The translations under genes and the position numbers were made by a program. Positions 1 to 35,001 of a stretch of 35,001 nt of DNA are shown here, one piece after another; positions within the stretch are counted from its first letter, which is position 1; each line of letters begins with the position of its first letter. Under the pieces are notes generated by a model that was not told the DNA's origin, made no database searches, and saw only the letters and a program-made list of their open reading frames with translations. The stretch is from Bacteroidia bacterium. Lineage in GTDB: Bacteria; Bacteroidota; Bacteroidia; UBA4408. Location of the stretch: positions 1 to 35,001 of the forward strand of contig JADLFI010000045.1 in the NCBI GenBank assembly GCA_020845635.1, in the 5' to 3' direction.

Positions 1-1
1 A

Positions 2-175
2 ATGTTTGCATTAATTTTTAATGCTGCTAATGCCCAGACCTATTGGGAATTGAGGGGCAATGCAGCAACAACAGGTGATTGGCTTGGTACAAGCAACTAT
101 CAACCTTTAATTTTTAAAACAGATAATTCATCAATAAAGCCATATAAATTTATTATCAACCCTAAATCAAATTAA
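2..175 (+). CDS. Short exported surface protein, 5' end off the window
   Basis: An open frame enters from the left edge and stops with TAA at 173-175. The first visible residues, MFALIFNAANAQ, look like the hydrophobic core and cleavage site (ANA/Q) of a signal peptide, so the true start is probably a few codons outside the window. The mature part begins YWELRGNAATTGDWLGTSN and continues with QPLIFKTDN. This resembles the opening repeat of Bacteroidetes tail-fibre-like surface proteins, which carry a G(N)xxTxxDFIGT...PLVFKTNN pattern. Only about 45 mature residues follow, whereas such proteins usually run to several hundred, so this is probably a truncated relative of the gene at 1176. The stop codon is 1 nt from the next ATG, suggesting one transcript. 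The function is not known. Confidence 0.5.
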   Translation: MFALIFNAANAQTYWELRGNAATTGDWLGTSNYQPLIFKTDNSSIKPYKFIINPKSN

Positions 176-176
176 C

Positions 177-1163
177 ATGAAAAACTACCTCCTTATTTTA
201 TGTTTATTTTTTACTGTATTTATTGCAAAAGCACAAGTTAATTTAGTGCCTAATCCAAGTTTTGAGGATACTTTAGTAACATTTCCTTCATATACTTTCC
301 AAATTAAAAGAGCTAAATATTGGCAGAGGTCGGGCTATGGTACACCAGATTATTTTCACCGTTTATCACCTATAAATAGCAACGTTTCAATACCTAACAA
401 TTTATTTGGTAATCAAAATACAGCAAATCCTGATTGTGAGGCGTATGTTGGAATAATTCCATATTTGTCGTTTGGCGGTGTAAGAGAATTTATTTCAGCC
501 AAATTGATCAACCAATTAGTTATAGGCACAAAGTATTTTGTTTCATTTAAAGTATCTCTAGCTGACACTGTTACCCTAGCAACAAACAAATTAGGTATAC
601 TTTTTACAACTTGGAATTATACTGATACAACACTAATGTATCCTATCGGGAATTTTTCACATATTGTAAGTGATAGTATAATTTCTGATAAAAATAATTG
701 GGTTCAAGTTAATGGATCATTTATTGCAGATTCTTCATACAGTTATTTAACAATTGGTAATTTTTACAACCAGTCAAACGTTGATACCAGTCATTTAACT
801 ACATCAATTGCAACATCTGGTTCTTATTATTATATTGATGATGTTTGTGTATCTATTGACTCTTTATTTTGTAACAATTACTCACAAAATTGTACAATAA
901 CAAATTTAAATAACAGTTCAGTTGAGAAATTTGAATTCTATCCTAATCCATTTTCTAATTCAATTAAATTATTTTTAAATAATTTGAGTCTAAAAAAAAT
1001 TACAGTTTTTGACATCATAGGGAAGCCAATAATTCGTGAAGAATTCAGTGAAAACGAATTTACTTTATATACGGAAAATTTAACACCTGGTGTTTATATT
1101 CTTCGAATTTTTGATACCAAAACATTCAATGAGTCGAATCATATTGTTTTAAAAACCAATTAA
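177..1163 (+). CDS. T9SS cargo protein with type A C-terminal sorting domain
   Basis: This 328-residue exported protein has an N-terminal signal peptide (KNYLLILCLFFTVFIAKAQ, cleavage near residue 19). The mature region opens with VNLVPNPSFED, the usual start of a beta-sandwich module found in Bacteroidetes extracellular proteins. The last ~80 residues form a type A sorting domain: FEFYPNPFSNSIKLFL, then ITVFDIIGKPI, then LTPGVYILRIFD and a short basic tail. In this family the domain sends the protein through the SprA translocon, after which it is removed or replaced by a lipopolysaccharide anchor. The middle (residues 30-230) shows no catalytic motif that I recognise, so binding or adhesion is only a guess. 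It lies 1 nt after the previous stop and 12 nt before the next start, consistent with one operon. Confidence 0.85.
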   Translation: MKNYLLILCLFFTVFIAKAQVNLVPNPSFEDTLVTFPSYTFQIKRAKYWQRSGYGTPDYFHRLSPINSNVSIPNNLFGNQNTANPDCEAYVGIIPYLSFGGVREFISAKLINQLVIGTKYFVSFKVSLADTVTLATNKLGILFTTWNYTDTTLMYPIGNFSHIVSDSIISDKNNWVQVNGSFIADSSYSYLTIGNFYNQSNVDTSHLTTSIATSGSYYYIDDVCVSIDSLFCNNYSQNCTITNLNNSSVEKFEFYPNPFSNSIKLFLNNLSLKKITVFDIIGKPIIREEFSENEFTLYTENLTPGVYILRIFDTKTFNESNHIVLKTN

Positions 1164-1175
1164 CCCCAAAATCCA

Positions 1176-1817
1176 ATGAAAAACAAAACAACATTTCTTT
1201 TTTCAATATTAGTTATACTAGTATTAAAAGTTTCAGCTCAAGAAGATACTATTCAGTGGCATTCTACAGATGATAGTACAAATTACACTTTCAGAAAGGT
1301 GGGGATAGGCTTAAATAATCCTACAGTTCCTTTACATGTAAAAGGTCAAATAACAACTGATAGTTTAAGAGTTTTTGGAAGAATTCATGTCGGACCAAGC
1401 TCTTTGTGGTTGGGTGGAAACCCAGGTAGTGGCTCTGACGATATTACATCAACCAACGGCTTAATTTCTTTTGGCGGAGAACCTTCTGTAACTACCTTCG
1501 ATAATATTCAAGTTACGATTGGAACACAAGTTGGGCAACAAAAATTACACATTAGCGATGGTAGTTCAAATGCAGTAAGAATGCAATATACCAACAGTGG
1601 CACAGGCACTACCTCAAGCGATGGTTTTCAAATTGGTATTTTAGGAGGCGGGAGCAACGGTCATGCAATCTTTAACCAGCAAGAGAATTTACCTATGTTG
1701 TTTAATACGAATGCTACTGAACGAATGCGCATTTTAGGAAATGGTAATGTTGGTATTAATAATGCAAGCCCTGCCAATAAGTTAGAAATTACACATGGCA
1801 CAAGTGGTAACATATAG
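1176..1817 (+). CDS. Tail-fibre-like exported protein, truncated at its C-terminus
   Basis: This 213-residue protein has a signal peptide (KNKTTFLFSILVILVLKVSAQ). Its repeats are typical of Bacteroidetes surface proteins related to phage tail fibres: VGIGLNNPTVPLHVKGQI, GTQVGQQKLHISDGSS, then PMLFNTNATERMRILGNGNVGINNASPANKLEITHGTSGN. In full-length relatives the HGTSGN segment runs on into a longer beta-rich region, often ending in an intramolecular chaperone (peptidase S74-like) domain. Here one further codon and a stop are supplied by the hairpin repeat that begins at 1806. The gene is therefore likely a remnant broken by that element. It has no T9SS sorting domain, which would have been lost with the 3' end. 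It is probably co-transcribed with the gene before it (12 nt gap). A phage origin is not implied, because these modules are common in chromosomes of this phylum. Confidence 0.7.
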   Translation: MKNKTTFLFSILVILVLKVSAQEDTIQWHSTDDSTNYTFRKVGIGLNNPTVPLHVKGQITTDSLRVFGRIHVGPSSLWLGGNPGSGSDDITSTNGLISFGGEPSVTTFDNIQVTIGTQVGQQKLHISDGSSNAVRMQYTNSGTGTTSSDGFQIGILGGGSNGHAIFNQQENLPMLFNTNATERMRILGNGNVGINNASPANKLEITHGTSGNI

Positions 1818-1875
1818 GGATTAAACGAAGCTCTGCTTTGATTTAATCCCGTGTTGAATAAAGCTTCCGGAGCTC
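1806..1875 (+). repeat. Hairpin direct repeat, left copy
   Basis: This 70 bp segment recurs in the same orientation at 3579-3666. Both copies start GGTAACATATAGGG and end with an identical 23 bp block (1853-1875 here) that contains the overlapping palindromes AAGCTT, TCCGGA and GAGCTC. Bases 1817-1850 form a long hairpin: GGGATTAAA then CGAAGC, loop TCT, then GCTTTG, one unpaired A and TTTAATCCC. The stop codon of the truncated surface gene (1815-1817) lies inside the repeat. No gene fits in it. It may be a dispersed genomic repeat or the boundary of a mobile cassette. Confidence 0.8.
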
Positions 1876-1968
1876 GATTAAACGGCTTTAGATGTTTATC
1901 AGTTTTTATTTGTATTTTTATTTCAAAAAAATTAACAGCTTGTTTTAATTACTACGAGTTTTTTACAG

Positions 1969-1986
1969 GCTGCCGTTATGGCAAGC
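1969..1986 (+). other. Short hairpin with one extrahelical base
   Basis: GCTGCC, loop GTTAT, then GGCAAGC pairs over 6 bp with a single bulged A. It sits between the left repeat and the promoter of the ATPase gene. The rest of 1876-2071 is AT-rich with no reading frame of note. The hairpin recalls the folded ends of integron attC sites, but the GTTATGG at its tip does not match the standard GTTRRRY core, so this is only a resemblance. Confidence 0.3.
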
Positions 1987-2071
1987 GTATTTTAGCGACA
2001 CCTAATCTTGATAATTAAGAGCCATTTCGACTTCATTTTTTCTTATAAGTGACCAATGTTGAAAAATAAGA

Positions 2072-2103
2072 GTTGTATAATAATCTTATTTTTTGTAATT
2101 TTG
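2072..2103 (+). promoter_or_regulatory. Bacteroidetes-type promoter of the DUF4143 ATPase gene
   Basis: A -7 element TAATTTTG (2096-2103) lies 20 bp downstream of GTTG (2072-2075), matching the TTTG-N19/20-TAnnTTTG form of this phylum. Transcription would start near 2110, leaving a leader of about 14 nt before the ATG at 2124. This rules out the upstream in-frame ATG at 2073. Confidence 0.65.
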
Positions 2104-2123
2104 CACTATTAAAACCTATTAAA

Positions 2124-3563
2124 ATGGCTTTATTACCATATTCCGAAGAACAGGTTCTTGACCGACTAAGATTTGAAAATCCTTGGTGGGTGACTGGAGC
2201 AGTAGAAGAGTATTACACCTCCATGCAAAGGAGATTGTATTTTGACTTGTTTATGCCTCTTGTAACAGAGACCGGTGTTAGAAGAGCAGTTGTTCTAATG
2301 GGACCACGAAGAGTTGGTAAAACTGTAATGATGTATCATGCTGTTCAAAATCTGCTTGAGAATGAAATTGACCCTTTGAAAGTTGCTTTCATTTCAATTG
2401 AAACGCCTATTTACAACAATATCAGCTTAGAGCAACTTTTTAGTTTCTGCCGAAAGGCAACAAAACAGGAAAGTCTCAAAGGTTGGTATATCTTCTTTGA
2501 TGAGATACAATATTTAAAAGATTGGGAAGTGCATCTTAAGTCTTTAGTTGACAGTTATCCTCATACTCGCTTCGTAGTTTCGGGTTCTGCTGCTGCTGCA
2601 TTAAGACTTAAAAGTAATGAGAGTGGAGCAGGACGCTTCACAGATTTCATGCTGCCTCCGTTGACCTTTAATGAGTTTCTTCATTTGAAACAATTAAACA
2701 GACTCATCACAGAGACAAATTTAGACTGGCAAGGCAGTTTGACAAAATTTTACAGTACCAATAATATCAACGAACTTAATAAGCATTTTTTGGACTATAT
2801 CAATTATGGTGGTTACCCGGAAGTAATTTTTTCTGAAAAAATTCAGAGTAATCCCGGACGATATATTAGAAGCGATATTATTGACAAAGTATTATTGAGA
2901 GATTTGCCAAGTCTTTATGGAATAAGAGACGTGCAAGAGCTTAATTCGTTATTTACTGCTATTGCATATAATAGCGCAGGAGAAGTAAGTCTTGAAGAAT
3001 TAAGTAAAAACTCAGGAGTTCAAAAGAATACCATAAAACGCTACATTGAGTATTTAGAAGCTGCATTTTTAATTAAGGTGGTTCATAAAATATCCAACAA
3101 ACCCAAACAGTTTCAAAGAGCAACACAATTCAAGATTTATCTGACTAATCCTTCATTGCGAAGTGCCTTGTTTTCTCCATTACAACCAACAGACCCTTTT
3201 ATCGGCAATATGGTTGAGACGGCAATTTATGCTCAATGGCTTCACAGAGATTGGTTTACTCCTTACTATGCAAGATGGCAGAAGGGAGAGGTAGATATGG
3301 TTAAACTAGATGACAAAAACTTCAAACCTCAATGGGCTGTGGAAATAAAGTGGAGCAATCAGTTTTATGAAAAACCCGGAGACCTGAAGCCCTTATTACA
3401 ATTTTTAAAGGACAATAACTTGCAAACTGCATTAGTCACAACCATTGACAAAGAAGGAACTAAAGATATAGACAATTTAAAATTAAAATATATTCCTGCA
3501 TCAGTTTATGCTTATTCAGTCGGTAAGAACACAATTTTACAAAAACAAAAACGCAACTCGTGA
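2124..3563 (+). CDS. AAA+ ATPase of the AAA_14/DUF4143 family
   Basis: This 479-residue cytoplasmic protein has Walker A GPRRVGKT (residues 60-67), Walker B YIFFDEIQ (122-129) and a sensor-1 strand VVSGSA (151-156). They are followed by the family's GRF...LPPLTFNEFL segment (170-186). A small winged-helix-like part follows (ELSKNSGVQKNTIKRYIEYLEAAFLIKVV). The C-terminal DUF4143 domain contains GEVDMV and, 15 residues on, AVEIKWS, the acidic/lysine pattern of a PD-(D/E)XK-like nuclease fold; whether it cuts DNA is unknown. The start is the ATG at 2124, because an in-frame ATG at 2073 lies upstream of the predicted transcription start. The gene stands alone between two direct repeats, next to broken surface and RHS genes, which suggests it arrived as a mobile cassette. 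Family members are widespread and often horizontally transferred; their cellular role is not established. Confidence 0.88.
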   Translation: MALLPYSEEQVLDRLRFENPWWVTGAVEEYYTSMQRRLYFDLFMPLVTETGVRRAVVLMGPRRVGKTVMMYHAVQNLLENEIDPLKVAFISIETPIYNNISLEQLFSFCRKATKQESLKGWYIFFDEIQYLKDWEVHLKSLVDSYPHTRFVVSGSAAAALRLKSNESGAGRFTDFMLPPLTFNEFLHLKQLNRLITETNLDWQGSLTKFYSTNNINELNKHFLDYINYGGYPEVIFSEKIQSNPGRYIRSDIIDKVLLRDLPSLYGIRDVQELNSLFTAIAYNSAGEVSLEELSKNSGVQKNTIKRYIEYLEAAFLIKVVHKISNKPKQFQRATQFKIYLTNPSLRSALFSPLQPTDPFIGNMVETAIYAQWLHRDWFTPYYARWQKGEVDMVKLDDKNFKPQWAVEIKWSNQFYEKPGDLKPLLQFLKDNNLQTALVTTIDKEGTKDIDNLKLKYIPASVYAYSVGKNTILQKQKRNS

Positions 3564-3578
3564 CAACAGACACCAGCC

Positions 3579-3666
3579 GGTAACATATAGGGTTTAAACA
3601 AATCTCTGTCTGATTTAACCCTGTGCCTGACTGCCTTTGGCAGGTTGAATAAAGCTTCCGGAGCTC
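3579..3666 (+). repeat. Hairpin direct repeat, right copy
   Basis: This is the second copy of the repeat at 1806-1875, starting 16 nt after the ATPase stop codon. It opens GGTAACATATAGGG and ends with the same 23 bp block (3644-3666). The main hairpin (3590-3621, GGGTTTAAAC...GATTTAACCC) is less perfect than in the left copy. This copy has an extra insert carrying a second small hairpin, CTGCC-TTT-GGCAG (3631-3643). Together the copies bracket the ATPase gene. Confidence 0.8.
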
Positions 3667-3862
3667 AGTTGCAAGTAAAATATATTATGGGGTTTTAAAA
3701 AATTAGTTGTGCTATAAAACAATAAACAAGTGTACTTTTTAGTACCCTTTGAGGGGTGTTTTATGGAGTTTGTGTTGTGGTTATGTTCGTTTTTTTCTTG
3801 TTTCTTATCTTGTTTTCTTTGTTTTTAGTTTTATTTTTGATTGGCCTCAAAAAAAGGGAAGC
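3667..3862. other. Non-coding AT-rich spacer with small hairpins
   Basis: No credible gene is visible on either strand. Two small hairpins lie side by side: GTACT-TTTT-AGTAC (3732-3745) and ACCC-TTTGAG-GGGT (3744-3757). From about 3780 to 3836 the plus strand is almost free of A and C, a strong T/G-rich strand asymmetry. The stretch separates the right repeat from the RHS remnant and may hold decayed element ends. Confidence 0.5.
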
Positions 3863-4186
3863 TTACTGTCCGTCTGAATCAATATAGGCTAACAGATTAT
3901 TATAACAATAGGCATACCTATTAAAATTTTGTGTATTACTCGGATTTTGCACATAATTATCAGGCGAGAGCATCATCCCTACTACAGGGTCATACAACCT
4001 TGCATTCATATTTACTAAGCCAAACTCATTTAGCATTTCATGCCCTGTGCAACCACGGTAAAGTCATGCCGGCAAATTGGTATTACTTGAGCTTAAGCCA
4101 AGTAATCCATTATCTACTTCAAGAGTATTAGACAAAATATAGCTATAATCTTGTGTATTTCTTCTTCTTCCCTAAGGATCAAAATT
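3863..4186 (-). pseudogene. RHS-repeat core domain, decayed 3' remnant
   Basis: Read on the minus strand, this segment encodes the C-terminal RHS-associated core: TGHEMLNEFGLVNMNARLYD, PVVGMMLSPDNYVQNPSNTQ, then NFNRYAYCYNN and a stop at 3865-3863. Upstream the same frame gives DPxGRRRNTQDYSYILSN and GLLGLSSSNTNLPA, but it is broken by TAG at 4174-4172 and TGA at 4066-4064. No start, signal peptide or sugar-repeat array is left. RHS proteins are large polymorphic toxins or surface proteins that wrap a variable C-terminal effector. Here the product would end right after the core, with no effector domain. The fragment begins about 10 nt from the 3' end of tRNA-Arg, so a longer element was probably deleted down to this piece. 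Confidence 0.85.
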
Positions 4187-4196
4187 TTGGCACTAG

Positions 4197-4270
4197 TGAT
4201 TCCGATTGGATTCGAACCAATGACCTACTGCTTAGAAGGCAGTTGCTCTATCCAGCTGAGCTACGGAACC
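4197..4270 (-). tRNA. tRNA-Arg (UCU)
   Basis: The minus strand folds as a cloverleaf of 74 nt. The acceptor arm pairs GGTTCCG with CGGAATC and has discriminator A; the T arm contains GGTTCGAATCC. The anticodon stem is ACTGC/GCAGT around loop CTTCTAA, giving anticodon TCT. No CCA is encoded. It is the last tRNA of a three-gene cluster, and its 3' end faces the RHS remnant. Confidence 0.95.
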
Positions 4271-4332
4271 AATATTTGTAAAACTAAAAACGATTTACAA
4301 ACCGTAATTCGTAAATCGTTAATTTGTAATTG

Positions 4333-4407
4333 TCGGGGCGGCAAGATTCGAACTTGCGACCTCCTGGTCCCAAACCAGGCGCGATGACCGGACTACGCTA
4401 CGCCCCG
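4333..4407 (-). tRNA. tRNA-Pro (UGG)
   Basis: The 75 nt cloverleaf on the minus strand has acceptor CGGGGCG/CGCCCCG with discriminator A, T arm AAGTTCGAATCTT, and anticodon stem CCTGG/CCAGG around TTTGGGA, giving anticodon TGG. A first base C and the CGGGGxG acceptor are typical of bacterial tRNA-Pro. It lies between tRNA-Ser and tRNA-Arg and is probably on the same transcript. Confidence 0.95.
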
Positions 4408-4447
4408 AAAAAATTCATTCTCAAAAGAACCACCTCATAAATCAGTG

Positions 4448-4534
<87 letters not shown>

Positions 4535-4563
4535 CTAACCCTACTTCTGTTTAAAAAGGTGTG

Positions 4564-4594
4564 CAAATGTAGAAACAAAATTCTCAATGACAAA
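4564..4594 (-). promoter_or_regulatory. Promoter of the Ser-Pro-Arg tRNA cluster
   Basis: On the minus strand, TTTG (4594-4591) is followed after 19 bp by TACATTTG (4571-4564), a very good match to the Bacteroidetes promoter. The predicted start near 4557 lies about 20 nt before tRNA-Ser. Confidence 0.75.
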
Positions 4595-4607
4595 ATTATT
4601 TTAATTT

Positions 4608-5201
4608 TTATTTCGTTAAAGTCTTTGTTACATCATATTTCAAGCAGGGGTTATTCTCTCCATAACAAGTCGTACTAACTTTGATTATCAAATCATTAAT
4701 ATCCTGATTAAGTTCCACAAATTTATAACAATCGGCCCAAAATTGCCGTAGGCAATCTTCCCCCAAATATTCAAAATCTTTGGTTGATTGGTAATTTTCC
4801 AACTGTAATGGTTTTGTTTGAAAACTTTGAATAATACAGTAGTTTCCTTGCTTTAGTCGCAAATTAAAATTACCTTGCTCATCTACTTTAATGACATCTA
4901 TTACCGGGTTTTTGGCACTATTAGAATTTCCTTTCTTAATAAAAAAGTATTTATCTAAACAAGGTTTAGGATCGCTCTCCCCTATTTTCTGTTTTTCTTC
5001 ATTACAAATATCTTCTACAATTTCAATACGGCCACTCAAAGTATATGTTGGAATTACCGGGGCTGCTTTGCTTTTTTTTTGATGTTTGCTTACCTTTTTC
5101 TTTACCGGTTTTTTTTTGCTTTGTTGAGCATAAATATTCTCACATACAAAAAAACTTAATATAAATAAAACAATGAAACTTCCTTTAAAATGAATAAACA
5201 T
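4608..5201 (-). CDS. Exported hypothetical protein with lysine-rich linker
   Basis: I do not recognise this 197-residue protein by name. It has a signal peptide (residues ~5-25, ending NIYAQQ), then a strongly basic linker with several KKK runs (29-45), then a compact domain from TYTLSGRIEI onward. The pattern VDEQGNFNLRLKQGNYCI (110-127) resembles the beta-sandwich of carboxypeptidase-regulatory or transthyretin-like domains, which often sit on the outer surface in this phylum. Several cysteines (in VEDICNEE, KPCLDK, EDCLRQF, ADCYKF, TTCYGENNPCL) could form disulfides in the periplasm. There is no lipobox cysteine at the cleavage site. It stands alone between the tRNA cluster and the stress-protein gene. 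Confidence 0.7.
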   Translation of the reverse strand: MFIHFKGSFIVLFILSFFVCENIYAQQSKKKPVKKKVSKHQKKSKAAPVIPTYTLSGRIEIVEDICNEEKQKIGESDPKPCLDKYFFIKKGNSNSAKNPVIDVIKVDEQGNFNLRLKQGNYCIIQSFQTKPLQLENYQSTKDFEYLGEDCLRQFWADCYKFVELNQDINDLIIKVSTTCYGENNPCLKYDVTKTLTK

Positions 5202-5236
5202 ATTTATTAAACAAACTTACTGATTTGATAATCGTA

Positions 5237-5244
5237 CAAAACTA
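5237..5244 (-). promoter_or_regulatory. Possible -7 element for the exported hypothetical gene
   Basis: TAGTTTTG on the minus strand fits TAnnTTTG and would give a leader of about 30 nt. A second match, TAAGTTTG (5219-5212), lies closer to the start codon. Neither has a clear TTTG at 19-20 bp, so the choice is open. Confidence 0.4.
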
Positions 5245-5338
5245 ATGGTATTAGCTGTGAAATAGAAGAACACAGTGCTCTTTTATCCTTAAAAAAACTA
5301 AAATCCTCTCCTACTTTCTCTCAATTAAACAAATAATT

Positions 5339-6223
5339 TTAATTCATTCCTCTTGAATGAACTATGAGTAGGTTACAAGGCATGTCGGCCAAAACATACT
5401 CAATGTCGTGAGTAAAAATTCTATCAAAAATTCCTAAATGGGTATCGGGCGAGTTAAATACCAAAAGATCATAATGGTTCTGTCTGGAAAAGTTGCTAAT
5501 GGCATATCCGGGTTTCCCTTTTACTGCAACTAAATCAACATTTACACCATTCTTCTCAACCGAGCCTACCATATTGTTAAGTTTAGAAAAATCTTCAACC
5601 TCCATTTCTTTTTTTATTTTACTCACACTTTCTTGACTTTCGCCTATAGGCAAATTTAAAATAGGTACATTTATCTCTTGTACAAAAGTAATATTCGGAA
5701 TTTTCTCTAAAGCTGCAATATATAAAGTGGTGTTAAGTGTATGTATAGTTTTAGGGTTATTAGCTCCATTCACCACAATCTTACGCATCTTTTTTGGATT
5801 AATGGAAGGATTAGTTAGCATTAGAACCGAACATTTTGCTCTTCTACCAATAGACCGAGCTATTGAACCAACGTAATATTTATACAAGTTTTCTTTTTCA
5901 AGTGCGCCCAGTATTAATAAGTCAACTATATATAATTTGCATAATTTAAGTATGGTATCTACTGGCTCCCCATCCATCCAAATAATTCTATAATTAATGC
6001 GAGCCAACCCAATCTTTTCAATCAGTTTTTCTAAATGCTCTTCCTTTTCTTGTGTTTTGTTGCCAACATGGATAATAATTAGCTGACTATTAAAAACCTT
6101 AACCATCCTTTTAGTTTCAGTCAAAATAGCTTCTAAACGTGGCGAAAAAGCAATAGCCACAGCTATTGTTTCAAACGGAAAGGGTGCACGATTTTTTAGT
6201 TTTGCATAATCTGGCTCCATCAT
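5339..6223 (-). CDS. Tandem universal stress protein (UspA family)
   Basis: This 294-residue cytoplasmic protein holds two Usp folds. The first (~20-145) shows ETIAVAIAFSP, then LIIIHVG, then DLLILGALEKE and a closing strand CSVLMLTNP. The second (~146-290) shows KIVVNGANNP, then ITFVQEINVP, then YDLLVFNSPDTH and a closing CNLLIVHS. The classic ATP-binding pattern G-x2-G-x9-G-S/T is not intact in either half, so it may be a non-ATP-binding type. Tandem Usp proteins of about 280 residues are common in Bacteroidota and are linked to survival under starvation or envelope stress; the target is not known. MM at the start leaves the exact initiator uncertain by one codon. It has its own promoter-like element upstream. 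Confidence 0.85.
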   Translation of the reverse strand: MMEPDYAKLKNRAPFPFETIAVAIAFSPRLEAILTETKRMVKVFNSQLIIIHVGNKTQEKEEHLEKLIEKIGLARINYRIIWMDGEPVDTILKLCKLYIVDLLILGALEKENLYKYYVGSIARSIGRRAKCSVLMLTNPSINPKKMRKIVVNGANNPKTIHTLNTTLYIAALEKIPNITFVQEINVPILNLPIGESQESVSKIKKEMEVEDFSKLNNMVGSVEKNGVNVDLVAVKGKPGYAISNFSRQNHYDLLVFNSPDTHLGIFDRIFTHDIEYVLADMPCNLLIVHSRGMN

Positions 6224-6247
6224 AAACTATAATAATGTTATTTAATT

Positions 6248-6255
6248 CAAACCTA
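6248..6255 (-). promoter_or_regulatory. -7 promoter element of the universal stress protein gene
   Basis: TAGGTTTG on the minus strand matches TAnnTTTG and lies about 25 nt upstream of the ATG. I see no good TTTG at the expected upstream distance. Confidence 0.5.
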
Positions 6256-6373
6256 GTAAAAATAAAAAGAATTACTGATATAAAAAAGAAAAATAACAAC
6301 TTATTGCTTTGACTTTTTTAACTGATTAAATAACTTGTTTTAAAAAATAGCTATGCAAATACCTTACCCAATT

Positions 6374-7408
6374 TTATTTATGGTACAAATCAAAATCCAT
6401 TCTGGCTGTTGCGGCTTGAGCTTGAGACCCTATTTTCCCACGAACAAATTTTAAATATCCAACCATTCCTATCATTGCAGCATTATCTGTACAATACTCA
6501 AAAGGTGGAATATAAACTTTGCAGTTATGCTTTTTGCCAAGTAAATTAACTTGCTTTCTTAGTTCACTGTTAGCAGCAACACCACCAGCCAATCCAATAT
6601 GTTTGACCTGGTATTGAAGGATTGCTTTTTCAAGTTTGTTAAGCAAAATATTAATTATGGTAAATTGTATTGAAGCGCAAATATCTTCTATATTCTTTTC
6701 TACAAAGTCAGGCTGCATTTGAACCTCTCGATTTATAAAGTTAAGTATTGCTGTTTTTAACCCGCTAAAGCTATAATCATAATTAGCTATTTGTGGTTTT
6801 GGAAATTTATATTTGTGGGGGTTTCCATGTTGTGCATACTTATCAATTAAAGGACCGCCAGGGTATGGCAAACCCAACAATTTTGCCGATTTATCAAATG
6901 CCTCACCGGCAGCATCATCAAGTGTTTCGCCCAAAATTTCAAAATCAAAATAATCATTTAATAATACAATTTGTGTGTGGCCACCCGAAACGGTTAAACA
7001 TAAAAAAGGAAACTGTGGAATACTTGATTCCGACTCAATAAAATGGGCTAAAATGTGGGCTTGCATATGATGCACATTAACTAAAGGCTTGTTCAATGCC
7101 AAAGCCAAGCCTTTGGCAAAAGACGAGCCCACCAAAAGCGAACCTAACAAGCCAGGGCCTTGCGTGTAGGCTATGGCAGTAATCTCTTGTAATTCAACCT
7201 GCGCTAAAGACAAGGCTTCATTTACCACCGGAACAATATTTTGCTGATGTGCCCGGGAGGCTAGTTCGGGGACAACACCTCCATATTTTTCATGAATTTG
7301 TTGAGTGGCAACAATATTGGCAAGAATTTTGCCATCTTTTATAATAGCAGCGGCTGTATCATCACATGATGATTCAATAGCTAATATAATAATAGAGTCG
7401 TTTTTCAT
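6374..7408 (-). CDS. tsaD: tRNA N6-threonylcarbamoyladenosine transferase TsaD
   Basis: TsaD joins the threonylcarbamoyl group to A37 of tRNAs that read ANN codons, working with TsaB and TsaE in the cytoplasm. The 344-residue length is normal. The N-terminus IIILAIESSCDDTAAAI is the family's opening strand and phosphate loop. The iron-binding pair is H114 and H118 in HHMQAH, followed by the SGGHTQ motif near 140 and TDNAAMIG near the C-terminus, which carries the third metal ligand. VVPELASRAH (45-54) is also conserved. The start fits the family N-terminus exactly. It is divergent from tamB, a pairing I know from many Bacteroidota. Neither tsaB nor tsaE is in the window. Confidence 0.97.
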   Translation of the reverse strand: MKNDSIIILAIESSCDDTAAAIIKDGKILANIVATQQIHEKYGGVVPELASRAHQQNIVPVVNEALSLAQVELQEITAIAYTQGPGLLGSLLVGSSFAKGLALALNKPLVNVHHMQAHILAHFIESESSIPQFPFLCLTVSGGHTQIVLLNDYFDFEILGETLDDAAGEAFDKSAKLLGLPYPGGPLIDKYAQHGNPHKYKFPKPQIANYDYSFSGLKTAILNFINREVQMQPDFVEKNIEDICASIQFTIINILLNKLEKAILQYQVKHIGLAGGVAANSELRKQVNLLGKKHNCKVYIPPFEYCTDNAAMIGMVGYLKFVRGKIGSQAQAATARMDFDLYHK

Positions 7409-7420
7409 AATATTTAATTA

Positions 7421-7428
7421 CAAAGGTG
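7421..7428 (-). promoter_or_regulatory. Probable -7 element of tsaD
   Basis: The minus strand reads GCACCTTTG, giving CACCTTTG at the -7 position, one mismatch from TAnnTTTG, about 13 nt upstream of the ATG. No clear -33 partner is visible. Confidence 0.4.
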
Positions 7429-7483
7429 CAACATTTATTTAATTTAAACAGTTACTACAACTTATTTGTTTGATGAATATAAC

Positions 7484-7491
7484 TATTTTTG
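7484..7491 (+). promoter_or_regulatory. -7 promoter element of tamB
   Basis: TATTTTTG matches TAnnTTTG exactly. Transcription would begin near 7498, which selects the ATG at 7510 over the upstream in-frame TTG at 7489. Confidence 0.6.
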
Positions 7492-7509
7492 GAACCTGGG
7501 AATACTAAA

Positions 7510-10500
7510 ATGAGGAAAGCAGGAAAAATAACTCTAATTGTTATAAGCAGTATATTTATATTGCTCTTGGGTTCGTACTTGCTTCTTAGAAGTTCTTATG
7601 TGCAAACGTATTTGGTAAGTAAAGTAACCAATTATTTGTCAAAAAAATTAAATACAGTTGCCCGTATAGAAGGTGTTGATATAGACTTTTTTTCAAAAGT
7701 TGTGTTAGAAGGTGTATATGTAGAAGATTTGCATCATGACACATTGCTATATGCCAAAAAACTTAGCATAGGTATAAGAGAAATTGCCATTGATAATAAC
7801 CTTATCAGATTTACAAGAGTGTCGTTAGAAAATACACGTTTTAATTTGGTTCAATACAAAAACGAAAAAGAATTAAATCTGCAATTTATAATTGATGCCT
7901 TTGATGATGGCAAAAAAACTAAAAAGGAAAATACTCCACCATTTACAATTAAAGCTAATAACTTGGTGCTTAAAAATGTTGATTTTTCATACCATTATCA
8001 AAATGACACAAGCAGTTTTAAGGGGGTAAATTTTGACCATATTCATTTAAAAAATATCAATGGAGACTTAAAAAACATTAAGATTATTGATGATTCCATT
8101 TCTACTTATATTAATGCATTGAGTTTTAAAGACCACAGTGGCTTTGAAATTAAGAAATTAAATACAGACTTTGTCATTTCACCCAAAGTACTAATATGCT
8201 ACGACTTAAATTTAATGACCAATGAAAGTAACATTAAAGGTCAATTAAAATTTGAAACCACATCATGGGATGATTATAATGATTTTGAAGAGAAGGTGCT
8301 AATGAGTGGGCATTTCTTTAACTCCAAGCTTAATTTTGGAGATATAGCCTATTTTACAGAGGAGCTGGAGGGAATTAATAAATTTATTGAATTTAATGGC
8401 AATATAAAAGGTACGGTAGCTAATCTAAAAGGTAACAACATGGACATTAGATTTGGAAAAAGCTCGCATTTAGTAGGAAATATAAAAATGAGCGGATTAC
8501 CGGACATTGAAACTACATTTATACAACTCAAATTAAAAGAGTTTACTACAAATACTCAGGATTTAGAAGGTATTCCTATTCCACCTTTTACTTCAAACAA
8601 ACACATAGAGTTACCTCAAAATTTTAATAAATTGGGAACTATAAAATTTAAAGGTGATTTCACCGGGTTTCAAAGTGATTTTACAGCATACGGCAATATT
8701 GAAACAGATTTAGGTGCAATATCAATGGATATTGAATTGAAGCAAGAAGAAAATTCACCTCCAAAATACAATGGGAACTTAAAATCGAACAATTTTAATT
8801 TAGGCCATTTCTATGGAATAGATGATGTGCTAACCCATATTACCTTAGATGTTGACATAGAGGGACAAGGTCTAGATCAGGACAATGTAAATGCAACTGT
8901 AAAAGGAAAAATAAATGAACTCATCTGCTTTAACTATCCATATAAAAACCTTAATGTTGAGGGTGATTTCTCTAAAAATATTTTTAGCGGTAAGTTTGAT
9001 GTAAATGATGACAACCTTAATCTCAAATACTCGGGCGAGATTGATTTTACAAATAGGTTGCCTGCCTTCAATTTTAATACCAATATTGGGTTTGCAAATT
9101 TAAGTAAGCTTAATATTATTAAAAGTAACCAAAACAGGTGGCTAAGTACCAATGCCGACTTTAATTTTATTGGAGATAATATTGACAATATAATTGGAAC
9201 TATTGAGCTAAAGAATACAGTTTACAAGGACTCTGCCAATACAGTTAAATTAAACAAGGTTGAACTAAACTCTTTAAAGATAGGTAATCTAAGAGATTTA
9301 ATCGTTAAATCAGATGCACTTGATGCAAGAATTTCCGGTAACTTTAGTTTGCTTGACTTGGAAGATGACTTTTATGAGTTAATATCGCAGTACATTCCAT
9401 CGGCTGGTTTTAAAAAATCTAAGAAAAGCAAACAGCAGGACTTTAGTTTTGAGTTTACCACAAAAAAATCTGAATCAGTTTCAAAAGCTTTACTACATGA
9501 CATTATTGTTAAGCCCAACTCTAAAGTAACCGGTATATTTAACAATATTGAGAATATCTATAACCTGTCTGTCAATTTGCCCGAAATAATGTTGTACGAC
9601 AAATTGGTAAGTAATTTACAATTAGTAAGCAACAATAATAATATAGAGGTATTTGGCTTGAATCTTAAATGCGATTATGTAGCTATTACCGATAGTGGAA
9701 AAATTGAGAACATAACACTTAAATCTACTGCTCAACGAGACTCATTAAACTTTATTTTTAATTTCTTCAATCCCGGAAAGATAAGAAATGAAGCAAATAT
9801 GGAGGGTGTATTTTTATTCCATCCGCAAAGTAAAATTGACTTGGCACTACGTAATTCAAATATAACTATTGAAGATTCTGTATGGGCATTTAATCCAAAT
9901 AGTAAAGTACAATTTGACTCATCATCTATAAGCTTTCATGATTTTAGTTTAAAACACAACAAACAAGTTTTATCTATTTTTAGCACTGTAACAGATTATG
10001 GAAAAAATCAAATAAATATTAATCTTCAGGAATTTATTCTTTCAAATATTAACCCTTTCATCAAATCATCAGATATTCAATTACAAGGAATATTAAATGG
10101 CAATGCATCATTTTCTGACTTTGATAAGAATCTCATATTTACAACCTCACTCGGATTTAAGGATTTTATCTTTAATGATGAGAGTTTGGGTGATGGTAAT
10201 ATTATTTCTTTATGGAATAGTCAAAAAGAATCCATATCGCTCAATGGCAACTTTATGCGTGGAATACTACCTACAATAGGTTTTACAGGATTTTATTATC
10301 CTAATAAAAAAGAAAATAATCTTGATATTGAATTACAATTAAAAAAGACACCTTTAAAGCTATTTGAAAGCTTTATGACCGGAGTAATGAGTGAATTTAA
10401 AGGGTATGCAAGTGGTGATTTATTTCTTCAAGGTTCTTTGAAAAAGCCTATATTGACAGGAGATGTAGATATTTTGCGTGGAGGTTTTAAGGTTGATTAC

Positions 10501-11940
10501 TTAAATACCAATTATACTTTTAATGGCAAAGTTAGCTTTGTAGAAAACAACATTATTTTTAATCATATTATATTATTTGATCAGTTTGGAAAGGAAGCCA
10601 AATTAACAGGAAACATACCTCATGAGTACTTTGGCAATATTGCTTTAAATATAAATATTAGTGTGGATAAGTTTTTTGTATTAAACACTACTGAAGCATT
10701 AAATTCATCATACTACGGGAAGGCTTACGCTACCGGAATAATAAAATTTAGAGGTGATTTAAATAGAATTAGTATTGATGTAGATGCAAAAACCGAATCA
10801 GGCACCCAGTTTAACATACCGCTGTCAACACCGGAGGAAATAAGTGAAAGTGGGTTTATTCGTTTTGTTTCGGTTGACACCAATCAAGTGGTAACCAAGG
10901 AAAAATACAAAGTTGAATTTTCGGGAATACAAATGAACCTAAATCTTGAAGTAACACCTAGTGCAGAAGTACAACTGATATTTGATAAAAAAATTGGGGA
11001 TGTTATTTCCGGAAATGGAAGTGGAAACATTAATATGACTATTTCGGCTCTAGATGAATTTAAAATGTACGGCAGCTATAATATTACCAAAGGAAACTAT
11101 TTATTTACCTTAAAGAATGTTATTAATAAAAAATTTAAGATTTCAGAAGGCGGAACTATAAATTGGACGGGTGATCCTTTTGGAGCTGATATTAATTTGG
11201 AAGCTGTGTATAAGTTGCGCACTTCTTTAAATGAGGTCTTGCCATCCGATACGAGTAAGAAAAGAGTTCCGGTTGATTGTGTGCTTAAAATGACAGATAA
11301 ATTAATGAATCCAACTATTAAGTTTGATATTAGATTACCACAGTCTGACGAGAAAATTCAAAATGATGTAAAAGCTGCCATAAATGCCGAGAATGAATCG
11401 GAATTGAATAAGCAAATGTTTTCATTACTGATGATGGGAAGCTTTTTCCCGCCAAACGAAGCAATACCTACAGGCAATTTTGGTATTTCTCAAAATACCT
11501 CTGAATTATTATCCTCACAAATTAGTAACTGGCTATCACAAAGTAACGAGTATGTTACCTTAGGAGTAAATGTCAGGGCCGGTGATCAAACATCAGCCAG
11601 CGAGTACCAAGCCAGTTTAAGTACACAATTGTTTCAGCAAAGGCTTAGTATTGATGGTAATGTAGGGGTTGCCAACAACCCCTCAAGGGTAAGTAATCTT
11701 GTAGGTGATATGAGTGTTGAATACAAAGTTACTGCTGATGGAAAATTAAGACTAAGAGCATTTACACAAAGCAACGATTATACCAACTTAACCACTATTG
11801 CTCCGTACACTCAAGGTATAGGAATATTTTACCGCGAAGATTTTGATACTTTTAATGAGTTAGTGCGTAATTACAACAACAAACTTGTTTTCTTTAATAA
11901 AAGAAAAAACCAGGCTACTGATGCCGAACCTGAAGACTAA
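7510..11940 (+). CDS. tamB: Translocation/assembly module protein TamB (DUF490, AsmA-like)
   Basis: This is a 1,476-residue envelope protein. A single N-terminal membrane anchor (ITLIVISSIFILLLGSYLLL) is followed by a long periplasmic region rich in short beta-strands. The C-terminal DUF490 domain has blocks such as GGTINWTGDPFGADINLEA and MNPTIKFDIRLPQSDEK, then the conserved LNKQMFSLLMMGSF segment and a final stretch of barrel-like strands. TamB-type proteins form a hydrophobic groove spanning the periplasm that moves phospholipids and helps assemble outer-membrane proteins. Bacteroidota forms are longer than the ~1,260-residue E. coli protein. The start at 7510 puts the anchor right after the basic residues MRKAGK; a TTG at 7489 is less likely because of the promoter position. 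No tamA lies beside it. It converges on the GH13 gene with an 11 nt gap. Confidence 0.92.
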   Translation: MRKAGKITLIVISSIFILLLGSYLLLRSSYVQTYLVSKVTNYLSKKLNTVARIEGVDIDFFSKVVLEGVYVEDLHHDTLLYAKKLSIGIREIAIDNNLIRFTRVSLENTRFNLVQYKNEKELNLQFIIDAFDDGKKTKKENTPPFTIKANNLVLKNVDFSYHYQNDTSSFKGVNFDHIHLKNINGDLKNIKIIDDSISTYINALSFKDHSGFEIKKLNTDFVISPKVLICYDLNLMTNESNIKGQLKFETTSWDDYNDFEEKVLMSGHFFNSKLNFGDIAYFTEELEGINKFIEFNGNIKGTVANLKGNNMDIRFGKSSHLVGNIKMSGLPDIETTFIQLKLKEFTTNTQDLEGIPIPPFTSNKHIELPQNFNKLGTIKFKGDFTGFQSDFTAYGNIETDLGAISMDIELKQEENSPPKYNGNLKSNNFNLGHFYGIDDVLTHITLDVDIEGQGLDQDNVNATVKGKINELICFNYPYKNLNVEGDFSKNIFSGKFDVNDDNLNLKYSGEIDFTNRLPAFNFNTNIGFANLSKLNIIKSNQNRWLSTNADFNFIGDNIDNIIGTIELKNTVYKDSANTVKLNKVELNSLKIGNLRDLIVKSDALDARISGNFSLLDLEDDFYELISQYIPSAGFKKSKKSKQQDFSFEFTTKKSESVSKALLHDIIVKPNSKVTGIFNNIENIYNLSVNLPEIMLYDKLVSNLQLVSNNNNIEVFGLNLKCDYVAITDSGKIENITLKSTAQRDSLNFIFNFFNPGKIRNEANMEGVFLFHPQSKIDLALRNSNITIEDSVWAFNPNSKVQFDSSSISFHDFSLKHNKQVLSIFSTVTDYGKNQININLQEFILSNINPFIKSSDIQLQGILNGNASFSDFDKNLIFTTSLGFKDFIFNDESLGDGNIISLWNSQKESISLNGNFMRGILPTIGFTGFYYPNKKENNLDIELQLKKTPLKLFESFMTGVMSEFKGYASGDLFLQGSLKKPILTGDVDILRGGFKVDYLNTNYTFNGKVSFVENNIIFNHIILFDQFGKEAKLTGNIPHEYFGNIALNINISVDKFFVLNTTEALNSSYYGKAYATGIIKFRGDLNRISIDVDAKTESGTQFNIPLSTPEEISESGFIRFVSVDTNQVVTKEKYKVEFSGIQMNLNLEVTPSAEVQLIFDKKIGDVISGNGSGNINMTISALDEFKMYGSYNITKGNYLFTLKNVINKKFKISEGGTINWTGDPFGADINLEAVYKLRTSLNEVLPSDTSKKRVPVDCVLKMTDKLMNPTIKFDIRLPQSDEKIQNDVKAAINAENESELNKQMFSLLMMGSFFPPNEAIPTGNFGISQNTSELLSSQISNWLSQSNEYVTLGVNVRAGDQTSASEYQASLSTQLFQQRLSIDGNVGVANNPSRVSNLVGDMSVEYKVTADGKLRLRAFTQSNDYTNLTTIAPYTQGIGIFYREDFDTFNELVRNYNNKLVFFNKRKNQATDAEPED

Positions 11941-11951
11941 GCTACTTTACT

Positions 11952-13370
11952 TTATTTTCCTTTTACGTAAACTCTGTACTCCCACGGTTTTAATGTAACA
12001 TTCTCATCAATAACCAAAGTTCCTTTCTTATCAGTAAACAATTCCGTGTATTCCGGTGCAAAAGCATAACGATCAAATTTTACCCTTGCTTCGCTGTTTG
12101 ATAAATTTACAATTACCACAATTTCATCGTTGCCTTTTTTACGAAAGAATGAATATACCTGATTGGGATTATTGTTTAATATTTTACCAAACGAACCTCC
12201 CGACTCGGAATGTAATAAGGCATTACTTCGTTTTTTTAGGGACAATAATCGTGTATAGAAATCAGCATTGCTATAGTTTTTCCACTCCATCGGATCCTTA
12301 TCAAAGAACTTTAATCTCTTATCTAAACCTGCCTCCTGTCCGCTATACAAAAGGGGCATTCCTTTTAGGGTGGCACACAATACATAAAATGATTTTGCAC
12401 CCTCGCCAAACAATTCTTTTTCTGTTCCGTTCCATGAATTTTCATCATGATTAGTTGTAAAGTACATTCTAACAGCCTTTGGCGAGTATGTAACTCGGTC
12501 TTCGGCCAAATAATCATCTATAACCCTTGCCGGATATTCGCCTGTGGCTATCTTTTTAGTTAGGTTAAAATATTTCCAGGTATAGGTCATGTTAAAGGCA
12601 GTATGTAACTCAGGTTTCTCCCCTTCGGCCAACATAAACAGGTTGGGGTTAACGGCTCTTAATTCCTTTGCAGCCTCTACCCAAAAATCCAAAGGCACCA
12701 TCTCAGCCACATCACATCTAAAACCATCTATTTTTGTGTTAACCAGCCAAAATTTCATGGCTTCGGTCATGGCTTTTCGTAATTCTTTATTATCGTAATT
12801 TAAGTCTATAACATCTGTCCAATCGCTCACCGGAGCAACAAACTTACCTTCTGCATCCTTGGTATAAAATTCAGGATGCGTTTCTGTCCACTTATTATCT
12901 GGTGAAGTGTGATTTGCAACCCAATCAATAATTACATGCATACCTAATGAATGAGCATAATCAACTAAATGTTTAAAATCTTCCATAGTTCCAAACTCTT
13001 CGTTTACGGCCAAGTAATCTTTTACTGCATAGTAACTACCCAATGTGCCTTTACGAGATTTTTCTCCTATAGGATGTATAGGCATAAACCACAAAATATC
13101 AACTCCCATTGACTTTAAACGTGGTAATTCCTTTTCAAAGTTTTTAAAATTTGAATTGGCAGAGTACTGTCTGAGATTTACTTCGTATATTGAACTATTA
13201 ATACTCCAAATAGGTTGATTAACAATAAGATTATCTACCATTTCTTGACCTCTTTCAATGCTTTTTTCAACACTCTTCTGCATCTTATCTTTTTGTGCCA
13301 TTGCTGCTAAGGTGCTTAATAATATAAGAGTAACAGAAAGTAGAGATTTCGTTTTTAATACCTGTTTCAT
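11952..13370 (-). CDS. Exported alpha-amylase-family glycoside hydrolase (GH13)
   Basis: This 472-residue enzyme has a signal peptide (KTKSLLSVTLILLSTLAAMAQ). The (beta/alpha)8 barrel shows the four GH13 regions: DWVANH (from residue 149), GFRCDVAE with nucleophile D220, LAEGE with acid/base E249, and TNHDEN with D309. A small beta-sandwich closes the C-terminus. It should hydrolyse or transfer alpha-glucans such as starch or maltodextrin in the periplasm or outside; exact specificity cannot be read from the motifs. The AEGE at region III, where many relatives have AEGW or AEPW, may affect the active site. I chose the ATG at 13368-13370 over one six codons upstream, because it gives a normal signal peptide. 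It has its own strong promoter and no susCD pair nearby, so it is not in an obvious polysaccharide utilisation locus. Confidence 0.9.
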   Translation of the reverse strand: MKQVLKTKSLLSVTLILLSTLAAMAQKDKMQKSVEKSIERGQEMVDNLIVNQPIWSINSSIYEVNLRQYSANSNFKNFEKELPRLKSMGVDILWFMPIHPIGEKSRKGTLGSYYAVKDYLAVNEEFGTMEDFKHLVDYAHSLGMHVIIDWVANHTSPDNKWTETHPEFYTKDAEGKFVAPVSDWTDVIDLNYDNKELRKAMTEAMKFWLVNTKIDGFRCDVAEMVPLDFWVEAAKELRAVNPNLFMLAEGEKPELHTAFNMTYTWKYFNLTKKIATGEYPARVIDDYLAEDRVTYSPKAVRMYFTTNHDENSWNGTEKELFGEGAKSFYVLCATLKGMPLLYSGQEAGLDKRLKFFDKDPMEWKNYSNADFYTRLLSLKKRSNALLHSESGGSFGKILNNNPNQVYSFFRKKGNDEIVVIVNLSNSEARVKFDRYAFAPEYTELFTDKKGTLVIDENVTLKPWEYRVYVKGK

Positions 13371-13400
13371 AAGTAAAATAATAATCAATTAAATGTTTGA

Positions 13401-13432
13401 CAAATATAATTAACCTTTATGTTAACCCCAAA
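13401..13432 (-). promoter_or_regulatory. Strong promoter of the GH13 gene
   Basis: On the minus strand, TTTG (13432-13429) is followed after exactly 20 bp by TATATTTG (13408-13401), a full match to the Bacteroidetes consensus. Transcription would begin near 13395, about 25 nt before the chosen start codon. It separates this gene from the suf operon upstream. Confidence 0.8.
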
Positions 13433-13487
13433 GGCTTGCATGGTTAATTAACGAATTGATTAAAGCATATATTGTTTGATGAGGGTT

Positions 13488-14027
13488 TTACTTTATAGCC
13501 GCTTGCTTGTACAGCGGGACAGTAGAACATGGTTCGCCATACATGATGCTTTTAACAACCGGCTTAAGCAATGATGCAATATGTTGATAAGCATTAACGC
13601 CAATTTTTTTATGACTACAACCCTTAATAACTACCTTGGCGTTGGCAAATTGATTCAGCTCAATTTTATTTAATTCTTCAATCAATAATATTTCCTCCAG
13701 CATACTTTTATCACCTACAAAAACTTGTTTGGCGCATGGTGTTAATTTAATACTGATAAGCATATAAGCCCATGCAGGAATTATTGCCTCAACACTACAA
13801 AATACGGCAACGTATTTATCCTGAAACTCTTTTTCGTCAATCTGTAAAACAAAATTTCGGAATATTTTTTCACGCAAAATATAGGCCACATTTCCCGAGT
13901 TATCAATTGGCATTGATGATAGAAATGGTTTAATATCTAATGATATTATTTCGGTTTGTGGTAAATAATTCTCCAAATTAATTTCCACTAATCCGCTTTG
14001 GGCTACTTTATTAATAATTTCATCCAT
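13488..14027 (-). CDS. DUF2480 family protein, last gene of the suf operon
   Basis: This 179-residue cytoplasmic protein belongs to DUF2480, a family largely limited to Bacteroidota. Recognisable blocks are EIINKVAQSGLVEINLE at the start, KYVAVFCSVEAIIPAWAYML (about 91-110), AKVVIKGCS (129-137) and the C-terminal PVVKSIMYGEPCSTVPLYK. Three cysteines sit in those conserved blocks (FCS, KGCS, EPCS), which would suit metal or cluster binding, but no function has been shown that I know of. It follows sufT by only 10 nt, so it is almost certainly co-transcribed with the iron-sulfur assembly genes. This link to suf is the main clue to its role. Confidence 0.88.
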   Translation of the reverse strand: MDEIINKVAQSGLVEINLENYLPQTEIISLDIKPFLSSMPIDNSGNVAYILREKIFRNFVLQIDEKEFQDKYVAVFCSVEAIIPAWAYMLISIKLTPCAKQVFVGDKSMLEEILLIEELNKIELNQFANAKVVIKGCSHKKIGVNAYQHIASLLKPVVKSIMYGEPCSTVPLYKQAAIK

Positions 14028-14037
14028 GGCCTAGCTC

Positions 14038-14367
14038 CTACATAAAGCCTAACTCTAACTGTGCAACTTCACTCATCATATCTCGCTCCCAAGGTGGCTC
14101 AAAAGTTAATTCTACTTTTGAAGTTGAAACACCTTCAACACTGCCCAGTTTTTCTTCGGTTTCTGCCGGTAATGTTTCGGCAACAGGACAGTTGGGCGAT
14201 GTTAATGTCATTCGCACTAAAAGATTGTTTTCGCTATCAATTCTTATTTCATAAATCAATCCCAACTCCCAAATATCAACAGGTATTTCCGGGTCATAAA
14301 TAGTTTTTAATACATCTATTACTCGTTGGGTTAACTCTATGTTATCTGAAATGATTGTTGCTGGCAT
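14038..14367 (-). CDS. sufT: SufT-like Fe-S assembly protein (MIP18/DUF59 family)
   Basis: This 109-residue protein is an MIP18 (DUF59) domain with little else. It shows the family motifs YDPEIPVDIWELGLIYEI (24-41) and LTSPNCPVAETLP (55-67), with the reactive cysteine C60, then FEPPWERDMMS near the C-terminus. Such proteins help deliver iron-sulfur clusters to client enzymes and are regularly found at the end of suf operons. It lies 11 nt after sufE and 10 nt before the DUF2480 gene. The name sufT rests on family and position; other DUF59 proteins such as PaaD have the same fold but a different context. Confidence 0.9.
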   Translation of the reverse strand: MPATIISDNIELTQRVIDVLKTIYDPEIPVDIWELGLIYEIRIDSENNLLVRMTLTSPNCPVAETLPAETEEKLGSVEGVSTSKVELTFEPPWERDMMSEVAQLELGFM

Positions 14368-14378
14368 TTGATATAAAA

Positions 14379-14816
14379 TTATTTCGTTTCACTTGAACCT
14401 TTGCTAAGATAAGCCAAAGCATCTAATTTAATTTGTTTTATTAAGCTGGTCAATCCATTGGCACGTGTAGGACTTAAATGTTCTTTCAGTCCAATGGCGT
14501 CAATAAAATTCAAAGGGGCATTTACAATTTCTTCAGGCCTATGATTATTCAACACACGTATAACCAAGGCCGCCATTCCTTTGGTAATAATAGCATCGCT
14601 ATCGGCTCTTATGCTCATTAAAGTGCCATCAAAATATGTTTTTAACCACATTTTACTCTGGCAACCTTTAATCAATAAGTTATCGTGTTTTTCGGCATCT
14701 GAGAGTAAAGGTAATGATTTCCCCAAATCAATAATATACTCATATCTTGATTCCCAATCATCTCCAAAAATATTAAACTCATCTATTATTTCTTTCTCAT
14801 TCTCTTCTATGCTCAT
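14379..14816 (-). CDS. sufE: Sulfur acceptor protein SufE
   Basis: SufE takes the persulfide sulfur from SufS and passes it to the SufBCD scaffold. The 145-residue length is typical. The acceptor cysteine is C52 in LLIKGCQSKMWL, followed by the conserved SDAIITKGMAALVIRVL segment (about 73-89) and a C-terminal part with LSPTRANGLTSL. It follows sufS by 11 nt and precedes sufT by 11 nt. Confidence 0.95.
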   Translation of the reverse strand: MSIEENEKEIIDEFNIFGDDWESRYEYIIDLGKSLPLLSDAEKHDNLLIKGCQSKMWLKTYFDGTLMSIRADSDAIITKGMAALVIRVLNNHRPEEIVNAPLNFIDAIGLKEHLSPTRANGLTSLIKQIKLDALAYLSKGSSETK

Positions 14817-14827
14817 AACTCATTCAT

Positions 14828-16051
14828 TTAGCTTAACATTTTAATAGCTTTTTTTAAAGCTGTCACAAAAGTATCAATTTCCTCAAAGGTATTGTAAAAT
14901 GCCAATGATGCTCTTATGGTACCGGGTATCTTATAATAATCCATCAGTGGCTGGGTGCAATGATGTCCGGTACGCACAGCTACTCCATATTTATCTAATA
15001 TCATACCAACATCATAAGGGTGCAAACCTTTAACAATAAATGAAACAACAGCAGCCTTGTGTTCTGATTGCCCAATTATTTCTACTTCTTCCATTTGATG
15101 TAATTGACTTTGAGCATAATTCAACAATTCATTCTCATACTTCTCAATTTGCTCAAAACCTATTTGATTAATATAATTGATGGCTGTAGCCAGGCCAATA
15201 CCTCCGGCAATATGTGGGGTTCCGGCTTCAAATTTTAAAGGTGCAGGAGCATAAGTAACCCCCTCAAAACTTACAGTTTGAATAATACCCCCACCACTTT
15301 GATATGGTGGCATTTCATTTAGCCATTTTTCTTTAGCATATAAAACTCCTACACCTGTGGGACCAAACATTTTATGAGCACTAAAACAATAAAAATCAGC
15401 ATCCAAATCCTGTACATCAACCTTTAAATGTGGCACTGCCTGCGCCCCATCAATCAATACCGGAACATTCCTCAGGTGTGCGTTATGAATAATTTCTTTA
15501 ATAGGATTAATCGTGCCCAAAGTATTTGAAACATGCGTTATGGCAACAAGTTTGGTTCTATCAGTAATTAATTTGGTAAAATCCTCAACCTTAATTTCTC
15601 CTGCTTTATTTATTGGCACTACCTTCAAACTAGCGCCTCTGTCTTCGCATAGCTGCATCCACGGAAGTATGTTTGAGTGATGCTCCATAGCCGATATCAT
15701 AACTTCATCTCCGGCTTTTACAAATCTTTTTCCGAACGAATAGGCCACAAGATTTATCGAATCGGTTGTTCCTTTAGTGAAAACTATTTCGTGAGAAAAA
15801 GCAGCATTAACAAAATGTTGTACAGTTACTCTTGCTTGCTCATAAGCCTCAGTAATTTGGCGGCTCAAGGTGTGAACTCCTCTATGAATATTGGAGTTTT
15901 TATTCGTATAATACTCTTGTATGGAATTAATTACAACCTTTGGCTTATGGGCTGTAGCTCCATTATCAAAATAAATAAGATTGTGTTTGTTTACTTTCTG
16001 TTCTAGTGTCGGAAAGTCTTTACGTATATCTATTGGATTAAAAATTGCCAT
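14828..16051 (-). CDS. sufS: Cysteine desulfurase SufS
   Basis: SufS is a PLP enzyme that removes sulfur from cysteine, giving alanine and an enzyme-bound persulfide for SufE. At 407 residues it has the expected length. Visible residues are EHHSNILPW (123-131, with the PLP-stacking His), D201 in DGAQ, the Schiff-base lysine K227 in FSAHKMFGPTG, and the active cysteine C365 in RTGHHCTQPLM. The RxGHHC form, with a short active-site loop, is the SufS (group II) type rather than IscS. It sits between sufD and sufE. Confidence 0.97.
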   Translation of the reverse strand: MAIFNPIDIRKDFPTLEQKVNKHNLIYFDNGATAHKPKVVINSIQEYYTNKNSNIHRGVHTLSRQITEAYEQARVTVQHFVNAAFSHEIVFTKGTTDSINLVAYSFGKRFVKAGDEVMISAMEHHSNILPWMQLCEDRGASLKVVPINKAGEIKVEDFTKLITDRTKLVAITHVSNTLGTINPIKEIIHNAHLRNVPVLIDGAQAVPHLKVDVQDLDADFYCFSAHKMFGPTGVGVLYAKEKWLNEMPPYQSGGGIIQTVSFEGVTYAPAPLKFEAGTPHIAGGIGLATAINYINQIGFEQIEKYENELLNYAQSQLHQMEEVEIIGQSEHKAAVVSFIVKGLHPYDVGMILDKYGVAVRTGHHCTQPLMDYYKIPGTIRASLAFYNTFEEIDTFVTALKKAIKMLS

Positions 16052-16072
16052 ACTGCACTATATACAACCTTC

Positions 16073-17383
16073 TTAGTTCAGGCTATTCTCTATTAGTTCT
16101 TCCAGATAATGACGATAAGGTTCAATTTTTACGGTATTGATAACATCAAGAGCAAAAGCGTACATCAATAGCTTTCTGGCTGAGTCTTCTGATAATCCGC
16201 GGGCACGAAGATAAAATAAAGCATTTGTATCAATTTGTCCTGTTGATGAACCATGTGAGCATTTTACATCATCAGCATAAATTTCTAATTGTGGTTTGGT
16301 GTTCATACTTGCATCGTCACTCAGCAACATACTTTTTGAAGATTGGTAAGCATTGGTTTTCTGAGCATCTTTACGTACATATATTTTTCCGTTAAACACA
16401 CCTGAACTTTTATCTGATAAGATTCCTTTATACAACTGATTACTCTCGCAATGCGGGTTTTGGTGATCTACCAAAGTATGATTATCCAAATGCTGTTGAC
16501 CTTTCAAAACAAACAATCCGTTTAAATGCGATTCGCAATTAATACCATTCATCAATATATTCAAATTATTTCGCCCCCATTTTCCTCCTAGCGAAACAGT
16601 GTTGGTATCAAATAAACTTTGTTTATCCTGAACTGCATGAGTAGTATTTATATGTATTGCGTTTTCATTTTCGTTTTGCAACTTATAATAATTAACGATT
16701 CCTTGCTCCTTGACAAAAATCTCTGCTAAGGAGTTTAATATATATTGGTTGCTGTTGGTTTGAGAATAAAAATCTTCAATAATATCAATAGAGCATAGTG
16801 TTTCGGCAATTATTAAATGGTGGGTCTGAAAAAAATGATTGTCGGTTCCGGTGCTAATGTTATGAATAAATAAGGGTTTATCTAATTTTGCCCTATCTTT
16901 TAAATAAACAAACAAACCCTTAGAAGCTAAGGCAATGTTTAGTTGTGCAAAAGCATCATTAAACTTAGCCACAGAGCTTCCGTAATATTGATTAAATATT
17001 TTATCATATTTCTCGGCAGCAGTTTTAAGATCACAAACTTCAACCTTGTTGTTTTCAATCTTATCTGACTCGGTAGAAATTAATTCTCCGTTGGCCAAAA
17101 AAATATGATAAGCATCAATATTTTTTTGCTTGTATTTATTAAAATCAACCTTGCTAATATCGTCATCAGCATGAGCCAAGTTTATTCCTTCCTTAAATAA
17201 TTTAGAGGTATCAGAATATTTATACTCTTCATTTGACCTCAACGGAAAACCCAATTTGGTAAATTGCTCAATAGCTTTTCTCCTTATTTCTTGAACATTA
17301 TTCCCACCGGGTAATTGACTCAGCCTTTCGGTAAAAACCTCAGAAATAAGTTGAACATTATTTATTGTTGATATTGTATTCAT
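16073..17383 (-). CDS. sufD: Fe-S scaffold component SufD
   Basis: SufD pairs with SufB and the ATPase SufC to build iron-sulfur clusters. The 436-residue protein has the N-terminal helical part (INNVQLISEVFTERLSQLPG) and then the long beta-helix of the SufB/SufD family. The C-terminal block is DVKCSHGSSTGQIDTNALFY, whose histidine corresponds to the essential His of SufD, followed by ARGLSEDSARKLLMYAFA. I chose the ATG at 17381-17383. A longer frame starting at 17458 would overlap sufC and add a run of basic residues that the family lacks. With this start the gap to sufC is 16 nt. Confidence 0.95.
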   Translation of the reverse strand: MNTISTINNVQLISEVFTERLSQLPGGNNVQEIRRKAIEQFTKLGFPLRSNEEYKYSDTSKLFKEGINLAHADDDISKVDFNKYKQKNIDAYHIFLANGELISTESDKIENNKVEVCDLKTAAEKYDKIFNQYYGSSVAKFNDAFAQLNIALASKGLFVYLKDRAKLDKPLFIHNISTGTDNHFFQTHHLIIAETLCSIDIIEDFYSQTNSNQYILNSLAEIFVKEQGIVNYYKLQNENENAIHINTTHAVQDKQSLFDTNTVSLGGKWGRNNLNILMNGINCESHLNGLFVLKGQQHLDNHTLVDHQNPHCESNQLYKGILSDKSSGVFNGKIYVRKDAQKTNAYQSSKSMLLSDDASMNTKPQLEIYADDVKCSHGSSTGQIDTNALFYLRARGLSEDSARKLLMYAFALDVINTVKIEPYRHYLEELIENSLN

Positions 17384-17399
17384 TATACTAATTCTTGAT

Positions 17400-18158
17400 T
17401 TAAATAACTTGCTCCTCTTCTTTCTTAATCCAGTCGTATCCTTTTTCTTCCAACTCAAGCGCTAGTTCTTTTGGTCCCGACTTAACAATTTGACCATTAT
17501 ACATTACGTGAACAAAATCAGGAACAATATAATCTAACAAGCGTTGGTAGTGTGTAATAACTACAAATGAACGGTTTTTATCTCTCAACTTATTTACACC
17601 ATTGGCCACTATACGCAAGGCATCAATATCTAATCCACTGTCGGTTTCGTCAAGTATAGCTAAACTAGGCTCTAACATAGCCATCTGAAAAATTTCATTG
17701 CGTTTCTTTTCCCCACCACTAAAACCTTCATTCACGCTTCGGTTGGCCAGGCTGCCTTGTAGCTCAACCAGAGCTTGTTTTTCTTTAACCATTTTCAAAA
17801 AATCTTTAGCTTCAATTGGAGGTAAGCCTTTGTAGGCGCGTATTTCAGATAAACATGTTTTTAAGAAATTAATATTACTTACCCCGGGAATTTCAACAGG
17901 ATATTGAAAAGCTAGAAACAATCCCTCTCTGGCTCTGTCCTCGGGCGACATATCCAACAAATCTTTTCCATTAAATGTAACTGAACCATCAGTTACTGTA
18001 TAATCTTCTTTTCCGGCAAGAACATTAGCTAAGGTGCTTTTACCTGAGCCATTGGGTCCCATAATGGCATGCACTTCTCCGGGTTTTACGTTGAGGTTAA
18101 ACCCTTTTAAAATTTCTTTATCTCCAATGCCTGCTTTTAAATTATTTATTGATATCAT
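17400..18158 (-). CDS. sufC: Fe-S assembly ATPase SufC
   Basis: SufC is the soluble ABC-type ATPase that drives conformational changes in SufBCD. The 252-residue protein shows Walker A GPNGSGKST (34-42), the Q-loop region FQYPVEIPG (84-92), the signature FSGGEKKR (146-153), Walker B LAILDETDSGLD (167-178) and the switch histidine H203. The ETDSGLD form, with acidic residues after Walker B, is specific to SufC among ABC ATPases. It follows sufB by 61 nt, the widest gap in the operon. Confidence 0.97.
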   Translation of the reverse strand: MISINNLKAGIGDKEILKGFNLNVKPGEVHAIMGPNGSGKSTLANVLAGKEDYTVTDGSVTFNGKDLLDMSPEDRAREGLFLAFQYPVEIPGVSNINFLKTCLSEIRAYKGLPPIEAKDFLKMVKEKQALVELQGSLANRSVNEGFSGGEKKRNEIFQMAMLEPSLAILDETDSGLDIDALRIVANGVNKLRDKNRSFVVITHYQRLLDYIVPDFVHVMYNGQIVKSGPKELALELEEKGYDWIKKEEEQVI

Positions 18159-18219
18159 TTTTATTGCTTTTTTAAAATATAAACTATATGAATTTCACAT
18201 CTAAATACAGATGCTATAA

Positions 18220-19671
18220 TTATCCCACACTGCCCTCTAAACTAACCGCTAATAACTTTTGTGCTTCAACCGCAAATTCCATGGGTAATTTATTAAGTAC
18301 CTCTTTGCAATAGCCATTAACAATAAGAGCTACTGCTTTCTCGGTGTCTAACCCCCTTTGTTTGCAATAAAATAATTGATCTTCGCCAATCTTAGAGGTA
18401 GTGGCCTCGTGCTCAACAATAGCCGACTTATCTTTTATCTCAATATATGGAAAGGTGTGAGCTCCACATTTATCACCCATCAACAAACTGTCGCACTGCG
18501 AAAAGTTACGGGCATTTTTAGCTCCTTTTCCTATTCTAACCAAACCACGATAGCTATTATTACTAAATCCGGCCGAAATTCCTTTTGAGACTATTGTGCT
18601 ACGAGTATTACTACCTAAATGAATCATTTTAGTCCCTGTATCGGCTTGTTGGTAATTGTTGGTAACTGCTACCGAGTAAAACTCGCCAACTGAGTTATTG
18701 CCTTTTAAAATAACCGAGGGATACTTCCAGGTTATTGCTGAGCCTGTTTCCACCTGCGTCCATGATAATTTTGAGTTATCGCCAAAACAAATGCCACGCT
18801 TGGTAACAAAGTTATATACACCACCTTTCCCATCCTTATCGCCAGGATACCAGTTTTGTACTGTGCTATATTTTATTTCGGCATTTTCATGAACTATAAT
18901 TTCTACCACTGCGGCATGCAACTGATTTTCATCGCGCGAAGGGGCCGTACATCCTTCCAAATAACTGGCGTATCCGCCTTCATCTGCAATAATTAAGGTT
19001 CGTTCAAACTGCCCTGTTCCTGAAGTATTAATCCTAAAATAGGTACTTAATTCCATTGGGCATCTTACCCCTTTCGGAATATAACAAAATGAACCATCGG
19101 TAAATACTGCCGAGTTTAAAGCAGCATAATAATTATCAGTATATGGTACAACCGAGCCCATGTATTTCTTTACCAATTCAGGATGTTCATGAACTGCTTC
19201 ACTGAATGAACAGAAAATAATTCCTTTTTCGGCAAGTACCTCCTTAAAAGTGGTTTTTACCGAAACGCTATCAATTACCGCATCAACAGCAATGGTAGAT
19301 TCAACCCCACTTAATCTTTTTTGTTCTTCAAGTGAAATACCCAACTTCTCAAAAGTCTTCAACAACTCCGGATCTACCTCATCTAAACTGTTTAGTTTCT
19401 TTTTGGGCTTAGGTGCAGCATAATAAATGATATCCTGAAAATCAATTTTAGGATAATTCAAATGCGCCCAATGCTTTGGTTCTTCCATAGTTTGCCACTT
19501 TCTAAAAGCCTGCAACCTAAATTCAAGCATCCAATCGGGTTCGTTCTTTTTTTGGGAAATAAATCTGATTATATCTTCTGATAGGCCTTTAGGGGCGGTT
19601 TCCATTTCTATATTGGAGGTAAAACCATATTTATATTCGCTACTGGTTATCTCCTCTAAAATATCTGACAT
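18220..19671 (-). CDS. sufB: Fe-S scaffold component SufB
   Basis: SufB is the core scaffold on which clusters are assembled within SufBC2D. At 483 residues it has normal length. Family blocks include [20 protein letters not shown] (139-158), the [17 protein letters not shown] segment (197-213), [20 protein letters not shown] (231-250) and [21 protein letters not shown]393 in QCDS matches the catalytic cysteine that receives sulfur from SufE. The sequence is well conserved throughout and shows no break. It is 33 nt downstream of sufA. Confidence 0.97.
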
Positions 19672-19704
19672 GATTAAAATTGCTATTACTTATGAAAAAT
19701 ATAT

Positions 19705-20031
19705 TTATACTGCAAAGCTCTCTCCACAGCCACAGGTACGCGATGCATTTGGATTAACAAACACAAAACCTTTTCCGTTTAAACCTCCCGAATAATCAAG
19801 CTCTGTACCTACTAAATATAAAAAACTTTTTTTGTCAACTACTATTTTTATACCCTTATCTTCAAATTGCATATCTCCTTCGTTCAGTTTATTATCAAAC
19901 TCTAACTTGTACGATAATCCCGAACAACCACCGCCTTCTACTCCTACTCTGATAAATGAATCTGCGGGTCTTTTTTCTTCTTTAATTAAAAATAAAGCGC
20001 GCTCCTTGGCATTTTCTGATACTGTAATCAT
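19705..20031 (-). CDS. sufA: A-type Fe-S carrier protein (SufA/IscA/HesB family)
   Basis: This 108-residue carrier accepts a cluster from SufBCD and passes it to target proteins. The three cluster-binding cysteines are present: C36 in GGGCSGLSY, and C100 and C102 in the C-terminal RTCGCGESF. It is the first gene of the suf operon. A strong promoter and a palindrome lie just upstream. The symbol sufA is chosen from position; by sequence alone IscA or ErpA would fit as well. Confidence 0.93.
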   Translation of the reverse strand: MITVSENAKERALFLIKEEKRPADSFIRVGVEGGGCSGLSYKLEFDNKLNEGDMQFEDKGIKIVVDKKSFLYLVGTELDYSGGLNGKGFVFVNPNASRTCGCGESFAV

Positions 20032-20071
20032 TACAAATCATTAATTTTCTGTTTTTTAGATATACTTTGCT

Positions 20072-20090
20072 ATTTAGAATCAATCTAAAT
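20072..20090. promoter_or_regulatory. Palindromic operator candidate at the suf promoter
   Basis: ATTTAGAATCAATCTAAAT is a perfect 7 bp inverted repeat with a 5 bp centre. It lies just downstream of the suf -7 box, across the predicted transcription start, where a bound repressor would block transcription. The inner TTAGAAT-C-AATCTAA has one mismatch from a 7-1-7 inverted repeat of the Fur/PerR type. The regulator is not identified in this window; an iron- or peroxide-sensing protein is an inference. Confidence 0.55.
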
Positions 20091-20096
20091 TTAGTG

Positions 20097-20128
20097 CAAA
20101 TCTACCATAAAAAAGGTATTGGTGCAAA
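20097..20128 (-). promoter_or_regulatory. Promoter of the suf operon
   Basis: On the minus strand, TTTG (20128-20125) is followed after exactly 20 bp by TAGATTTG (20104-20097), a full match to the Bacteroidetes consensus. The start of transcription should be near 20090, leaving a leader of about 60 nt before sufA. Confidence 0.8.
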
Positions 20129-20253
20129 TAATTTTAACATATTAATCTTAAAAATTATGAAACTGATTTTAAACTCTCAATAAACCAGATAATTATGCAT
20201 AATACCTATTATTGTACAGGTAATTATTTAACATTTATATCTATCAAATTCAA

Positions 20254-20261
20254 TAATTTTG
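20254..20261 (+). promoter_or_regulatory. -7 promoter element of the EVE-domain gene
   Basis: TAATTTTG matches TAnnTTTG and lies 22 nt upstream of the ATG at 20284. The upstream partner is weak. The rest of the gap between sufA and this gene holds only the divergent suf promoter and operator. Confidence 0.5.
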
Positions 20262-20283
20262 ACCAACCTAAAAAGAAAAAACT

Positions 20284-20694
20284 ATGAACTATTGGTTAAT
20301 TAAATCTGAACCTTATAAATACAGTTGGGAAAACTTTGAAGCAGACAAAAAAACAATATGGGATGGTGTTCGTAACTATGCGGCCAGAAACAATTTGAAA
20401 GCCATGAAAAAAAATGATCTGGCGTTTTTTTATCACAGCAATGAAGGGATGGAAATAGTAGGTATTGCAAAGGTTGTAAAAGAATTTTACAAAGATCCTA
20501 CCAGTAAGGACGACACATGGGTATGCGTTGAGTTTGCCCCCTATAAAAAATTAAAACGACCGGTAAGCTTAGCCGAAATAAAAGCCGATGAAATATTACA
20601 AAATATGGATTTGGTTAGGTTGTCACGTTTATCGGTGGGTTCGGTTAAACCTTTTGAATTTGACCGTATATTAGCGCTTTCCGAACTAAAATAG
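20284..20694 (+). CDS. EVE domain-containing protein (THYN1-like)
   Basis: This 136-residue cytoplasmic protein is a single EVE domain. It begins NYWLIKSEPYKYSWENF, the hallmark of the family, followed by WDGVRNYAARNNLKAMKKND (25-44), LAFFYHSNEGMEIVGIAKV and a closing LSRLSVGSVKPFEFDRIL. EVE domains are related to PUA and YTH folds and are thought to bind modified bases in DNA or RNA; the ligand here is not known. In this compact form it is common in chromosomes with no link to defence genes. It stands alone, with its own promoter, divergent from suf. Confidence 0.93.
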   Translation: MNYWLIKSEPYKYSWENFEADKKTIWDGVRNYAARNNLKAMKKNDLAFFYHSNEGMEIVGIAKVVKEFYKDPTSKDDTWVCVEFAPYKKLKRPVSLAEIKADEILQNMDLVRLSRLSVGSVKPFEFDRILALSELK

Positions 20695-20724
20695 CTGTTT
20701 TATATATTTATGTTAAAAAATAGA

Positions 20725-20737
20725 GAGCTATTAGCTC
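20725..20737. promoter_or_regulatory. Short palindrome upstream of the TonB receptor gene
   Basis: GAGCTA-T-TAGCTC is a perfect 6 bp inverted repeat just upstream of a weak -7 element (TAACTTCG, 20744-20751). It could be an operator for the receptor gene. Its short length makes chance occurrence possible. Confidence 0.3.
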
Positions 20738-20774
20738 AAATATTAACTTCGCATCTTTTTACTAAATAATCAAT

Positions 20775-23102
20775 ATGTCAAAAATAAGTTTCTTAAAGGT
20801 TATTGCTTTATTCTTATTGAGTTTTGTAACAGTACAATCAAGTACTGCTCAAAACGGTAATATCAGAGGTTTTGTTTATGATTTTGAAAGTGGCGAACCC
20901 GTTATTTTCACTTCTGTTATCCTTAAAGGAACTTCATACGGGGCACAAACAGACGTTAACGGGTATTTTTCCATTTCCAAATTAAAGCCCGATAACTATG
21001 TTATCCAAATTACCATGCTGGGACATGACACCTTGCTTGAAAGTGTAACCCTTAAAGCAAACGAAATATTGACCAAAAAGCTTTACTTAAAAAAATCAAC
21101 GGTTAATCTAAAGGTTATTGAAATATCGGCCGAGAAAAAAGAACAAACTACCGAGGTTCGTACTTCTGTTACCAAAATTACACCGCAGGATATGAAAAGA
21201 ATACCATCTGTAGGTGGCGAGCCGGATATAGCCCAATATATGCAGGTGCTTCCAGGGGTAGTTTTTACAGGCGACCAAGGGGGGCAATTATATATTCGTG
21301 GTGGTGCCCCTGTGCAAAATAAAGTATTACTTGATGGTATGATTATTTATAACCCTTTTCATTCCATTGGTTTATTCTCTGTATTTGATGCTGATTATAT
21401 AAGAAATGCCGATGTTTATACAGGTGGCTTTGGGGCACAATACGGGGGTCGTATCTCTTCCATTATGGATATTACCACCCGTGATGGAAACAAAAAAAGA
21501 TTGTCGGGCAAGATTGGAGCAACTACTTTTGGTTCGAAAATTTTACTCGAAGGTCCTATTAAGAAAGCTAAAGATGAACATAGCAGCACTTCTTCTTTCA
21601 TATTATCCTACAAAAATTCATACCTAAAACAAAGCTCAAAACTATTTTACAACTATATTGACTCTGCAGGATTGCCCTTTAATTTCAATGACTTTTATGG
21701 TAAAATTTCTTTAAACTCGCCTAACGGTAGTAAAGTAAATATTTTTGGCTTTAATTTTAATGACCAGGTAAACTATAACAATATTACTAATATAAATTGG
21801 GTTTCAAGTGGTGTTGGCTCTAACTTTATTGTTATTCCGGGTGGATCACCTGTTTTGATTGAAGGTAATTTTGCTTATTCCAACTACAACGTTTCAATGG
21901 ATGAAGGAAACAGTTTACCTAACACCAGCAGAATTAACGGTTTTAACTTTGGTTTAAACTTTACCTATTTTATTCAAAAAAATGAAATTAATTATGGGCT
22001 GGATATTCTTGGTTTTAAAACTGATTTCGAATATTATAGTTCACGATTTAAAATAACTCAAGAAGAAAACACCTCTGAGCTTGCCGGATATCTTAAATAT
22101 AAACACATACTCGGAAAATTAATTTTAGACCCTAGTTTAAGATTGCATTATTATGCCACATTACAAGAGGTTTCACCGGAACCTCGTATTGGAATTAAAT
22201 ATAACCTAACGGATAATTTTAGATTAAAAGCCTCAGCAGGACGGTACTCCCAAAATTTAATTGCTGCAAATTCTGATCGTGATGTAGTTAATCTTTTTTA
22301 CGGTTTCTTATCAGGGCCTGATAATTTACCAAAAAGCTTTGTTGACCGTAATGGAAAGGTAAAAGAAATAAACAGTAAACTACAATTAGCCAATCATTAT
22401 ATTGCAGGTTTTGAAATAGATATTACAAATAATATATCATTAAATGTTGAAGCCTACAATAAACAATATACCCAATTGAGTAATCTAAATCGTAATAAAA
22501 TTTTTGACGATGTAGCTGATAATTTTAATAAACCCGATACTCTAAAAAAAGATTTTATAATTGAAAATGGCTTTGCCCGCGGACTTGATTTTCTGGTGAA
22601 ATATGATTACAAAAGGTTATACATTTGGGCAGTGTATTCTATAGGTTATGTTAGACGTTGGGATGGACAGCAAGAGTATATTCCGCATTTTGACAGACGA
22701 CATAATATAAACCTTGTTGCCTCTTATATCTTTGGGAAAGGGCTAAATTGGTCAGTTGATGCGCGTTGGAACTTTGGTTCTGGATTTCCATTTACCCAAA
22801 CTCAGGGATTTTACGAGTTACTTGATTTCCAAGGAAATCTAAATGCTGATTACACCACCGCTAATGGTAATATGGGTATTCTGTATGGCCAACTAAATTC
22901 AAAACGACTTCCTACTTTTCATAGATTAGATATTAGCGTAAAGCGTAAATTCCCGATTGGCGAAAATGCTATGTTTGAAGCCCATGGTGGTATTACCAAT
23001 GTCTATAATAGAAACAATGTATTTTATTTTAATCGAATAACTAACAAAGTTGTTCACCAACTTCCGTTTATGCCTTCTGTAGGTTTAAATCTAAGTTTCT
23101 AA
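20775..23102 (+). CDS. TonB-dependent outer-membrane receptor
   Basis: This 775-residue protein has a signal peptide (to about residue 25, STAQNG). A carboxypeptidase-regulatory-like beta-sandwich (26-115: GNIRGFVYDFESGEPVIFTS) precedes the plug domain (about 125-235), which shows RIPSVGGEPDIAQYMQVLPG, YIRGGAPVQNKVLLDGM and YGGRISSIMDI. A long beta-barrel follows and ends in aromatic F (VGLNLSF), as outer-membrane barrels do. It imports an unknown ligand using energy from TonB. It is not SusC-like: it is shorter, lacks the usual SusC N-terminus and has no SusD partner. Iron or siderophore uptake is possible, given the nearby palindrome, but nothing in the sequence proves it. The PorV/PorQ-like gene follows after 62 nt. 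Confidence 0.92.
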   Translation: MSKISFLKVIALFLLSFVTVQSSTAQNGNIRGFVYDFESGEPVIFTSVILKGTSYGAQTDVNGYFSISKLKPDNYVIQITMLGHDTLLESVTLKANEILTKKLYLKKSTVNLKVIEISAEKKEQTTEVRTSVTKITPQDMKRIPSVGGEPDIAQYMQVLPGVVFTGDQGGQLYIRGGAPVQNKVLLDGMIIYNPFHSIGLFSVFDADYIRNADVYTGGFGAQYGGRISSIMDITTRDGNKKRLSGKIGATTFGSKILLEGPIKKAKDEHSSTSSFILSYKNSYLKQSSKLFYNYIDSAGLPFNFNDFYGKISLNSPNGSKVNIFGFNFNDQVNYNNITNINWVSSGVGSNFIVIPGGSPVLIEGNFAYSNYNVSMDEGNSLPNTSRINGFNFGLNFTYFIQKNEINYGLDILGFKTDFEYYSSRFKITQEENTSELAGYLKYKHILGKLILDPSLRLHYYATLQEVSPEPRIGIKYNLTDNFRLKASAGRYSQNLIAANSDRDVVNLFYGFLSGPDNLPKSFVDRNGKVKEINSKLQLANHYIAGFEIDITNNISLNVEAYNKQYTQLSNLNRNKIFDDVADNFNKPDTLKKDFIIENGFARGLDFLVKYDYKRLYIWAVYSIGYVRRWDGQQEYIPHFDRRHNINLVASYIFGKGLNWSVDARWNFGSGFPFTQTQGFYELLDFQGNLNADYTTANGNMGILYGQLNSKRLPTFHRLDISVKRKFPIGENAMFEAHGGITNVYNRNNVFYFNRITNKVVHQLPFMPSVGLNLSF

Positions 23103-23164
23103 AACTATACGTAAGAAATATTTTATGATTTAGTAAGTTTTTAATATTTTTATACCATAATTTA

Positions 23165-24010
23165 ATGATGAATAAAACTCTTACTATATTATTTTCATTT
23201 CTGCTTCTCATCTCTCGTGGCTTTGCCGCTAACGACAATATTCCTACAGGCTCACGAAGTGCGGGTATGGCACATGCTTCAATTGCTATAAATGATGTTT
23301 GGGCTATTCAACACAATCAGGCTGCTCTTGGAAATATAAACAATATGGAAGCAGCTGTATTTAGCCAATTAATTTACCCCAACAGTAGTGTAATGATGAA
23401 TGCAGTGGCAGTGGCCAGCCCATTTAAATATGGGGTTTTAGGAGCAACTTTCAATCGTATGGGATACAAAAATTTATATAATGAAAGTAAATACGGAATA
23501 GCCTATGCGCGTCAATTTGGAAAAACTGTATCTGCAGGTATGCAATTTAATTACCTAACAACACATATTGGCGATAACAACTATGGTTCCAGAGGTACTG
23601 TGGCTATTGAAGCGGGCATATTAGTTGAAGTTATAAAGAATTTAAAACTGGGCGCACATATTTATAACCCTACCCGCTCACGAACTGCACAATATAACAA
23701 TGAGCGTGTTCCAACAATTCTTAAAGTAGGTCTTCAATATACATTTTCCGATAAAGTTTTTTCAACTATCGAAGTTGAAAAGAATATCAGCAACAAGCCT
23801 GTTTTTAAATTAGGAGTAGAATACCATATCGCAAAAGAAATATATTTAAGAGGTGGGTTATCTACTAATCCCTCACTAAATTCAGCAGGCTTTGGTATTG
23901 AGCTGAAAAAATTTAATATTGACTTTGCTGCTGCTTTTCATCCTCAATTAGGAGTTAGTCCTCAAATAGGATTGAGATATAGTTTTCTTGACCAACAAAA
24001 AGAAAAATAA
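23165..24010 (+). CDS. PorV/PorQ-like outer-membrane beta-barrel protein
   Basis: This 281-residue protein has a signal peptide (LTILFSFLLLISRGFAAND). It then shows the family pattern PTGSRSAGMAHASIAINDVWAIQHNQAALGN (27-57), where an N-P/N-Q-A-x-L motif follows a short loop, as in PorV, PorQ and related barrels. The rest is alternating strands ending LGVSPQIGLRYSFLDQQKEK. PorV carries T9SS cargo away from SprA and PorQ is in the attachment complex, but both are longer or differ in detail, so I would not call this protein either one. ATG-ATG at the start leaves the initiator uncertain by one codon. It converges on gpsA with only 3 nt between stop codons. Confidence 0.75.
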   Translation: MMNKTLTILFSFLLLISRGFAANDNIPTGSRSAGMAHASIAINDVWAIQHNQAALGNINNMEAAVFSQLIYPNSSVMMNAVAVASPFKYGVLGATFNRMGYKNLYNESKYGIAYARQFGKTVSAGMQFNYLTTHIGDNNYGSRGTVAIEAGILVEVIKNLKLGAHIYNPTRSRTAQYNNERVPTILKVGLQYTFSDKVFSTIEVEKNISNKPVFKLGVEYHIAKEIYLRGGLSTNPSLNSAGFGIELKKFNIDFAAAFHPQLGVSPQIGLRYSFLDQQKEK

Positions 24011-24013
24011 TAT

Positions 24014-25018
24014 TTATTTTAACCTCTCGGTAAGCAATTTAATCTCAATAGCAGGTGAAATTCTTTCATAAATAATATTATAAACGGCTCTGCATATTGG
24101 CATATTAATTTCATATCTTTTATTCATCTCGATTAAACATTTTACAGCATAATACCCCTCAGCTATCATATTCATTTCAAACTGAGCCGATTTTACCGAA
24201 TACCCCTTTCCCAGCATATTTCCAAAAACTCTGTTCCGGCTAAATTGCGAGTATGAAGTAACCAATAAATCGCCCAAATATGCCGAGTGTTTAATATCTC
24301 TTTTCATAGGATTGATGACTTGTACAATATGCTCCATCTCTTGTATTACATTGGCTACTAATACTGCCTGAAAATTGTCGCCATAACCTAACCCATGACA
24401 AATACCGCTGGCTATGGCATAAATATTTTTTAATACAGCTGCGTATTCAACTCCAATAATATCTTCCGATATACTACATTTTATATAGCGACATGATAGT
24501 AAGTTAGAAACCAGCACAGCATTCTCAAGGTTACTACAGGCAATAGTTAAATAAGATAACTTTTCTAATGCTACTTCTTCGGCATGACAAGGACCGCTAA
24601 TTGCTAAAATATTATTATAAGATACAAAAAACTTACTATTCAAATACTCCCCTATTACTTGATTGTATTCAGGAACTATGCCCTTTACTGCACTCACAAA
24701 TACTTTGTCTTTGAAAAATTCAGGCTTAACTCTTGACAATGTTTCATCAATAAATGCCGAGGGTATGGCTAATATAATAATATCTGCCTGATTAAATATT
24801 TCATTGATAGATGAATTTAGTTCTACCTTACTCAGATCAATCTCAACAGCACTTAAATAATTGGGGTTATGGCTATATTTATTAATAAACTCAACCACTT
24901 CATTGTTTCTTATCCACCACAAAATTTGATTACTATTGTTCGAAAGCATTTTCACAATAGCAGTTGCCCAGCTTCCGCCACCAATAACAGCTATTCTTTG
25001 TTGTCTATCCATAATCAA
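24014..25018 (-). CDS. gpsA: Glycerol-3-phosphate dehydrogenase [NAD(P)+]
   Basis: GpsA reduces dihydroxyacetone phosphate to sn-glycerol 3-phosphate for phospholipid synthesis. The 334-residue protein has the Rossmann motif IAVIGGGSWATAIVKML (8-24), SGPCHAEEVAL near 140, the catalytic lysine in AAVLKNIYAIASGICHGLG, and the substrate-binding LGDLLVTSYSQFSRNRVFG. The length and motif order are normal. The start could be the first or third residue (MIM). It is a single gene between two convergent or divergent plus-strand neighbours. Confidence 0.95.
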   Translation of the reverse strand: MIMDRQQRIAVIGGGSWATAIVKMLSNNSNQILWWIRNNEVVEFINKYSHNPNYLSAVEIDLSKVELNSSINEIFNQADIIILAIPSAFIDETLSRVKPEFFKDKVFVSAVKGIVPEYNQVIGEYLNSKFFVSYNNILAISGPCHAEEVALEKLSYLTIACSNLENAVLVSNLLSCRYIKCSISEDIIGVEYAAVLKNIYAIASGICHGLGYGDNFQAVLVANVIQEMEHIVQVINPMKRDIKHSAYLGDLLVTSYSQFSRNRVFGNMLGKGYSVKSAQFEMNMIAEGYYAVKCLIEMNKRYEINMPICRAVYNIIYERISPAIEIKLLTERLK

Positions 25019-25081
25019 TATAAAAGCATAAAGTTAACTCATATTTTTCTTATTTAAAATATGTATTTCAAAAATGCCTTC

Positions 25082-25089
25082 TAAATTTG
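25082..25089 (+). promoter_or_regulatory. -7 promoter element of the membrane protein gene
   Basis: TAAATTTG matches TAnnTTTG. It would start transcription near 25096, about 15 nt before the TTG start at 25111, supporting that unusual start codon. Confidence 0.5.
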
Positions 25090-25110
25090 CATCTGATTTA
25101 GCACTTATAA

Positions 25111-26469
25111 TTGAAAAATTTTATACTTCAAAACAAACTCATTTTTATTTGTATTATACTTTTAAGTATTTGGTACATTGATGTATGGGAAAATGCAAAC
25201 ACTTGCTCAAGAGTTCTACCAATAGCTGCTTACCTTGAACAAGAAAATTTTGTTTTAGATAATTACAAAGATAAAACTATTGACATCAGCTATATCAATA
25301 ACCATTATTATATGGATAAGGCTCCTCTGCCTACATTAATTGTTTTACCTTTTGCAATATTAGCAAAACATTTAAATATTATTCAACAACAAGATAATAG
25401 CTTCTATTCTACTAGCCTATATTTATTAGGCGATATCATTTGTGGGGTAATTCCTTTTCTTCTTATTATTTTCTATGTTATACAATCATTAGTTAAACAC
25501 AACAAAGAAAAATATATTCTTATGGGGGTTTCCTCAGTTTTTGGCTCTTTTCTATTTGTGTACTCCGGAACTTTCTTTGCTCATACTTTATCTGCTGCCT
25601 TAATTTTGTCTGCATATTTACAATACAAAAAAGAAAACTTTTCAGCTACAGGTTTACTATTAGGTGCTGCTTTCCTTAGTGAATATACTACTATTTGGTT
25701 TCTAATATCGTGGGTGCTGATTCTATTTTTCAAACAAAAATCTTTCCATAAAGTCTCTAAACTTTTGTTCGGCTTTTTACCGGCTCTCTTGTTTATTTTT
25801 TGGTATAACTTCCATTTTACCGGAAACCCATTTACCATGTTATACTTGTATGTTGCCGATAATTTTGAAACCATTCATAAGTCAACTTATGGATTAAGTT
25901 TTCCAAAATTAAAGTCTTTATTCGGATTATTATTTTCTAACAACAGAGGTCTTCTTTTATACGCTCCTGTATTACTGTATGGATTATTTTTGGTTTCGGT
26001 AGAAAATAATAATTCAAAATTAAAACACTATGCAAAATACTTTATCCACCCCGTCATCCTTCCATTTGTACTAATTCTATTATTTATCTCGTCACATACA
26101 GCTTGGGAAGGTGGCTGGAGCTACGGCCCCAGACATTTATACTCTCCTGCTGTTTTACTATTATTTGCAACCATTAGTCATAAAAACTTTGGTTCTTTTA
26201 ATTATATATTCTGGTTATTCGCTACTTATGGGCTTGTTTGCGCCTTCCTAGCAAAACTTACCGTACTGTATTCAATTCCTGAACTAAATGAAAACATCTT
26301 ACCATATTTAATTTCAAAGCTTAAAGATGGATATAACACAGGGAATGTATATTCACTATATACACAAAAATCAGCATTAACTGGCTTCTTCCTTTTTATA
26401 TACCTATATTTACTTTTGACCTTGCTATGTATTAAGAAAAACTGTTTATTGAGCAATAGTAAATCTTAA
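25111..26469 (+). CDS. Polytopic membrane protein, possible GT-C glycosyltransferase
   Basis: This 452-residue protein has about ten hydrophobic segments, beginning LIFICIILLSIWYIDVW near the N-terminus. A first external loop (about 25-65) contains VLPIAAYLEQENFVLDNYKD and NNHYYMDKAPLP. This resembles the layout of PMT/ArnT-like (GT-C) glycosyltransferases, in which a loop after the first membrane helix binds a lipid-linked sugar; the match is by architecture only. No ATG lies near the start: TTG at 25111 directly follows an in-frame stop and is the only candidate that keeps the first helix. The 3' end overlaps the end of sprA by 24 nt on the opposite strand. Confidence 0.65.
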   Translation: MKNFILQNKLIFICIILLSIWYIDVWENANTCSRVLPIAAYLEQENFVLDNYKDKTIDISYINNHYYMDKAPLPTLIVLPFAILAKHLNIIQQQDNSFYSTSLYLLGDIICGVIPFLLIIFYVIQSLVKHNKEKYILMGVSSVFGSFLFVYSGTFFAHTLSAALILSAYLQYKKENFSATGLLLGAAFLSEYTTIWFLISWVLILFFKQKSFHKVSKLLFGFLPALLFIFWYNFHFTGNPFTMLYLYVADNFETIHKSTYGLSFPKLKSLFGLLFSNNRGLLLYAPVLLYGLFLVSVENNNSKLKHYAKYFIHPVILPFVLILLFISSHTAWEGGWSYGPRHLYSPAVLLLFATISHKNFGSFNYIFWLFATYGLVCAFLAKLTVLYSIPELNENILPYLISKLKDGYNTGNVYSLYTQKSALTGFFLFIYLYLLLTLLCIKKNCLLSNSKS

Positions 26470-29400
26470 GCTAATACCGCTATTGGTATTAGAAGTTGGG
26501 AAGGAAGTACTGATTAAAGGATTAGTTATGATTCTGTCGTAAAAAACTCTAAGATTCAGTTTGTCATTAATAACATAATCAGCCGAAACTTTAATAGAAA
26601 CAACATTCTGTCCCGCTGTGGGTTGAGTAATGTTTTCCACCACTTTTCTAATTAATGTTTGATTCTTTCGGAATGAAACATCTGCTCTTAGGTTCAAATC
26701 ACTCTTAATTTTAAACTTAAATTTCTTGGCAAATGGTGGAACCACATTTTTAAACTTATAACCTACTCCGGTTACAATCTCATTAGTACGCAGTTCTGTT
26801 AACTGTGCATTTGTCAAACTTAAAGATAAATTTCTTTCTCGCTTCAACTCTACCTTAGTAATTAAACTACTCGACCATGTCATATCTATAAGCAAGAATG
26901 GTGAAAACTGTTCTGAAATAGTTACAACCTGTATCTCCTTTTGAGGTCTGAAATTATTATTTAAATCACGTCTTCCGGTAAAACCATTCCCAATCGAATC
27001 TTTATAAAATTGGTTTGTTGTAAATGAACCAACATTATAGGTCGATCGATACGCATGGCTCAAAGTAAATGATTTAAAATGTTTCTTTATCTTTTCTATT
27101 TTGGTCAACCCATTATAGGTAATTCTCCAATTCGGTAAAGGTATAGCAGGAAACGAACTTATTCCGGTTGAGTTTAGACTCTTACCCGTATATGCTGATA
27201 TAAATGCCGGAATTAATACATCTTGCGATGTTGGGCCATAACCATTATAATATCCTCCACTATCAATACCCTCAGAATAATTACCTGGCTGTGTTCCCAA
27301 TGTTTGCGAAACATCTTTCAATTTATTTCTCATATCTTCAAAGGTTTGAGAAAAATAGGTTTGCTTTTCAACAGGTGTAAATGCTGTTTTCCAAGTAATT
27401 ATTGAAACACTGTAATTACCCGTTTCCATAGGGCTTTGGGTAATAAATCCATAATCATCAGCTTGCGGATCGGTTGGGCTATAACGATAAATACCCGATT
27501 TGTTTAATGAGGAGGATTTTGTTGCATTTAGTTCAACTTTAAAATCCTTTGCAGGCTCTAAATTTACTCTAGCTGAGAAATTTTTACTTTCTGAATTACT
27601 AAAACTTGTATTTAAATTTTCATTTTGGGTAATCCATCCATTATTACGCGCTGTGGCTAAAAATCCCGGATCTTGTTTTCCAAAAACATATGGTAAACCC
27701 GGAGCCGTTCTAAATCCATCTGAGTTATCTGCCATTCCTAAATATTTTACAACCGGTAAAAAACCGGGCAATGAACTACCTTGGGTTTCAGTATAAGAAA
27801 CAGAACCCGTTCTAATAGTCATGGCTAAACGTGCTAATGCTTCTAAAAACTTATTATCCTTATTGGTTGTGTCTTTCTTTTCTTTATTGTTCTTATCCTT
27901 CGACTGATTATCTTTCGCTTTCCCTTTTTCATCCTTTGTGGCAGGCTTTGCTTTAGGTTGATTTTTTCTTCCACTTAGCACTTGTTTAAAATACGGAATA
28001 TTATTATACAAGCTAGTCATATTAATATTTCCGTTCAATTGTTTGTTGTTGGAATTCGATATAGTATTTCCTAAGTTAAATTCTAATGGCGATGGAGGTG
28101 CAGCAATCCAATCATAGTTACCTGAATACTTGGCGGTGGCAGTTAGCCAATTCATGAACGGCAATTTGTTTATTGGAATATTCCAATTTAAGTTGGCCGT
28201 TTGATGATAATTAGTTATTCTTCCTAAATTTTTTAAATTGGTTAATAACGAATCTCGAATAACTCTTATAGTATCAGCATCGTTTGGACCATTAAAATCT
28301 TTCCAACGTTTTCCTTGAACTTCATCAATTCGTGCATTGGTTGTTGCCGTAAAATCAAATGTTATTGATTTACTTAAATCATATTTAAAATCATAATTTC
28401 GAATATTTGTAAATGATTTATTATAATTCCTATTTATAATGATATCAGAATTAGGGACAGTGTTCCTTGCTTTACTAACATTGTACATCCTGTCATAATC
28501 GCTCCTCACTCCGATACGCGATGGAAGCAAATTAAAATTAAAATCGGAGATAATCTTAAAAATATCTTTCTTTAAAAATTTAATTTTCGAAAAAGGTTTA
28601 TAATTCTTTGGGTTATTATTAAAGTTATAAGCAATGCCCCCACGATAATTTATTGTACTATCTGTCTCTATTAAATAACTGCTCCTAAATATTTCACTAT
28701 AAGCATAATTGAATGATAAATTCTCAAAATCATAAATATGGTTTTTTGTCTTTCCTTTGCTCTTGTTCTTTTTTACATTGGTAAAATTTAAACTTTTTCT
28801 TTTGGTATAATCTCTACTAATATTTATAATAGAATCCCTTCTTGCTTGGTCAGCACTATAAATTTTACGATAATCTTTCATGGTTACATCCGGGTCTAAT
28901 GGATTCCATTGAGGATTTACAAAGGCTTCTGATAAACCAACATACATTGGTAACGATATGTTATATTTTTCCGGAAAAAATTTTTGTAGCTTCACCGTTG
29001 ATGAAACTTCGTATGATAAGGAGTTATCCATACTTCTTTCCATAATCTTTTGTTCAACTCCTCCAAAACCCTGAGTTCTAATATTTCCGGCTGCGCTTAC
29101 ATCTGCAAAATCAGCAAGTTTAGCTTGCATACGTGCTGTGGCTGCTACTCCTCCTTTTTCATCAAAATCCGTCAAACGTAATTCATTAACCCACATCTCA
29201 GCACATTTTGGTGCACCATCATCAGAGTCAGAAGGAGTTTGCTTTTTAGGATTCCTAATCCCTATCATGATATTTTTTACGGCAGACAAATTAGGATTCC
29301 CAACTACAGTTATATAACGATCAGGATAAGAACTTGTACTATCTCTTACTGTATATGGTTTACTGATATCATAATTTAAAAAATTCCTTCTTAACTTAAC

Positions 29401-32400
29401 ACTTGTCAAATTACCAAACACAATTTCTAAATCATTTTCCGAAGGCCAAATTGAAGAAGGATCATTATTCCCCCATGCACTTGGAATTATTGGCATTTCG
29501 TACTCATAATAATTTTGATCATAGTCAGTACCTATACGCATAAAGAAACGTAAGTCTTCCTTTTTTAGTGCTGTTTCCTCATTCCTAGCCTCCAAATGCA
29601 CAAACATTTTCAGCCTTTTATACCTTCTCACATCAATTGATAAATTCTTATATGCAGCCTTACTATACCCATCTTGTAAATTACAAACTTTAAGAACTAG
29701 CGATTGCTCGTTAAGTTGACGTAAATTTGTTGTACTTTGATCTATTACCCTTTGTATTCCCGGAGGTACAACATAGTTTATAGGAATCCTGTTCCCATTC
29801 TCTTCAATATTCACAGCCGAAACCTCAAATTCAGTCTGACTTTGATCGTCTTGTTGAATATATTCTCCGGGTTTTCTTAAATCATAGGTGTATTTCCTCC
29901 AGTCACCTCTAATCAAATCAAGTCGTCCTAATCTGCAAACTACAGGTTTATCAAACCCCTTCAAATATATTCGCATAAAACGAATTGACCTAAAATCAGC
30001 TATACCTCCTACAATTTTTTCAGGATTTCTAAGTGGAATCTTAAATTGATACCATTTTATAGATCGTGTTCCATTTCGCGTTTGTACATTAGTACTTAAC
30101 ACATCGGTAATATAATTCTGACCAACTTGCATACTTGTTGGGTCAATCCTAACTTTATATTGAAAATATGCCTCATTAGTGGTAAGATTATTATCTCGGT
30201 TAATATCTTCAACATTAGGTAAAGTTGTTGAAGTAATAGGATAGCCATCCGGCTGCTCTACCGAAGAGTTCCCTTCCGTTCCTCTAAAATCTTTATACCT
30301 TTCCAAAATAGGAGTCTTCTCCGTGTCAAAAGTACTACTTCTAAAATATTTAAAATCATCTCCAGAGGGATCCATTATGGCGTTCGATATTGCTGGAGCA
30401 TTGGGGTTAATAGTTGAAAATTTAGTAATAACCTTCCCAATATAAGCCGTATCAAAGAAAGTCCTTTCATTTTCATTCCCTAATCCGTCCAAACCAACAT
30501 CCTGATACTTTCTCGACTCGGGAGTATTATCAAAAGCATTAACAACTTGCTGAACCACCGGTATAATACCAAATCGTGTAGTATCATATAAGTTAGGATC
30601 TTGAATTGTTGCACTCACAGGCAAACCATTCTCAAACGATTTCCTTGAGTCTTTCAAAATATCCTCGCTAATATCGCCAATATTTATATACATTGCTCCT
30701 GTAGAATTAGGGTCGTGGTTGTCTTCATTAAACGGATCCATCATCCAGAATTGTATGTATTCAATATTTGTAGTTTCAAAGTCAGTGTTATCAATCTTCC
30801 TCATCATCCCACCCCATCTGGTACTTGGCGACTCAAGCTTTCCGTCAATCCTTAATCCGGCTGAAAAACTGTTGGCATCAACATCATAATTATAAGGGCC
30901 TCTTTCATCAGGATAAAAAGCCAAATCTAAAACAGGTAAATTTGTTATTTGAGGGTTCTGTGGCGATCTGTTCGGGAAAATCTCAGTTTCTAATACCTCG
31001 CGTGTAAAATGATTACTCTGAGCTACAACATCATTTCTTATATGATCGGGAGTAAGGCTATTATTTCTGTAAAATAAAGGATCTACTACATACCATGAAA
31101 ACTTTGCTCGATTCATTCCGGTACGTAAGTCATTATTTAATGCAGCTTCCGGAAATAAGTCAGGTTGCCCCTGCGGTACGCTCGCCAAGCTCCAATTCTG
31201 AACTGTCTTTATATCAATTAAAGCTTGACTGCCCTCAAAATCGTCAATATAGGCATTTCCTTCTTTTGTAACGGCCCTATTATGCCCGGGAATTAAATGG
31301 GCAAATTCTCCTTGTAACGAAATTGTAGATTTCTCCTTAGTATCAATAAAAGGAATCTTATCTACTAATCGTGTCAATAAAGGAACTTCTGTTCTATAAT
31401 TTGCATCTAATCCCCAAATAGTATTATTTATCGGTTCATCGCCCATATTCACTTTTTGAGTTAATGGGCGTTCACTTAAATTAATTATTGTTCCTCCAAT
31501 CGTTAAATCATTATTTACCTTATGATCAACATGCATTCCCATCATTCTTCTTCTCTGAATATTAAACAAGCTTTGGCTCTCCAATTGAACTTTTATAGGT
31601 TGGTTAGAAGCCAATACACCTTGGTTAATAATCTTCAAACGTCCTAAGGAATAATCCACTGTATAATCAACATTCTCTTGAAGCACTGCACCGCCTGCAG
31701 TTACAGTTACCGAACCTTGAGGAATATTTGTTGCATTTAAAGCTATATCAGAGCCCGAAGCAGATGAATATTGCCCTTTAATCTTAAATCTATTTTTTGA
31801 TGGAACTTGTTGTGCAGCAGTTTTTGTAGAATCGTATAATTCCTGAAAAACATATTTATTGGCAATTGCCTGTTCATTAGGTGCAAATTGGCTTCTTAAA
31901 TAACTCCCAAAAGGTTCTATAACAGGAAAATAAACTCTTCCGTTAGATTTATTAATGGTTACGCCTTCTATAAAATCAAAATATCCATCAGGAATTCTTT
32001 CCTGTTGATTATTAATTTTATCCATACCCAAAACCTGAATCAATACTTTTTTATTAATACTTCCCTCAGGTATATAATTTAAATCAACGCCTCTCTGTAA
32101 ATTAGCATGATAAATATCTAATTTAAAATCTTTAACATCAATATTATAACCTCCAATAGAATATACATTCTTCATCATCAAATCCCAAATAGGAAGTTTA
32201 ACTCTAACATTAGAAGGTTTTAATAATTTTACAAACAAAGCACGTGGCGCATTTACACCATCAGTAGAAAACTCACCTACCTGATAGGTAGTTGTACCTA
32301 CTGTGTATTGAAATGCAACTGCCAATACCTCACCATTGTTTAATGATTGATTTAAAGAAATAAAACCCAATCGCGAATTAAAGGAATACTCTGTAGGTTG

Positions 32401-33807
32401 CAGTCTTTTTGCGTTCTCTAGTATCTCATAGTCGCGCCCTGCTGAAAAAGCAGGATTTAAACCTACATTATAAACTGACAAAATATTGGGTGCTTGATAA
32501 ATACTTCTTATACTATCGAATGCTCCGGGCGAAGTTAATTTCGTATATAAATTATTTGATCCTTGATTTGAAGGATAAGGCCCCGAACTAACGCCTACCG
32601 GGTCACTGATAAATTGTGACGCGTACCAAGTCTTATTCTGATTTAAAGGATTATTAGGATCGTTCGTTCTTCTCGATTCTCCTAGGTCTGCCAAAGCTAT
32701 TATATTTCTTGTATTATCAACCGCACCGCTAATATTCGTAATCCAAACCTCTATTTTGGTAATATTAATATTTGACGATATTATTGGCAAATTAGCCATA
32801 GATGAATCATATTGATCTCGAAAATATTGAGAAATAAAAAAATGACGATTGGCTTCATAGTTATCACCATTCACTTCAAATTGTTGAATCTGTGCACCTC
32901 CTTGTACATTAACTTCTTGTTTCTTTCCTCGTTGTTCTGAAAAAACAGTTGTTACGTTTGTCTTCCCAAATTTCATTTGTGCCTTCAATCCAAACAAACT
33001 CTGGCTTCCGGTAATTAAGGAACCCGTTAAAGGAAGATTAACATTCCCGGCCTCTAACTTCTGAATTATTTCATCTTCATAACCTGTGTACTCCAACTTC
33101 ATTTGATTCTCAAAATCAAAGGTAGCCTCTGTATTATAATTTGTGGTTACTTTGAGCTTATCTCCTATTTTTCCCAGCAAATTAATTTGTATTTTTTGAT
33201 CAAATTGAAAGGTGCTAATTTTTCTATAATTCTCAGCAATTGCAGGGTTTTGTGTTCGAGATGTATTCACTCCAAAAATAAGTTCAGCAGCTCCTTGAGG
33301 TCGAATATCTACAGTGTTTCCTCCAAAAATTCTGTCAAACATTTCGTTGTTTATCATAATCTTCGGAATCAAACCTTTACTGGCATTCACCTTTTCTGCT
33401 TCGTGTCTTTGCTTCCAATACCCGGAAATTTGCTTTTCCATATCATAATCCAAGTATTCCTTAAATGTCATATAAGAAGGATTACGATAATTTAGTTTTC
33501 CTATTTTCTGGTCAAACTCATAATTACCGGTTTTATAATCATACTCAATATTTGTTTTTAAGTTCGATGGGTCTCCTAACTGCATGGTTTGGCTAGGATC
33601 AATATCCGTTGGATCATAATTATTATCGGTACCGGGAAATCTAATCTTTCCTTTCGAACCTGTATCTTCAGGGGCAACTAATGACTCTTCATATATAGTT
33701 GAAAAAAGACTAGGTCTTACAATAGAAGCTGAACTCAGAAATACTATCAGAACAAAAGTAACTGACGAAAAAAACAAAACTATATTTGAGTTATTGTTAA
33801 ATCTCAC
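26446..33807 (-). CDS. sprA: Type IX secretion translocon SprA (Sov)
   Basis: SprA is the outer-membrane channel of the type IX secretion system and is needed for gliding in motile relatives. At 2,453 residues it is close to the Flavobacterium protein. A signal peptide covers residues 8-30. The family's N-terminal blocks YMTFKEYLDYDMEKQISGYW and IFGGNTVDIRPQGAAELIFG are clear, and conserved parts such as GNAYIDDFEGSQALID and EMWVNELRLTDFD follow. The C-terminus ends in barrel strands (SGISLRFTIAQ). Between about 1,946 and 1,985 is a lysine-rich, low-complexity stretch with no hydrophobic residues, probably a disordered loop. It is 12 nt downstream of ruvA, an arrangement known in this phylum, and probably shares its promoter. 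The 3' end overlaps the membrane protein gene by 24 nt. Confidence 0.97.
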   Translation of the reverse strand: MRFNNNSNIVLFFSSVTFVLIVFLSSASIVRPSLFSTIYEESLVAPEDTGSKGKIRFPGTDNNYDPTDIDPSQTMQLGDPSNLKTNIEYDYKTGNYEFDQKIGKLNYRNPSYMTFKEYLDYDMEKQISGYWKQRHEAEKVNASKGLIPKIMINNEMFDRIFGGNTVDIRPQGAAELIFGVNTSRTQNPAIAENYRKISTFQFDQKIQINLLGKIGDKLKVTTNYNTEATFDFENQMKLEYTGYEDEIIQKLEAGNVNLPLTGSLITGSQSLFGLKAQMKFGKTNVTTVFSEQRGKKQEVNVQGGAQIQQFEVNGDNYEANRHFFISQYFRDQYDSSMANLPIISSNINITKIEVWITNISGAVDNTRNIIALADLGESRRTNDPNNPLNQNKTWYASQFISDPVGVSSGPYPSNQGSNNLYTKLTSPGAFDSIRSIYQAPNILSVYNVGLNPAFSAGRDYEILENAKRLQPTEYSFNSRLGFISLNQSLNNGEVLAVAFQYTVGTTTYQVGEFSTDGVNAPRALFVKLLKPSNVRVKLPIWDLMMKNVYSIGGYNIDVKDFKLDIYHANLQRGVDLNYIPEGSINKKVLIQVLGMDKINNQQERIPDGYFDFIEGVTINKSNGRVYFPVIEPFGSYLRSQFAPNEQAIANKYVFQELYDSTKTAAQQVPSKNRFKIKGQYSSASGSDIALNATNIPQGSVTVTAGGAVLQENVDYTVDYSLGRLKIINQGVLASNQPIKVQLESQSLFNIQRRRMMGMHVDHKVNNDLTIGGTIINLSERPLTQKVNMGDEPINNTIWGLDANYRTEVPLLTRLVDKIPFIDTKEKSTISLQGEFAHLIPGHNRAVTKEGNAYIDDFEGSQALIDIKTVQNWSLASVPQGQPDLFPEAALNNDLRTGMNRAKFSWYVVDPLFYRNNSLTPDHIRNDVVAQSNHFTREVLETEIFPNRSPQNPQITNLPVLDLAFYPDERGPYNYDVDANSFSAGLRIDGKLESPSTRWGGMMRKIDNTDFETTNIEYIQFWMMDPFNEDNHDPNSTGAMYINIGDISEDILKDSRKSFENGLPVSATIQDPNLYDTTRFGIIPVVQQVVNAFDNTPESRKYQDVGLDGLGNENERTFFDTAYIGKVITKFSTINPNAPAISNAIMDPSGDDFKYFRSSTFDTEKTPILERYKDFRGTEGNSSVEQPDGYPITSTTLPNVEDINRDNNLTTNEAYFQYKVRIDPTSMQVGQNYITDVLSTNVQTRNGTRSIKWYQFKIPLRNPEKIVGGIADFRSIRFMRIYLKGFDKPVVCRLGRLDLIRGDWRKYTYDLRKPGEYIQQDDQSQTEFEVSAVNIEENGNRIPINYVVPPGIQRVIDQSTTNLRQLNEQSLVLKVCNLQDGYSKAAYKNLSIDVRRYKRLKMFVHLEARNEETALKKEDLRFFMRIGTDYDQNYYEYEMPIIPSAWGNNDPSSIWPSENDLEIVFGNLTSVKLRRNFLNYDISKPYTVRDSTSSYPDRYITVVGNPNLSAVKNIMIGIRNPKKQTPSDSDDGAPKCAEMWVNELRLTDFDEKGGVAATARMQAKLADFADVSAAGNIRTQGFGGVEQKIMERSMDNSLSYEVSSTVKLQKFFPEKYNISLPMYVGLSEAFVNPQWNPLDPDVTMKDYRKIYSADQARRDSIINISRDYTKRKSLNFTNVKKNKSKGKTKNHIYDFENLSFNYAYSEIFRSSYLIETDSTINYRGGIAYNFNNNPKNYKPFSKIKFLKKDIFKIISDFNFNLLPSRIGVRSDYDRMYNVSKARNTVPNSDIIINRNYNKSFTNIRNYDFKYDLSKSITFDFTATTNARIDEVQGKRWKDFNGPNDADTIRVIRDSLLTNLKNLGRITNYHQTANLNWNIPINKLPFMNWLTATAKYSGNYDWIAAPPSPLEFNLGNTISNSNNKQLNGNINMTSLYNNIPYFKQVLSGRKNQPKAKPATKDEKGKAKDNQSKDKNNKEKKDTTNKDNKFLEALARLAMTIRTGSVSYTETQGSSLPGFLPVVKYLGMADNSDGFRTAPGLPYVFGKQDPGFLATARNNGWITQNENLNTSFSNSESKNFSARVNLEPAKDFKVELNATKSSSLNKSGIYRYSPTDPQADDYGFITQSPMETGNYSVSIITWKTAFTPVEKQTYFSQTFEDMRNKLKDVSQTLGTQPGNYSEGIDSGGYYNGYGPTSQDVLIPAFISAYTGKSLNSTGISSFPAIPLPNWRITYNGLTKIEKIKKHFKSFTLSHAYRSTYNVGSFTTNQFYKDSIGNGFTGRRDLNNNFRPQKEIQVVTISEQFSPFLLIDMTWSSSLITKVELKRERNLSLSLTNAQLTELRTNEIVTGVGYKFKNVVPPFAKKFKFKIKSDLNLRADVSFRKNQTLIRKVVENITQPTAGQNVVSIKVSADYVINDKLNLRVFYDRIITNPLISTSFPTSNTNSGISLRFTIAQ

Positions 33808-33819
33808 AAATTAATCTTA

Positions 33820-34413
33820 CTAAAGCGATTTTAATGAATTCTTAATAATATCCTCTACTGAAGCATTATTTCCTAATTGTGATATAGACTTATCAACGAC
33901 CTTCTCAGCTACATTCTTGACAAACCCGAGCATCACAAGAGCACTTAACGCTTCTTCTTTAGTTTTATTGTTAGATAATGTACTAAAATTAGGGTGTAAA
34001 TCAGTTTTTCCAAACTTTCCTCGTAAATCAACAATAATACGCTGTGCAGTCTTTTCGCCAATCCCTTTTACACTCTTTAAAGCCGCAACGTTCTCATTAA
34101 TTATATGCTGAGTTAATTCGAGTGGATCATATGTAGATAAAAACATACGTGCGGCCCCTGGTCCCACCCCAGAAACAGAAATAAGCTGGGTAAAAATATT
34201 TCTTTCACTTTCATCAATAAAACCAAAAGCAGTTTGAGAGAAATCATTTTGGTTAGTAGAGATATGAGTTAACAACTTAACCTTTTCATTGCTCTTAGGC
34301 AATTTTGAATATGTATTCAGTGAAATATTCAAGAAAAATCCTAATCCATTACAATCAATCACTATATGAGTGGGCGATTTTTCAACTAATAATCCTTCAA
34401 TATGATTAAGCAT
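33820..34413 (-). CDS. ruvA: Holliday junction branch migration protein RuvA
   Basis: RuvA binds Holliday junctions and loads the RuvB motor. The 197-residue protein has the N-terminal OB fold (LNHIEGLLVEKSPTHIVIDCNGLGFFLNISL), then the helix-hairpin-helix pair with SVSGVGPGAARMFLS and SVKGIGEKTAQRIIVDLRGK, then a C-terminal helical domain (ALSALVMLGFVKNVAEKVV) that contacts RuvB. I chose the ATG at 34411-34413. A longer frame to 34539 would run through the rRNA terminator and into the 5S gene. No ruvB or ruvC is in the window. Confidence 0.95.
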   Translation of the reverse strand: MLNHIEGLLVEKSPTHIVIDCNGLGFFLNISLNTYSKLPKSNEKVKLLTHISTNQNDFSQTAFGFIDESERNIFTQLISVSGVGPGAARMFLSTYDPLELTQHIINENVAALKSVKGIGEKTAQRIIVDLRGKFGKTDLHPNFSTLSNNKTKEEALSALVMLGFVKNVAEKVVDKSISQLGNNASVEDIIKNSLKSL

Positions 34414-34433
34414 ATTATAAAAACTTAAATAAT

Positions 34434-34441
34434 CAAATATA
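34434..34441 (-). promoter_or_regulatory. -7 promoter element of ruvA-sprA
   Basis: TATATTTG on the minus strand matches TAnnTTTG and lies just beyond the rRNA terminator. It gives a leader of about 14 nt before ruvA. No good TTTG sits at the usual upstream distance, where the terminator T-run lies. Confidence 0.55.
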
Positions 34442-34459
34442 AATAAACGAAAAGACATA

Positions 34460-34494
34460 AATAAAAAAACCAATCCCATTTCTAGGATTGGTTT
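34460..34494 (-). terminator. Rho-independent terminator of the rRNA operon
   Basis: On the minus strand AAACCAATCC, loop TAGAAATG and GGATTGGTTT form a 10 bp stem followed by a run of T (TTTTTTTATT). It begins about 5 nt after the 5S gene. Confidence 0.9.
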
Positions 34495-34498
34495 AAAA

Positions 34499-34609
<111 letters not shown>

Positions 34610-34664
34610 TCATTTAAGTAATATATGACAAATAAAGAAAGAAAATAAAAAATAACTATCTTAT

Positions 34665-35001
<337 letters not shown>

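Follow-up and report, generated by a model that had tools for sequence, protein, structure and literature searches.

The window, by which we mean the whole stretch of 35,001 nucleotides that was analysed, carries on its minus strand one run of genes in the order sufA-sufB-sufC-sufD-sufS-sufE-(FeS_assembly_P)-DUF2480, in which the suf genes were confirmed by Pfam. Upstream of sufA, on the minus strand, TTTG (20128–20125) is followed by a 20-bp spacer, TAGATTTG (20104–20097), the 6 bp CACTAA and the palindrome ATTTAGATTGATTCTAAAT (20090–20072). The palindrome, ATTTAGA-ATCAA-TCTAAAT, has perfect 7-bp arms around 5 bp and is located 40 bp from the sufA ATG. The features of the region are as follows:

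13488–14027, minus strand: DUF2480 gene, last of the run (Pfam)
14038–14367, minus strand: FeS_assembly_P (SufT-like) gene (Pfam)
14379–14816, minus strand: sufE (Pfam)
14828–16051, minus strand: sufS, class-V aminotransferase family (Pfam), cysteine desulfurase by position
16073–17458, minus strand: sufD (Pfam)
17400–18158, minus strand: sufC (Pfam)
18220–19671, minus strand: sufB (Pfam)
19705–20031, minus strand: sufA-like carrier (Fe-S_biosyn), with which the run begins (Pfam)
20069–20093, minus strand: 25 bp that match the suf-promoter motif in its extended form, with a PWM score of 20.4
20072–20090, minus strand: predicted Fur box, ATTTAGATTGATTCTAAAT in the direction of suf; lies over the expected transcription start, is conserved in relatives and is near the Riemerella box
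20097–20104, minus strand: -7 promoter element TAGATTTG, by the consensus
20102–20119, no strand assigned: putative second operator ATACC-TTTTTTAT-GGTAG (minus-strand reading), which is located within the promoter spacer and overlaps the -7 element
20125–20128, minus strand: TTTG, the -33 element of the promoter, separated by 20 bp from the -7 element
20284–20694, plus strand: divergent EVE-domain gene (Pfam); nothing ties the site to its control

The -33/-7 promoter elements of this group are mentioned in a 2017 study of Riemerella anatipestifer (PMC5609570). The initial annotation had described a consensus promoter followed at once by a perfect palindrome over the suf start; the promoter and the palindrome are indeed present, with the letters as described, but CACTAA lies between them. 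Its remark that the inner part is one change from a 7-1-7 inverted repeat is also correct, the inner 15-mer being TTAGAATCAATCTAA and the repeat TTAGAATNATTCTAA. What it had overlooked is the putative second operator in the spacer of the promoter, ATACC-N8-GGTAG. In 23 of the 32 window ORFs of at least 80 aa, Pfam matched no DNA-binding regulator family (the nine ORFs outside the scan lie mostly or wholly over larger ORFs), which agrees with the earlier statement that the window has no IscR- or SufR-type regulator gene. Comparison of the suf region with plasmids gave no match.

Conservation of the palindrome in suf promoters

As a bare palindrome, the site is ordinary by chance; when the 252-bp intergenic sequence was shuffled 2000 times, 778 of the shuffles contained perfect 7-bp arms with a 3–8 bp loop. 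It is conservation that lifts the site above chance. The 19-mer with exact arms occurs at one place in the 3.05-Mb genome, at suf, with 0.15 expected from base composition. When two mismatches were allowed, the counts in the same genome were not above those of the reversed control (56 versus 85 and 65 versus 68); therefore, the follow-up was restricted to sites that have a high PWM score or no more than one mismatch.

Using SufB, we fetched 80 suf loci, nearly all of which belong to Bacteroidota by record title. The motif CTTATTTAGAATTAATCTAAATAAG, grown from the suf upstream regions, is present at a score above 9 in 48 of the 80, compared to 7 of 400 shuffled regions. Scanning of the whole loci with the 25-bp motif at a score of at least 17 identified 46 places in 44 of the 80 loci; all 46 lie 30–461 bp before sufB, none was found elsewhere in the 666,566 bases or in three shuffles, and the scan is circular, as the PWM was trained on the same suf promoters. 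In the loci of Roseivirga thermotolerans (L031) and Parachryseolinea silvisoli (L088), the motif before suf scores 24.0 and 25.8, respectively. Because of this training, the search of 100 genomes (our own and 99 relatives) with a fixed pattern is the more independent test. The pattern ATTTAGANTNANTCTAAAT was found at 49 places in 35 of the 100 genomes, whereas the reversed control was found in none of the 100. All three genus mates that were examined (G051–G053) carry the ATTTAGANTNANTCTAAAT pattern before suf. The initial annotation had stated that absence from the suf promoters of close relatives, or random occurrence in the genome, would refute its reading of the site; neither was observed, although the motif does not reach a score of 17 in 36 of the 80 suf loci.

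Overlap with the core promoter, as expected of a Fur box, was found. The box starts 1–18 bp after TTTG in 24 distinct dyad-bearing suf promoters, and 6 bp after it here. The two halves of the box are not equally conserved in the suf promoters (L016–L095); despite the palindrome, the gene-proximal half TCTAAATAA is better conserved than the distal half, and at one paired position the frequency is 0.89 for C on the gene side versus 0.51 for G on the far side.

Genes behind other copies of the box

Of the 48 ATTTAGANTNANTCTAAAT places outside our own genome, 16 are at suf and 32 are elsewhere; the Pfam scan covered all of the latter but L242 and L254, the L254 site being inside an ORF. The genes behind the non-suf copies include FeoA or FeoAB (L221, L247, L248 and L255), HmuY-like proteins (L216, L224 and L253), a heme oxygenase (L217), TonB receptors (L220, L256 and L260), multiheme cytochromes (L227, L228, L237, L238, L257, L259 and L261), LuxR-type regulators (L219, L222, L235, L236 and L251) and DUF4856 (L218 and L250). 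Others are a HicA-like ORF (L215), a type 9 secretion plug protein (L243), a SPOR protein (L249) and DUF7793 (L241); the gene at L226 matched no Pfam family.

In our own genome, Fur-box-like sites are few and their gene content is mixed. In the parts that were examined, copies scoring above 20 are located at suf and on contigs C12, C34, C44, C39 and C18. The C12 copy precedes an operon of HmuY, chelatase-like, PepSY-like (by eye), TonB-receptor and HmuY genes; the C34 copy precedes an operon of GltD-like and 2-oxoacid:ferredoxin oxidoreductase genes; the C44 copy precedes a methyltransferase and RIC Fe-S repair operon; the C39 copy precedes a cytochrome-oxidase operon and the C18 copy a transhydrogenase-like gene (by eye). 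Taken together, these copies look like an iron and iron-cofactor regulon. A Fur-box motif is expected at iron and heme uptake genes, and it was found there both in the relatives and at the HmuY/TonB operon of our own genome.

The inner repeat TTAGAATNATTCTAA occurs exactly at four places in our own genome, two of which look irrelevant: C42:129150, which is inside a gene, and C42:150860. The latter (G000:C42:150860–150874, L099 1501–1515) lies within GCGTGTTAGAATAATTCTAATACGC followed by a T run, which points to an intrinsic terminator rather than to an operator. With one mismatch, TTAGAATNATTCTAA occurs at six places, and those on C4, C15 and C48 have PWM scores below 13.

Two neighborhoods of the own-genome copies were also inspected. 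On C44 (L118 7114–10407), Rrf2, RIC Fe-S repair, methyltransferase and hemerythrin genes surround the Fur-box-like site, which directly follows a TACATTTG element; a further ORF is hemerythrin-like by eye, and the gene group has the look of an island for nitrosative or Fe-S repair. Beside the box and dyad of the HmuY operon, a pirin gene (L119 4165–4884) is divergently oriented.

Candidate regulators of the suf promoter

One FUR-family protein was found in our own genome, encoded on contig C34 (66932–67288, minus strand). It has Fur-type residues, with Glu in VLEF, and passes no NCBIfam cut-off; against solved structures, its best two matches are Fur proteins and its third is a PerR, close in score. 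The recognition helix reads [VI]S[RKI]AT[LV]YN in 46 of 47 FUR proteins, these being the loci with a readable protein among 61 FUR loci. The regulator profile covers 50 of our 80 suf loci, selected by us so that half of them (25) have the motif and half (25) do not. Strong FUR matches (E ≤ 1e-20, a threshold set after the hits were seen) are present in 23 of the 25 genomes with the suf motif versus 14 of the 25 without (P = 0.008); as the profiled genomes are related, this and the following P values are indicative. Counting any FUR match, the groups are not separated (24/25 versus 20/25, P = 0.19); this, and the 14 strong-FUR genomes without the motif at suf, count against the Fur reading.

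A further FUR search covered 38 genomes: 20 with composite suf promoters, 8 others with the exact box and 10 without it. Strong FUR is present in 19, 8 and 7 of these, respectively. Genomes that bear the box encode a Fur protein, with three exceptions that likewise count against it: no FUR match was found in G004 (1.9 Mb, with the motif) or in G085 (99% complete, with the exact box at suf), and the match in G015, which has the motif, is weak (3.8e-13).

We weighed four other readings of the site. In many proteobacteria, isc and suf promoters are bound by an IscR-like Rrf2 regulator, and the same could be assumed here, since our own genome encodes, on contigs C44, C26 and C39, three Rrf2 proteins with three cysteines (CX6CX5C), one of whose genes lies 2.2 kb from the motif copy beside the Fe-S repair gene. 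However, Rrf2 does not track the motif, being over the cut-off in 18 of the 25 genomes with the motif versus 17 of the 25 without. No Rrf2 match at all was found in 7 of the 25 motif genomes; of the 20 composite genomes, 10 have Rrf2 over the cut-off and 9 have no match. The composite genomes that lack Rrf2 include a genus mate of 97% completeness and six others of 99–100% completeness, with FUR, and relatives of our own three Rrf2 proteins were found within none of the 80 suf loci. As a general explanation Rrf2 is largely refuted, and for this site we regard it as very unlikely. Given the absence of Rrf2 from many composite genomes and the strong FUR in 19 of 20, Rrf2 does not qualify as a general regulator, and the strongest candidate is Fur.

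The site might also be a PerR box, in which case suf would answer to peroxide. The 7-1-7 core is equally near to the PerR and Fur consensus sequences, and Bacillus subtilis PerR, the third solved-structure match of the FUR protein, scores 75.2 bits versus 76.9 bits for the first Fur. However, at the position of Asp104, the sensing residue of B. subtilis PerR, the only FUR-family protein found has Glu, not Asp (in HDHLICVDCGRVLEF), and many other copies of the box precede iron and heme uptake genes. A PerR box is therefore highly improbable.

We see hardly any room for an operator of the DtxR/MntR family. The TTAG...CTAA arms do resemble DtxR-type operators, and our own genome encodes one DtxR-family protein; however, that protein is best matched by the MntR model, below its cut-off, its gene is beside an Nramp-like gene (by eye), and the 18 kb around it contain no motif at a score of at least 13. 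DtxR-family members are present in 17 of the 25 motif genomes versus 11 of the 25 without (P = 0.15), and thus absent from 8 motif genomes.

The last reading, in which the palindrome would form a hairpin where the suf mRNA begins, is refuted by comparison of 46 sites. These are the site of the window and 45 of the 48 motif rows, a duplicate and the two rows with the lowest scores having been set aside. Although the palindrome arms pair in the predicted RNA fold, there are no compensatory changes among the 46, paired cells reach 78.9%, below the 80.6% of shuffled sequence, and 25 sites have a broken G-C pair. The folding energy is like that of shuffled sequence (z = −0.08).

Comparison with known Fur boxes and suf regulation

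In R. anatipestifer, the Fur box was derived as ATTTAGAATTATTCTAAAT, 19 bp in length, and purified Fur gave gel shifts on four promoters, including hmuR and sprT; the sprT box fits the consensus poorly, and the abstract does not give the sequence so derived but GATAATGATAATCATTATC, which is the E. coli consensus (PMC5609570). According to a 2024 study (PMC10986502), Fur binds in an Fe2+-dependent manner to the rhuB promoter, which contains ATTTAGAATTATCCTAAAT, and RhuB is higher in the fur mutant. The palindrome at suf is thus one symmetric base away from a Fur box that has experimental support within the phylum; ATTTAGAATTATTCTAAAT and ATTTAGAATCAATCTAAAT differ at one symmetric position and at the free central base. 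In both Riemerella and the relatives of our own genome, the box is found at iron and heme uptake genes.

Two observations on Riemerella count against Fur at suf. The Fur-box table of PMC5609570 has no suf gene, and low iron induces Riemerella suf equally with and without fur, the SufB values being 1.87 in the wild type and 1.85 in the mutant. In the table with these SufB values, a four helix bundle protein stands between the SufA and SufB locus tags. In some relatives of our own genome we also observed small genes between sufA and sufB, at L276 (1915–2582), L277 (1922–2317) and L285 (minus strand, 1971–2420); by eye, these are four-helix-bundle-like or nucleotidyltransferase-like.

In E. coli, Fur represses suf at plentiful iron, and IscR, OxyR and IHF add to the control. 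The Fur repression is the same as proposed here. Different from E. coli, Rrf2 is dispensable across the relatives studied here, and the second operator is of another sequence. Work by Outten from 2004 is said to deal with Fur control of the E. coli suf operon. The TNNNAATNATTNNNA skeleton is common to our site and to the Gram-positive Fur/PerR 7-1-7 boxes; however, the arms here have AGA, not GAT or TAT, and the suf version has one off-symmetry base. SufR operators consist of CAAC-N6-GTTG repeats, from which the sequence of the suf site differs by eye. Judged by titles and the beginnings of abstracts, we recognised no report of a Fur box at suf in Bacteroidota.

A second dyad in the promoter spacer

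ATACC-TTTTTTAT-GGTAG fills the promoter spacer and overlaps the -7 element (20102–20119). Among 97 suf promoters, a perfect ATACC-N(5–11)-GGTAT was found in 10 and a version with one change in 12, compared to 0.3 and 4.8 expected from shuffles. In the 100 genomes, ATACC-N8-GGTA-NN-TTTG is not enriched, with 34 places versus 40 for the reversed control by our count; the signal comes from the 21 of the 34 places that are at suf. All 21 have a Fur-box match (score of at least 18.5) just downstream, whereas none of the 13 non-suf places has one.

Of the 48 boxes in relatives, 13 have the core TACC-N8-GGTA at a distance of no more than 60 bp, versus 4 of 769 background windows. It accompanies 8 of the 16 boxes at suf and 5 of the 32 at other places (two at HmuY, and one each at a TonB receptor, a LuxR-type regulator and L241). 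At the C12 HmuY operon of our own genome, the dyad precedes the box and lies apart from the -7 element, so it is not just promoter sequence; the four other own-genome box sites tested are without the dyad. At L224 (about 1480–1540, HmuY gene) and L241 (about 1480–1540, near the DUF7793 gene), the arrangement is dyad-box-dyad, with TACC-N8-GGTA on both sides of the Fur box.

A conserved dyad beside the box implies a further regulator on the same promoter, and Rrf2 is excluded as the general answer. A MerR-type reading was dropped, since 20 bp is the ordinary promoter spacing in Bacteroidota. The 7-2-7 layout of the dyad resembles that of NarL/LuxR-type sites, and the LuxR-type genes directly behind Fur boxes in relatives are candidates for the second regulator. 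These LuxR/GerE-type genes (L219, L222, L235 and L236, site at 1501, and L251, site at 1993) start 4–13 bp behind an exact box; they share 30–53% mutual identity over the aligned parts, and one is just an HTH of 73 aa.

Proposed control of the suf operon

The palindrome is very probably a Bacteroidota-type Fur box over the predicted transcription start of the sufABCDSE operon. The initial annotation had read it as a repressor site, Fur/PerR-like, that would link suf to iron or peroxide. Conservation, the genes behind the other copies, the regulator profile and the Riemerella box support the repressor site, the Fur-type 7-1-7 repeat and the link to iron, and it is from these that we infer Fur binding and repression at suf; the PerR and peroxide part is not supported, given the Glu at the sensing position. 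When iron is sufficient, Fe(II)-bound Fur would occupy 20072–20090 and block RNA polymerase at the TTTG-N20-TAnnTTTG promoter by hiding the predicted start site; when iron is scarce, Fur would leave and suf would be made. Binding by this Fur at this site, repression, iron as the signal and the position of the transcription start are all predicted in this scheme.

A more tentative idea, which we hold to be possible rather than probable, is that many Bacteroidota suf promoters are two-input switches, with Fur on the palindrome and a so far undescribed regulator of the iron regulon on ATACC-N8-GGTAT in the spacer. As the -7 element is covered by its site, this second regulator may act as a repressor; alternatively, it may tune the promoter. 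Such a regulator could account for the iron response that Riemerella suf retains without fur.

If the Fur reading is correct, Bacteroidota without IscR-type proteins could control their Fe-S cluster machinery through Fur, by a site that can be recognised in the sequence of roughly half of our suf loci. The analysis also exposed a second conserved operator on the same promoters as the Fur box; if the LuxR-type candidates hold true, the two would be joined in a Fur-to-regulator cascade.
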